Shown: in pieces, positions 1 to 64,000 of the stretch
How positions within the stretch are numbered: the stretch's first letter is position 1
Layout: every line of letters begins with the position of its first letter
NCBI GenBank assembly: GCA_008729055.1
Contig: SDUX01000002.1
Location: forward strand, 2,445,874 to 2,509,873
DNA length: 64,000 bases
Direction of reading: 5' to 3'
DNA from: Pyropia haitanensis
Taxonomy: Eukaryota; Rhodophyta; Bangiophyceae; Bangiales; Bangiaceae
The notes under the pieces: generated by a model
The model's input: the letters and a program-made list of their open reading frames with translations, nothing else
Databases searched by the model: none
Told to the model about the DNA's origin: nothing
Program-made: the position numbers and the translations under genes

Positions 1-2187
1 ACCTCGGTGTCCCGCCCACCGCAGTGGATCTATCACCCGGTGCCCACAATTCCGGACATAGGGCCGCTACCATCGGCCTTGTTCCGCCTTGCAAGGTCTC
101 GCCCTGGGGTCCCGTGAGGGCCGATTTCCGTGGAAGAAAGGAGTCGTGGCGACGCTACGTGCTGCGGATGTACGAGTGACGTGTTCTTTCTCGACCATGA
201 CCGTAACGACAACGAGCTCGTTCTCCTCCTGTAAAAGCGGGAGCTCTCTTGGATGTTCCCAAGGAGATACGTTCTTCCAATCACGAATTTCCACTTTCCC
301 TGTTTCGCGAAAGGTGCTTGACCCGACAGTTTTGACCCTCACGGTCCCTGCGAGTTCGAATCATGTTTGGCATCGCCTGCGGACAGGTTCTGTTCCACTC
401 CAGACGCTTGCACAGATGCGAGCACCCCTCGCAGTGTCAACACGTTTGTCAAACCGGTGCGAGCGCAGATGTAGGTCCCAGTCCCAGATGTTACCCCAAA
501 CCCTTCTCAGGCACTGATCGGGGACCGCGGCCCACAACAGGCGGCCCGCCATGTGCTTCAGACCCACCGCCGGTAGACGAGGCGAAGACGCCAGTCATGA
601 TGTAGGTCGTGGAGCGTTTGTGGTGGGGCATAGGAGGTGGATGCGGCCAAGGCGGTAGCTCTGGATAGGTCGTCGAAAACTGTTCCGGCCGCACCACAGT
701 CGAACACGCCGCCACGCCGCTACCCACGTCCAGTACCGGAGTCCTGGGGGTTGGCGGGCGCAGGTGTTGCAGCACATGCCGCCTCTCGAGCCGGGTTGGG
801 ACGGCGCCCCTCTCCCGTGGTGGGGGAGCGCGGGCCAGCCGCCGCCCGCGGCTGCGGTGTCCGCGGTCGCCACCCGCACGGAGGCGGCCGCCGCGATGGC
901 CCATCTCATCGGCCGCGGCGACCGCGTCGGGTCCCGCTCCACGCCCGCCGGCGGGGCGGCGCAGCGTCCACGGCTGCGCGGGCGGCGCCCAGCGGGCACG
1001 TGCTGCCGACCATGGGTGGGGGTGGGGGCGGGAGGAGACTGCGCATGCGTTGCCTCCGTGCCGTCAGCCGCCACCGCCGCCGCCGCAGCCAGAACCGCCC
1101 CCCCAGCCCTTTGATGGTCCCCGCAGCGCCTCGGACGCAGACGCCGGGACGAGGTTTTTTAAACGCGCCTGCGACGCCGCTGGGGGGTCGGTCTCTCCAC
1201 GGTAGGACGAACTCCCCGCCTGAACCCACGGACAGGACCCCTGTGGCGCAGTCCCTCCCTAGGCACGGCGGGCATGGCCAGCAGCGCGTCCTCTCAGCAG
1301 GCACGCAGGGAGCTGCGACGCACCGCCCGTGGACCATTCGCCCGCCCGCGCGACCGTGAGAGTTGGAGAGGGAGGTTGGGGGGAGGGGGGAAGCCACTCC
1401 TGTCCGACCCGCAGTCACCCTTCTAGCGGTCGGCGCGTCACGCTCGCGGCGCCTCGCGGCCAGCTGCCGTGCGTGGCCGTCGCCGTCGCCGCCGTTATCG
1501 CTGCCATCGGCTGTGGTCTTTCTCCGCCAGCGGCTGATGGGCGCCTCGTCTCTTCTAAATTTAGGCGGGTAAGAAGTAAAGAAAGTTTGGCGCGCGCGTA
1601 ACGGACAGGACAAGGGAGGCAGAACAGAATTTTTGACAGTAGCGGTACGCACGCCCACCCCGCGGAGCGTGGGTGCCGACCTCAACCCGCGTCCGCCCGC
1701 CCGCCCGCCCGCCCGCCTGCCTGCCCGCCCGCCGTGGCACCCACCCTCGTGGCGGCGGCGGAGCAGCCGCGGAGACAGCCGAGACACAGCCAGCCTCACC
1801 CAGTGTCGGTCAACACACCCCGACTCAACCCGCGCTCCCCCCCAGCTCGCCACCTCGTGTGCCAGTCCGCCCACGCCCGCACCCCACAAAATTTGTTATG
1901 AACGGTCCAGCGCCGCTGGTCAGAGCCGGCCGTCGCCACTCCCCCCTCCCTCCGCCGCCGTCACCTGCAGTCACCCACCCCCCACGCCGCCTCTCTGTCG
2001 GGCGGTCGCGGTCCTTCTCCGCGATCCCATTCCGCTGCTGGTGCGTGCGGTGTGCGCGCCGCCGCCACCCGCTGCACCCGCTGCCGCAGCCGCCACCGCC
2101 GCCGCCGCTGTCGCCGGCACCACCCGTCCCCTTCCCACCGTCCCCGTCCCCGTCCATCCTTCCCCGTTGGTGGGGAGGACGTACCCC
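1..2187. other. No confident gene; GC-rich spacer with a CCGC microsatellite
   Basis: Open frames on both strands overlap here without any recognisable domain, so I call no gene. A (CCGC)n/(CCTG)n microsatellite lies at about 1692-1733. A short minus-strand stretch near 700-780 reads like a methyltransferase motif I (VLDVGSG), but nothing else of such an enzyme follows. The first 600 bases are less GC-rich than the rest. Confidence 0.5.
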
Positions 2188-2886
2188 TTAGTGGTGGTAG
2201 CCGCCATACTGGCCCTTGCCGGCGAACACGTTACCGCCGTTCCCGCCCCTCCCGCCAGATCCACCGTTGCCAGCGTTGCCATAGCCGAACGAGTCACCGC
2301 CGCGGCCGCCGGGACCGCCACCGCCGCCGTTGCCAGCAACAAACACCGCCTTGGAAGGCCCGTCAGCGTGGCTGCCGTAGAAGCCCGTGCCGTGGCCGAA
2401 CCCCTTGCGCCCGCCTACGACTACGTCGCCGCCGTTGCCGCCCCTCCCACCAGACCCGCCGTTGCCAGCGTTGCCAGAGCCGAACGAGTCACCGCCGCGG
2501 CCGCCGGGACCGCCATCGCCGCCGTTGCCAGCAACAAACACCGCCTTGGAAGGCCCGTCAGCGTGGCCGCCGTAGAAGCCCGTGCCGTGGCCGAACCCCT
2601 TGCGTCCGCCCACAAAAACGTTGCCGCCCCCGCCACCGTTGCCGCCGCCACCGCCGTTGCCGGCGTTTCCAGAGCCAAAGGAGTCCCCGCCGCGGCCGCC
2701 GCGGCCGCCGCTGCCGCCGTTGCCCGCCCCGATAAAGACGCTGTTGCCTCCCCCGTAGAAGGCGCCCTTGCCCTTGCTCCAGTGCGCCGACGCCTTGGTG
2801 GGCAGCGCCGCCGTGGCGGTCGCGGACGCGGCCACCACGGCCGCCGCCGCGGCCAGCACCACCACTGCCATCTTGCGGAAAGCCAT
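2188..2886 (-). CDS. Secreted glycine-rich repeat protein (copy 1)
   Basis: Predicted 232-residue protein. I chose the ATG at 2886 because it starts a clean signal peptide: a short basic N-terminus, then a run of Val/Ala residues ending near an ALPTKASA stretch. The rest is three tandem modules of about 70 residues. Each has a glycine core built on VFVAGNGG, GGRGGRGGDSFG and GNAGNGG, followed by a GRKGFGHGTGFYG spacer. It has no cysteines to speak of and no catalytic motif. The same module recurs in the plus-strand genes at 9185 and 13704, so this is a local family. An extracellular-matrix or cell-surface structural role is an inference from the signal peptide and composition. The family is not one I can name. 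Low-complexity composition lowers certainty about the exact frame, but the conserved repeat supports it. Confidence 0.72.
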   Translation of the reverse strand: MAFRKMAVVVLAAAAAVVAASATATAALPTKASAHWSKGKGAFYGGGNSVFIGAGNGGSGGRGGRGGDSFGSGNAGNGGGGGNGGGGGNVFVGGRKGFGHGTGFYGGHADGPSKAVFVAGNGGDGGPGGRGGDSFGSGNAGNGGSGGRGGNGGDVVVGGRKGFGHGTGFYGSHADGPSKAVFVAGNGGGGGPGGRGGDSFGYGNAGNGGSGGRGGNGGNVFAGKGQYGGYHH

Positions 2887-4185
2887 GACGAAAACGAGGA
2901 TGTGAAGCTGGTGGGCTGCGAGTGACTGGGGAAAGGTGGGCACGGGTGGCGAGAGGTGGTGGTGGTGCGAGAGGTTTGCTGGCGGGTGGGTGGTTGGGTG
3001 GCTGGCTGTGAACGACGAACTCAGCAGCTACCCGACGCCGCCGCGGTGGGCGCTTTTGTAGCCGCCGGCAGCCGCGGCGGCCGCCGCCGTGGCCGGCGTC
3101 TGATGGCGGTCGCGCCCCGCTCGCATCGCATCCCCACCGCACGACCGCCGCCACTCGGGCGCCCGCTCCACCGCCGGCCGCCGCACCGGCGCGCCAGTCG
3201 CACCCGGCCCCGCCGTTCCTCCTGACATCGACGGTGTGACCGGGCGCACACGTCCGCGCGGCCATCAGGGGTGGGCTGTCGACCGAGCGACTTTCGCCGA
3301 GGTCGGACCGCCGACCGCCTGTCCTACCATCGCAGCGTTGCGCATCACCCGCATCTCAGGTCAACCTCCACCCCAGCCCCCCCTCTTTCAGCTTACAACA
3401 TCGTGGTGGCCACCAAGACGGCCAGGAGGCTGTGATGGGATTAAAGAGGACGGCAGGCCCATGTACTTGGGCTTGCCCGCGCCAATGCCTAGGGGCACGT
3501 GGCAGTGGGCTACTGCGGCGGACCCTCCGAGGACGAGCCACGGGCAGGAGGGGCAGCTGACAAGTGGGGGGACGGGGGCGCGGAAGTGGACCGCAGCGCA
3601 CTGGATCCAACACCCAGTACCTACAGTTCTGTGCAAAGCGGCGTTTGCGGCCTCCGTGGGGAGGTCGGCTTCTGTAAGCAGGCCCTCACGACCTCGTCAG
3701 GGCCACCTTGCACAGAAATGTAGGTACCGCGTGGCAGAAGCTGGGGAAAACCGCCGTGCGAGCGGGAGCGATTCCGACTAGCGGAGTGGACCGAGCGGCC
3801 GCTTCCGCAACAGCTTCATGGTCTGTTCACTTTATCGTCCTACCTTCTCTTCACATTCCTTTCATCCAATCGCAGCCGGGCTCGCGGTCACGAGGTAGCT
3901 GACGCATTGGCCCGGACGTGTTCCAATCGCAGGGGTCGCGCTCTGGCAGCTCTGCAAGGGAGCCTGCCAGTTAGTTGAGGGGGCACTGACGCCAGGCGGA
4001 CTTGTCTGCGCGACCTCTTTATTTAGCCACACAGCTGTTCCGAACACTTGCGACGTTTTGCACAGGCCGATTGCTCAGGCGGCTCTGGTTCAAAGACCTG
4101 CAGCACGTGTGAGACACCTGCTATAGGGGCACGAGCCTCTGGGCTTGGGCGCGGTCACGCTCTGCGGCATCATGATGATGATGCC
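2887..4185. other. Intergenic, no recognised gene
   Basis: This is the upstream side of the minus-strand glycine-rich gene. An open frame at 3236-3781 has no recognisable domain, and it is crossed by the hairpin listed at 3617-3727, so I do not call it a gene. Confidence 0.5.
3617..3727. repeat. Imperfect hairpin with about 21-bp arms
   Basis: Positions 3617-3638 (GTACCTACAGTTCTGTGCAA and on) are the near-perfect reverse complement of 3707-3727, with one mismatch in the middle. The loop is about 68 bases. It could be a small hairpin element, a deletion derivative of a transposon, or a folded transcript. Nothing in the sequence decides between these. Confidence 0.6.
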
Positions 4186-4786
4186 TGCGCAGTAGTGTCA
4201 CAGGCTGGATCCATGACAAGCCTGTTTTTTCGAGAAAAGACTTGTCAAGACCTTGTCAAGGCTTGGACACCCCCCCCCCCAGGGCGACCCGGCCGGTTGA
4301 TTCGAAATCGAATATCGCACTACAACTGTCTGTAAGTGTGACAAAGTGCGCGTCGTTCAGGGGGCTAAGAGCCAATAGGCCTCCCCACAGTACAGCTTGA
4401 ATGCCTGATTGTTCGTCAAGAAATACCCGTCTTGAGCAGGTGACTGGTCCGTCCAGGGGATCTGTTTGTTCACTTAGAATGTCTCGGACAATTGCCGCTC
4501 TCAGTCCGTATCCAGTCCATATCGGAAGCTCGGTGCTGGCTGAGAGGGGGCTCGCCAAGTCTTGTGTGACACCAAAGTCTGGTTAACAAGCCCAACAACG
4601 CCAGTGCGGATGCCCCTCGGACCGCGTGTTTGGGCTGTACTTTTCCTTAGTAGCCGTCGAAAAGCCCTAAAGTTGCGCTCAGACCGACATGGTGCCACGG
4701 ACATGTGCTTGTCACGCACTTGTAAAACTTTGTACGTTTATCGAGCTGTTCGTTGCCGCACCACTATTTTTACCTCTTCTTGTGCC
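4186..4786 (+). mobile_element. Truncated copy A of a TIR element (non-autonomous)
   Basis: The sequence from the GATCCATGACAAGCCTG end at about 4209 through about 4786 is collinear with the reverse complement of 55131-54555. The match is patchy but extends over nearly 600 bases, with roughly four positions in five agreeing by eye. Copy A has only one terminal repeat. The match stops near 4786, where ordinary GC-rich sequence resumes, so the far end is missing. No transposase reading frame is visible, so this looks like a dead or non-autonomous DNA transposon. The complete relative is at 54336-55131. Confidence 0.65.
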
Positions 4787-7700
4787 CATTTAAGCATCAC
4801 TGTGTTGAGGAGGGCGGCCACGCGCCCGGAAGGTCGCCGCGACGTGGCCATTTGCGGGGGGCGACTGCCAGAACGCTCGCCGCTGCGCCCAGCCGCCCGA
4901 CCATCCCAACCGGCTGACATGCACGCCTACCGTAGGGTTGAACTGTGACTCACATGTTCTGCGACGGCACGCCGCCGCGTCCGAATCACTCGAGCGCCGA
5001 ATGGGTTCGTCCTCGCCTGCGGTCAGCACGATGGAGACGGCCACGCCCCCAGGCACGTCGATAATGCTCGCGGCTGGCGCTCCGCCACCAACCACCATCC
5101 CACTCCAAGCATGCCCCGCCGCAGCCGCCCTCCACTCTCCACTTCTTGCACGCACAGTGACACCCGGTCACTACAACCACCCCAGTTATCGCAGGGGGCT
5201 CGTCGAGAAGGGTCTCGGCAATGTTCCATCAACCGCCCTCTGACGCCGCCCCTCGCAGTCCTCTTGCTCCTTTCCATAACGACAGCCGCAGCAACGTACG
5301 TGCAACCCGACCCTACCCCAGCCCACCTTCCATCGTCACCCCCCTTCCTGCTCCGCGCCCGTTGCCGCGGAGGACAACTCACCACCCACGTGATTGCCAC
5401 GTCAACAGTCCGCCCTCCCCCCCCACCAACAACAACCAGTGCTTGCTGTCGCCGATTGGAACGACCGTAGCCAGTCTGGCCCAATAGCTGGCCACCTGGT
5501 CAGCCGAGGCCGTTCTCTCTGTCTCCTTCAGAAAAAAAAGACACCGTTGGAGAGAGGAGAGTGAGCTCGTTCTCATGGTGCTTTATATTTTCTTCTTCTG
5601 TGAGCAAGTATCTCGTAGCGCCGGCCTCAAAATCAGGTCGCCACGTGTAATGACCCTAAACAGGCCAGCTCCGCAATCGGCATCCAGGGCCCATCACGAG
5701 GTTGATACGGGTCAAGAGAGATCAGAAGGCCACATTGACTCTTGTCTCGCTGCCCCCCCTCTCCCCCCCGTGCCGTACGGAAACTCTACCATGCCCATAC
5801 GCATGCGCTGGCGCCGCGCGCCAGCCAGCAGGCGTTTTTTTTGGACCGTTTTAACGCGGCCGCGGACCCGCCCGTCCTTCGTCCTGAGATCTTCTCGCGC
5901 ATGGTTTTTCGTGGGTTGCTGCTTGTCGGCTGCCTTCTCTAATGCCTCTCTCGATTTGTCGGCATCAGCCTGCAGCTTCTCACCGATGGCCGTGGTCACA
6001 GCCTCAGAGTTGGCGACAGGCCAGGGACGACAGTGATGAGCAGGGAAACCAGGTTTTTACCAGACAATGTAAGAAAAAGCTCGCCGGCTCGCACCAGCGG
6101 GTCCGCGGAGGGATGAGCTGGTTTAGCTAGCGTCGCACGCGCGGTCCCCCACGAGAAGAAGCGGCCTGCTGCGTCGTCGTATCAGGTCCATCGGTAGTTC
6201 TAGCAACGTTGCTGGATTCAGCATGGGTAGGCGGTATGATGCGGTCCAGGAGGGGGTCCTGGGGGTGGACTACGTGAGGTAGGATGGGGGTACAAAGGCA
6301 CTAATGGGCGACCAGTGTAGCGCAATCCGCGGCAGAGTGGGAGAGATCGTTGCGTGATGGGTCAATCTAGGGGTACACGTGGGCCACGTGGAGGGGCCGT
6401 TTTAGGGGCAGTGGCCGTTTATCGGTCCAGACAAGCTACCATCCTCCGCCTCTGTCCATGGCTCCCGAGGGATGCCATCGTCGCTGACCGGCCCTGCGTC
6501 TCCGCACACGGTCTGCTGATCCTATACCTCTACGCCCCGCAACCACTTGACCACTTCCTCCGTCCAACCCCCTTCATCCTTACCCTACGCAGTAGTGGTG
6601 TGCTTTGGCGGCGGTTGCGTGTCAGCCCTCTAGCTAGACCGTCAGAGGGCGAGCCAATAGTGTGCCGTAGGGGCCTGATCGCCTGAAAGCCGATGATTGG
6701 CTGCGACCGCAGCGCTCGTCGTCCCAATTGCTGATTGGTCAGGACACTGTTGTTCTCTCGTCGGATCTCGCCTGAGTTTCCATTCATCTCGGCTCGATCT
6801 TCTCAGGAACAGTTGTGCAGCTTGCCACAGATGTCTGTTCCACTCTGTTCTCCCCTCCACGTGCTCGGGATCACCAGAAAATCTCAGATCGGACAGATTG
6901 CCCAACAGTAGAGACTCATACGGAGCTCTCATTGGTCAGACAGGAAACCTGTGAGGCAATTTATTGGGCAGAGGACTGACTGTTGTTCTTGTTCTTGTCA
7001 GGATCGGCCAAAATTCAGAAAACTGCAATAGAACAGATAGAAGGGCGGGGGCAATGATAACAAGCAGGACGACTACATCAGGTACAGACCGGCTACGCAA
7101 CTTCACCGGGTTGCAACCAGTATGCACGCAGCTCGCTGGCTCTCCGTGTCCCACATCCCGATCATGGGTGGCACCGGCGACAGGGATGCAGAAAGCGGCC
7201 CTCGCTGCCCAGCAGATAATATTGCCCGACTTTGGGCGCAGACAGCACCGCGGGCGCTCACAGACCGAGCCAGCGTGGCAGATCGCACCGCCGCGCACGA
7301 GATCCGTTGGGGACTCTTGCAGCAGGAACAGGCCCAGAAGTGCGCGTTCTTGCCGGATCGAGTCCCTCTCGCGCGGCTGTCCTCCAGCGCGACACTTCCT
7401 CACGAGAACTCACACGAGTGCTCTCTCACTGTCCAACGGCGCCGTCCACAATGCGTCTCCAGCCTTGGGTGGCGGCCGGGCCGTAGGGAGCGGCCCGCGC
7501 GTGCGTTTTTCGGCCAGTCCAGTAGGCCGCCCGCACGCATGCAAGCCCGCTGCCATCAGTGCACATCTGAGTGGCGCCACCGATGGAAGGAGAGGTAGCG
7601 TCCTAGTGTTGGCACCGACGGAAGGGAACTAGCGCGTGGCAGATTCATTGGGGGCGAGGAGAAGCGGCCGTCAGGCACAGGCAGACAATCTAGTTGTCTT

Positions 7701-9184
7701 CGGCGCCCCTCTCTTTTTTTTCCGCTCCCTCCTGTGTTCCGTCTGGCGGTCCTATCCCCTCTCACCCGCGGCTCCTGGCTGTCTGCAGCCCGGTTGATTT
7801 GCCGGTTTCGACAGACCCAGCTCGTGCCTCTGCACGGCGAGACCGCAGCGGTTGCGAGTGCAGGTGAAGCCCCGCCGCGCCTCCGCACCCGCACCGGCAA
7901 GACGAGCGAGAAAAAGCGCCGTGCATCCGGCGGTGGCGGTGTCGGTGGCTGCGGTGGCGGAGCCGGCGGCGATGTCGCGCCGGCCGTCGTGGTCAGTGAT
8001 TGGGGGGGGGGGGAGGGGCATGGTCCACCGTGGCGGTCGCACGACTGCAGTCTTCAGGGGGAGATGCGGGGATGGGGAAAGGTAGGGTCGAGGGTGCCCG
8101 AGGGCAACAGGGGGGGGGGGGGGGATGGCGTGGCAGCCAGTGCTTTCAAAAGGAGACTCTGCGCGGAGTACACGGGGGAGAGCAGGGAACGATTAGAAAC
8201 TGTGTCGGTCGTGGTGGCCGAACCCCGCCCGCTCCGGCCAGTTCGAGGTAAGCGATGTCGTGGGTGCGGCTGGCGTAGTAAAGGGACATATGATAGGGAC
8301 GAGTGGGAGGAGGATGCAGCGGAGCAAGGTGAACGGGGGAACGTGAGCGTGGGCCGCGGTGGTGGGCGGTGAGCAGAGGTGTCAGCCAGATCGATGCCCT
8401 TCGGAGGGCGCGGGACGTGGTGTTGGGCGGGGAGGTGGTGTAGCAAGGGTAGGGATCGAAATGGCTGTCGATTCCTGGTCGCGGCTCGTCGGTGACTCGA
8501 CTCGCGCGGCACCGACATGGTAGGCGGTACGCGCACCACGAGTGACCCGAGGCACGGGGAGAGGCGGCGGATGTGCGCGGGAGGGGCGGCGGGGCTCACG
8601 ACGCGCTGACGGCGGGGGAGCGTGGCACCTTATCCCCCACCCCGCCGGGGGGGTGTGGCCGCCACGTTTTTCCAAGCAGGACCATGGGCGCGGGCCGGGG
8701 CGGCGGAGGTGGGCAGTGGGGTGGTGCGGTCGACGAAACGCCCCATCGAGTGCAAGAAGGCCGGTCGGCAGACCGACGCTGGTGGGTGCCCGTCAGTCGG
8801 TCGCGGACCCTGGATGGCCATGCCGGTGCGCATCCCGCCACGCTCCGCCCACGCACACAGTGGGCGCCGTTGGCGACACGGCGGGAAGGGTGCCGCCAGG
8901 TGCGGTTGGCGAGGCGATGCTGCGGCCTGCCGTGGCGCCGGTCCGCGGGGCGGACGGGCGGCGGCGTTGCGGTGCGAGCTGCGAGCGGCCGCCCCTGGTC
9001 CCAGGCCAAGGTGACCGCCGCCGCGGCTGACGGGCTACTACAAGAAGGATCGCCGCGGCGGCAGTGGGAACCTGAACGGCCCGTCACACAAAGCCAGGGT
9101 GCAAGACAACGGCCAACCCATCCACCCCGCCGCCACCGCCTTCCAGTCGTTTACCCATCCCCCGCGTCCCTCCTGTCGTGTATC
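4787..9184. other. Long intergenic stretch, no confident gene
   Basis: Composition is milder than in the flanking genes. A minus-strand frame at 5712-5999 would give a 95-residue charged protein beginning with a helical, Lys/Glu/Ala-rich segment, but I see no family signature. Frames between 6.9 and 8.6 kb are Pro/Ser/Arg-rich and overlap on both strands. The last few hundred bases should hold the promoter of the gene at 9185. No TATA box stands out. Confidence 0.45.
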
Positions 9185-10126
9185 ATGGCTGTTCGCACGG
9201 TCGTGTCGGTGGCGCTCGTCGCCGCGGCGGCGGTGGTGGCGGCGTCGACGCCCGCCATGTCGGCGCTGCCCGTGTCGGCGTCGGTCAAACGGTCGGTGGA
9301 GCCGCCGCAATGGGTTAAGCCGTCTCGGGGAAGCGCCACCGTCTTTGTCGCCGGCAACGGCGGCAACGGCGGCCGCGGGGGCCGAGGGGGCGACTCGTTT
9401 GGCGATGGCAATGCCGGCGATGGCGGCGACGGCGGCTTTGGTGGCTTTGGCGGCAACGTTGTTGTGGAGAATTTCAAGGGCTGGCGCGGCCAGGGCCGCG
9501 ACAAGGGCCACGGCGGCAAGGGTCTCGGTCGGGGCAAGGGCAACGGCAAGGAGTATCGCGGCAAGGGCAACGGAAAGGAGTATCGCGGCAAGGGCCGCGG
9601 TAAGGGCCATAGCGGTGACCCGGTCAAGACGGTGTTTGTGGCCGGCGATGGCGGCAATGGCGGCCGGGGGGGGCGTGGGGGGGACTCGTTCGGCAAGGGC
9701 AACGGTGGCAACGGGGGCTTTGGCGGCGACGCTGGGTTTGGCGGCAACGTGGAGGTGTCGGCAGGCCGCGGGGGCGGCGATAAGGGCGGCAAGGACAAAG
9801 GCGGCACGGACTACAACACGGGCTACGCCCCTAAGGGCCTTGACAAGGACCATCGTGGCAAGGGCTACGGGCAGGGCCAGGGCGGCAAGGGCCGTGGCAA
9901 GGGCCACGGCAGGGGCCGCGGCGACCGCCCGTCCAAGACGGTGTTTGTGGCCGGCAATGGCGGCAATGGCGGCCGGGGGGGGCGTGGGGGGGACTCGTTT
10001 GGCAAGGGCAACGGTGGCAACGGCGGGTTTGGCGGCTGGGGTGGCCCCGGCGGCAACGTGGTCGTGACGCACCCCGAGAGCGGCTACGACTCGGAGGACG
10101 CCGAGGACTGGCCCGTGGGCTGGTAA
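9185..10126 (+). CDS. Secreted glycine-rich repeat protein (copy 2)
   Basis: Predicted 313-residue protein. The ATG at 9185 opens a textbook signal peptide (MAVRTVVSVALVAAAAVV and on, ending around SALPVSA). The frame stays open upstream, but that part is low-quality sequence. Three modules follow, each beginning TVFVAGNGG or TVFVAGDGG and containing the GGRGGRGGDSFG core found in the gene at 2188. They are separated by Lys/Gly-rich linkers with repeated GKGNGKEYR-like units that make the protein strongly basic. The C-terminus is acidic (DSEDAEDWPVGW). A basic, glycine-rich secreted protein would fit binding to sulfated galactans of a red algal wall, but that is inference. No enzyme motif is seen. 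It is the most convincing member of the three-gene family. Confidence 0.78.
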   Translation: MAVRTVVSVALVAAAAVVAASTPAMSALPVSASVKRSVEPPQWVKPSRGSATVFVAGNGGNGGRGGRGGDSFGDGNAGDGGDGGFGGFGGNVVVENFKGWRGQGRDKGHGGKGLGRGKGNGKEYRGKGNGKEYRGKGRGKGHSGDPVKTVFVAGDGGNGGRGGRGGDSFGKGNGGNGGFGGDAGFGGNVEVSAGRGGGDKGGKDKGGTDYNTGYAPKGLDKDHRGKGYGQGQGGKGRGKGHGRGRGDRPSKTVFVAGNGGNGGRGGRGGDSFGKGNGGNGGFGGWGGPGGNVVVTHPESGYDSEDAEDWPVGW

Positions 10127-11303
10127 GCGAGTCGGGTGACCACGCCAAACTGGGGGGGGGGGGGATCGAGGGTCTTGGGGTGGGCGGCGTGGATGGCTCG
10201 CGGCAGCGTCGCCGGCGGCGCCCGCACCGCCCACCCATCGTGACGCAGGGGGGAGCCGCGACCGCCCGAGCGAGGCGGCTTGGAGAGCGGTTGGCTGGGG
10301 AGGGCGGCGGGGGAGAGGATCACGGCTGGCGCCGAGTAGCGGCGCCAGACCATGCTTGACTGTATCGGCGGCTAGTCGGTAGCGGGGACAGGTGGCCACC
10401 CGTTTCCCCACCGAGGCGGCGCGCCCTCTTTTTTTGTTTGTTCTTGTTCCGCTGCCGCATCGCGGCCGCGGCGCGCCGCTGCCCCCTTCCAGCACCGAGG
10501 CGCCGCTGCGCCGGCCGCTCACCGCTCCCCACCATCCACTGTGCATGCGTGCGGCTTGCGGCTGGGTGGCTGCTCCCGCGGGGACTGTCCACGAGAAGCT
10601 AGTCTGTCGGAATTGGACTGCACCCGCGGCTGCGCCGCTGCCGCACCGCGCGCAGGCGCGCGTGGTTGGGTACTGCCGCCGCCGCACGCGTGGGCGCCGC
10701 TGCCCCCACGCGCTAGACACAGGGGCAGGACCGCGGTCGCGGCGCCCGTCCTTGGGTGCGAACAGGCCACACAAAGAGACACGACGGCACGGTCATCTAG
10801 CGGATGGGGCATCAATGCGAACGCCCACGACCAGCGTGGTCGCACACCCTCTCCGGAAGTACAGATGCAGATGCAGAGTGTCCCCAATACTGTACATCTG
10901 CACCCCCCCACAAACAACACTGTTTCCCCTTGACCTGGAAGAGTACCAATACGCCGTAGGTACGCCCCCCCTCCCAGGAAGCACCAGACTCTGCCGCGAC
11001 CACCTTCCCCTTCCCTCTGCGCTGTCGCCCCCCCCCCCAGACGACCCGCGGGAGCCGCGACCGCCACCGCATTTGGCCATGGCCGCCGGCGACGGCAGCG
11101 GCGGCCGACGACGCGGGCGGCAACGGCGGGGTCGTGCACGCCCCCCACCGGGGGCCACCCGACGAGACCACGGCGGGCACCCGCGCCGGGGGAGCCTACG
11201 CGGCCGCCGCCGCCACGGCCACCGCCCGCCAGCGGCCGCGAGCTGCCCAGCCGAGAGGCCAGCTCGGGCGCTTCCCCCGCCCGCCCCCCCCCCCCGCACT
11301 AAC
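10127..11303. other. Intergenic between convergent genes
   Basis: This lies between the plus-strand glycine-rich gene and the 3' end of the minus-strand phosphatase. Overlapping open frames are artefacts of high GC. A T-rich tract occurs at 10430-10447. No gene is supported. Confidence 0.5.
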
Positions 11304-11795
11304 TTAGTCCTCAATGACCGTGTACCCCGGGTGGCTCCGCCGCGCGTGCGCCCAAAACCCGACCGCCACCCCCCCACCAAACGCGGCGAGCGCCGTCGCA
11401 ACGACGCCCACGCCGTGGCCCCACCCCACGCCGCCGCCTGCTGCTGCCGCCGCTGGGTCGGCCGTCGGGTGCTTGCCCCCCCCGCCCCCCCCCCGCCCGT
11501 CTGCGGCCGCCGCCCCATCCGCCGCCGCCGCGGACGCGGCGCCCGGCTCCCCCGCCGCGGCGGTCGCGGACAGCCCGCACGCGGTGGCAACATTGGCCGG
11601 CACGTGCGCGTCAATCCAGTCCACAAAGTCGGCGGCGGAGCACGTCGGGGCGCCGCCACAGTAGGGGCCGCCCTCGGGGGCGGTCACGCTCTCGTTCGAG
11701 CCCGTCAGCACCGTCACGGTGTAGGCGTCGAGGGAGGCGTTGTTGAGGGCGCCGCCGGCGGGTGCACCCGCGGCGGCCTTGGCGGCACCGCCCTT

Positions 11796-11834
<39 letters not shown>

Positions 11835-13076
11835 AGCGCCACCCGGCAGGGCGGTGCCGTTCCCGGCCGCCGCGCGCAGCTCGAGGATAATGTGGCTGAC
11901 GTACGCCCCCCGCTCGACCGCGACGGGCAGGCCCAGCGCGGCGCGGACGTCAAAGACGGTCGTGTCGTGGGCAACGTACAGCGTCAGCCGGCGGGGGCAC
12001 TCGCCGCTCTCGTCCGCGTCGTTGCCGAGCGCGTTGCACTCGCTGCCGAGCCCCGAGCGGGCGGTCGCCCACGCGGCGCCCGCGAGGGCGCCCACCCCCA
12101 CCCGCATCCGCCGGGCGGTGGCGCGGAGCAGGCGCCCCCCGACGAGCCCCCCAAGGCCCGGCACGTCCCACTTGGCAATCGTCACCCGGGCGGTGACGTC
12201 CTCCAGCGCCCGGTCCCACCGGGATACCGCGGCCGGCACGGCCACGCTGTGCGCGCGCTGGCACACCCGTAGGTCCCGCAGGCCCGTGATGAGGCCGACC
12301 AGCTGGGGGGTAGACATGGCCGCCACCTCCCGCGGGGAGGTGCCCGTCAAGTCGGGGAGCGCCGCGAGTAGCCCCTCGCTCCGGCTGATCGCGCCCGCCA
12401 CCAACTCCGTGTCGTACACTGCGTGGGCGGCCGCTGCAAACGCGGGGCAGTGCGTCTGGGCGCTGCCGTCGAGCAGCGCGTCACGGGCGTACTCGACCGT
12501 GTGGATGGGCACCGCACCCCCCGCGGCCGCGCCGTACAGCCCCATCATGATGCCAGACGCCGACGAGAGCGTCCGATCCACATCCGTCGCGCGGACGTGC
12601 GTCTCGCCGTGGTGGTACTCCGCCGACAGCAACGGGGCGGTGCCCCGTGGCGGCTTGACGTACCGGTCCCGGAGGGTGCGGCCAAACGCGACGCTCTGCG
12701 CCAGCCCCCGGGCGGTCAGCTGGCCATACCCCGACGGCCACGCGGTGGTGTCGATCGGGAAGGGGGCGGGGTGCGCGAGGGCGGCCCGGTCCCCCAACGC
12801 GTAGGCTGGCGCCGCCATCTGGGGGGCCCGGTCCCCGTGGCGGGCGAGGACGACCGCGAGCACCAGCTCCCCGGGGGGCGGGAGCGACGGCGAGGGGGAG
12901 GGGGGGGGGGGCGCATGCTTTGCTGCCGCCGTCGCCGCCACCGCCGCCACCGCCACCGCCGCCGTCACTACCGACACCACCACCGCCGACACGAGCCGCC
13001 GGCCGCCGCGCGCCGGCCGTCGCGGCGGCAGCGCCCGTGCACTCGGTAGGAACGCCATGGCCGCCACCCTCTCCAT
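11304..13076 (-). CDS. Membrane-anchored histidine acid phosphatase
   Basis: Predicted 590-residue phosphomonoesterase of the histidine phosphatase clade 2. A hydrophobic signal anchor spans about residues 28-52. The catalytic RHGDRAP motif is at residues 79-85, where the His forms the phosphohistidine, and the proton-donor HD pair sits in YVAHDTT near residue 370. A glycine run of about a dozen residues follows, then a Cys-containing segment. Near the end is a second hydrophobic segment (about 556-577) and a short basic tail ending HPGYTVIED. A C-terminal anchor with a YxxPhi signal (YTVI) is the arrangement of animal lysosomal acid phosphatase, so vacuolar or endolysosomal delivery is likely. 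I chose the ATG at 13076; 13058 is an alternative. Substrate is unknown: phosphate scavenging or phytate hydrolysis are both possible. Confidence 0.85.
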
Positions 13077-13703
13077 CCGCCGACGGGGCCTGGTCCCTGG
13101 TTGCAGCAGCGAGGGGCGCAGCGGGAAAGTGGCCGTCGCAAGAATGAGGGAAGGGAGGGAAGAGCGACGGCTGAACGGGTCCAGGTGGGGCGGGGTCAGA
13201 CGGGGTGGGGCGGGGCGGATGGCGGGTGCTGCCGTCGGCAGCGGCCGCTCGGCAATCGACGCATGGGCAGCTGCCCGCGAAGAAGATGCGGTGGTGCAAC
13301 AGAGGCGATCAGCGGTGCATTTTGCAGGCCGTGCAATCCCCGCCTGCGCCCGCCCACGTCGAGCTCGTCCGAGGCAGTCAATTCGCCCACGTGGCACCGA
13401 TGCTCCGAGCCGCCAATCCTTGAAAGTTCGAGAATGCTTCCTCCAGATTTGACATGCACCTGCAATTTGGACGGAGAGGGCGTGAAAGTGAGAAGGGACT
13501 CACCGACACCCCCGCGCAACGCCGTCTGTCCTCTGGCAGCCTCGCAGCGGTGGTGCGTCGTCGGCGGCACCGCCCCATCAGCGGCAGCGGCAGCGGCAGC
13601 GGTGCAGCGGGGGGGGGCGGGGCCTAGAACCGCCGCGCTGCGCGGCTGTCATCCATAAACCGCACCGACTCTCTCTGTGGAGCAGGATGCGAGCGGGTTG
13701 ACG
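13077..13703. other. Divergent spacer, probable shared promoter region
   Basis: These 627 bases separate the divergent phosphatase and the short glycine-rich gene. Composition is more mixed around 13390-13490. I see no certain promoter motif. Confidence 0.4.
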
Positions 13704-14222
13704 ATGCAGAGGCGCACCTGCAGGTGGCGTCATTCAGCCAGGACGCGCGGGCCTTTCTGGCACAGGGCGCGCACCGTGCCTACCACGGGCGTGGTGCCGT
13801 GCGCGACGGCAAAGCCGACGCGGGCGCCCGCGGCAGTGACGGCCAAGGCGGTGGCGCCCAAGGTGGCGTCGCCCCCGGTCGTGGGCGTGCAGCAGACGGG
13901 GGTGCTCGGGGTGCCGACCAAGGGCCGTGCCACGTGGGTGAACCTGTTCGGCAAGGTCGTTTCGACGGTGATCGCCCAGAAGGATGGCGTCGTGGTGCCG
14001 ACGGCGGCGCGCACCGTCGCCCCCTCGGCTACCCCCACCGCCGCGCCGTCGTCGCCGCAGTCTGTGTCGGCGAGCACCGGGGGAGACGGCGGCAATGGTG
14101 GGGCCGCGACCGACGGTGGCAGCGGCGGCGCCGGCGGCCGTGGCGGCGACGCGGTGCTTGTCCCGTCGCCCGCCGCGCGGTTCGTCTATTCAGTGGCGCC
14201 CGCTCCCCCCCCCCGCCAATGA
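13704..14222 (+). CDS. Short glycine-rich protein with one family module
   Basis: Predicted 172 residues from the ATG at 13704; the frame is open upstream but has no earlier ATG. The C-terminal third carries one module, STGGDGGNGGAATDGG followed by GGAGGRGGDAV, clearly related to the repeats at 2188 and 9185. The middle is Val/Pro/Ala/Thr-rich and looks like a secreted or wall-associated linker. No signal peptide is convincing at this start, so the true N-terminus may lie in an upstream exon or in a shifted frame. The stop is in a CCCCCCCCGCCAA context, where a C-run error could also matter. I call it a gene because of the shared module only. Confidence 0.45.
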   Translation: MQRRTCRWRHSARTRGPFWHRARTVPTTGVVPCATAKPTRAPAAVTAKAVAPKVASPPVVGVQQTGVLGVPTKGRATWVNLFGKVVSTVIAQKDGVVVPTAARTVAPSATPTAAPSSPQSVSASTGGDGGNGGAATDGGSGGAGGRGGDAVLVPSPAARFVYSVAPAPPPRQ

Positions 14223-14740
14223 CTGCCCCTCTTCCCCTGTAACTGTTCAACGGCACGTCTTGTGGAGCGTTCCCAGACCTCTGCGTCTTTTCCTCCGCCG
14301 CAATCGCTGCAGTGGCTATCCGTCTGTGGGCTAGGAACGCATCCACCGCCCTCGTCAGGCCGTCGCACGCCACAGCCGGGGGCCGCCACCCCACCGCCGT
14401 CGCTGTCGAGGCCGCCAAAAGGCAGCAGCCACTCGTTGGACAAGGAGATGGCGCGCGCCTGCGGCAACAGCGAGGGGAACACGGGGATTGCCGTGACCCA
14501 GGCGGGAGGCAGGCACGGGGGTGACAGCGGGACGACCCGTCACCCGACGCCACACCGTGGCATGGCACGTGCATGGGCGTCGACAGGGGGGGACCAAAGA
14601 AGCAGGCGATGAGGGTGTCTGCTGGGTGGCGGGCAGGGCTTGTCTACCCCAGATGAGCAGCGGGGAAAGGGGCGGGTGGAGGACCGCACATCCCAACCGT
14701 CACCGCCCCCCCCCCCCCGCCCTTTCCCCCCCGTGACCCC
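14223..14740. other. Convergent intergenic region
   Basis: This lies between the 3' ends of the short glycine-rich gene and the dehydrogenase. It contains a long C tract at about 14706-14718. No gene is supported. Confidence 0.5.
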
Positions 14741-15906
14741 TCACATTCCCGGGAACACCTCCCCCCCCCCCTTTGACGCGACCAGCTCGGCCAGCACCCG
14801 CCACAGCCGCGCCCGCGCGGCCGGGTCGCGGGACACGGGCGCCCCCCCCGCGGGGCGCGCCCCACATAGTACCCCCCCGACGTGACGCCCGGCGCGGTCG
14901 CCGCCCACGCCGTGTCCCCCGCGTCCGCCACGTCAATGCCGCAGGGCCCCCAGCCGGCGAGCAGCATCGCCGTGTTGACCGTCCCCGGGTCGAGCGCGAC
15001 GACCTCGACGCGCGACCGCGGCGCGGGCGCAGCCGCGGCAAAGCGGGCGGCCATCTCGCGGGCGGCCATCAGGAGGAGCAGCTTGGACTGGCCGTAGGCG
15101 GTGTAGGCAGAGTAGCCGCGGGTGCTCTGCAGGTCCCCCCACGCGACCACCCCGCCCGTGTCCATGTGGCTGATGCTGCTGACGTGGATCACCCGCGGGG
15201 GGGGGGGGGGGGGGGCGCCGCCACCGTCGCCACCGTCGCTACCGTCGCCACCGTCGCCACCGTTGTCGTCGGCGGCGGCGGCGGCCGCCACCGCCGCCTC
15301 TTCCAAGCACGGCAGCAGGAGGGAGGTAAGGAGGAAGGGCGCCACCACATTGACCGCAAACGTCGTCTCGAGGCCGTCGGCCGTCTCGGTGCGGCGGCGC
15401 AGAAACACGCCCGCGTTGTTGACGAGCGTGTGGAGCCCCCCCCCGCTGCCGCGGCCGTCCACCACCGCCCGCACGCGGCGGGCCAGGTCGGCCACCCCCG
15501 CCACCGTCGACAGGTCGACGGTGAGGATGCCCGCGACGGTGCCCGGCGGCATGGCCGCGGCGGTCTCGGCCAGGCCCGCCCCGTTGCGGCCGGCCAGCAG
15601 CACGTCCACCCCGCCGGCGGCGGCCAGGCGCGTGGCGGTCGTCGCGCCAATGCCGCCGGCGGTGGCGCCCGTGACGAGCGCCAGCCGCCGCGGCGGCGCC
15701 GCGCCGGCCGCCGCCGCCGCCGCCGCCATCGTTGCCAGTGACCGTCGGGTGGTGCGCAGCGACCAGGCCGACGGGGGGGGGGAGGGGGCGCGGCGGGGGG
15801 GGGGGGGGCGCCGCCACTGCAGTCGCCGCCGCGGCGCCGCGCGGTGGGAGGCGGGGGCGCCGCGGGGGGCGGCGGGAAGAAAGGCGGTGGCGGCGGGCCG
15901 TGCCAT
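14741..15906 (-). CDS. Short-chain dehydrogenase/reductase, C-terminus frameshifted in a G run
   Basis: Classical SDR fold resembling retinol dehydrogenase or WWOX-type oxidoreductases. The N-terminal Arg/Pro-rich 60 residues resemble a plastid transit peptide. They are followed by the cofactor motif TGATAGGIG, the NNAG motif, a catalytic Ser in HVSSIS, YGQSK as the Tyr-Lys pair, and a PG motif in LDPGTVNT. After the YYVGRAP segment the reading frame runs into random sequence. Adding one G to the 8-G run at about 14842-14849 gives a typical SDR ending (APVSRDPAARARLWRVLAEL and on) and a stop at 14741. I read this as a homopolymer length error or a very recent mutation. The uncorrected frame would run to 14644. 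Starts at 15906, 15921 or 15729 (no transit peptide) are possible. Substrate unknown. Confidence 0.82.
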
Positions 15907-16340
15907 GCCGCCGCCCTGCATGGGGGGAGCGGCGGCAGAGGGAGAGACGCGGCAGCGGGCGTGGCAAGGGCGGCGGGCAGTGCGGGCGGGGTGGCAGTTG
16001 GGGTGGAGGGCGGGCGCGACGGGCGCGGCGGGCGCGGTCGCCGCGGGAGGCTCCGACCGTGGCGAGCATGCAAGACTGGATCGCGCCGCTAATATTGCAT
16101 GCAGAGAGGTGGAGCGATCCGCCCTCTGCGGCTTGATCGCCACAACGGATGAGCCGAGGTCAACCAATCAACGGCAAGGACAGAGGGCTCCCTGCTCTCG
16201 TGCTCGCCGCGCAGCAAGCGCATGTGTGTACAGTAAGATATGGTGGGAGTGAATAATTGTATTTCGATTGGATAAATTGGGGACCTTCTCGGTCCACGCC
16301 CGGCGTGATTGGCAGTCTGCCTCGTCTCTTTCCCATCGGG
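15907..16340. promoter_or_regulatory. Probable promoter side of the dehydrogenase gene
   Basis: GC content falls sharply at about 16085-16340, with AT-rich blocks such as TAATATTGCAT at 16090-16100 and GAATAATTGTATTTCG at 16250-16265. This is upstream of the minus-strand SDR start and is unlike the flanking sequence, so it is a reasonable promoter. No exact element is assigned. Confidence 0.35.
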
Positions 16341-16598
16341 GTCACGCGTGATCGCCACTGGGCGGTGTAGTGGGCATCCGCCGTCGCGCGCGGCGCGCGC
16401 CGGCCGCCGCATGAGCGGCCGCGCCGGCACGCCGTCGCCACGCTCGCCGCGGGCGGCCGCCTGCCGGCGGGCCCTCCCGCCCACGGCGGGGCGGGCGGGA
16501 GAGGGGACGCGCGGCGCGGGGGGAGCGCTGCCTGCGGCGTGCCGCCTCCCCCCCCGTCTCCCCCTGGACGAGCCCGCGGTGGGGGCGGCCGTGCACTT

Positions 16599-16639
<41 letters not shown>

Positions 16640-17307
16640 CCGCGCGGCCGCCCGCGGCGGCGGCGCCGCCGCCACGCCCGTCGACGGTCGCGCGTCGGGG
16701 CGCCGGGCGGGGCCGTCCCGCCTCGCGGCGGCGCGCCCCCATCGCGGCGGCACCTCCCCCCGCCCCCACCCCCTCATGAGGCGGCTCATCCCCCCGCGCG
16801 CCACCCTGCGCCTGGTCGCCATGGGGGCATCCCGCCGTAGTGGTGGCGTGCCGCGGCGGCGGCGGCGGCGGTGGCCGTGCCGGTGCCGCCGCCGCCGTGG
16901 CCACCACCGCCGACGACGGGGGCGCCCTACCGCCGCGGTCGTGGCCAGCGCCGCGGCTGCCGCCACCCGCTGACCTGCGTGCTCTCCCGACGCCCACCCT
17001 CTTGCTGCATCCTCTCCCATTGCAGGCACAGCGGCACGCGGCGGGGGCGAGCCGCGGAGGTGGCGCGCAAGTGCATCGGCCTGGGCCGCAGCGCGAGCCA
17101 GCTGCCGTCGCCGGCAGGCGCGCCGCCGCCGCCGCCCACCGCCACCGCCACCACCGCCGCCGCCGCGTGGCCGCGGCGGAGGTTCGACAAACGCAAGGCC
17201 CCCTGGGGGGTGACGGCCCAACGGCGACGCGGCGCGTGCATGCGGCCGGGGCGAGGTGGGGGGGGGGAGGGGTCCCGGCGGCAACCCGCCACCGTCGCCC
17301 CCCCACA

Positions 17308-17340
<33 letters not shown>

Positions 17341-18790
17341 GATGCGGGAACGGACCAAGCGCAGGGGCGTGGCAGCGGCACGCGGCGGACGGCAAAAGGT
17401 GGGGCGCGCGTGCCGGCTCGTGGCGGCCGGCAGCGGAAGGGGGGTGCGGTGCGGACGGCGCGTGCGCGACGGGTGACGGCGGCGGCAGCGGCGGCAGCGG
17501 CAGCGGCGGCGGCGGCGGCAGCGCTGACTGGCGGTGGGTACTTGAGCAACCGGCGCAAGCGGTGACGCGGCGGCGAGGGGCGGGCGCTCACCGTCGACCG
17601 CGGTGCCGCCCGCGAGACGGCCGGCCGGGACTCCCCAGCGGCGAGGCGGCCGCGCAGCCATCGATTGTCGCGGTGCTCCCCCCTCCGCACCGCCGCCTTT
17701 GGTCACTGCTGTCGCTGGCCGCCGACAGCCTAACGCTCCCCCCCCCTCCTACTCGCACGCCCTCTCGCAGCGGCGGGCGGCAACATGCCGGCTCCTGCCC
17801 TCCCCCCCCGCCGCCGGCACGCCCACCCCCCCTCGCCGACCCGTCGGCGGCGGGCGCCAACGGCGGTGGCGTGGGCGGCCGTCGCGGCCGCCACCGCCGC
17901 CGCCGCGGCGGTCGCCGCGGCGGTCACTGTGGGCGCGCCCGCGGGGGCGGCCGCCGCGGCGGTGTTGCCGGCGTGGCGGGCCGGCGGTGGGGGAGGCCGC
18001 GGCGGCGGCGGCGGCGTCAGCGACGGCGGGTGTGCGAGCCGGGCGGCACGTGGCGGCGGCGGGGTGCCGCGTGCGGTGGGCGTGGCGGCGGCAGCGGCCG
18101 CCGGCCCTGTGCCAGTGGCGGCTCGTTGGGCGGGCGGGGAATTGTTCCATGGAGGCGCCACTGCGGCGGATGCTCCCCGTGCTAGAGTCCATGACGAGGC
18201 GGGTGGCGTCCTTGGCAGCAGGCGTGACAGCGGCGACCGCGGCGCGGACCTGGACAGTGCTGGCGCCGACGGTGGCGACGGCGGCGCCAGCGGACTGGCC
18301 CGCCTGCCCTCGTCTGTGGCGGCCGCCCGCCCGCTGTCGCGGGCACGCATTATGGCGGCATGTGCATGGCGATCGGCCGACGGCCACGGCAGCGGCGGCC
18401 GCCACCGTCGCCGTGCCCCCCACCCGCTGGGCGTGCGCGTCGTCGCCGCCGCGTCGGCCGCGGCGGTGGGCGCGCCCGTCCGCCACCCCCCCCCGTCGGC
18501 GCGGCGTCGGCGCACGCGCCAGCAGCGGCAACGACAGCGTCGGCGTCGGCGGCAGCGACGGCGGCGGCCGCCGGCACACGCGGCGTGACTGTCCGGTCGG
18601 GCGGGTGCGCCTGCCCCGCCGGGTCGACGCCGTGGACACCCCCCGCCGGCAGCGACGGCCGCCGCGGGTGCTGCTCGGCCGCGTGCGCCGCCGCCGCCGC
18701 GGCCGTGTCGATCGCCGCGGCGGCGCCGTCAGAGGCCGCGTGCTGCGCCAAGATGTGGGTGGCGTGTGGGTGACGCGCGGGAGGGGGGCG
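16341..18790. other. Very GC-rich region, gene content unresolved
   Basis: Both strands are open in several frames for over 2 kb, and composition (Ala, Gly, Pro, Arg) is uninformative. A pyrimidine tract ending in CCCATTGCAG at about 17014-17023 looks like a plus-strand 3' splice site followed by a frame reading EVARKCIGLGRSASQ. A minus-strand frame at 18350-18751 gives an Ala-rich acidic segment. Neither shows a known domain. A gene may be hidden here, broken by homopolymers, but I cannot support a model. Confidence 0.3.
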
Positions 18791-20480
18791 GGAGTATAGG
18801 GGGAATGGCGGGGGGGGGTTCAGGGAGGGGGTGGGGGTGGAGGCGGGGTCGCGGGGGGGGGGGGGGAAGGCCGGTGCTGGCCAGTCGCGTGGGGCGCCCG
18901 TAGGGTGGGAACAGGCGGCGGGGGGAGGGGGCGGAACGCGGCGCGCGCTACTGCGGCGGTCTTCTATGGGTCGTTGCGCGAGCGGGACACCCGCGAGGGC
19001 AGCTCCGCGAGCCAGCGCGCCGCACTCAAGACAAAGAGGCGTCGGGCCGCGGCAAGGTAGCTAGGGTGGCGGGGCACGTCGCTACCGCTGCGTCCTGGTG
19101 CAACCCAAGCGCGCACTTCCCCCCCACGCCCGCCCACACCCCACGCCATCTTCCGCTTCCCCCTGCCTCCCAGCCACGCCCGCCTCACCCGACCTCCGTA
19201 GCGCGGAGGCGACGGCAGTGGCGGGCGGCCCAAGCCGGACGACGGCGGCGCCGCTGTCTGCAGCTGCCGGCAGTCGCGGCGGCGGTGGTGGGACGGAACG
19301 CGCGGCGCTCCCGCCAGACCCTCCACCCCTGCCTCCCTACCACACCCCCCCCGGACGCGGACAAGCAGGGGGCGCGGAGGTGGTGGCCGCCCGCGCGCGG
19401 CCGCACCTCCCCCCCCCCCCCCCACGCAACGGCGACCGGCGGCGGCGCGGCAACGGCTGGCCGGCGGGTCCGCGGCGCGGCAACGGCTGGCCGGCGGGTC
19501 CGCGGCGCGGCAACGGCTGGCCGGCGGGTCCGCGGCGCGGCGCAAACCGCGCAGGCGGGAAAGGACGCACGGTCGGCCGTGGCCGACGCGCGCCCCTCCC
19601 GGCGCCGCCGCACGCCGTCGCGCGGACGAGTGGCAACGGTGGGGCCCGCGCCAGCGCGCGGGGGGCGGCCGGCGGCGCGGCGGCCGGCGCAGTGCTACCA
19701 AACCCGTGGACCCTTGGAAAAGCAAATTTTGGCCGTATGCGCTGCAGCACCTGCGTTGCCGTTGCAGACGACCCACCAATGATGACCCAACTCCCGCGAC
19801 CTGTCTCTGTCCGAGTGCCCGGCCGAAACCGCCCGTGCTCTTTGCACGACCACGACCCTGCCGCGACAAGAAGGCATCGAGTCGCAACCATCCCCCCCAT
19901 GAAGACGCTCGCCACAAGGCGGCAGTGTGGAAGAGAACCCAGACCCACCTCTTCCCCGCCTCTCCCCCGCCCCCGGCGGCTTCTCGATTTCAGTGGCCAT
20001 GTGACGGCCAGCGTTTTTCTCACGAGTACGTGCGACCCCCGACGACGATGCGGCAGCTGGTGGCGGCCGGTGCCGCCCCCTCCGGCGTCGCCCCCGGACA
20101 AAGTGAGGCCGCTGCCCCCCCCCCCACCCCCGACGGCGGAGCGGCAGCTACCAGCGGCTGGTATGAGGCACCCAGTCTTGACGAATGTGAGCGTACAACG
20201 ACGTGTATATCTCTGGCGAAGCTGGTGCTGCAGGAGACCTTGGCAATAAATGCAACTCAAGTGCAGCGGGGTCGCAGTATAGCTTCAGAAGACTTGGGCT
20301 GCGGCTGGTCCAAGTCGCAGTGTGCCTTTTGAGGGCTTGGCCGGCACTAGACCGAAAATGCTCACGCAGTATCGAGTTGAGGCACGCCGCTGCACGCGGA
20401 GGCACAGTGCTCGTCGACCCCACGCGGGGCTCATGAGGTCAGTCAAAACTCGTGCGCCCCTCATGCGCAACATCGGGCCC
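18791..20480. other. Intergenic or unresolved, with one minisatellite
   Basis: Overlapping frames on both strands without known domains. It contains the 30-bp repeat listed at 19441-19540 and a less GC-rich half from about 19690 onward. No gene is supported. Confidence 0.4.
19441..19540 (+). repeat. 30-bp minisatellite, about 3.3 copies
   Basis: The unit CGCGGCGCGGCAACGGCTGG plus CCGGCGGGTC is repeated three times without change and then partially. In one plus frame it would read RGNGWPAGPR repeated. The copies are identical, so the expansion is recent or homogenised. Confidence 0.9.
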
Positions 20481-20670
20481 GAGTCGTGCTGATATTACGT
20501 CCCGCACGCTCGCCAGGGGTCCGTGATAAGCTTGCATTTCACGCCCTTTATGAGATTGGGAAGTCACGTTTTACGTGATCACATGCACATTTTTTACGTG
20601 ATCACTCATCACCCCCCAGCAGAAAAGGGCGTGACGTGGCGCGTGATCTCACGTATTGATTACGCCGCCG
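20481..20670. promoter_or_regulatory. Cluster of six ACGT-core motifs
   Basis: ACGT occurs at 20497, 20566, 20573, 20596, 20634 and 20651. Two of these lie in an identical TTTTACGTGATCAC, and one lies in TGACGTGG, a classical plant bZIP hexamer. CACGCCCTTT at 20540 is mirrored by AAAAGGGCGTG at 20623, so the block also has partial dyad symmetry. The stretch is AT-rich for this window. It could be a regulatory region for an unrecognised neighbour, or a relic of an inverted-repeat element. Confidence 0.35.
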
Positions 20671-21254
20671 GCAGACTTAAACACTGTACAATCCAGGGCA
20701 CTGTGGTTGGGGCCGCGGGTGCCCAATTGCGACCCGGGTCAGTCAGCCCGCCGGACCTCGCACGCCGCGCCCCAATCGCCACCGGGTAGACCCCCTCCCG
20801 GACTGGTGCCCCCTCCACTACGTCTGCGTAGGTGGCGGCGGATGCGACGACAGTTGCTGACGATGCGACCGGTCGGCAACCTCGATCAGCGGGGCTGTGG
20901 CCCATACGACTGATACCCAGGAACCGTCGGCTGTCGCGGAAAATATTTTGATCTCCGCGGCAGCGCTCGACGTGGCGCCCGTCCGCGGGCCACCACACCA
21001 CCGCCCGTCCCCCCCGCCGGCGCCCACCGTGGACCCCCCGTCGTGCACCGTCCCCCCCCCCCCCCCCCCACCCGCCGCTGCCGCACCGCCACCGCGCGGC
21101 GGTGCACCCGCACCGCGCCGCCGCATCGCAGGCACCCACGGTTGGCGGCCGCGGCGGCGCGTCGCGCGCCGCGCGACTGGCCGGGCGGCTGTTCCCCCCT
21201 GTTGGCCCGTTGCCATGGGCGGCGCAGCGATTCCCAGCAGCAGCCGCGGCAGCC

Positions 21255-21362
21255 ATGGCGGTGGCGGTAGCGATGGCGGTGGCGGTGGCGATGGCGGTGG
21301 TGGTGGCGGTGGCGGTGGCGGTGGTGGTGGTTGTGGCAATGGCGGTGGCGGTGGCAGCACCT
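21255..21362 (+). repeat. GGTGGC/GATGGC hexamer array
   Basis: Imperfect hexamer array with units GCGGTG, GCGATG and GTGGTG. In one frame it would encode alternating Ala, Val and Met. I regard it as simple sequence, not coding. Confidence 0.8.
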
Positions 21363-22059
21363 GTTGAGGCGGCCGGTGGTTGGGGGGAGGGGGGGGCAGT
21401 GCCCCCTCACATCTGCTCGCCCCCCCGGACGGTAGCGTCCGTGGCCGTTGCTGGCCGCCGCCACGCCCCTCTGGCGTGGGCGGGCGGCTGCAGCCGCGAC
21501 GGCAGCCGGCAGGGGCGGAGTTGGTTGGGGGGGGGGGACGCCCGCCCCGTCTCCCGCACGGCTGCCTGTCCTCATCTTTTTTTGTTTTTTTTCTTGTCCC
21601 TCCCCCTCTCTTTTCACTCTCCACCTGCACGCGTGAACGACGCGCTGCCTGCACGCGGCGCGGCGGGCATCGCCCGTGGCGGGCGGGTCGGCGGGCGGGT
21701 GGGTGGGGGAGTGCCGGAGGTACGCGGCGGCTCATGAGCGGCCGTCCCGCCCTGCGGCGTGTGGCGGTGGGACCGAGCGTGGTGCGTGGCGGCCGTCACT
21801 TTGTTCTTGTTTTTTTTCTTGCCTTGGGGGATGGGATGGGAAGGGGGGGGGGGGGGGGGAGGGGAGAGCAAAAAGGTGTGGTGGTCCTGTCGTTGCCCGC
21901 GTGGCCGCGCCTTGATGGACTGGGCTTGCGCCGGTGCAGGGGGGGGTGCGGGTGGCGGCGATTCGCGGTGGGTGGCGGAGGGGGGGGGGGGGAGGGCGTA
22001 GACGCGACCGCGCTGCGCGCGGCGCGGTCGTGTCGCGGGCGGTGCTATGCAGTGCAAGC

Positions 22060-22140
22060 GAGCGGGCGGGCGGGCGGGCGGGCGAGCGGGCGGGCGGGCG
22101 GACGGGCGGACGGGCGGGCGGGTAGGCGGGTAGGCGGGCG
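22060..22140 (+). repeat. GGGC tetranucleotide microsatellite
   Basis: Mostly (GGGC)n with interruptions GAGC, GGAC and GTAG. The opposite-strand equivalent (CCGC)n is at 1692-1733. Confidence 0.85.
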
Positions 22141-22684
22141 GCGCGTCTGCGGTGCGAGGCACGCCCTTGCCCTTCCCGGCGTCCCGTGGGGAGCGTCTGG
22201 GAGGCGCGGGGCGTGCCCGCCCCGGCGGCAGGCGGGGTGAAGAGCCGGGCCGACCCCCACACCTGGTCGGCGAGCCGCGCCGGGCCGGCGCCCGCGGCCG
22301 GCCGTTTGTGCGGCGGGCCACCCTCGCATCCCGTCAGGGTGTGGTCATCGGCCAGGTCGGTGGCGTCGTCGAGGCGGCTACGGCCATCCGCTCCCCGCTT
22401 GGGGCACCCCGCTCGCGAGTGTGACGTGGGCAGGGTGCCGTGGGGGGGGTGGGTGCTGGCGCTGGACGGCGGTGGCGGCGGCGGCCACCCGGCGGCGTCC
22501 TGGTCGTGTACCTCGCCAGGACCTTGGCCGCCCTGCCCGAACCTCGTCTGGGTGCCGCGGCGGGCGCGCTCGGGGGGGGGGGAGGGAGGAGGGGGGGTGG
22601 GGGAGGGAGGAGGGGGGGTGGGGGAGGCGAGGGTATCGTTGGGGCAGCCACTCCGGCCGCCTACGTCCCCGTCGGTTGGACACC

Positions 22685-24339
22685 ATGGTCGAGAGGGACA
22701 CGGCGGGCGGCGGGGGGGTGGCGGCCGTGCCGCCTGCACAGCCACCCCGGTGGGAAGGCCTCGCCAATGGCGGCGGCGGTGGTGAGGGCGGCGGCGGCGG
22801 TGGACCGCCGACGCCAGCCGCGCCGGCGACGGCATCGGCGACGGCAACGGCGGCAGCGACGGCGACGACGACGGCGGCTGCCGGACAGGCGGGCAGCGTG
22901 GCCAGCTCGGCCGACGGCGATGGCGGTGCGGCGCGGACGCTGCCGACGCGGGCCGGTGCCGGTACGCTGCCGACGCGGGCCGGTGCCGGTGTCAAGGCCG
23001 GCAGCGGCGGCACGGGGAGTGGCGGCGATGGTGGCGGGGGGAGTGGCGGTGGTGGCGGCGGCGGCAGCGGCGGTGGCGGCGGCAGCGGCGGTGGCGGCGG
23101 CGGCGGCGGCGGTCCCAACTTTAAGCTCCCCCCGCTGTCGGCGCTGACGGGCTTGGCGTTTAGCAACGCGTCGCCGACCAACGTGGCGGGCCTTGCCGAC
23201 GGCGGTAGCAGCAGCCACGCGACGCCTTGTAGTGGTGGTGGTGGGGACTGCGGCGGCGGCGGTGGCGGGGGCGGAGAGGGAGAGGGGGGGGGAGAGCTCT
23301 TTGGCCGCACCGCCTCGGTCGGCTCGGGTGGCTCGGGTGGCTGCGGCGGCGGCGGCGGCGGCGGCGGCGGACGGTACAGCCCGCGGGATGGGGGCGCCGC
23401 CCCTGCGGGAGCGGCGACGGCGTCGGCGACGGCGGCGGCTACGGCGGTGGCGGCGTCGGCGGCAGTGTCGGCGGCAGCGGCGGTGGCGGGACGGACTGGT
23501 GGGTCGTCAGCCGACGAGGCTGCTGACGGCGGCGCCGGTGGTGACGGCGCCAGCCCCAGCTACTTCATCTTTGATGCCCCTGTTGGGGGCGGCAGCGACG
23601 GCGGCGGCGGTGGTGCTGATGGCGGCGGCGGCAGCGGCGGCAGCTGCAGGGACGGCAGCGGCGGCAGCGGCAGGGACGGCAGCAACGGTGGTGCTCTCGG
23701 CGGTGGTGCCGTCGGTGGAACGGTCGTGTCCCCGTCTCCCCCCTCTGGCTGTGGCCCCGGCGGGTTTAAGGTGCCGTCGTTGCTCAGCGGCGGTGGTGGT
23801 GGCGGTGTTGCGGGCGGTATCGTGGGCGGTGTCGTTGGCGGCGGCGGCGGTGGGGGGGGCGACCGCGGTGACGGCGGGCCGCGCAGTGGCCTGGGCCCGC
23901 TGGGGGGGAGCCTCGGCTTTGTCGACGCCCTTGTCGACGTTAGCAGCGGCGGCATTGATGGGGGCGACGCGATGGGCGGCATTGGCCACCCGCTGTACGG
24001 CATTGGGTCATCCCCTTTTCGGCCGCTGGCGGACTTTCCCGACGCCCTGTCCGGAGGGACGGCGGCGGCGGCGGGGGGGGTGCTCGCCGCGGCGGGCCGC
24101 TTCCCGCTCAGCCGCAACAACAGTGGCGGTAGCGCGGGGAGTGGGAGCAAGGCGTCGGACGGTGGCCTGCCGTCGCACCTGCTGTCTGCCATTGGTGGCG
24201 CGGTGGTGGGGGCCGGGAGTGGACGCCCCCATCCCCCCGACGACGATGACGATGGGGGGGGTCGAGGCGTGGGCGGCGCCACGAGTAGCAGGGGAGGGGC
24301 TGCTGGTGGCAGCTCTGGAGGCGCCCTGATAAGTGGCAT

Positions 24340-24386
<47 letters not shown>

Positions 24387-26530
24387 GCGGCGCCGGGTTG
24401 CCGCAGCCGTTGCGGCACTCTTCGTCGGCGCTGGAAACGCCCGCCATCATGCACATGGCGTCGCACTTGCTGGGTGGGGCTGCACCCGAGATGTCTCTGT
24501 GGCAGCCGCCACCCCCGGCAGCGTCGACCGCAGCAGCGGCCGCCGCAGCTGCTACCGCGGCCGCCACAGCGTCGGCGTTTGGGACGACCGCTTCTTTGTC
24601 GCCGCCAGTCTACCATCCAACCCTCGCGGGACGGGGGGTGCCGGCGACGGCGGCGGTGATGGCCCGCGGTCATCGGGGAGGGTTTGCTGACAAGGCGGCG
24701 CCTGGCGGTGGGGCCGGTGGCCTGGCCGGCGGCGCCGGAGCCGCCGGTGGGGGCGGGCCTTTCCCAGGCGGCGTAGCGGCTAAGGGCCTCGCGCCGCCCC
24801 CACGGTCGGCTAGCGGCGGCGCTGAGGGGGGCGGCCGCCCCTGCGGGCTGGCTGAGGAGCCGCCGTCGTTGGCGGGGGGCGGCGGCGCTTTTCTTGGCCC
24901 GAGCGGCTCCCCGTTTCGGCCCCTGGGCGACTTTCACGACCCGCTTTCAAGGGGGGGTGCCCCCGACGGTGGCGGTGGGCGCGGGTGCCACCCGCTCAGC
25001 CGCAACAATAGTGGCGGCAGTGGGAGCAGGATGTCGGATGGGGGCGTGCCCGTAGCGCTTCTCAACGCGATAGGCGGCGCCACGGACAATGGGGGAGTGC
25101 CGCACTTGGAGCGGGGGACGCACTCGAACCAGAAGCTGCTGCAGCAGCAGCAACAGCAGCAGGAGCAGCAGCAGCAGTTTCGACAACAGTTGCAGCAGCA
25201 GCAGCAGCAGCAGCACCTGATGGTGCAACAGCAGCAGGTGCAACAACAACAGCAACCGCAGCAACCACAGCCGCAACAGCAGCAGCGGCTACCTGGCCCC
25301 TACCCGGCGTCCCTGACGCCGGCGGCGACAGCGTTCCCCGCGCCCGTTCCGCCTGCCCACCTTCCCCCTCACCTGCTCGCCCAGTACCCTGACGGGGCGG
25401 TCAAGCGGCCACCCCACCACGTGCCCAACTCGCTGGGCGGCGACGTCCACGGTGGTGGCCCCGGCCCGCCGCCGTCGCTGGCCGGCCTGCCCGTGCCGGC
25501 GCACCCGCTCTTTTCCACCCCACAGATGGGTCATCTGGACGACGCGCACCTGGGCGTCCTCGGTCAATGCTTCCCTCCCAACCTGTCGCTGCCCATGCAC
25601 CCGCTTCATGTCGCTGGGGGAGGGGGGAGAGGGGTGGCGGCGGCAGGGGGGGGTGCCGACCTGGATGGAGGGGCGTTTGGCGACAACGGCCGCTCGTCGA
25701 CGTTTTTTGACACCGTCCTCGGCGGTGGTGGAGGCGGCGGCGGTGGCCACGGCGACCCGTTCCACGCGCTGGGCGGCCTGCCCGAATTCAAGATGCCGAA
25801 GGGGGGCACCCCACCATTTGGTCACCCCAGCGGGGCTCGTGGCGGCAGTGGCCCCGGCGGAAGCGGCGGAGGCAGGACTGATCTGTCGGCAGGTTCGCCT
25901 GCGTCCAAGACGCCACCGCTTGGCGGTGGCGGTAGTGGCAGCGGCAGCGGCAGCGGCGGCGGCAGGGCAAGCGGCGACGCCGCCCACGCGGTCGCCGGCG
26001 GCAGCGTGTACGGGTCCGGCGCCCCCTTTGCGCTGCCCCCCGCGATTGTCAAGACGACGGCCGGCGCGGTCGGCCGCGCCATCTTCTCCTGTACGCAGTG
26101 CACGGCCACGTTCCTGCACAAGTCGTCTGCGCAGCGGCACACGCGGCTGGTCCACCAGCGCCGCGCGCCGGTGGGGTGCAAGCGCTGCACCGCGGTGTTT
26201 GGCGACAAGCACAGCCTCAACCTGCACGTGGCCGCGGCGCACGACAAGGAGCGCCCCTACGCGTGCACGCAGTGCGACCTGCGCTTTATCCAGGCCGCGC
26301 ACCTGCACAGCCACACGCTGACCGTGCACCTGCGCGTGCGGCCGTTTACGTGCCCGCGCTGCGGCAAGGCGTTTGGCCAGCGGCCGCACCTGACCCGCCA
26401 TGAGCGCGCCGTCCACGACCGGCAGCGGCCGTTTGTGTGCCCGCGCTGCCCGGCGGCGCGGTTTAGCCAGCGCAGCGACCTGGCGGTCCACATGGCCACT
26501 CGCCACGACTTGACCAGCAGCACCGCGTGA
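22685..26530 (+). CDS. Large C2H2 zinc-finger protein with five C-terminal fingers
   Basis: Predicted 1281 residues. The frame is open further upstream, but the ATG at 22685 sits in CACCATGG, an ideal initiation context. The first about 1130 residues are a low-complexity Gly/Ser/Ala region. A block built on FRPLxDFxD, PLSRNNSGGS, SDGGxP and LLxAIGGA occurs twice, near residues 440-510 and 740-800, so it is an internal duplication and perhaps an interaction motif. A Gln-rich tract lies near residues 817-868. At about 1135-1275 are five consecutive C2H2 fingers (CTQC, CKRC, CTQC, CPRC, CPRC), with TGEKP-like linkers such as KERPYAC, RVRPFTC and RQRPFVC. It is probably a nuclear DNA-binding regulator; the target is unknown. 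The protein ends five residues after the last finger. Confidence 0.85.
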
Positions 26531-27236
26531 GCAGGGAGACGATGCCAAGGGACAGGAGTGTGAAGAAGGGGGGGAATGGGGGGAGGGGAAGGCATGCGGA
26601 AACAGAATGACAATGGGCCGCTGCCAACCCCTCTTTTCGTGTCCGCAGCTTGCTTGCATTGCCCCTCCCCCCCCACCGCTCGTTTTTCTTTCCCACCGCC
26701 GCGGGTCTCTGGCCACGGGTCTCAGGGCTCCCCCCACGGCCCACAGCCCTAAAAAAAAGCAGTGCCCGCCGTGCTCGAGCCGCGGCGCCGCGGCCGAGAC
26801 GCCCACCTGCCAGGGCCGGTGCCGCCAACGAGGAGGACGGTGGGGCACCACCCACCAACCCGGCAAGTACGGGCGCCGCAGACCCACCAGCGGGGTTGTT
26901 TGGAACGCGTCTGGCGCCAAGGAGGGACCCGCACACCGCGCTTTGTCTGCCCCCGCCACGGATAGATGCTGGCAGGGACCCCCAGCACGGCGGGCCGTGG
27001 CGCCCCCCAACCAACGCGGGTCGGAAGAAAACCGCAGAGCCCCTGCCGGTGCCGTGGGCATGGCAGCCCTGCCCCCAGCGGGAACCACAACCCCCCCACC
27101 GCCCCGTCGGCGGCGAGATACGACTCGATTGTGCTCACGCGGGCATGTCGGAGGCGTCCCAGGACTGGCGGCACGAGCCGGCGGCAACGGGAGTACGAGC
27201 AGCGTCTGGGCACGGAGCGGGAAGCGGGGGCGCCCG
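26531..27236. other. Downstream region of the zinc-finger gene
   Basis: No supported gene. Long open frames on both strands have no known domain. Confidence 0.45.
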
Positions 27237-27520
27237 CTACCGCCTGCGACCCCTCCCCGCCCCCCCCCTCCCCCCCCGAGGCGGCTGGCGAGGGCGTCGG
27301 TCCCGACGATCTTCCCGCCGACAAAAACGGTGGGGTGGGCGCCACTGCTGCATGAGCGTGTGGTGCGAGGATGGGCAGACCCGTGTGCGCAGCCGCCGCA
27401 AGAGGTAGCGATGCTGGCGAGCCCCCCACGAGCGGGGGCGGCCGTACCGGCGGTGCCTCCACCGGCAATGGCGGCGCGGTAGGCGTCATCGACAGCTGAT
27501 CGCCAGGAGGAGGGGCCGGT
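27237..27520 (-). pseudogene. Possible glutaredoxin-like C-terminal fragment
   Basis: In one minus-strand frame the sequence reads SGAHPTVFVGGKIVGTDALA, then a short Gly/Arg tail and a stop at 27237. P-x-V-F-V-G-G-K-x-x-G-T-D-x-L is the glutaredoxin pattern around the cis-proline and the glutathione-binding turn. The CxxC active site that should precede it by about 45 residues is not found in the same frame; a CGGC lies only about 26 residues before the cis-proline, in a Ser/Arg/His-rich context. The upstream frame is stopped near 27528, and another frame looks coding at about 27490-27600. It may be a last exon, a frameshifted gene or a relic. Confidence 0.28.
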
Positions 27521-28312
27521 CCGTGCTCACCACCCCGATAGCGGGCGCCGATGGGAGGGCCCCCAGGCTCAGCGTGTCGAGGGAGACTATCGAGGCGGCC
27601 GCCCACGGCCGGCAGCAAGGAGGTCCGCCTCACCCCTGGAGCAGCTGGCTCGCCCCCTCTGGCTCTCCGGCCGGTCAGTTCATCCCAGGTCGCCCCCACC
27701 CCCCACAGCCGCGTCTGCCGTGACGCTCGCCTTGCCCACGCGCCGGGTCGCCGCCGCCGCCCCCACCACTGCCGCTGTCGCCGCCACACCGCGTCCGCCG
27801 TGGCCGAGGCACTTCGGAAACGCGGGATGCGCCATCCAGGAGGATGGGCCCAGCGGCCCTGGCGGCCGCCGCACGCTGCGCACCACGCCGCCCTACCACC
27901 TCCCTCTTTCCCACCTTTCCCTCCTTCCGCGCGCCCTGCATTGCCCGACGCGTACCTCCTCAGTTCCCTAATCTCGTGGGGGGGGGATGTGTGCAGTCCG
28001 AGGCTCCGCCGTCGTGGTGGGGGATGCCCACTCGCCGTCACGGAAGGGTGTGCCGTCCTCTCCTTGCACCTTCCCCTCCCCACACGGTTACCCAATCCAC
28101 TGCTCTGCTTCAGACACGCAGCCGCAGCAGGCGCGGGGGATGATCACCAGCAGCGCCCACAGACGTACCCCCCTTTCCCAACGCGCCCCAGCGTCGCCGG
28201 CCGGGCCGTATCGCCCGGCCCGCCGCAGGCAACCCCCCCAGGCGACCACTGCCTACTTTCCATCCGCAACGACGCTTTTGCCCCGCCCCGGCCCCGCCCC
28301 TACACCCCCCCT
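27521..28312. other. Intergenic or unresolved
   Basis: Minus-strand frames switch repeatedly here (one reads naturally at about 27680-27830), but no domain is recognised and no consistent model emerges. Confidence 0.35.
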
Positions 28313-29545
28313 TCAGCAGCGCTTGACCGCGTACAGGACCCCCCCCGTTGGACACGACCCCGCGTCCCCCTCCAGCGGCTCTGCCTCCGCCCGCCCCATC
28401 GCGTACACCCGCCCCGGCTCGTCGAGGACGCGCCCCACCTGGCGATCCCACACCCGGTTGGCGTGGAGCAGGTTGCACGGCCCCGGGTCGCCGTGGCACG
28501 CCGCCCCCCGCTGGAATGGCCGCCACAGGTGCCACGCCGGCACCTTTTGGGTGTTGCCCTCGACGAGGTTGTGCCCCGCGTCCCGCTGGTGAAAGTTCAC
28601 GTCGGTCTGGATGTGGTTCGCGACGACCACGCAGTGGCGGGCGCCGCACTGGATCGCCCAGTGCCGCACGTGCGAGACGGTGTTGCCCGTCGCGAGCACC
28701 GACCGGCCCGACACGTTGATGCCATAGCCGTTGCCGTCCGGACCCTTTTGGAACGCCCCGCGGATGGTGCTGCCGCGGAGGGTGATGTGCGCCGCGTCGG
28801 CGCCAACGATAATCCCATTGCTGCCCGCGTTGAGCAGCCCACACCCGTCCACCCAGCAGTCCACCGCGTCGTTGACCCACACAAAGTCCACGTACAGGTC
28901 CGTGGCGGGGTGGAAACAAAACCGCTGGCGGTCGTGGTAGACGCGCTCGTTCTGGAACGCCTGCACCCGCAGCTCGTACTTGGACCAGTAGTCGTCGGGC
29001 CAGTCGTCATCCAGCGGCACCTGCCGCACGCCCTGCCACTCGACGCGGAACGTCATGGTGAGGTCCTCCACCCCCGCCCGGGATACGCCGACGAGCGACA
29101 GCGCGGGCGTCTTGGCCGCAGGGGTGGCGCCGCGGAAGCGGAGCGTCACGTCCAGCGTCGTCGCGTGCGCGCCATCCCCGCGTAGGGCCACCCCCCCGCG
29201 CAGCGCCAGGGCCGTGCCCAGCGGGTACGTCCCCGCCGCCAGCCGCACCACCCCACCGCCCGCGGCGGCGGCCGCCTCAATGGCCGCCTGGATGCGCGGG
29301 CCCGCGTCCGCCTCAGGCGCGTCCTCCCCGCTCACCGGGTGCAGCGTCGCGCGTACGGGCCACGCGCGCCGCGGGGGCACCCCCCCGCGCACGCCGGCGG
29401 CGGCCCAGGCGCCCATGTCGGGAAAGCGCGGGTCGGCGCGGTCCCCGTCAAACGCCCAGCCCGTATCGCCCAGTGCCGGCGACGGCGGTGCCTCGAGGGG
29501 GGCGGGACCGCCGTCTGCGGCGCACGTGTCGGGGGGCCCCGCCAT
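28313..29545 (-). CDS. Right-handed beta-helix (pectate-lyase-like) protein
   Basis: Predicted 410 residues from the ATG at 29545. After a Pro-rich lead the sequence enters a pectin-lyase-like fold. The entry segment is DAGPRIQAAIEAAAAAGGGV with VRLAAGTYPLGTALALRGGV next, the usual opening of the Pectate_lyase_3 superfamily. Regular rungs follow, with turns such as LLNAGSNGIIVGADAAHITL, GNGYGINVSGRSVLATGNTV and NLLHANRVWDRQVG. Aromatic and acidic residues cluster near DDDWPDDYWSKYE. Several Cys pairs near the C-terminus suggest an extracellular protein. No classical signal peptide is seen at this start; a hydrophobic stretch (ILPAVTALWLVAA) lies upstream in another frame across a G/C run, so the N-terminus may be mis-framed. 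Activity on a wall polysaccharide (lyase, hydrolase or epimerase) is plausible but the catalytic class cannot be read. Confidence 0.75.
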   Translation of the reverse strand: MAGPPDTCAADGGPAPLEAPPSPALGDTGWAFDGDRADPRFPDMGAWAAAGVRGGVPPRRAWPVRATLHPVSGEDAPEADAGPRIQAAIEAAAAAGGGVVRLAAGTYPLGTALALRGGVALRGDGAHATTLDVTLRFRGATPAAKTPALSLVGVSRAGVEDLTMTFRVEWQGVRQVPLDDDWPDDYWSKYELRVQAFQNERVYHDRQRFCFHPATDLYVDFVWVNDAVDCWVDGCGLLNAGSNGIIVGADAAHITLRGSTIRGAFQKGPDGNGYGINVSGRSVLATGNTVSHVRHWAIQCGARHCVVVANHIQTDVNFHQRDAGHNLVEGNTQKVPAWHLWRPFQRGAACHGDPGPCNLLHANRVWDRQVGRVLDEPGRVYAMGRAEAEPLEGDAGSCPTGGVLYAVKRC

Positions 29546-31752
29546 CGGACCGCGGCGCGGCCACCAGCCACAGAGCAGTGACGGCGGGGAGGATGGGAAG
29601 GGGGTGGCGGGGGGATGGGGGTGAGGAAGGGAGATCGAGGAAGAGGTAAGTGACGGAAGACGGGACAATAGGGGATTGGGGGGTGCTGGTGGCCTGCGTC
29701 TGCTGCCGACGCCGCCGGCAGCTGGCCGCCACGCTTGACGCCTCTCTGCGCAGGACCGTGGCGGGAAGCCGGCCGCGCGTGCGCCCACCGCGGTCCGCGA
29801 GCGACGTGACTGACAGCACGGCGGGAGGGCCCGCGTCGGATCAGCCGCACGCGCTCATCAGCACAGGCCCGCAGTGCTGTCCCTACAGTGGGGTGTCCGC
29901 CATCATGATCCCCTGCTCCCGCTCGACGCCGCCCCCACCGCCAGCAGTGTCCCCGCGGCCGATGGCGGCGCTGTCCATCTTCTTTTTCGCTGGCGGCGGC
30001 GCCCCCCTCTGACGCGGCGCCGCCCCCCTCTGAAGCGGCGCCGCCCGCTCGCCGTCGGTGTGGCGCCGCCCGCCGGCGGCGCTGTCGGCATTTTTCGACT
30101 GGTGGGTGGCGGCGCTGTGCCCCCCGCGGGCCATTTGCAGCCGGCGGTCGGCCCGGCATTTGGTCTGTGGGTCGCGCTATCCCCCGCCCGGATTGCGGCG
30201 ACGTGCTGCACTTTGCAGCCTCTGTCCCTTGCGGCTGCGCGTGCCCGCCGCGTGCGCGACTACCCTCTCTCCCCGATGGTGGCTGTTCAACTGGGGGCGT
30301 GCGCGGCCGCGTGGGACATCGCCACTCTTGGTGGCGGGGCGGTGGTGGCGGGGCGGTGGCGGGGTGGTGAGCGGCTGTCATTGGCGTTGGCGACAGACGC
30401 GACAGGGCAGCCGGGGGCATGCGCCGCCGCCATGGTTTGGACGGGGAGGGGGAGGGGGCGACCACGCCGACACGCCGCCGCGCTTGCCACTACCGCCACC
30501 CCCGGCCGTTGCTGCCACCGCCGCGACGGCGCCGACTGTGGGCACACCGGCCACCACAACGGGGGCGGCGCCCGCCTGCTCTGAGCGGTTTGCCCGCCTG
30601 CCGCTGCACCGCCGCCGCGAACGCCGCGGCCACCCCCACCCCAACCGCCGCGGCGGCCGCCGACGCCCCGCCCGCTGCCATCCGCCCACGGCCGCGTGGC
30701 CACGCCGCGTTGCCCCTCTCGCAACCCCCGTCCGTTCCCCCCCCCCCGTCCTTGTCACCGCTCACCTTCCGTCTCACTTAGCGTGCTCGCGTAGAGCGTG
30801 GCGCCCAAAGTCAGCGATGGGCGGCGATCAGCTGCGCCCACCAGCGCACCGCGGCACGACAAACGTCAGAGAGAACATCCCAGGCTCGTCCGGCTGTGAA
30901 CATGGCGCATAGAACCCCATCTACCTACTCTGACATCCTCCCCCTGCGCAACGCCCTCAGTAACCCGCTCCGCAACCACCTCCGCAGTCTCCTCCACAGG
31001 CTGCGCAACCCCCTCCCTGACCCCCCTTCCCGCCCGAGCTCCGCCATCAAACATACCAGTGACCTCACGCTGCAATAGGTTCTTGCGCTTGCCGGGGGCG
31101 GGGAGGGGGAGGAGAGGGCTGGAGTGCTGATGACCACCATCCCGTCGTCTGCCGCCGGGGACAGGTAACGAGGCACACCGACAAAGCGCACGCTGCGCGG
31201 CGCGACCCGAAGGCACAGGCACCAGTCACCCCACTCGTTTGGGGTTCAAATTTAACACAACACCCCAAGAGGGTCCAGAGGCCGTTCGTGGAAGTCTGGC
31301 GATGCTCGGGCCACACCTCTCGGCCAATCAGGTGCCTAGGTTTTTCGCCTCAGTGTGATGGCTTGCTCCTCAACTCAAGTGAGCTTCTGTTGTGGTGTAT
31401 GAGCGCTCATCTACCAGAGAGGGGTTGGGGTTTGGACGGACGCCGCGCCAGGGGTGTGGCCGGCGCTGCGGTCGGCGTCAGTGGTAGTGGCGACGGTGGC
31501 GACGGCAACGGCGGTGACGACGACGACGACGGCAACGACGGTGGCGCTGTGCGTCTACTTCCCCGTTTCTCTGCGGCCGCTGCCTCCCCACCACCCTCTG
31601 CCGCCGCTGCTCCCTCCGATCCTCTGCCGCCGCTTCCTCCCCACCCCACCCCTCACGCCGCGGCGGCGGCTGTCCGCCGCCCCCCCCCCCCCCCCCCCGC
31701 CCCCCCCACCCCCCCCACCTGCCATGGAAGACCCCCACCCCCCCCCCTCGAC
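29546..31752. other. Intergenic, no confident gene
   Basis: This separates the divergent beta-helix and augmin-like genes. A plus-strand frame around 29874-30584 has natural-looking stretches (for example MVAVQLGACAAAWDIATLGG) but no domain. A 21-bp duplication of CTCTGA(C/A)GCGGCGCCGCCCC lies near 30007-30050. Composition is mildest at 30880-31380, the likely promoter side of the gene at 31753. Confidence 0.4.
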
Positions 31753-32422
31753 ATGACCACCGCCGACGCCCTCACCTGGGCGGCCCGCCTCGTCGGGGCG
31801 GCCACCCCCCCGGCGCCCCCCCCCCCCCCCCCTCTTTGACGGGGCCCCCCCCCCGCGGTCGCCCGCGCGGTCACCCGCCTCGCCCGCCGCGCCGCCGCGC
31901 ACGCCGCCGCCGCCGCGGCGGTCGGCGCCGCCGCCGACGCGGCGGCGGCGGCCGCCACGGCGGCCGCCACGGCGGCGGCCGAGCCGGCGTCGCTCCTCGG
32001 GTCGGGGCTCCCGCCGGGCGGCCACCGCCGCGTGCGGCGGCTGGCACGGGCGCTGGCGGTGGCGGAGCTGGCCGTGCCGGCCGCCGCCGTGGCCAGTAGC
32101 AAAGGACGGGGTGCCGGGGACGGCCCGGGGGGGGGCGTCGCCGATGGCAGTGCCGACGGCACGGCCGGCCTGGCGGCCGCCACGGCCGCGGCGCCCACCG
32201 TGGGGGATGATGTCGAGGCCGCCCTTGTTGCCGCCACCGCCACCGCCACCGCCGCCGCCACCGCCGCCACCGCCCGCCGCGCCGCGGCGGTCGCCGATGC
32301 GGAGGAGGCGGCGGCCGAGGCGGCCGCCGCGGAAGCGGCCGCCGCCGACGCGGCCGCCACCGCCGCGGCGGTTGCGGCCGACGCGGCGCCCGGGCGGGCC
32401 CCCGCCACCGCCGGCAGGTGCG

Positions 32423-32504
<82 letters not shown>

Positions 32505-32850
32505 CAGCGGCACGACGGCGACAGCGACCGTGGCGGCGGCGGCGGCGGCGGCGGCCGCGTCGGCGGCGCGGCTCCGCGCCAAGGCGGCCGAGTATGGGCG
32601 GTCCCGCGCGGCGGCGGCGGCGGCGGTGCGCGCGGCGGGCGTGCGCGGCGGCCTGACGCACGACGCGGTGCGGGCGGCGAGCGACGCGGCCGTCGCGGCC
32701 GACGCGGACGCCGCCGCCGCGCGGCGGGCGGTGGCGCGCTACGGGGGGCTCCCGCCAGAGGTGGGGGCGGCGCGCGCAGAGGTGGCGCGGCTGCGCGCGG
32801 AGCTCGCGGACTTGGACGGGCAGGTCGCGGCGGCGCTGGCCAAGTGCTGA
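31753..32850 (+). CDS. HAUS1-like: HAUS augmin-like complex subunit 1-like protein, with two compensating C-run shifts
   Basis: The C-terminal 90 residues follow the HAUS1/AUG1 pattern closely: a KAAEY helix, a short GVRGGLTHDAVRAAS segment (animal HAUS1 has SLSHQSLVALS here), then a YGGLPPEVGAARAEVARLRA segment (animal: YLDLMPNPSLAQVKIEEAK). The N-terminus has a WAARLVG helix followed by LFDGAPPP and AVARAVTRLARR, matching the N-terminal helix pair. The middle is coiled coil made almost wholly of Ala, interrupted by a polyglycine tract encoded by a GGC array (32420-32505). A TGA at 31837 splits the frame, but it lies between two C tracts (816-832 and 845-854 of the 31 kb block); length errors in both restore one frame. 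Augmin nucleates microtubule branches in the spindle. The gene converges on the ABC transporter gene. Confidence 0.6.
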
Positions 32851-33245
32851 GGAGGGGGGGGGGGAGGGGAGGGATATGCCGGGGACCGCCTGGGTGGGGT
32901 GGGGAGGGGTGTGCCCGTGGACTGACGGGGCTGGGGGGCACTAGCTAGCCGACCGGGCGGGCGAGACCACCACGCGGGCGGGGGAGGACGGTTGGGGTAT
33001 TGTAAATACAGACGAGCCGTCCCATGGCTGTACACAAGGATGCTTGCAGCCACGGGGCCGTCCAGCACACACAACCCAGTAAACGCAGTCATCGGGCGGG
33101 GCGGTGGCACGCCGCCGCACGCCCGCGTGGGGCAGGGGAGAGCAACCCCCCGAGGCGAAAAAACAAAGAAACACACACAAACCCTCCCCGCCTCCCACGC
33201 CTGTTAACATATAAGTCAAACGTCAGGAACAGCAACATGAGCAAC
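32851..33245. other. Convergent intergenic region
   Basis: These 395 bases lie between the 3' ends of the augmin-like and ABC transporter genes. No additional feature is seen, and no canonical polyadenylation hexamer is evident. Confidence 0.5.
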
Positions 33246-36200
33246 TCATGCGGTGGGGGTGGGGGTGGGCACGGCCGGTGGGGCCGGCGGCGGCGGCCCC
33301 CCCTCCGCCCCCGAGTCGTCGTCGGCCTCCTCTGCCGCCCCCTCCTGCACCGCCGCGGCGCCGGCCAGCTCCACAAACCGCCGCACATTGTCCGCGTCGC
33401 CGCCGCCAGCGCGGCGGTTCTCGTCGGCGAGCGCGACAAGGCGCTCAAACGCGGCGGCGCCCGACTTGCCCAGCGCGTCCACGAGCTGACGCAGCAGGCT
33501 GGCCGGCCGCTGCAGCAACACCGACGGTGCATCAAAGTCCGCAACGTGCCCGTCCGACAGCACCAGCACCCGGTCATAATCGGCAATCGTCGACAGCCGA
33601 TGCGCAATCGTGATGATGGTACACCCGCGGAGGGTGGTGCGGATGGTCGTCTGGAGAAGCGCATCCGTCGTCACGTCCAGCGACGAGGACGCCTCGTCCA
33701 GGAGCAGCAGCTGGGGCTTGCGCAGCAGCGCGCGCGCGAGGCACACCAGCTGTCGCTGGCCCGCCGACAGGTTGTCCCCATACTCGGCCACCCGCGAGTT
33801 GAGGCCGCCCTCAAAGTTCTCGACGAACGCCTTGAGGTGCGCCGCCTCGAGGGCGGCCCACAGCTCCGCCTCGCTAAACTCTTCAAACGGATCAATGTTG
33901 AAGCGCAGGGTGCCGCTAAACATCACCGGGTCCTGCGGGATGATCGTCACGCCCCGGCGGACGGTGCTGAGGCCGAGGCTCGCCAGGTCTACCCCATCCA
34001 CTGTGATGCTGCCTTCCGCCGCTTCGACCAGTCGCAGCAGCGCAATCATCAACGAGCTCTTGCCCGCCCCCGTGCGGCCGACCACTCCGACCCGCTCACC
34101 GCCCTTGATGTCAATGGTCAGGCCCTTGAGGACGAGGTCCAGACCCTCCCGGTAACGGAGCTTGAGGTTGTTGATCGACACTGCCCCTTGCGACGGCCAC
34201 CCGTCAGGCGCTGCCACCTTACCATCCGTCCCCGCCTCGTGGGGTGCCTCCTGCGGCAGCTCCGATCCGTAATAGGCGAGGCGCTCGACCGAGTTCATCT
34301 GACCCGCCAGCTCCGTGATGGACCGGACCGTGAAGCCCAGGATGCCCGTCACCTGTAGCGCATAAACCAACGCCACGCCCACGTCACCCGCCCACACGCT
34401 GCCGCGGCCTGCTACTGCCAGGATGGCAGTGGCAAATACCAGCGCCGACCCCATGATCTCAAGGTACAGGGAGAACCACCGGTTGGCGGCAATGTAGCAA
34501 AAGTAGGCGCGGACGTTGGTGTCCACCATGTTGAGGTTGTCCTTGGTAAAGTCCGCTTCGCGACCATACGCCCGGATGGTGCTGAGGCCACCCAGCGTTT
34601 CGGAAAAGTGGGCGTAAATGGGCGACCGGGAGATGGAGTCGAGGCGCTTCAGCTCGAGAGACGTGCGGTTGAAGAAACGCTGTAGGGCATAGTAGCCAAA
34701 GCCGATCGGGATGGCCACCGCAATAAACCACGGCAGAATAACCGCAATGTACACGTACGACGCAATCAGCTGGAAGACAGTCGTGAGCATCTGCTGGAAG
34801 AATTGCGGCAGCTGCACGTCCACCCCGTCCGTGTCGCGCGAGAAGCGCGACAGGATGCGCCCAATGGGGGTGGTGTCGAAAAAGGAGAGCGGCGCATGCA
34901 TGACTGACCGGATGGCGCCCTTCTGCAGCCGCCGCGACGCCAGCAGCGCCGAGAAGAGGTACCACACGCTACGAATAAACGTCAGCGCCGCGTACATGAC
35001 AGCCAATCCAAAGTAGATGCCCAGGTAAAAGCCAAGGCCGTGGTCCGATGTCATGCCGGGCTGCGACTCCCGCGACCAATAGCTCAGCCACCAGTTGTTG
35101 AGCACGTTGGTCGTCGTTGCCAACGCAAACAGCGCCAGAATAAGCGTGAAGATCAAGAGGCCCCCGCAGGCGCGAGCGTACTCAAAGTAGGCCCCAAAGC
35201 GAACGTTGCCAACCTTACGCTCCTCCAATGTGATCAGAGTATCCTGCTTGGGTGACTTATCCACACCCCCAGACGTGCCCGCAGAACCTGACACCGACCC
35301 AGACGACGACGACGTGGTGCCGCCCGGCGTGCCCGACGAGTTACCTGCAACAGCCTGGGACTTGGCAGCCACCGCCGCGGTTGCAGCCGCCTGAACCGCC
35401 GCCGGTGCAGCCTCAATTGACATGGAGTGAGCGGACCGGCTGGCGCGGCCCACGCCAGACGTAATGAGGCCTCCACTGCTGGTGGCCGCCTGCGACCGCT
35501 TGCGTGACCGCGAAATTGACCGCGAGTGCGAGGCCGACAGCGTCTCCTCGTCCCGCGCGCCCGTATTCTCTTCCATCAGTAGACGAAAGTCGGCATCCTC
35601 GTGGAGAAGCGTACGGAACTCGCCCGAGTTCGTCACCCGACCATCGGCCAGCATAATCACGCTGTGGCACTCAGGGAGGAAGTGCAGCTGGTTCGTCACC
35701 AGCACCACTGTCCGGTTACGCAGAACGCCCGACTTGGGCGACAAGCACCGCTCAAACACATCGGCACCCACGTGGGCGTCGAGTGCACTCAGCGGGTCGT
35801 CCAGCAGATAGACGTCAGCGTCAGCATAAATGGCACGCGCCAGCGACACGCGCTGCTTCTGCCCGCCCGACAGGTTGATGCCCTTCTCGCCAATAGCCGT
35901 CATGTCCCCAAACGGCAAAATAGACAGATCCGTCTCCAGCACTGAGCAGTGGATGGCGCGCTGATACAGCTCTGCGTCGTAGGAGCGGCCAAACAGGATG
36001 TTGTCCCGCAGGGTGCCGTTAAAGATCCACGCATTCTGTGCAACGTACGCGCAGGTGCCCTCCAAAGCCACCGTGCCGCGGCGCTTGCGCATTTCGCCGA
36101 GGAGGGCGTGGATGAGCGACGACTTGCCCGCCCCCACCCGCCCAATGACCGCCGTCACCTTGCCGGGTTCGCATACCAGGTTAACACCCCGAAGCACAGG

Positions 36201-38180
36201 GGCCGACACCACGCCACCGTCAGCAGACACCGTGGTGGCACTGACGGCCGGTGCGTCCACTGCACCGTCCACCGCGTCACTGGCGCGGGGGTCGGTGGAC
36301 ACAGGCACCGGACGACCTGCCGCTGCCGGCGACGCACCGTCAATGGGCACCGCCACATCGGCCGGGGAGCCTGCAGTGGCAGCAGGAGCCGTCCGCTGCC
36401 GCCGACGCGGGAGGCACTTGAAGAGGGAGAGTGGAGAAGAAGGCGCGGCCGCGTCGGCAGGCGAACCCGTTACCGCGTCCCACGCAAATTCTCCATCCTC
36501 CACAGTGATGGAACCCCGACCAGTGGCGCCGTCTGCATCCACGAGGCTCTCAGGGATGGGCGACGGAAGCCCCTCAATGAGGTCCATCGAGTCGGACACG
36601 GGTCGGCGACCGCGGCGAGCCGCCTCGGCGGCTGACACAGCCTTGCGTAATTGTGAGTGCAACGACTTCCGCACCTCGGCGCTGTCTACATCACCAGTGT
36701 TGCGCGCCAGGGACTGGTTGGGTGCCTTCTCCGCCCCCTGCCGATGGTATCCGTCCGTCTCATCCAGGTCGAGAAACGCTTCCACGCGCTTCGCACCGAC
36801 GCGAGCGTCCACGAGCGCCGACACCACAAACGGCAACATCATAATAGGCTGTCGCAGCTGGTTCAGCAGCGCGATGCCCGTGAAGACTCTGGACGGCGTC
36901 AGCTCCTCGTTGAAGACCCCCACGTAAAACGCAAACGTCACCACCGCAATGACCGTCGGCACCGTCATGATGATGACAAGGAAGCAGGAGCGCACGACAA
37001 TAGCAGCCCGGTAGTTGGCCAACTCCCGCTCGCGCACCTCGTCAATGGCCGTCGCAAACGGCTTCTCCCATGCGTAAAACTTGACCGCCTTGATGCCTTG
37101 CAGCACCTCATTGATCAACTTGACCCTCTGGTCGGTGATCCCCACCCCGCGCTTCCGCAGCGCCGCCTGCTTCTTGACCAGGAACGACTGCAGCGGGATG
37201 GTCACCACCGCCATGGCCAGCCCCACAAACGCAGACGGGCCAATGTACACATACAGCAACGCGACGGTAACAATCACTTGGATAGGGGCCGCCCATGTCA
37301 CGTGGATGAACTGGGCAAAGTCTGATATCCGCTGCGCGTCCAGCTGCATGTAGTTGACAATCTCACCGACGGTCTTGCCCGACCGCGACGACGGGGATAG
37401 CGCCAGCGACTTGCGGTAGAGGGTGGCCTGGATTGCCGACCGCACCCGAATGCCCATGCGCATCGTCTTGAGGAAGTAGGCATTCTCAAAAACGGTCTTG
37501 ACAAGTGGTGCCACCAGCAGAGCAATGGCCCAGCCGTACCCCGACGCGGCTGGTTCGTCGGGGCTCTCAAGAAACCGGAGCAACTGGTTCAAGAAAACCG
37601 GCGACACCTGCCCAAGGGCCACATCCCCAGCCTTGAGAAGTGCCGTAAAAAGCAAGAAGGAGCGGTGGATAGTCCACGCCGTTTTGGGTAGCCGGCCTTT
37701 CTTCTCATGCGCCCGCGACCGCCACGCGGCGGCAAACGTCGCGGACGTAAACCGCGACTGCTCGGGGGGCGTCAGCTCCCAAAGGTCCGCGTCGGTGAGG
37801 GGCTGCCGCCAGCCACTCAGCACCAGCCGCACCACCCACATGTGCATAACTCGGGAAGGGAGGGAGGCGGACAGTTCAGGCGAGAGCGGGTGGGTGGTCG
37901 CAAACTCAGCATTCACGCGCTTGCCACCGGCCAGGCGGGCGGTGGCCCGGTCGCGATTCCGAGGAGACCCCGCCGCCGCGTTCTTGTCGCCGCCATCGGC
38001 AGCGTCAGACGGGGCAGCCGCGACGGGGGAGAGGGATGGGGAGGAGGGGGGAGGAGGGGTGTTGGCGGCCACACCAACGGGTGTGCCCGCGACAGCGACG
38101 GCGGGGGCGGCGACGGCGGTGGGGGAGGGGGAAGGGGCGGCCGCAGATGGGACTGCCGCGTCGTCATTCACGCCCGCCAT
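33246..38180 (-). CDS. ABCC/MRP-type full ABC transporter
   Basis: Predicted 1644 residues with a single uninterrupted frame. I chose the ATG at 38180; the earlier in-frame start only adds low-complexity sequence. Domain order is TMD1-NBD1-TMD2-NBD2, with no TMD0 visible. TMD1 has the ABCC hallmark strings GEIVNYMQLDAQRISDF and QGIKAVKFYAWEKPF. NBD1 (Walker A GRVGAGKS near residue 680) has LSGGQKQR and YLLDDPLSALD, with Asp where the catalytic Glu would be, the usual degenerate ABCC site. NBD2 (Walker A GRTGAGKS near 1370) has LSAGQRQ and LLLLDEASSSLD with the catalytic Glu. A Ser/Arg-rich linker joins the halves. The expected role is export of organic anions or glutathione conjugates across the vacuolar or plasma membrane. 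Its base composition is milder than its neighbours. Confidence 0.95.
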   Translation of the reverse strand: MAGVNDDAAVPSAAAPSPSPTAVAAPAVAVAGTPVGVAANTPPPPSSPSLSPVAAAPSDAADGGDKNAAAGSPRNRDRATARLAGGKRVNAEFATTHPLSPELSASLPSRVMHMWVVRLVLSGWRQPLTDADLWELTPPEQSRFTSATFAAAWRSRAHEKKGRLPKTAWTIHRSFLLFTALLKAGDVALGQVSPVFLNQLLRFLESPDEPAASGYGWAIALLVAPLVKTVFENAYFLKTMRMGIRVRSAIQATLYRKSLALSPSSRSGKTVGEIVNYMQLDAQRISDFAQFIHVTWAAPIQVIVTVALLYVYIGPSAFVGLAMAVVTIPLQSFLVKKQAALRKRGVGITDQRVKLINEVLQGIKAVKFYAWEKPFATAIDEVRERELANYRAAIVVRSCFLVIIMTVPTVIAVVTFAFYVGVFNEELTPSRVFTGIALLNQLRQPIMMLPFVVSALVDARVGAKRVEAFLDLDETDGYHRQGAEKAPNQSLARNTGDVDSAEVRKSLHSQLRKAVSAAEAARRGRRPVSDSMDLIEGLPSPIPESLVDADGATGRGSITVEDGEFAWDAVTGSPADAAAPSSPLSLFKCLPRRRQRTAPAATAGSPADVAVPIDGASPAAAGRPVPVSTDPRASDAVDGAVDAPAVSATTVSADGGVVSAPVLRGVNLVCEPGKVTAVIGRVGAGKSSLIHALLGEMRKRRGTVALEGTCAYVAQNAWIFNGTLRDNILFGRSYDAELYQRAIHCSVLETDLSILPFGDMTAIGEKGINLSGGQKQRVSLARAIYADADVYLLDDPLSALDAHVGADVFERCLSPKSGVLRNRTVVLVTNQLHFLPECHSVIMLADGRVTNSGEFRTLLHEDADFRLLMEENTGARDEETLSASHSRSISRSRKRSQAATSSGGLITSGVGRASRSAHSMSIEAAPAAVQAAATAAVAAKSQAVAGNSSGTPGGTTSSSSGSVSGSAGTSGGVDKSPKQDTLITLEERKVGNVRFGAYFEYARACGGLLIFTLILALFALATTTNVLNNWWLSYWSRESQPGMTSDHGLGFYLGIYFGLAVMYAALTFIRSVWYLFSALLASRRLQKGAIRSVMHAPLSFFDTTPIGRILSRFSRDTDGVDVQLPQFFQQMLTTVFQLIASYVYIAVILPWFIAVAIPIGFGYYALQRFFNRTSLELKRLDSISRSPIYAHFSETLGGLSTIRAYGREADFTKDNLNMVDTNVRAYFCYIAANRWFSLYLEIMGSALVFATAILAVAGRGSVWAGDVGVALVYALQVTGILGFTVRSITELAGQMNSVERLAYYGSELPQEAPHEAGTDGKVAAPDGWPSQGAVSINNLKLRYREGLDLVLKGLTIDIKGGERVGVVGRTGAGKSSLMIALLRLVEAAEGSITVDGVDLASLGLSTVRRGVTIIPQDPVMFSGTLRFNIDPFEEFSEAELWAALEAAHLKAFVENFEGGLNSRVAEYGDNLSAGQRQLVCLARALLRKPQLLLLDEASSSLDVTTDALLQTTIRTTLRGCTIITIAHRLSTIADYDRVLVLSDGHVADFDAPSVLLQRPASLLRQLVDALGKSGAAAFERLVALADENRRAGGGDADNVRRFVELAGAAAVQEGAAEEADDDSGAEGGPPPPAPPAVPTPTPTA

Positions 38181-39511
38181 GGCAGCCGCAAAGCGGCAGA
38201 CAAGGCGCAACAGCAACGGTGGCGGCAGGGACGACAGTTGCGGCCGCCGCAATGGTAGTGGCGGTGGTGGTGGCGGCGGCGATGGCGGCGGCGGTTACGG
38301 CGATGGCGGCGATGGCAGCGGCGGCGATGGCGGCGGCGGTGGCGGCGGCGGCGGCGGTTGCGGCGGCGACGGCGGCGGCGGGCGGAGCGGCGGTGGTATC
38401 GGCCGCGGTGGTGACCAGTGGTGGCGGTCTGTCGCGGCGCCCGGTTGTAGAGGCCACGACGGTGGCGGCGGGATAGGGTAGTGGAGGCAGTTCAGCCAGA
38501 CGCGCAGTGCGCCTGCGCTCGCCCGAGGCCACCCCGCCTTGGGTGAGCCCACCAGGGTCATACAGTGCCGGCCTGTTGAATGTGCAGTGTCAATTTGCAG
38601 CGACACGCAAATTGGCGAGGCGCGTCCCCAACAGCACCATCGGGTGGAGGCTGATTGCGGGTGTGGTCGCCTCCGCCGACGACGATTGGGTGGCCGACAC
38701 GTGCACCATCATGGCGTCGGGTCCGCACCAGTCGTGGATCTGGTCAGGCCTCGCCAGAAACCACGAATCGACGGTGCAGCCGAGTGGAGGCGCGGGATCA
38801 CCCGGGATTGGCTTTGGGCGTGTTTGGGACACTGGACGCCTGCCGTTTTCTCACGCTCTCGCGGAGGCCCCTTCAATGGCTGAGAGAGAGCCAGGCCCAG
38901 TGGCACCCGGCCACAGGCCGCTCGTTCTTGTGGTCGCGATCTCCTCACCACATTCATCTATCCTGCCCTTAGGGATCGTCCCGGTGAGGTGTCTCGTATG
39001 GACTGTGCCTCGTAAGTGTAGGTCCATACGCCACAAGCGGAGCTAACAATTCTGGCTTCAGAAAAGTCCTTGACGAGAAGTCGCTCGAATGGACTGGCAC
39101 ACACGTTTGTATTTAAGAAGTACGCGTCTCGTCAGTGTGTACTTGTTTGGGTATGGAGCGGCCACCGATGACCGACCCGGCATCCACGCTGGCGGACTCG
39201 GTCCCGGCGGACGCACTCGCCGATACAGCTGGGTCAGCAACCTGACCGCCGCGGACCAGCCCAGCGACCTTATCGCCGCGTACCAGCCCAGCGACCTTAT
39301 CACCGCCTACACGCGGTACACGTCATGAGGGTCTCAAGACAAAAACGTCCCTTTCCCTATCAAAGAAGGGTGTCCGCGCAGTAAGCGGACAAAACAACCC
39401 CAGCAACAAGCACATGCTCCACGCCACCGACCCAACTTCTAGTGATGCAAGCCATGTGATGGTACATCCACGTGCCGCTCGTGTCCAGCGCAACGCGGCC
39501 GCCCCACAACT
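38181..39511. other. Upstream region of the ABC gene and 3' side of eEF1B-gamma
   Basis: A GGCGGCGATGGC-type simple repeat fills about 38255-38400. The rest is more mixed in composition with no recognised gene. A direct repeat of a 26-base unit containing ACCAGCCCAGCGACCTTATC lies at about 39255-39305. Confidence 0.45.
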
Positions 39512-40750
39512 CTACTTGAACGTCTTGCCCTGGTTGAACGGCTTCGTCGGGCCACCCTCAAACTTGCCGTCCCACGCAAAGTAGTCCTCGACGAGGGCCT
39601 TGTCCTGCGGCTTGGAAATGTCCAGCTTGTTCCACTCGTAGTAGAAGGCATCGTTGCCCTCCTGGTCCCACTCGGGCGGAATGGACTGGCCGCGGAACAG
39701 CCACACCCCCGAGATCTCCACCGACCCGGGCGGGCCCGACGCGCCAAAGATGAGCACATTGCCAAAGATGTACTTCCGAAGGTGCTCGCAGCGCTGGAAC
39801 CAGCCAGTCACGAGGTTGGCCGACATGAAGGTCTTCTCCAACTCCCCGTTGTACTTGTAGTTGCAATGCCACAGCGAGTACCCCTCCGTGTCCAGGTTCT
39901 TCCACAGCCAGGGGAGCGCCACTTCGCGGGTCTCGTTGTTCGAGTACTCACGCTTCCACTCATCCAGGTCCATGGAGCTCTTGGGCAGGTCGTCGTACGG
40001 GCCCTTGGCCTTGGACTTCTTGGGCTCCGCCGCCGCCTCAGCGGCAGGCGCCGCCGCAGCGGCCGGCTTCGCCACCTCCTTCTTGGCCGCCTTCTCCTTC
40101 TTGGGCGGCGCCAGGGGGGTCTCACACAGCTTCACCTCACCCAGCACCTTGGCAAATGCCGGCTGCGCGGTCAGGGTGTTGAAGTAGCGCATGACGTTGG
40201 GCACCGCACCCCGCGCCTTGGCGTCCAGCACGTGCGTCATAAACGTGTTCAGGAAGGCCACCATGACCGTGTCCGCCAGTGTCACGCGCTCACCAACCAG
40301 GTACGTCTGGGAGAGCAGCGCCGAGTCGAGGGTGGTGAGGACGCGGTCGAGCGAGGCCTTGGCCTTGGTCGCGGCGCTCGCGTCGTACTTCATGTTGAAC
40401 ACGTGCACCCACACCAGCGGCAGCAGCGCCGGCGCAAGGTCGGCGTAGACCAGGGCCACCCAGCAGTCCACGGCGGTCGACTCGGCAAACGTGGCGCCCG
40501 TCAGGCCCACCTCGGGCCGCAGCCGAGCCACGTAGCGAGCAATGGCCTCGGACTCAAAGACGCCAGCGCCGCTCGGCAGCTTGAGCGTCGGCACACGGCC
40601 GAGCGGGTTCAGCGCCAAGAACTCGTCGGTCTTGTTATCCTTGCCCAGCTCAAACTTGGGCACGTCAATGGTGATGCCCGACAACTCCGCGGCGATCATC
40701 GCGCACTGGGACCGCGGGTTCGAAGGATAGGTATACATGGTGTACGCCAT
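39512..40750 (-). CDS. Translation elongation factor eEF1B gamma subunit
   Basis: Predicted 412 residues, full length for the family. Residues 1-80 are a GST N-terminal domain (YPSNPRSQCAMIAAE, LNPLGRVPTL, ESEAIARYVA) and about 90-205 a GST C-terminal domain with the LVGERVTLADTVM helix. A Lys/Ala/Pro-rich hinge spans about 215-255. The conserved EF1G domain runs to the end: DDLPKSSMDLDEWKREYSNN, then WFQRCEHLRKYIFGN, then a C-terminus ending NQGKTFK. It scaffolds the eEF1B exchange complex that recharges eEF1A with GTP. The single frame and family-typical length make this the most secure gene in the window. The start at 40750 begins the GST fold directly. Confidence 0.97.
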   Translation of the reverse strand: MAYTMYTYPSNPRSQCAMIAAELSGITIDVPKFELGKDNKTDEFLALNPLGRVPTLKLPSGAGVFESEAIARYVARLRPEVGLTGATFAESTAVDCWVALVYADLAPALLPLVWVHVFNMKYDASAATKAKASLDRVLTTLDSALLSQTYLVGERVTLADTVMVAFLNTFMTHVLDAKARGAVPNVMRYFNTLTAQPAFAKVLGEVKLCETPLAPPKKEKAAKKEVAKPAAAAAPAAEAAAEPKKSKAKGPYDDLPKSSMDLDEWKREYSNNETREVALPWLWKNLDTEGYSLWHCNYKYNGELEKTFMSANLVTGWFQRCEHLRKYIFGNVLIFGASGPPGSVEISGVWLFRGQSIPPEWDQEGNDAFYYEWNKLDISKPQDKALVEDYFAWDGKFEGGPTKPFNQGKTFK

Positions 40751-41319
40751 GATGATGATGACTTGGTAACAAAGAGCAAAGGCACAGGATCACCGCCCCG
40801 TCAGAGGAAAGCTGCAGCCCAAGACTGCTGCAACACGGGCGGATTGGAAAAGCGGACGGGCACGGTGATCGTCGTTCCGACGCTGTGACGCCGACGGTGA
40901 CAGCACTTTGTCAACAGAACGTAGTTTGGACAACTTGGCTAAAAGTAGCCCCCCACATCCACGAACTGCGATTGCACAAGTGCAAGAGCACTGATTGACT
41001 CTTGAGGAGAAGACGGACTCATCAGCACTCTCCATCTCGCCCAGTGTAAGCGATGAGCAGCAAGACGACGACGAGAAACCCAGCCCACGATAGCTGAGCT
41101 GTGGACGGCGCTACGTGTGCCCCATTTGCTATACACGGACGGCCCAGCTGCCGCATACATATACAAACGGCTCAAGTCACAGATGGCCTCTCTTTTTCTT
41201 GTAAGAATCGGCCACTTCCGCACAGCGGACGCGGACGCATCTCTGACCGCAACACGATTCACCACTCTCCGAGCCACACAACCGCACCTCCACCATCCTC
41301 ACCCCCACCCATCCCTGGC
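40751..41319. promoter_or_regulatory. Probable eEF1B-gamma promoter region
   Basis: These 569 bases lie upstream of eEF1B-gamma (minus) and downstream of the p47-like gene. On the minus strand a TATATGTAT occurs at about 41155-41166, some 400 bases before the ATG. A TATA role is possible but the distance implies a long leader. Confidence 0.3.
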
Positions 41320-42965
41320 CTAGCGCTTGGTCTGTACCACCACCGCACCGTTGAGATCCGCCTCTCCCAGCGTCACCGCCCCGTCGCTGAGCACCTTGCG
41401 CGGAAAAGTCATGGCCAGCTCAAACGTGGACAGCCCTGACCGGCCCGCCACCCACGCCCGCAGGTCCCGTACGGTATGCGACGCATTGAAGCGCCCGCGC
41501 AGGCGCCGGCCATCGGCCAGGCGGATCTGAATGGTCGCCACGGGCGCCGTCTCATCTACGACCAACTCAGCGCCCGCCGCCACTGGGTCGACGGCTTCGA
41601 TGGGCGCCGAGGCGGCAGCGCCGCCGCCGCCGGCGGGGTCCCCAAGCCGGTGGCCCGCGCCCGAAAATGACGCCACCGGCGGCTTGCGGCCGTTCGTTCC
41701 GCTCTCCGCCCAATCCACATCCTTGCGGTCCACAAGGTGGATGTTGACGTTGCCCACGTCGGGCGTCTCCATCTCCTCGGGAACAAAGCCCGCGTCAACC
41801 GAGCGCAGGAATGCTACGTTCGCGGGGTCATCAAACCGACGCAACGGGCCCTCGTCGACCGTGAAGCCGTCGCGGTAAAAGGTGAGCGTGCGGGTTACGT
41901 TGCGGCGGCCGACCACGTCGGGCCGCGGCGGGCCCGCCGCCGCGGCAGCGCCCGCGCCGCCGCCCTCCGTCTCGGACGGGGTCTTGCCCAGGCGGTACCC
42001 CGCGCCCGTAAAAGCCTGCGCCGCGTTGGGCGAAAACGCTTCCGTCTCGGCGTCGGTGAGGGGGCCCCGCGCGCGGGCGCGCTCAAAGATGGAGTCAGCC
42101 AGCGCGTCCTCGTCTGCGTCCGCGCCCTCCTCCCCGCCACCGCGGCTGGGTCCTGGAGTGCGACCGGGGCGTCGGCCGCCGGGGCCGCCAGGGGGAGGGG
42201 GAGCGGGGTCGGCGGGGCCCTGGATCATCTGGCCCGACCGTTCGCCACCCGCGTAGTAGCTCTCCCGGGACTCCTCCTGCCACCATGGATGGTGTAGGTG
42301 GGTGGACGACAACGGGCGCAAAACGGGAGCGCACGCCCAGGCAGAGCCGGTACAAAAGAACCAGAAGAGGCAAGCAAGGCGTCCAGAAAGAACAAGGCCT
42401 GTCAGTAACCGTACACCGCTTTGGAAGAGCAAATGCAGCGCGCCGCCGTCCTCGCCACGCCCTCACGCTTCACGCGCAGAACCCCCGATCTGCCCACACC
42501 ACGCCCCCCCGCCAGTCCCCCCATCCGCCATGCCACGTCCACCCGTACCTCCTCCTCGCCATCATCGCGCAGCGAGTTGAGCGTCGCAATCCCCCCGCTG
42601 CGGCCGCCGCGGCCGCCGGCCCCGCGCCGCGCGGGCGGCGGCGCAGACGGACCGCCGCGCCCCCCCCCCAGCGCCGGCAGCCCGCCTCGTGGCCCAGCCG
42701 CCGCCGGCGCGCCGCTGGCACCGGCTCCCGCCGCCCCAGCCCGTCCGCGCGCCGCCGCCGCCGCCGCGGGGTCCTCCTCCCCGTCGTCGTCGCCCCCGCC
42801 CACCGCCGGCGGACCGCCCGACCCCTGGGCCTCAAAGTAGATCGAAAGAGCTGCCTGCACGTCGACAGCACCGCCCGTACCGGCCGAGGCGGCCAGCCAC
42901 AAGCGGGCCGTCTCGGCGTCGGTGCCCGTCAGGGACATAAACTGCGTCACCGCTGCACCGTCCAT
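41320..42965 (-). CDS. p47/NSFL1C-like Cdc48 cofactor, two exons
   Basis: Two exons join in phase: 42965-42549 (139 codons) and 42276-41320 (318 codons plus stop), giving 457 residues. Exon 1 carries the UBA-like N-terminus (MDGAAVTQFMSLTGTDAETA) and an acidic stretch ending RDDGEEE. Exon 2 starts EESRESYYAGGERSGQ, the conserved p47 motif, then a SEP domain (TLTFYRDGFTVDEGPLRRFD and FLRSVDAGFVPEE) and a C-terminal UBX domain (IQIRLADGRRLRGRFNASHT, a conserved FPRK loop, stop after VVVQTKR). Human p47 has the same order, including EEEEE immediately before the YAGG motif, which independently supports the junction. p47 recruits ubiquitylated or membrane substrates to Cdc48/p97 in Golgi and ER fusion. 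The start at 42965 was chosen because it opens the UBA-like helix. It is divergent from the BAR-like gene. Confidence 0.9.
42277..42548 (-). other. Spliceosomal intron of the p47-like gene
   Basis: This 272-bp intron reads GAG|GTACGG at the donor and GGTGGCAG|GAGGAG at the acceptor on the minus strand. It is phase 0. Removing it restores the conserved acidic-to-YAGG transition of p47. It is the only intron in the window I can define precisely. Confidence 0.85.
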
Positions 42966-43637
42966 AACGGCGGGGGGCAGAGAGGGAACGGAACCAGCGA
43001 CGGACAGCCGTTCCAAGAAAACGGACGGACAATGGACGAGCGAGGCCCTCAGCGCCCGCACGTGCTACAAACGAGGCACGCGGGCACCACCGCAGCTGCA
43101 GGGTGGAGGCGGCGGGAAAGAGACCTCTGCCGACCAGGGCACGGGCCAGTCTCCCGAAGAGGTGGCTTGCTGTCACCCAGCTCAAACCCGCGTGTCCGTT
43201 GCGCGCAGTGGCACTTGTGGTGGGTGGCAGTCGTCTTGAACTACTCTCGCAGCAGAAGAGTGCTGCATGTGAATTACTTGAAGCCTCTGCAGATGCACAT
43301 TTTATACTTGGCCTCTCTGATATTTTCGTCGACATTAATTCTACCTGCGCGATCGATCGATCTGTCGGCCTTAATCGACGAATACTTCTCTGAATCTTTG
43401 CTGTAGCACGCTCAAAGCGCGACACCGCTGTCTTCGCTCTGCTCAGGCGAGGCACCACGAGGAGGGCTCTTGCCGCCACAGCCGTCGCCCCACCACTGCG
43501 TGACGACGGTGGCACCGACTGCTGGCGCCCCTTCCTGTGCCAGGCCTATATCCCCGTCCAAGACGCAAGAATCTTGCAGGGATCGACCTGCTCTCGCTCT
43601 CCCACTCATCGGGTCTGTCCCGGCGGCTGTCGCGACG
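42966..43637. promoter_or_regulatory. Divergent promoter region between p47-like and BAR-like genes
   Basis: These 672 bases separate two divergent starts. The block at 43255-43395 is markedly AT-rich, with ATTTTATACTTGG at 43299-43311 and the palindromic CGATCGATCGATC at about 43351-43363. A shared bidirectional promoter is a reasonable inference. Confidence 0.45.
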
Positions 43638-44635
43638 ATGGCGTCCTCGTCGGGCTTCTCCTTCCTCCGCGACATGAGCGACCGAGTCCGCGCGACCGCC
43701 GCGGACGCGTCGTCGGTGCTGCAGCCCAAGGTGCGGGCGGCGTCGCGCTCCCTCTCCACCTCCCTCGCCGAGGCGACCGCCAACCTCCGCCTGGGCGACC
43801 TGCCCGGCACGGGCGGCGGCGGCGCCGCGCTCTACGCGGGCGAGCCGGAGCTCGCCGCGACGATGGGCACCCTCGACGCCACCCGGGAGGGCCTCCGCGT
43901 GACCGCTGCGGCGGTGGCCAAGCACCGCGCCGCGCTCCTCGCCGTTGCCGACGCGCAGCGGGCGGTGGGCGCGGCGCTGGCGGGGTCGGGCGTGGGGGGG
44001 GGGTGGGGGGGGGATGGGCGCGGGCCTCGACCGTGGCGGCGGCGGCGGCGGTGGCGGCGGTGGCGGCGGTGGCGGCGGTGGCGGCGGTGGCGGTGGTGGC
44101 GGCCATGGCGGCGGCGGCCATGGCGGCGGCGGCGGCAGCGGCGTCGGCGGCGGCGGCGGCGGCGGCCGCCCGTCGGCGCCCGTCGGGGTGCCCATCGCGG
44201 CGCTCGAGGCGGTGCTCCCCCCCCCGCGCATCAACGCGCAGGTGCAGCTAGCCGAGACGACCGCCGCGGCGGGGGCGGCGGTCACCCGGTTCGCGCTGGA
44301 CATGGAGACCCCGCTCACCGAGCTGGCGCGCGTCGTCGAGGAGCGCCACGCGGCGGTGGTCGTGCCCGCCCGCCGCCGGTACGCGGCGGACCGGTCGGCG
44401 GCGGCCAAGGCGGTGCGGGCGGCGGCGAGGGCGGCCGACGAGGTGCGGGCGGCCGAGGCGGCGGCCACGGCGGGGGGGGGGGGGGGGGGGGGGGTACCGC
44501 GGTGGGGGGGGGGGGCGGGGGGGTATGGTGGCGGGGGGGGGGGTACGCGGATGCCGCGGGGGGGGGGGGGGGGGGGGTGGGCTATGGCGGCGGCGGCTAT
44601 GGCGGCGGCGGCGGCGGCTATGGGGGCGGCGGCTA

Positions 44636-44668
<33 letters not shown>

Positions 44669-44927
44669 CGGTGGGGACGGCGGCTTGGCGGCCGCCCGCG
44701 CACGGGCTGCCGACGCGGACGCGGCGGCGGCGGCGGCGCGGCCCGCGGCGGCGGCGGCGGCGCGGGCGCTCGGCGAGGCCGCCACGACGCTCACCGCGTA
44801 CGCAGTGTCGCACCTCAACGAGTGGGCGCTGAACCTGGCGCAGGCGCAGCAGGCGACCGCGGCGGACACGGCGGCCGCGTGGGTGGCCGTTGCCGCCGAG
44901 GCGGCCGAGGCGCAGGACAATAGCTGA
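43638..44927 (+). CDS. BAR-domain-like protein, frame broken at G runs
   Basis: Start at 43638 (MASSSGFSFLRDMSDRV). The first segment has the long amphipathic helix of a BAR or sorting-nexin-like fold (PELAATMGTLDATREGLRVT, AVAKHRAALLAVADAQ). After a G-run/GGC-array linker the second helix continues one frame over at about 44155-44460 (INAQVQLAETT, RFALDMETPLTELARVVEER, RRRYAADR). After another G-run region the original frame resumes through a Tyr/Gly linker into a third helix (VSHLNEWALNLAQAQ) and the stop at 44927. The three helices in order and the DMETPL and RRRYAADR motifs are typical of BAR proteins that curve membranes in endocytosis. The two shifts compensate, and both fall in long G tracts, so homopolymer error is likely. 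No SH3 or PX domain is seen. Confidence 0.62.
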
Positions 44928-46445
44928 GGGGGGGGGGGTGGGTGGGCGGTGGGAGATGGTTGTTGTGGTGGGGGGGGGGGGGGTTGCGGGCGTCGGTGGG
45001 TGGGGTTGGGGGTTGAGGACTGCGGGTGGGGCGGGTGGGTGGGATTGGGGGGAGTGGGGGGATGGAGGGCACGACGGCCGTCGGGCCGCCGCTGCGTGGG
45101 CTGGGACGGCAGTGTCGGCCGCGGGCGGTGGCGTGCAGGAGCAGTCGTCGTCGAGCGGTGGGCCTCCCTGTTTTCTTTTTTCTTCTCTCTTGTTGGTTCT
45201 TTTCTGTGCCCGCCGACCGCGCACGGGTCGGGGGTGCGGGCGGCGCCTGTGGGACGGTCGCGGCGTGCTGGGCGTGAGAGCGGCGAGTGCCTCGCGCCGC
45301 GTGTCGGTGGGGTGCGCTCGCCGGTGAGCGGGGACGCACGGGGCTGTTGGGGGGGGGAAGGCCTAGTGGCCACTGGTGGGCGCGGGCCGCGCCGCCCCGG
45401 CGGCGGCGCGCGCGCGCGATGGTGGGGCGAGGTGGGGGGCGGGGGGGGGGGGAAGCGCGCGCGGCTGCTTGGTCGGGGGGCGACGCCACCCGCGGGTGCC
45501 GCCGCGGGCGGGAACGGACCCCGCGGTGGCGGCGACCGCCGTCACGGCGGGTGGCTGGGGGCGGCCGTGGCGCTCTTCCTTTCGCCTGGCCGTGGCGGCC
45601 GCCGCGGCGGCCGCGGTGGCGGCCGCCGCGTGCGTCTGCCCGCCATCCCTGGCAGGGAGCAACCCCGCGACGCGCCGACCGCCGCGGGCGTGCCATTGCC
45701 GCACGCCGTCCGGCTCGCGCTGGCCCCGCGTCCCGCCGCCGAGGCGGCTGCCGCCGTCGGCCGTGCCCCCCCCGCCGACGCCGCGCGGTGGGCGCCGCCG
45801 CCGCGGCCGCAGCTGGCAACCCCGCGCTCGGCGTGTGGTCGCGGCGGCCGTCCCGCTGGGACTCCCCTCCCGTCCGGTCTTTGGTGTCTGAGACGGCAGG
45901 CGGTAGCGACGGCGGTGGGGGTGCCCCGTCGTAGCCGGGCGGGCGCCGGCGGGGGGGGAGGGGCGAGGAAGTCCGCACGTGGAGCGTGTACGCGGCCGGC
46001 GGGTGGTGATGGTGGTGGCGGTGGCCGTGGCGGCGGACGCGGCGGGCGGGGGTGGCGGTGGCGGCGGCGGTGGGGGTGGTGGCTGCGGGACGGGCGCCGG
46101 CAGCGGTGGCCGCGGCGCGCACGCTCGATGGCGCGGGCCGCATCGCAGACGCCACTAACCGCAACGAGAGCCGAAAAGAGGCTCTTCTCATCGCCCGCCG
46201 GCTCTCTGGTGGTCACGTCACCCTGCCGCCCACACGCGCTCACGAGCCACGCCGCTGACACGCTTACCATCCGCCCAGAGTTGCTCTCATCCACACTCTC
46301 CCGCACCCCACCTCACGCCGACGCCCGCTCACCCACCCACGCCTACTCGCTCCACGCCACCCACTCACAAACAAGTACGGCGCCCCCCACCACCCTGCCA
46401 CCACCCACCCACCCGCAACGACAGAGTCGCAAGTCCTCGGAGACG
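44928..46445. other. GC-rich intergenic region
   Basis: No recognised gene. G tracts occur at 44929-44938 and 44970-44983, and a T/C-rich tract at 45167-45205. Composition becomes milder after about 46135, upstream of the small frame at 46446. Confidence 0.45.
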
Positions 46446-46871
46446 ATGGTCACCGTCACGGTGTCTTGCCGGCTACCGGGATGGCCCAGAGGAACAGCCG
46501 CCCACCCGGTGGCATTGGGGACCCTAAAGGGGGAGAGAACGTCGAGACCGAAACGCGATCGAGGCGCGTTGCCGCCGCAGGACGCCGCGGCCCGCGGCTG
46601 CAGAGTGGGACTATACGCGGTGCATCCGCCAGACGCGTTGGTCCTCCGCAGCGGCAGCGGGGGGGGGGGAGCAGTGGGTGCGGGGGTGGAATTCGCCGTC
46701 GGCTGCGGCAACGGGCCGCGGGCGGCAGCGGCGGCGGCGGCGGCGGCCGTTGCGGCGATTGCCGAGTTGGTGCTGGTACTCGGCATTGTCTGCCGCGGTG
46801 GATGGCTTCTGCCTGCGCGGGGGGAGGCGGCGGCTGCTGTTGGCGACGCGTTGGCGGGCGCAGGCTGTTGA
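46446..46871 (+). CDS. Hypothetical 141-residue protein with a nearby inverted partial duplicate
   Basis: The frame starts MVTVTVSCRLPGWPRGTAAH, has a conserved-looking AAARGCRVGLYAVHPPDALV segment and ends with a hydrophobic Ala/Val/Leu stretch. I recognise no family. It is reported because two of its segments reappear in order on the opposite strand at 47300-47005, which suggests that the sequence has been duplicated as a unit. It may itself be a relic. Confidence 0.3.
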   Translation: MVTVTVSCRLPGWPRGTAAHPVALGTLKGERTSRPKRDRGALPPQDAAARGCRVGLYAVHPPDALVLRSGSGGGGAVGAGVEFAVGCGNGPRAAAAAAAAAVAAIAELVLVLGIVCRGGWLLPARGEAAAAVGDALAGAGC

Positions 46872-47004
46872 GGAGAGGGTCGTGCGGGGCGGGGGGCGCT
46901 TGCCGACGCCACCAATGGCAGCCGATGGAAGTGTCCGGGAGAGACCCATACGATGAACAGGTGGTCGACCATCAAAAAGCGACCTCGCAGCTAGTTTGCT
47001 GGGG
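46872..47004. other. Spacer between the inverted duplicates
   Basis: Short spacer separating the plus-strand frame from its inverted partial copy. No feature seen. Confidence 0.4.
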
Positions 47005-47300
47005 GGGGCCAACGCGTCTGGCGGGCGCAACTCCACGAATTCCACTCTGCACCCGCGGGCCGCCGCTGCCCGCGGCCGCCAGGCGCGCTGCTCTGCAGGC
47101 GCCATCACGCACTTGTAGCGCTGGCAGGACAGGCGCGGTTGCCTTCCCCCTCGGGCACGGCTGCGCGGGCGGCTGCTGTACCAGGGCTGCTGCAGCGCAC
47201 TGTGGCAGCGCGCTAGCCGTCAATCCTCAATCGCCGCCAGGTGGGCTGCCGTTGCTGGTGGCCATCTCCAGACGCCGGTAGCCACTGTAACGGTAACCAT
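47005..47300 (-). pseudogene. Inverted, broken partial duplicate of the 46446 frame
   Basis: On the minus strand an ATG at 47300 opens MVTVTVATGVWRWPPATAAH, parallel to the plus copy, but stops after about 27 codons. Further on, 47075-47010 reads AAARGCRVEFVELRPPDALA in another frame, parallel to the plus copy's AAARGCRVGLYAVHPPDALV. The copy is therefore interrupted and frameshifted. Confidence 0.45.
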
Positions 47301-48988
47301 TGTCCGAGGGCTGGCGGACAGATCGAGCGCCGTTGGCGACGCATGAGCCGGCCCCCCGCTCTTGAACCTGTGGCGGTCATCCCGCTCGGCTCGTACCTCC
47401 ATCCGAAGGATGCACAGAGAGCAAGTAGACAAGCAGGGCAAGGTGCTAGCCAGAGCCAAGAGCGGCCGAGGCCGGTCTGGCACCGGAACGACCGAGGTAG
47501 GCGGGCGGGAACCGCGCAAACGAAAGCCACGCCGTCGGCGCGAGGAGGGAAAACCGTGCCGTCGTTGGGTGGCCGACAGTCGGCACGCCCACGCCGGCGT
47601 CAAGAAGCAAGGAGGAGCGTGGTGATGCGGTCCCCCTTGGCATCGCCGCCGGTACCCCGCAACGCGCGGCCGGGACTGGCCCCAGGCCCGCTGGGGGCCG
47701 CGGCAAACCGCCTCACTTGACAACCTCCGCAACACGTTCACGCCATGACCACGGCAGCCGGTAGACGATGAGCAAAGCCCCTTCGCCGCCGATGTTGCTT
47801 TGCGTGTCGGCCGCTGCGCGGCGCGCGGCGGCACGCCAACAGGTCGGGGGGGTCGGCACGCCGCTGACGGCACATCGCCGCCCGCGAGCACTTCCCCGCA
47901 ACACGCCTCCTCCGCCCCTCCCCCCATACCCTCTCCTCCTCCCCCCACAAACTCGCGCTCGACGCCTGTTCCCCCTTCCCGACCCCCCCTCCGCTCTCTC
48001 GTCCGCCCCACCCACAAGTGCAAGCCACTGGCACGGCCAGCGTCCGGGCGGCTATCTGACCACCGCGTCGGGATGTACGGGCGGAGCGACGCGGGATGGC
48101 AATGTGCGGGGGCGGATGGCGACCAGCAGAGTCAGACCGCCGCGGCGCTCGGACGGGCGCCCCCCCCCCGGCGACCCCCCCCGTGCCGCTTCGCCCAGCT
48201 ATGCAATCCACCCCACGCGTCGACTTTCGGAGGGGGGGCGTCCGTGCTGGCCACAGCCTGTCAGAGGGGGGGACCGTCCGCCCCACAGCACGTCGCGCCG
48301 TTGGCGCACGGGTCTGCCATCCCAGTCGCCGCCACCCAAAGCTGGCCGCCGCCGCCTTGCCCCGCCGCGGCCAAGACGACTGCACGCCTACGCGCGGGGC
48401 GCGAAAGAAAAAAACAGCAACAAGTAAAAAAAAAGACGCTGGCACCAGACAGGTACAGCCCCCTCCCGCCGCTCCCATCCCGTCCGTCGGCTCCCGCAGC
48501 CACCCGCCTGGCGGCAGCACCGCCTCCCAGTGGCAGGATGCAAGGAAAGCGCAGCGGCCTCCCCCCCCCCCCCCCCCCAACGGCACGATGGCCACCCCCC
48601 GTCGCTCGTCCGTCACATCCCGTGCCGGTGGTCGACTTTGGCACCGACGCGCATAGCGACGCGGCGGGCTCCGCGGTGCCCAGACGGGATGCGGACCGCC
48701 ACGTCGCCCGTGCGCCTCCTTGCCACAACCACAGTAGGGTGCAGCGCCACAGCGTCCCCCCGAGGCCCCCCTCGACGAGCGCCACGGCGCCGACCACCAC
48801 GTGCGAGGCGTGCGGAGCGGCCGTGTCGCCGCCCACGCCGCCCGCTGCAGCCGGCACGCTCCGGCGGCGGCGCCCGCCCCAAGGCACCCCACCGAGGGCG
48901 AGAGGGGGGGGGTGGGGAGGCGGGGAAATGGGAGCGAAAGGGCGTCGCGGAAAGCGGCGGCGGCCGCCGTACCGCGGGGCGGCGCGGC
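47301..48988. other. Intergenic, no confident gene
   Basis: Long frames on both strands have no known domain. It includes a C tract at 48561-48578 and A-rich stretches at 48411-48434. It forms the 3' side of the TAN1-like gene. Confidence 0.45.
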
Positions 48989-49705
48989 CTAGCCCCGTGG
49001 CGCCTCCGCTGCCGCCGCTGCCGCCTCTGACGCCGCCGCTGCCGCGGGCGGCGCGTCGGCGGCCGCGTCGGTAGCCGCGGCGGGCGCGAGTGACGGCGCG
49101 GCGGCGGCGGCGGCGGCGGCCGACGGCGGCGGCGACGGCGGCGGCGGGTCCGCGGCGGCCGCCACGGCGGGTGCCGTCAGCGGGTCGGCCGCGGCGGCGG
49201 CCGCCGCCGGGGCGGCGCCAGACGCCACGCCCGCGGCGGCCGGCTCGCCGACGGCGGGGTCGGTCACGGAGTCGGCCGCCTTGACGGGCCCGGCCGCCTC
49301 GACTGGGTCTGCCGAGGAGGGCTCGGCCGCCGTGGCCGGCTCAGCCGCCGTGGCCGCCTTGGGGGCCGTTGCCGGCTCGGCCGCTGTCGCCCGCCGGGCC
49401 TCTTCCGATTCGGCCGCCGTTACGGGCTCGGCGGCCATTGTCGGCTCGGCCGCCGCCGCTGGCTCGGCCGCCGCCGCTGGCTCGGCCGCCGCCGCTGGCT
49501 CGGCCGCCGCCGCTGGCTCGGCCGCCGTGTCGGGCTTGGCCGCCGTCACCGGCTCGGCCGCCGTCACCGGCTCGACCGCCGTCGACTCGGCCGCCTTTGC
49601 CGGCTCGGCGGTCGCCGCCGGCTTGGCCGCCGCCGTCACCGGCTCAGCTGTCGCGTCGGCCGCAGCGTTTGGTGCGGTCGGGTCGGCCGCCGTCGCCGCG
49701 GCGGT

Positions 49706-49736
<31 letters not shown>

Positions 49737-50761
49737 GCGGTGGCGGTGGCGGTGGCGGTGGCGGTGGCGGCGGTGGCGGCGGCGGTGGCGGCGGTGGCGG
49801 CGGCGTCCCCCCCCCCGTCGACACCCCCCCCCGCAGCCACCCGCCGCGCCTCGGCCGCCCGCTCGGCGAGCACCCGAAAGTTGAGGCGCCCCATCCCCCC
49901 CCACCCCCCCCCCACCACCCCCACCGCCGCGGCCGTCTTGAGCACCTCTACCAACACCACCGCGTCGGGTGCGTCGAGCGCGACGCGCCACCCGGCGGCC
50001 CCCCCCGGCCCGAGCACCTCGGCCGCCACCCCCGCGACCGCCGCCCCAACGGCGGCGGTGTAGTCGTCGCGCACGGCGGCGTCATTATGCCGGCACCGGT
50101 ACACGACCGCCCAGTCGACGGGGCGGCGCGGAAAGGCAGCCCGCACCGCCGTCGCGGCGGCGGCCGCCACCGCCGCGGGCGCCGCGGTGACCGTCGCGGC
50201 GACGGGGACAAAGCGGACGCAGTAGCGGGCGGCGGCGGCGGCAGGGCGGGTGGCGGTGGGGGCGGCGGCGGGATCCGCGGCGGCCGCGGCGAGCAGCGCC
50301 GCGACCACCGCCGACGGGTCCACCCGCGGCTCTGACAGGGCGAGGAAGAAGGAGCCGAGGACGCCGGTCTCGACGCGCCGGAGCGCCCGCTCGCCGCCGA
50401 CGCCGCCGGTGCGGAGCTCAGCCAGCTCCCCTTCCAGTGCCGCCGCCACGCCACCGCCGCTGCCGCCGCCGCTGCTGAAGCCGCCGCCGCCACCCCCTGC
50501 TCCCCTGGCCTCCCCAGACTCACCCCCTTGGGCCGCGAGCGCCCGGTCAATAAACTCGCCCAGCAACGCCACCGCCTCCCGGCCGGCGCGGACGTCGTGG
50601 CGGGGCTCACACGTGACGAGGAAGCCACGCCGGCCGGTGGGCAGCGTCGACCGCCTCGCCGCCCCACTGCCGCCGCCGCCGCCGCCGCCGTTTATGTACT
50701 TTGCCTTCTTGCGCTTGCCGCCGCCGCCACCGCCGCCCGCGGCAGAACGCTTATCGGGCAT
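48989..50761 (-). CDS. TAN1/THUMPD1-like tRNA acetylation cofactor with long Ala/Glu/Pro tail
   Basis: Predicted 590 residues. The first 40 residues are basic (MPDKRSAAGG, KRKKAKY). The core follows THUMPD1/Tan1: RRGFLVTCEPRHDVRAGREA, VALLGEFIDRA, a GVLGSFFLALSEP segment, then the THUMP domain with YCVRFVPVAATV, DWAVVYRCRHNDAAVRDDY and VLVEVLKTAAAVGVV. In yeast and humans this protein partners Kre33/NAT10 to acetylate C12 of tRNA-Leu and tRNA-Ser. Family members end soon after the core; here another about 300 residues follow, mostly a repeat of AAEPxTAAEP and AAEPAA units (15-bp unit) that looks intrinsically disordered. The start at 50761 was chosen because it gives the family-like basic N-terminus. 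Upstream is AT-rich promoter-like DNA. Confidence 0.82.
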
Positions 50762-51146
50762 CGTGTCTGAAACCAGAGGTGGGTGCGCAGGATACGACAC
50801 GGAAAGGGGCGGAGCGGGCGGCAGGGGTGATGCACCCAGAAAGCAGAGCGGCGAGGAAAGAGGGGGAAGGACAGAGGCAATGTCCGGGGGGAAAGGGCAG
50901 CGGAGAGGTGGACGGAGCATCCGCAACTCCGCCGCAGCCATCGACCGCCGCGACTTCGGGGCAGGCGGGTCGTCAATGCCACGTGTCAACAGCCGACCCT
51001 TGCCCAGAAAGCACGGTTGGCAAACATGTAATTTTTGTCTCGGCTTTAATTAATGCATATATATTATTTAACATATTGTTAGTTTTACGATTTATATACG
51101 TTATTCGTTTTAAGGGTGTATTTATGCAATCGTCGGAGACTTACAT
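50762..51146. promoter_or_regulatory. AT-rich region upstream of the TAN1-like gene
   Basis: Positions 51030-51130 are strikingly AT-rich (TTAATTAATGCATATATATT and on), unlike any genic part of the window. They could be the TAN1-like promoter or the edge of the repeat-rich zone that follows. Confidence 0.35.
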
Positions 51147-51689
51147 ATGGTTTTGTGTGCCAACTATCGCTACAGCAACAAAATGCATCTGCCTGGACCG
51201 CCGCATCTGTCCGCATTGCCGTGCGCCGACCCCTTCACGTCCGCTGCCGTGGGCTGCGCGCCGGCCTCGGCGCCAGCGCCGCGGCCGATCAGACTCCCCC
51301 CCGCTATCGCGGCCCCCGCGCGTGGGGAGGTCGCCCCCCGCCCCGGAGCCCACCGCGCCGTCCCGTTTCGGCCGGGCGACGGCCGAAGCCGCCGCACGCG
51401 GCCCGTCGGCACCGCCATGGCGGCGGCAAGCGCGGCCGTCCTCGGCCGCGGCAGCCACCGCCGGCGCGTCGACGAGCCCCGGCGGCGGCACCACCTGGCC
51501 GCCCTCCGCGTGGCCGTCGCCAGCCGCTCCCTCCAGGGGGAACAGGCGGGGGGGAGCTGCTGGGTGGAGATTGTGTCAGCAAGGTGCCGCACGAAGGATG
51601 ACAACAACCCCGACTGTTGCACTGCCAGTGCAACTTCCCACGATGGAAGAAGACTTGTGAAGAGAACCAGCAATGATGCATTCAAGTAG
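51147..51689 (+). CDS. Hypothetical 180-residue frame in a GC-rich island
   Basis: An open frame occupies a GC-rich island (about 51185-51560) flanked on both sides by AT-rich DNA. It is Ala/Arg/Pro-rich with several Cys and ends CCTASATSHDGRRLVKRTSN. I recognise no domain, and the minus strand is also open. It may be a host fragment caught in repetitive sequence. Confidence 0.2.
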   Translation: MVLCANYRYSNKMHLPGPPHLSALPCADPFTSAAVGCAPASAPAPRPIRLPPAIAAPARGEVAPRPGAHRAVPFRPGDGRSRRTRPVGTAMAAASAAVLGRGSHRRRVDEPRRRHHLAALRVAVASRSLQGEQAGGSCWVEIVSARCRTKDDNNPDCCTASATSHDGRRLVKRTSNDAFK

Positions 51690-53239
51690 ACGATAGACAA
51701 ATCAAAGGGCCCATTTTGCTGTTTGATCGATCTATAGTTTATTTATAAATTAGTCGATTTTCATATAATGTATACATTTTATTGCTGCCAATCCTGCCAG
51801 GAAGGCTTGATAAAGCAAGAGCGGGTGAACATGACACGCACTGACTCTCACTTATTACACATTCCAGGTGGATTCACACAAGGAATTCTCAAGTGTGCAC
51901 CTTGATATTACTTTTCTCTCATGCTTCCGTAGAGTTTTGTCAATTATATTGCTGTCGCGAGAATTTCTGGAGGAAGCGCACGGAGGTTTCCTCCCCGCTG
52001 GCACAAGGAGTCGTCGTTCGCCCTCAACCACCGCCGTCGGCCTCGCGTCGTCGGCACTCGAGGTTGGCTGCGTCCTCGGTGGCGTGCCGGTGGCACCCGA
52101 GGTTGGCGGCGTCCTCCGCGCCTACGCGAACTCGGGTCAATTCCGCGGGAGCGTGCCAACCTGCGCGCTTCTCGGCGTGGCCCACTGCCAGCGGCGACTG
52201 GCCCCCCTCCTGCGCAGTGGGCCTAAAACCGGGATCCATGCTGTGCGCTCTTCAAGCCGGAAGGGCTTGAACAAACCTTGATTTTCCTTGAAGTGGTCGC
52301 ACGCGCCGCGGCGGCCGCCGCCCCAACTGAGTGGATTAGAGGCCGATCCTCACACTTAAAAGGTTGACAAATACGGTAAAGTATATTGAAGGGAGGTGAT
52401 GGGTTCCCTACTAAGAAGCATCCAATTGGCTGTCAAGTTTCGGTAACTCTCCATCACAGTCCTCGCGGGGACCACGAAGGCCATCCCTGAGCGGCCGACA
52501 ATCCCTCTCCATGGCCCGGCTGATGACGCCGGACGAAGCGCATCGGAAGACACAAACAGGCCCGTCTACAATCTTCATCCGCACCGCGTGCTTCGGTGAC
52601 ACCACCAGCCACACGAACGTCACAGTGTATTTCAAGCCAACGCATATTGTCCATGATAGCTCGCCGCCGTGTTCCCCGCACCCTCCCTGATGTCCTCCCC
52701 CTTGTTCCACCAGCACAACGAGAAAGAAACTGTTGTCACCACACCAAGTTGTGAGCCAGACCAGAGCACCGACCGCTGGAGGATTTTTTAGCACGCACGC
52801 TCCAGAACGTTGGCGTGTATGAGGTGCATCGAGTTGGAGCCGTACGCAGCTCCTGAAGTTCCGCATACCCACTTCCTTTCGCTCCATGACATGGTCGTTA
52901 CCGTGTTCGGTTGCTCACGTCGCGGTCAACAGGTACCCTGATGTACACGCAAGTGCTTCGGGTGCCTGTCAGTGTCGTCGGAGAATAGCAAGCCGACGGT
53001 TGGGAGCGTACTGTACCGCGTAATTGAAAAAAAAACTCTCAGGACGATCTGCAGGCCGCCGAGATACGGCGTGCGCCTCACGTGATCAACTCTGGCGAGC
53101 TGCATAAATGCCGGGATATAATCCAAGAAACATGGGACTTTTCAGGTGAAACGGGGGCTACAAGCTCTTGTCGATGCTGTACTTCTATTAGGAGAGCGTG
53201 ATCACGCTTAATACGGCGCGAGAGCTGTGTGCATTAGCA
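51690..53239. other. AT-richer, repeat-like region
   Basis: AT-rich at 51715-51960, then a GC-rich island at 51990-52315. Within the island a 45-base segment is duplicated (GAGGTTGGCTGCGTCCTC at 52062-52079 and GAGGTTGGCGGCGTCCTC at 52101-52118). The one frame with natural composition is listed separately at 52411-52887. Confidence 0.4.
52411..52887 (-). CDS. Hypothetical protein, possibly transposon-derived
   Basis: A 158-residue frame from an ATG at 52887 with balanced, non-repetitive composition and eight Cys (for example GPVCVFRCASSG). It has no family signature I can name. Its location among inverted-repeat elements and the low local GC suggest a fragment of a mobile element. It could also be chance. 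Confidence 0.25.
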   Translation of the reverse strand: MERKEVGMRNFRSCVRLQLDAPHTRQRSGACVLKNPPAVGALVWLTTWCGDNSFFLVVLVEQGGGHQGGCGEHGGELSWTICVGLKYTVTFVWLVVSPKHAVRMKIVDGPVCVFRCASSGVISRAMERDCRPLRDGLRGPREDCDGELPKLDSQLDAS

Positions 53240-53408
53240 CTTGAAGAAAGCTTGATAAACCTTGAATGATGGGTCAAGACCTGCGTGGACATCATCGTTC
53301 AGTACATCACTGTGTAGCCCGCACTGAGACGCACCTTGTGGTGTATCGCAACCCCATGTCCGAGCAGGTGTTCATAGTGACTTCAAGGTTGATCACGTTT
53401 TCTTCAAG
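53240..53408. mobile_element. 169-bp hairpin element (MITE-like)
   Basis: The left end CTTGAAGAAAGCTTGATAAA continuing CCTTGAA (53240-53266) matches the reverse complement of the right end (53382-53408, CTTGAAGAAAACGTGATC then AACCTTGAA) with few differences. Short length, inverted ends and no coding capacity fit a miniature inverted-repeat element. No target duplication is evident. Confidence 0.55.
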
Positions 53409-54335
53409 AAATCGGCCTCTACGGGGTCTCTAGGGCACTTCATGATCGCCCTGGATCGTGATTTCTGCAAGGTTCTGCTTTTGATAAGCGCTTGAAGAGG
53501 ATCCCGCAACAAAGCCCACTGCGCTGGAGCCCGTGGCCGCCCGCTGGGTACGGCCGATGACTCCTCCCAGATCATGCCCTGTGTGTCAGCCTGACCTGAA
53601 ACCCTATCGAAGGCGCCGCCTCGATGGGATCTCGACGGGCCTCGGACACCCCATCGAGGGCGCCTCTCGATGAGAACGGGCTTTTCGACGAAGATTTCCT
53701 CGATGGGCCTTGATGGGGTTCCCCATCGAGCAAGAAACACGAGAGACCTGGCCCATGATCCATATTTCCGGCACTATCATCAAGTGTGCTGAGCCGCGTA
53801 GACGTGCCGCAGCACGCAGCTTCATTGTCGGTATTTGCTGATGTTGGTTGCTGTCTTTCTGTGGGAACTGACCACAGGGATGCATTGAGAAGTCGCTCTG
53901 TTTTGCCGATGCCTCAGCCCCATGGCTTACCCCGCTGTCTCTGCCTTCACCTTTTGCGTACCACGTTTGATTCTCAGCGCACCAGTGATATCGACTGCGC
54001 CAGAGCGTCTCCCTGGCACAAGCAAATGCGCATGCACGGTGCCAAAGGCTCCGGCATGTGTCTTGCCGTCACGCCAGGTCCCCATGGCAGCAGCAAGCTC
54101 ATCGCCGTCCTGACGAGGTCACCACGCACAAGTTGGACGCTGTCCACTTGGTTTCATGGCATACGGCGTACGAATAGATCCCAATGACACGTCCAATCGA
54201 GCTGTGCAGCCTGCTTGCGCTTGCAAACCCGGAGAGATCGCCTGTGGGGTCAACAGCTCGCCGAGGTCGCAACCCATTCCAGTTTTTGGAGAAGCTTTGC
54301 TGGAACTGGCCGACGTCTATGAACTTCTGGTTGCG
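53409..54335. other. Repeat-rich intergenic sequence
   Basis: Contains a cluster of CGATGGG and its complement at 53604-53730 (at least five copies in alternating orientation). No gene recognised. Related short strings occur at 55190-55215. Confidence 0.4.
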
Positions 54336-55131
54336 TCCAGCGCAGTGATGCTTGAAGCAAGATCCATGACATGCCTGTTTTCCCGAGTAACAGCTTGTCA
54401 AGACCTTGTCAAGTAGCACACTAAAAGGCCCCTCACGCCCCCGTAAGGGACACCTGAACAAGGTGCTCCCCTGTATTCGTTGTGCGTTGCCCCTGTACCT
54501 CAAAAGTGCAAGCTTCTGAGCACGTATCCGGAGCCGCAGGGACGGTGCGTACAAGAAGAGGTAATGAATATGGTGGGATGTCGAATAGCTCGACAAACGT
54601 GCACGACTTTGCTGTGGCATCATGTCGGTCGGAGCGCAACATTGGGGTTTCGACGCCTTCTAAGAAGAACTACAGCCCAGAGAGCGGTCCGATGGGTGTC
54701 CGCACTGGCGTTATTGTGTTTGTTGAGCAGACTTTGGTAGCTCACAAGACTTGACGAGGCTCTGTTGCCAGCACCGAGCTTCCAAGCTTCCGTTATGGAG
54801 GGGGTACGGATTGAGAGCGGCAACTTTCTGAGACATTACATGGGAACGAACAGATCCTCTGGACGGACCAGCCCCCTGGTCACGATGGATATTTGTAGAG
54901 GAACTTAACAGGCACTTGAGTTGTACTGTAGGAAGGCCTATTAACGCCTAGCCCCCTTAACCCCGCGCATTGTATCGCACTTATGGTCGCTTTAAGTGCG
55001 ATATTCGTCCAATACTCGATTTTTATTCAGCAGGGGGTTGTACAAGCCTTGACGAGGTCTGGACAAGCCGTTACGCGGAAAACAGGCTAGCTAGTCATGG
55101 ATCCTGCTGTGGGCACCGCTGCGCAGGAGAG
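54336..55131 (-). mobile_element. Complete copy B of the TIR element, about 795 bp
   Basis: The left end GATCCATGACATGCCTGTTT (from 54361) is the inverse of the right end, whose reverse complement from 55103 reads GATCCATGACTAGCTAGCCT then GTTTTCCGCGTAACGGCTTG. Similarity runs about 55 bp inward and about 25 bp outward (GCGCAG...GCAAGATCC against GCGCAG...GCAGGATCC), so the terminal repeats are roughly 80 bp and imperfect. The internal part, read on the minus strand, is collinear with 4270-4786. No transposase is encoded. It is a non-autonomous DNA transposon; the superfamily is unknown and no clear target duplication was found. Confidence 0.72.
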
Positions 55132-55425
55132 GTCTTCGATGTATCCAATAAAAGGACGTCCTGGAGATTCATTATCGTGCCTTTCAGGATGTTCAATGGG
55201 ACTCGATGGGACCTCGATAGGGTTTAGCCTAGGACCGACGATGCTGAGCGAGGGCGTCCTCGACTCGCTGTCCCCACGCTCGATGCGGTGCGCTCGTGGC
55301 CGCCGCCGCGGTAGGGGCGCTCGCCGCGCGCGGGGGGGGGCGCGTGGCGGCCACGGGGGCGGCCGCAGCGGCGTTCGTCCTCGCCTCCGGCGCCCGCTCC
55401 TGGACCAGCGCCGCCGGTGGCACTG
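55132..55425. other. GC-rich gap between two mobile elements
   Basis: About 300 bases. A plus-strand frame from 55296 reads as an Ala-rich hydrophobic stretch, but it runs into the foldback element. Nothing supported. Confidence 0.4.
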
Positions 55426-55445
55426 TGGCCAGCTGCCAACACGGG

Positions 55446-56376
55446 GAAACACTCCGCTCCGACTCGAGACATTTACGCTCCGCATCGAGAGCTTTACGCT
55501 CCGGGTCCGTCCTGGGGCACGGTGAGGGCTTCCATCCTGCGGCTGGGGCGGACCCTCTCCGCCTCGAGTCTTAACCGTGGACCTATAGGATGCGCGCAAT
55601 CTACCCGGGACCACACGGTGGGGGTCGAATTTGAGGCTCTCATTCACTCCGCTGCGACGACCTGAACCGCAGATTCACGCCACCGTCGCCCGCTGGCCTA
55701 TATCTCGCGCGTCCCATTCTCGACAGGATCAGGCCGCACACATGCCACGTTGCGCGCTTTTCCAAAAGTCATGCGTGCCGGATCTCGAAACCTTTCGCCT
55801 GAAAAACGCCCCCGCCCCGCGCCCCCGGGGCCCCCCGCGCGCCCGCGGGGCGCCCGCGCCGCCCGCGCCGCCCGCGCCGCCGCCCGCGCCGCCCGCGCCG
55901 CCCGCGCCGCCGCCCGCGCCGCCCGCGCCGCCCGCGCCGCCGCCCGCGCCGCCGCCCGCGCCGCCCGCGCCGCCGCCCGCGCCGCCCGCGCCGCCCGCGC
56001 CGCCCGCGCCGCCCGCGCCGCCCGCGCCGCCCGCGCCGCCCGCGCCGGCGCCGCCGGCGCCCGCGTCGCGCCCGCGCCGGCCGCGCCCGCGCGGCCCCCG
56101 CGCCGCTCCCGCGCCGGGCGCGGCCGCGCCGCGCCAGCGCCGCCCGCGCCGCGCCAGCGACGCCCGTGCGCGCGCGCCTGCGCGTGCAATGCCTGTGCGC
56201 GCGTCCGCGCACACGCCGTCCGCACCCGCGCCGTCCGCGTCCGCGCCGCTGGCGCCCGCGCCGCGCCGCGCCACGAGCGTCGCTACGAAAAATCCGGGCC
56301 TCGCGGACCTGGCCCTTCTCTCTTCACTTCCGTCGGTTACAGTACTCTTCATGGACGCTCTCACCCAGTACAGGCA
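55446..56376 (+). repeat. Left inverted arm of the foldback-like element
   Basis: 931 bp. It contains a 9-bp GCCCGCGCC minisatellite at about 55850-56060, interrupted by extra GCC triplets, flanked by unique arm sequence shared with the right arm. Confidence 0.75.
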
Positions 56377-56758
56377 ACCTTAACCCCTCCCTAATTTTCA
56401 TTAACCCACCCTTAAGTGGCTCTAACCACCCCCTAAACGGCCCTAAGTGGCCTTAGCAACCTTAACCCCCCACTACTTTTCATAAACCCACCCCTAAGTG
56501 GCCCTAACCACCCCCTAAACGGCCCTAAGTGGCCTTTGCAACTTTAACCCCTCCCTAATTTTCATTAACCCACCCCTAAGTGGCCTTAACCACCCCCTAA
56601 ACCGCCCTAAGTGGCCTTAGCAACCTTAACGCCCCACTACTTTTCATGAACCCACCCCTAAGTGGCCCTAACCACCCCCTAAACGGCCCTAAGTGGCCTT
56701 AGCAACCTTAACCCCTTTCTAATATTCATTAACCACCCCCGAAAAGGCTTAATAACCC
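56376..56758 (+). repeat. 82-bp satellite in an A-B-A-B order
   Basis: Units start at 56376, 56458, 56540, 56622 and (partial) 56704, exactly 82 bp apart. Units 1 and 3 share CTCCCTAATTTTCATTAACC; units 2 and 4 share CCACTACTTTTCAT. The true period is therefore a 164-bp dimer. CCCTAA and CCTAAGTGGCC occur several times per unit. Confidence 0.85.
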
Positions 56759-57671
56759 TTAATTTCAGGAAAAAAGAGGAAAAGTCGCTCTAAAAGTGCT
56801 CAAAAACACGTCCCAAGTCAAATGTTTTGGACATTACATTATCCTCGTTCAACGGCGCGTCTGATGCACGCACTCTCGTGTCGAACGGTTATCATGACCT
56901 CTAGTACTTGGCATGCAAGCGTCGATTTGGCCCGTTTGCGGGACATCTCCACCCACAGTGACTCGGGATCGTGTCCGTTTCTGCATCTGATGCCTGTACC
57001 CTCTGCGCATGAGCCGGACGGACCTCCATGCCAGGTCCGGTTATCATCGGACATCATGCGGCGACGCAAGGCCCGTACAGGTGCCAAAATCGGGGGTACA
57101 CGTCTTTACGGTGCCATAACGGGCGTCCCCGACCTTTGCACACCGATTTTCTTGCTTCCCCAGTGGATGCGCACCATCGACTTGCCCTGACCAAGTTTTG
57201 GTTCGAATATTGTAAATTGGTCACTCCTGAGCCCCGACATGGTGCCTTGTGGTGTCTTATTGCAGAAGACAGGCAGACAGCTGAGCGTCAAGTGGCGTAT
57301 CCGTACAACCCATCAAGTCGGGTTCGACAAAATCGATGGAGGGCTCCTCAGTGGGATGCAAGATGGCGGAAACCCCGGTAGGACCGGTCCCCCGGTCATT
57401 TTGGGGTCCCTGGGGACCCCCTCCAGAATCCCCCAGGAGGGCCTTTCCGCGCAGGTGGCCAAGTGCTACGCTGCGGGAACGACTGTAGGACAACCTGGGA
57501 AAGGTCTATGAAGTTGGAGAGCTCGAGAAATGACCTCAGGAGTGTCTCGAACGTCTAATTCTACCCTAAACACCCCCGAATGGGCCTTAGCCGTAATATC
57601 GGCGACTTAACCCGACTTGCGCGCGTACTAAGTCCCCCTAATAAGCTTCATATTAAGCCTAAAAAGCTCTT

Positions 57672-58430
57672 GATCCTCCCTAGTGATCCTTATACCACAT
57701 TCATATTTTTTTTTCACCTAATGCACCCCTAATGACGCCTAATGAGGCCTAAGTCACCTGAACCCAGCGTAATATTTCCCTAATGACCTGAAGTTCAGCC
57801 TAACCCACATCGAATGACCCCTAATGCAAACTTAACACGTTCCAAGTCCCACTTAAACCAAGAAAACGACTTAAAAAATTAGCCTTCATGGGCTTTTGAT
57901 CCTCCCTAATGATCCTTATACCACCTTCATTTCACCCAATCGACCTTAACCCACGCCTAACCCACCCTCAACCCACCTAACCATCCCGTAATCTCTCTAA
58001 TGTACCCCTAATCACCTTAACTGAACCCAAACCACCCCCCAAATGGCCGAATGTAGCCCTAATGGGGCCTTAATGACCCGAAATTGGCACTTAGTTGTGA
58101 ATGTGGACTTATAATGCGCCCTAATGGGCCTCTGATCCTCCTTAGTGATCCTTATACCACATTCATTTCACCTCATCGACCTTAACCCACGCCTAACCCA
58201 CCCTCAACCCACCTCACCATCCCCTATCCACCCTAATGTGCCCCGAATGTGCCCAAGTTAATCCGAATCACCCCCTAAGTAGCCTAATGTGGCCCTCATG
58301 AGGCCTTAATGGCCTTAAAGTCGAACTTAGTTGTGTATTTGGACTTAAAGTGGGTCCTAATAGGCCCTTGATCCTCCCTAGTGATCCTTATACCACATTC
58401 ATTTCACGTAATCGACCTCAACTCACGCCT
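57672..58430 (+). repeat. About 235-bp satellite, 3.3 copies
   Basis: GATCCTCC(C/T)TA(G/A)TGATCC followed by TTATACCAC recurs at 57672, 57898, 58134 and 58370 (spacing 226, 236, 236). The following TTCATTTCAC..ATCGACCT and TTAACCCACGCCTAACCCAC blocks are also shared. CCTAA-type motifs are frequent. The last unit abuts the right inverted arm. Confidence 0.85.
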
Positions 58431-58462
58431 CGTCGACGGCATCCCCCAGCCGCTGCCGAGGC

Positions 58463-59674
58463 TGCCTGTACTGGGTGAGAGCGTTCATGAAGAGTACTGT
58501 AACCGACTGAAGTGAAGAGAGAAGGGCCAGGTCCGCGAGGCCCGGATTTTTCGTAGCGGCGCTCGTGGCGCGGCGCGGCGCGGGCGCCAGCGGCGCGGAC
58601 GCGGACGGCGCGGGTGCGGACGGCGTGTGCGCGGACGCACGCCCAGGCATTGCACGAGCGGGCGGCGGGCGCGCGGCGCGCGCGGGCGTCGCTGGCGCGG
58701 CGCGGGCGGGCGGCGCGGGCGGCGGGCGGCGGCGCGGGCGGCGCGGGCGGCGGGGCGGGCGGGCGGCGGGGCGGGCGGGCGGGCGGCGCGGGCGGCGCGG
58801 GCGGCGCGGGCGGCGCGGGCGGCGCGGGCGGCGCGGGCGGCGCGGGCGGCGCGGGCGGCGCGGGCGGCGCGGGCGGCGCGGGCGGCGCGGGCGGCGCGGG
58901 CGGCGCGGGCGGCGCGGGCGGCGCGGGCGGCGCGGGCGGCGCGGGCGGCGCGGGCGGCGCGGGCGGCGCGGGCGGCGCGGGCGGCGCGGGCGGCGCGGGC
59001 GGCGCGGGCGGCGCGGGCGGCGCGGGCGGCGCGGGCGGCGCGGGCGGCGCGGGCGGCGCGGGCGGCGCGGGCGGCGCGGGCGGCGCGGGCGGCGCGGGCG
59101 GCGCGGGCGGCGCGGGCGGCGCGGGCGGCGGGCGGCGCGGGCGGCGCGGGCGGCGCGGGCGGCGCGGGCGGCGCGGGCGGCGCGGGCGGCGCGGGCGGCG
59201 CGGGCGGCGCGGGCGGCGCGGGCGGCGCGGGCGGCGCGGGCGGCGCGGGCGGCGCGGGCGGCGCGGGCGCCCCGCGGGCGCGCGGGGGGCCCCGGGGGCG
59301 CGGGGCGGGGGCGTTTTTCAGGCGAAAGGTTTCGAGATCCGGCACGCATGACTTTTGGAAAAGCGCGCAACGTGGCATGTGTGCGGCCTGATCCTGTCGA
59401 GAATGGGACGCGCGAGATATAGGCCAGCGGGCGACGGTGGCGTGAATCTGCGGTTCAGGTCGTCGCACAGAGTGAATGAGAGCCTCAAATTCGACCCCCA
59501 CCGTGTGGTCCCGGGTAGATTGCGCGCATCCTATAGGTCCACGGTTAAGACTCGAGGCGGAGAGGGTCCGCCCCAGCCGCAGGCTGGAGGCCTTCACTGC
59601 GCACCCCGACGCCCCCGGAGTACAAAACACTCGATGCGGAGCGTAGATGTCTCGTGTCGGAGCGGAGTGTTTCC
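58463..59674 (-). repeat. Right inverted arm of the foldback-like element
   Basis: 1212 bp, the reverse complement of 55446-56376 but longer because its minisatellite is expanded. Its outer edge lies about 580 bp upstream of the start codon at 60256. Confidence 0.75.
58735..59273 (+). repeat. GGCGCGGGC 9-bp minisatellite
   Basis: A nearly perfect 9-bp array, more than 50 copies, with irregular units at the left end and one interruption near 59128. All six frames across it are open, which is a trivial consequence of the unit being a multiple of three without stops. The alternating CGCG core favours Z-DNA or hairpins. Confidence 0.9.
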
Positions 59675-59680
59675 TTGTGC

Positions 59681-60255
59681 TCCAGCTGCTGGCATAGCCG
59701 CACGGGGCGTGCTGCTGGGCAGCCATGCGTGCAAGTGCCGAGGCCGCCCGGCGGCGCCGGCCCCACCGCCAGCGGCGTCGTCGGCGGGCATCCGCCCCCA
59801 ACGGACCGGTGCGTGCAGCTAATGGCGCGGGCTGCCACGTTGAGAGCCCGCCCTCCCCTCGCTCCCCTTGTCATTGTTCGTGGGACGGCTGGACAGCGGC
59901 ACAGACGTTGGCGGCCGCCACTGCGGCTGCCGCCACCGCTGCTGTCACCGCTGCCGGCGGCACGGCAATCGGCACAGTCCCGGCCACGTTGTCCGGATGC
60001 CACCGCGGTGCTGTGCCGCACTGTACCACCGCCGACCGCGATCCTCCCCGCGTTTCCCGCCACCCGTTCCCGAGAAGTCCTTATGAGCAGGCCTGCGTAC
60101 GAGATAATACCCAATCTATGTCCAGTGTACATTCCCCGCCCCTCCCTGCGACCGGCCATTGCTAGTTCTGAGCCTCACCCCTTTCCCCCTCCCCCTCAGA
60201 TCCCTTCTTGCTCCGTGCAACACTGCTGTGCCCTCCCCCGTCCTCAGCCCCCATC
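59681..60255 (+). promoter_or_regulatory. Upstream region of the methyltransferase-PanD gene
   Basis: 575 bases between the foldback element and the start codon. The last 80 bases are strongly pyrimidine-rich (CCTCACCCCTTTCCCCCTCC near 60173), a common leader composition here. No exact promoter motif is assigned. A partial match to TATA-like sequence (GATAATACCC) occurs at about 60103. Confidence 0.35.
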
Positions 60256-61641
60256 ATGACGGGCACCAACGGGGCGGCGTCCCCCACCGACACGGTGCTG
60301 GCACAGTACAACACGGATGAGTCGGCCCAGTTTTACTCGGTCATCATGGGCGACGGCACCGCACACGTGCACTATGGTGTGTACACGTCGCCCGACGACA
60401 CGGTGCGGCAGGCAGTGGCCGCTACGAACACCACTCTCCGCGTCCTTGCCGAGAGCGCAGGCGCCGTCTTTCGCCCCGGCGTGCGGGTGCTGGACCTGGG
60501 CGCCGGCAACGGCGGCACCGCGCACGCGCTCGCCGCCGCTACCGGCTGCTCCGTCACGTGTCTCAACCTGTGCGAGGTGCAAAATGCGGCCAACGAGGCG
60601 GCCGCGGCGGCAGAGGGCCTCTCCTCCCTCATCACGGTCGTGACGGGCTCGTTCGAGGACCTCCCCGCCAACTGGTCCGGCTCGTTTGACGTCGTCTGGT
60701 CCCAAGACGCGATTGTCCACTCATCGGACAAGGGGCGGGTGTGGGCCGAGGCCGCGCGGGTGTTGGTACCCGGCGGTTACGTGGTGCTCAGCGACATTAT
60801 GGCGGCGCCGTCGGCGGCCGACGCGGCGCTTCGCGCGTTCAAGAAGCGGCTGCACGTGGACGAGCTGCTGACGCTCGACGGGTACGAGGCGGGCCTGCGT
60901 GAGGCGGGCGTGTCAACACTCCGCACCCGCGACATGTCGGGCCAGCTGCTGCCAAACTACCGGCGGATGCTCGAGCGGATCACCACCGAGCGCGCCCGCC
61001 TGACCCAATGCTCCGACGCGTACCTCGAGCAGTACGCGGGGCTGCTGCGCGACAACATCAAGGTGCTGTGCGATGGTGAGGCGCAGGCGTGGTGCGCGCT
61101 CGTCGCGCGCAAGAACGGCTTTGCCGCCACCAGCCGCACCGCCTCCGCGGTCGCGCCCGCCAACGGCGTCGCCGCCGCCGCCCCGGCGGCGGCGGGGCCG
61201 CTGGCGAGCGCGCCGGTCAAGCGGTGGGTATCGTCCAAGATCCATGGCGTGCGGGTGACACGCAAGAGCGTGTCGTACCATGGGAGCGTCGGGGTGTCGC
61301 GGACGATCCTCGCCGCGGCGGGTATCACCGAGTATGAGGTGGTGGACGTGGTCAACCTGACCAACGGCGCGCGGTGGACCACCTACGCGCTGGGTATCGA
61401 CGCGGAGGGCGCGTTTTCGCTCAACGGCGGGGGCGCGCGGCTGGGGGAGATGGGTGACGTGTGCGTCATCATGGCGTACGTCGACTCGACTGAGTACAAA
61501 CCCGCGCGGGTGGCCATCTTGGGCGGGGGGAACGTCGTCATTGACGAGTTCGCGTACGAGCATCAGGCGTGCGGCAAGGCCGCGGCCGCGGCCGCGGCCG
61601 CCGAGGCTGCGGCCGTGGCAAACGGCACGGCCGATCGGTAA
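60256..61641 (+). CDS. Fusion of a sarcosine/dimethylglycine-type N-methyltransferase with a PanD-like aspartate 1-decarboxylase domain
   Basis: Predicted 461 residues, single frame, ATG at 60256. Residues 1-290 are a SAM-dependent methyltransferase: motif I VLDLGAGNGG at 78-87, then LNLCEVQN, GSFEDLP and FDVVWSQDAIVHSSD. These are hallmarks of glycine-betaine-pathway sarcosine/dimethylglycine methyltransferases. An Ala/Pro linker (about 292-321) leads to a complete pyruvoyl decarboxylase domain. Aligned to E. coli PanD with the same spacing, Lys9 is K328 (SKIHGVRVT), the self-cleaved Gly24-Ser25 is G343-S344 (YHGS), Arg54 is R373, Thr57-Tyr58 is T376-Y377 (TNGARWTTYA), and Asn72 is N390 (LNGGG). 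The domain should cleave itself at Gly-Ser to make a pyruvoyl group and decarboxylate aspartate to beta-alanine, or cysteate or cysteine sulfinate to taurine compounds. The attached methyltransferase could N-methylate the product. No targeting peptide is seen. Confidence 0.88.
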   Translation: MTGTNGAASPTDTVLAQYNTDESAQFYSVIMGDGTAHVHYGVYTSPDDTVRQAVAATNTTLRVLAESAGAVFRPGVRVLDLGAGNGGTAHALAAATGCSVTCLNLCEVQNAANEAAAAAEGLSSLITVVTGSFEDLPANWSGSFDVVWSQDAIVHSSDKGRVWAEAARVLVPGGYVVLSDIMAAPSAADAALRAFKKRLHVDELLTLDGYEAGLREAGVSTLRTRDMSGQLLPNYRRMLERITTERARLTQCSDAYLEQYAGLLRDNIKVLCDGEAQAWCALVARKNGFAATSRTASAVAPANGVAAAAPAAAGPLASAPVKRWVSSKIHGVRVTRKSVSYHGSVGVSRTILAAAGITEYEVVDVVNLTNGARWTTYALGIDAEGAFSLNGGGARLGEMGDVCVIMAYVDSTEYKPARVAILGGGNVVIDEFAYEHQACGKAAAAAAAAEAAAVANGTADR

Positions 61642-62144
61642 TCCGGACTGCTGTAAACTATTAATGGATGATGTGAGTACAACCGATCAGGCGTGCACGA
61701 TCAGTGACTCACGGTCGGCGGTCGACACATCTGTCTCATGGATGGCGCGAAACTCATCCGTCTTCCATTGGCTGAGGCACGTACGCACTACCGTACGTGC
61801 TCGTGGCCCAGTGGACGACTTTCGCCTCTCACTGCACGGTCGTCTTGCGTGCCGACGATGGGTGAGAGATCCGCGGCGACCTTGTCGTTAGCCGAACCAA
61901 GGGCGCGGGGGGTGGGGGGCGGGGGGGGGGTCATCCCTCCACAACATGACCATGCACCCGCCACACGACGCTCTGCCGGCTTTTTGGCTACCGGTCGGCA
62001 ACCCGCGGCCGCCGCCGCCGTGTCCACGCACCGCCGCTGCTTGCTCGTCTCTCCCCTCCCCCCCTCCCCAGCGTGCAAACGCAACTCCCCTCTCACCACC
62101 TCCGTGTCCGCCACCGCCCACGACACTATGAAAAAGGAGACGTT
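61642..62144. other. Convergent intergenic region
   Basis: 503 bases between the 3' ends of the fusion gene and the PAN protein gene. A G tract lies at about 61908-61930. No gene seen. Confidence 0.5.
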
Positions 62145-63754
62145 TTAGGCGGCGGCCCGCCACCCCCCAATGCTGCCTGGCCCCGCCGACCCGCCGCGCG
62201 CGTCCCCCCCCCACCCGTCCCACTCTCCCCCCTCGTACCCCGACTCGATGACGCCCGACAGCCACTCGACCCCCCCCCGCAGCCGCGGCGGCGACGCCGC
62301 GTCGGCCACCCGCCGCAGCCAGCACTGCCGCGCGACGGCGCTGCGGTAACCCGCCACGCCATACGCCCACACATTGCAGCCGGGCCGGCGGCGGCACGCC
62401 GCCGCACACGCGGCGCACGACGTCATGACCGCGGCGGCGCCGTCGTTGAGGTCCTCCCCGCCATACTGCACGCCCCAGTCGCCCTCGCACGGCGGGTTGG
62501 CAGACGCCTCGCCGCTAATGTAGGGGCTGCTCGCGACCGCGCCCGCGGCCGCGGCGGCCGACTCGGACGCGCGGACGAGCGGCGCGCGCAGCGTGACCGC
62601 CCCGTCGGCGGTGGCGGCCTTTTTGTGCCAGCACTCGCCGGCGGCGGCGCCGCCGCCGGGGGCGCCCCACACCCACGTGTCGCAGCCGGGCGCGCGGCGG
62701 CACGACGAGAGGCAGTCGGCGCAGCTGGCCGCCCGCCACGCGGTGCCGTCGTTGAGGCGGATCCCGTCGAGCTCCCCGCGCACCGCCGCGGTGCCGGGCG
62801 CACACAGCGGCTCGTCACCAAACGGGGAGGCGAGGCCGCCGCGCGAGACGACCAGCCGCGTCTCCTCGGAGCGCTCCGACGCGGCCCCCGGCGGGGGACC
62901 CCGGCCGCCATCCCCGTCGGGGCTGCCCGCCCCACACACCGACGGGGAGGTGACGGCAAAGAGCGTGACACCGCTGTCCTCCTCTGATACCACCCACGTC
63001 ACCGCCATCGTGACGGTGCCCCCATACACGCGGTGGGTGGTGGCCGGCACGGGAAACACCTCCCCTAGCGAGCCGGGTAGCTCCACGTACACCCGAATGT
63101 CCAAGCCGGCCGCCGCCTTGGCCGACCACGTCAGCGTCGCAGAGGTGCTCGCGTAGAGGGTAAGCGTCGTGACCGGCCGCGGCAGCAGCCGCAGCGCCTC
63201 GATGGGCGCCGCCACCCCGCCACACGCGCCATTGTTGGCCACCATCACGGTCACGACGCCCGCCCGCGACGGCTCGGCACAGTCGACGACGAGGTCGGGC
63301 GCGGCGGCCGCCTCGGCGGCGGCCGCGTCGGCCGCCGCGGCCGCCTCGGCCGCCGCGGCGGGCCCGCCATCGGCGGCGGCGGCGGCGGCCACGTCGGCCT
63401 CGGTGGGCCCGTCCAGCGGCGGCGCGCCAGCGGTGGCCGCGTCCGCGGCGGCGGCCTCGCGTCCGGCCGCCGCGTCGGCCTCTGCCGCCACCGCCTCGGC
63501 ATCCGCGTCGGCGGCGGCGGCCTCATCGGCGGCCACGCCGTCGGCGGCGGCGGCGGCTGCCGCGTCGCTGTCGGCGGCCGCCTCGGCGTCGGCCGCCGTC
63601 GCGTCCCCATCGTCGCCCGCGGCGGCGGCCGTGTCAAACGGCGCCGCGGGCGTCACCTGCCGGTCCGTGGCAGCGCGCGCGGTGGTTGGCGGTACGCCCG
63701 CGGGGGCCAGGGGCGGGAACCCCACGGGCCACGCGTCGGCCTCCACGCCGCCAC

Positions 63755-63803
<49 letters not shown>

Positions 63804-63905
63804 GGTCACCTCTGCGGGTAGCCAACCGCCCACCGCGACGGTGACGGCGGTCGTGGCAGCGGCGGCGGCCGCCGCCGCCCCCACCCACCTCCCCCGCCGG
63901 CGCAT
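62145..63905 (-). CDS. Membrane-anchored protein with two PAN/Apple-like modules
   Basis: Predicted 586 residues from the ATG at 63905. The frame remains open upstream toward the window edge, so the N-terminus is not certain. Basic residues (MRRRGRWVG) precede an Ala/Val/Thr hydrophobic segment (about 9-28), a signal anchor. Then comes a long Ala/Asp/Glu-rich stalk (about 85-218) with a polyalanine tract encoded by a GCC array near 63753-63800. A beta-rich region (about 218-320, starting DLVVDCAEPSRAGVVTVMVA) follows. Two PAN-like modules follow, at about 363-430 (CADCLSSCRRAPGCDTWVWG and a CWHKK pair) and about 475-535 (CAACAAACRRRPGCNVWAYG and CWLRR). PAN modules bind carbohydrate or protein ligands, so a cell-surface or wall-binding role is likely. 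No kinase domain is present. Confidence 0.75.
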
Positions 63906-64000
63906 GGGGGAACCCCACCGGCGGCGGCGGCAGCCGCGGCGGCCAGACGCACCGCCGCCCCGAGCCGCCGCCCCGTCCGCTGCGGCGGCCACAGTGGCCG
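63906..64000. other. Window edge
   Basis: The minus-strand frame of the PAN protein continues open here. Too short to judge whether it is coding. Confidence 0.5.

Follow-up and report, generated by a model that had tools for sequence, protein, structure and literature searches.

What does a red alga do with a protein that joins a methyltransferase to a pyruvoyl-type decarboxylase, an enzyme type known chiefly from bacteria and phages, and where did the decarboxylase come from? The protein in question is encoded in a 64,000-nucleotide stretch of Pyropia haitanensis DNA (the window; contig SDUX01000002.1), in which a single uninterrupted frame on the forward strand (60256-61641) specifies 461 residues: a methyltransferase (MT) resembling sarcosine/dimethylglycine N-methyltransferase (SDMT), followed by a PanD-like pyruvoyl decarboxylase. 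Its start, MTG, is common to 9 of the 13 aligned relatives. The gene sits on a contig of 7.56 Mb (the assembly is 52.9 Mb in 136 contigs), and GC3 is even along its length. An earlier note on this DNA had claimed both domains for one polypeptide; this is borne out, in that the 461-residue frame is open throughout and both domains score above their Pfam cut-offs. The layout is as follows.

60256..61641, + strand: whole MT-PanD fusion reading frame, 461 residues, no internal stop
60268..61119, + strand: SAM-dependent methyltransferase domain, SDMT-like, residues 5-288
60490-60789, + strand: its core Methyltransf_11 match (Pfam, residues 79-178)
61126..61209, + strand: Ala/Pro-rich linker of low confidence (sequence; pLDDT <50), residues 291-318
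61210..61575, + strand: PanD-like pyruvoyl decarboxylase domain, residues 319-440 (PF02261, E 7e-26; AF2 domain pLDDT 94.5; PanD fold)
61237..61239, + strand: Lys328, equivalent to E. coli PanD Lys9
61282..61287, + strand: Gly343-Ser344, the self-cleavage site predicted by residue alignment; Ser344 would become the pyruvoyl group
61372..61374, + strand: Arg373, equivalent to E. coli Arg54 by residue alignment
61423..61434, + strand: Asn390-Gly-Gly-Gly; Asn390 is the Asn72 equivalent, and the Gly-Gly that follows stands against E. coli Ala74-Ala75
61564..61638, + strand: Ala-rich C-terminal tail, residues 437-461, partly a helix predicted with moderate to low confidence

Just upstream of the fusion gene is a long imperfect inverted repeat (window 55440-56380 and 58459-59679) with a core of ~2 kb and GC-rich repetitive arms, the best of them 206-334 nt and 88-96% complementary; it is possibly a mobile element. 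An Ala-rich open frame of 615 residues (window 62145-63992, - strand) has repeated Cys-containing stretches towards its C-terminus.

The C-terminal half belongs to the PanD superfamily. Its PF02261 score is 90.8 bits against a gathering cut-off of 25, Pfam places Asp_decarbox at residues 324-415, and comparison of the AF2 model with known structures predicts the PanD fold for residues 319-440. (The lists from the fold comparison do not cover every family, and absence from a list proves nothing.) The alignment to E. coli PanD is collinear, with a single residue missing ahead of Asn72; this is the one-residue gap that the earlier note had described, and K328, G343-S344, R373 and N390 fall where that note had put them. 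Ten site residues are as in E. coli PanD (K328, H330, Y341, G343, S344, R373, T376, Y377, N390 and G391) and are identical in all seven of the intact fusions described below, each with the Gly-Ser self-cleavage site and the catalytic Lys, Tyr, Arg and Asn. The TIGR00223 equivalog cut-off is not reached (65.1 bits vs 106), so this half should be called PanD-like rather than an aspartate 1-decarboxylase equivalog. Trp47 of E. coli is replaced by Val in the fusions (Ile in P0017).

For the N-terminal half, the best sequence match is the SDMT model NF041675, at 143.3 bits against a cut-off of 550. That cut-off is strict, since an SDMT-named Nitrospina protein scores only 352.1; nevertheless, at 143.3/550 and 65.1/106 bits, neither the SDMT nor the PanD equivalog name is earned by score. 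Comparison of the predicted structure yields an SDMT-like class I MT fold, with the Galdieria structure 2o57 ranked first in a tie with AtmM. The likeness to SDMT that had been proposed for this half thus holds for both the best sequence match and the tied first fold match. PF00891 is absent from the nine Pfam families that match the window protein (P0001) at E 0.001. Residues 198-200 are R-x-H in six of the seven intact fusions (M-x-H in P0017) and in the SDMT-like proteins P0013 and P0014; the same position is R-x-R in P0005, P0007 and P0008-P0012, and R-x-H in P0006. Phosphoethanolamine methyltransferases carry R-x-Y there, and the R-x-H of the fusions therefore leans away from them.

Relatives were sought with P0001 as query among ~5.8 billion proteins. 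The whole-query search returned 14 proteins at E 0.001 among the 7997 best candidates scored, and the search scored on the PanD part matched 6 of 724 candidates. Counting the query, these searches gave, among the candidates scored, seven proteins with both halves and an intact PanD site: P0001, P0002, P0003, P0004 (the Porphyra umbilicalis protein record BU14_0143s0003), P0016, P0017 and P0018. P0018 lacks its N-terminus and P0017 has a decayed MT half. In a PanD tree of 120 rows, the PanD domains of all seven group as a single clade (support 99/94), which fits a single fusion event. No published MT-PanD fusion was found in the open-licence literature; the fusion is a new architecture built from known families.

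Other relatives have lost one half or the other. Lys328 and Ser344 are gone, and the SAM motif is kept, in all three of P0005 (Pyropia vietnamensis), P0006 and P0007; P0017 is the opposite case, with its PanD site intact and its SAM motif gone (this rests on one contig). P0008-P0012 are MT only, and so is a paralog in the same genome (L003 1435-2400, G000:C3:4233122-4234003), a protein of 321 residues that is 60% identical to the fusion, nearly identical to P0010, and encoded on a contig other than the fusion's. A tblastn search for a PanD remnant near this paralog gave only chance-level matches (best E 1.3). Losses on either side suggest that each activity is of consequence and that the two are separable; tight coupling of MT to PanD is not obligatory, because P0005-P0007 lost PanD and P0017 lost the SAM motif of the MT. 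The tree of the MT half (4 of 14 inner branches starred, the P0017 branch very long) yields no settled order of fusion, duplication and loss, and any such order is a matter of inference. Two weak MT matches elsewhere in the genome, L004 and L005, resemble by eye tocopherol-type and arsenite methyltransferases.

An ortholog has very probably been published already. PyPEAMT of Pyropia yezoensis (MK294536) is described, in the available part of the paper, as a 468-residue protein with a single MT domain highly similar to bacterial SDMT, and its transcript climbs gradually as water is lost, being highest at 80% loss (PMC6356786). Mao et al. 2019 named it a phosphoethanolamine methyltransferase (PMC6356786). 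Translated in one frame, the published primers give LRTRDL and, from the complement of the reverse primer, SDAYLD. These peptides occur together in 2 of the 16 proteins compared, the fusions P0003 and P0004 (P0015 and P0017 lay outside the comparison), and P0003 has exactly the published length of 468 residues. In the window gene the primer sites are 94 bases apart, matching P0003 positions 227 and 258. At the DNA level the primers fit the window gene (4 and 5 mismatches of 20) no better than its MT-only paralog (5 and 4); the peptides alone tell the two apart. Since the primer-encoded peptides and the length agree, sequence comparison makes PyPEAMT very probably the P. yezoensis ortholog of the fusion. 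The two are alike in the primer peptides, which fall in the MT half of P0003 and P0004, in length (that of P0003), in a single MT domain and in likeness to SDMT, and PyPEAMT is induced by dehydration; they are unlike in that the description of PyPEAMT, in that part of the paper, is without a PanD domain, and in the name phosphoethanolamine methyltransferase.

What, then, might the fusion protein do? Our best reading, to which we assign a probability of about 0.47, is that it cleaves itself, decarboxylates aspartate and methylates beta-alanine. The precursor would cut itself between Gly343 and Ser344 to give a chain of residues 1-343, comprising the MT, the linker and the beta peptide of PanD (to which the MT would remain covalently tied), and an alpha chain of residues 344-461 with the pyruvoyl group at its start. 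(If this self-cleavage is real, the mature enzyme would consist of more than a single polypeptide.) Both chains would stay together in a PanD-like oligomer with the methyltransferases arranged around it. The PanD half would convert L-aspartate to beta-alanine, and the MT half would carry out SAM-dependent N-methylation of beta-alanine towards beta-alanine betaine, a compatible solute that would be built up in drying. Decarboxylation would have to come ahead of methylation, because the Schiff base of the pyruvoyl group requires a free primary amine. The same beta-alanine could also feed pantothenate via PanC. We infer the self-cleavage, the aspartate substrate, beta-alanine as methyl acceptor and the oligomer.

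The metabolic setting speaks to the choice of substrate. (Families were searched for in the genome exon by exon, so that absences are provisional.) The only PF02261 match in the genome is the fusion itself, and pantothenate synthetase, PanC, is present; together these make the PanD domain the obvious source of beta-alanine. Beta-alanine betaine accumulates in dehydrated P. haitanensis according to one report, the abstract of which says alanine betaine only (PMC12113544). It is because the PanD site is kept, because PanC needs beta-alanine and because beta-alanine betaine has been reported that the aspartate/beta-alanine pair is favored. Several observations weigh on the other side. The Gly-Gly in place of Ala74-Ala75 and the Val in place of Trp47 count against aspartate, and AtmM, the co-top fold match of the MT half, acts on a natural-product sugar, which counts against beta-alanine. 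The metabolomic signal assigned to beta-alanine betaine (m/z 132) could also come from isobars, and glycine betaine rises as well in drying P. yezoensis (PMC6356786). The interpretation advanced in the earlier note is partly supported: its architecture, catalytic residues and likeness to amine N-methyltransferases stand, and the proposed pathway is plausible and is strengthened by outside reports. Also in the genome are five PF02784 decarboxylase matches and dihydropyrimidinase/hydantoinase-type matches of 70.8, 42 and 40.8 bits (against a hydantoinase cut-off of 393). A hydantoinase-type match with in-frame stops and an Orn/Arg decarboxylase match lie off the large contigs (G000:C87:9677-10189 and G000:C116:10152-10703) and are possible bacterial contamination of the assembly.

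The lone PanD match and the PanC gene would also suit an explanation in which the two halves have unlinked jobs: PanD would make beta-alanine for coenzyme A only, the MT would act on something unrelated, and the fusion would be a historical accident. The reciprocal decay of P0005-P0007 and P0017 and the MT-only paralogs, one of them in the same genome, are also in keeping with it. We consider it unlikely, in that seven fused proteins of one PanD clade have all kept an intact PanD site, and in that the probable ortholog answers to drying, a response not expected of a gene that serves only to supply pantothenate.

Next in standing, and also unlikely, is a pathway to taurines that the earlier note had offered beside the first: the PanD half would turn cysteine sulfinate or cysteate into hypotaurine or taurine, which the MT half would convert to N-methyltaurines. 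N-methylated taurines occur in red algae. Cysteine dioxygenase is present in the genome, yet no PF00282 (GAD/CSAD family) decarboxylase was detected there by a search that was positive in 8 of 14 control genomes, and the Gly-Gly after Asn390 could, we surmise, give a sulfur acid group more room. Among the amino acids of laver, taurine is reported to be a major one (PMC7024182). On the other hand, none of the sequence features observed favors a sulfonate or sulfinate over aspartate, and the Gly-Gly is nearly invariant in standalone relatives of the PanD half too. A PCO/ADO-type thiol dioxygenase, also present in the genome, could make hypotaurine from cysteamine, and PanC would still require beta-alanine.

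A third substrate pair, phosphoserine/phosphoethanolamine, does not figure in the earlier note and also fits; it shares its logic with the aspartate/beta-alanine and the cysteine sulfinate or cysteate/taurine pairs. Here the PanD half would decarboxylate O-phosphoserine (an acid resembling aspartate) to phosphoethanolamine and the MT half would be a phosphoethanolamine methyltransferase, so that one protein would lead to phosphocholine, a precursor of glycine betaine. The name given to the probable ortholog by Mao et al. 2019 is in line with this. We nonetheless judge it improbable; R-x-H at residues 198-200, in place of the R-x-Y of phosphoethanolamine methyltransferases, leans the other way. 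Last, an artefact, in the form of two adjacent genes misread as one or of bacterial contamination, deserves almost no credence, being already contradicted by seven proteins with both domains in one frame, by the even GC3 and the long contig, and by the P. umbilicalis protein record.

The origin of the PanD half is approached through a subtype motif. NGGGARLG is present exactly in six of the seven fusions (P0004 is one residue off, NGGGARRG), and also in 96 of 101 standalone relatives of the PanD half that are 39-65% identical to it (the word-based search that found them favors shared motifs). Across 84,980 species of bacteria and archaea, each represented by one genome, a pattern scan yielded 27 PanD loci, 5 with the exact motif; a scan of 2.9 million viral contigs yielded 61, of which 39 have the exact motif (26 distinct in sequence). 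The two scans used exact patterns that differ slightly, so that the contrast between collections is rough, and the check for viral genes covered just a few viral contigs. Few bacterial loci against many viral ones suggest that the PanD domain was probably acquired from a virus-rich pool of the NGGGARLG subtype. The bacterial loci may be mobile too: L014 has a ParB-like neighbor with phage-family matches, and in L019 (4429-7994, on a contig labelled Neomarinimicrobiota) a phage tropism-determinant-like gene directly precedes PanD and a radical SAM gene directly follows it; the L019 contig is probably a provirus or phage. Aspartate is no given as the substrate of a phage-type PanD half. The gene upstream of PanD is phrog_11143 (ABC-ATPase/acetyltransferase-like) in three of four loci tested (L040, L041 and L055; not L019), possibly forming a phage module with phage-type PanD. 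A terminase is also encoded in L055, and a weak match to one in L048. (In L048 the gene after PanD, at 6378-7124, is of CoA-transferase family III, and the next frame in L011, at 3026-3700, resembles that family by eye.)

The PanD tree was built on 117 columns from the fusions, 51 of the 101 standalone proteins and 87 of the 88 loci (merged to 62 rows where identical; L034 was left out as partial), and its bootstrap had not settled; it places no sister group firmly beside the fusion clade, so that it does not tell a phage from a bacterial donor. An SDMT-like MT lies beside PanD in none of the 88 loci (27 bacterial, 61 viral; algal-MT HMM applied to all ORFs, with many flanks ending at contig ends), and L018 is the only one with any MT, of a generic type, in its flanks. 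The long frames of L011 (484 residues), L040 (265), L065 (242) and L070 (279) had the appearance of PanD fusions; in each, Pfam gives PF02261 alone, and what precedes PanD is regarded as open frame. Two stretches of viral contig fit the pattern of the whole fusion, and neither was confirmed. Among 72,556 plasmid records, 276 match some part of P0001, none at 80% coverage; among 50,697 phage records, 15 match the PanD part, all at <60% identity and several on unannotated or bacterial-looking records. Neither P0019 nor either of two viral PanDs matched a PHROGs family at E 0.001.

Taken together, the following account seems to us about as probable as its contrary. Red algae of the laver type would have acquired a pyruvoyl decarboxylase of the phage type and fused it to an N-methyltransferase; the drought-induced, self-cleaving product would convert an acidic amino acid (aspartate, cysteine sulfinate/cysteate or phosphoserine) to a methylated osmolyte or its precursor; PyPEAMT would be the same enzyme, misnamed; and duplicates would then each have lost one half. 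A review whose subject is land plants and yeast rather than red algae states that no PanD has ever been identified or confirmed for plants (PMC6657504); the fusion is a case of a photosynthetic eukaryote with an intact-looking pyruvoyl decarboxylase domain, and suggests that a eukaryote is making use of an enzyme domain whose subtype is virus-rich. It also offers a gene that can be tested as the source of the beta-alanine betaine reported in dried laver, and a candidate for the decarboxylase step to taurine that went undetected, and it probably changes the reading of the published desiccation gene PyPEAMT, a correction of whose name is probable.

Set beside bacterial PanD (PF02261, TIGR00223), the fusion has the same fold and the equivalents of Lys9, His11, Tyr22, Gly24-Ser25, Arg54, Thr57, Tyr58 and Asn72; it differs in the added MT, in NGGGA for NGAAA, in Val for Trp47 and in scoring below the TIGR00223 cut-off. 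With the NGGGARLG-type PanD of phages, metagenomes and a few bacteria it has the motif in common, whereas the genes there are standalone. From SDMT (NF041675; Galdieria 2o57) it is set apart by ~30% identity, by 143 of 550 bits and by carrying PanD. The beta-alanine N-methyltransferase (BANMT) of Limonium belongs to the plant O-methyltransferase-like family (PF00891); it is not fused, and P0001 has no PF00891 match. If our best reading is true, the two enzymes would make the same product (PMC6657504).
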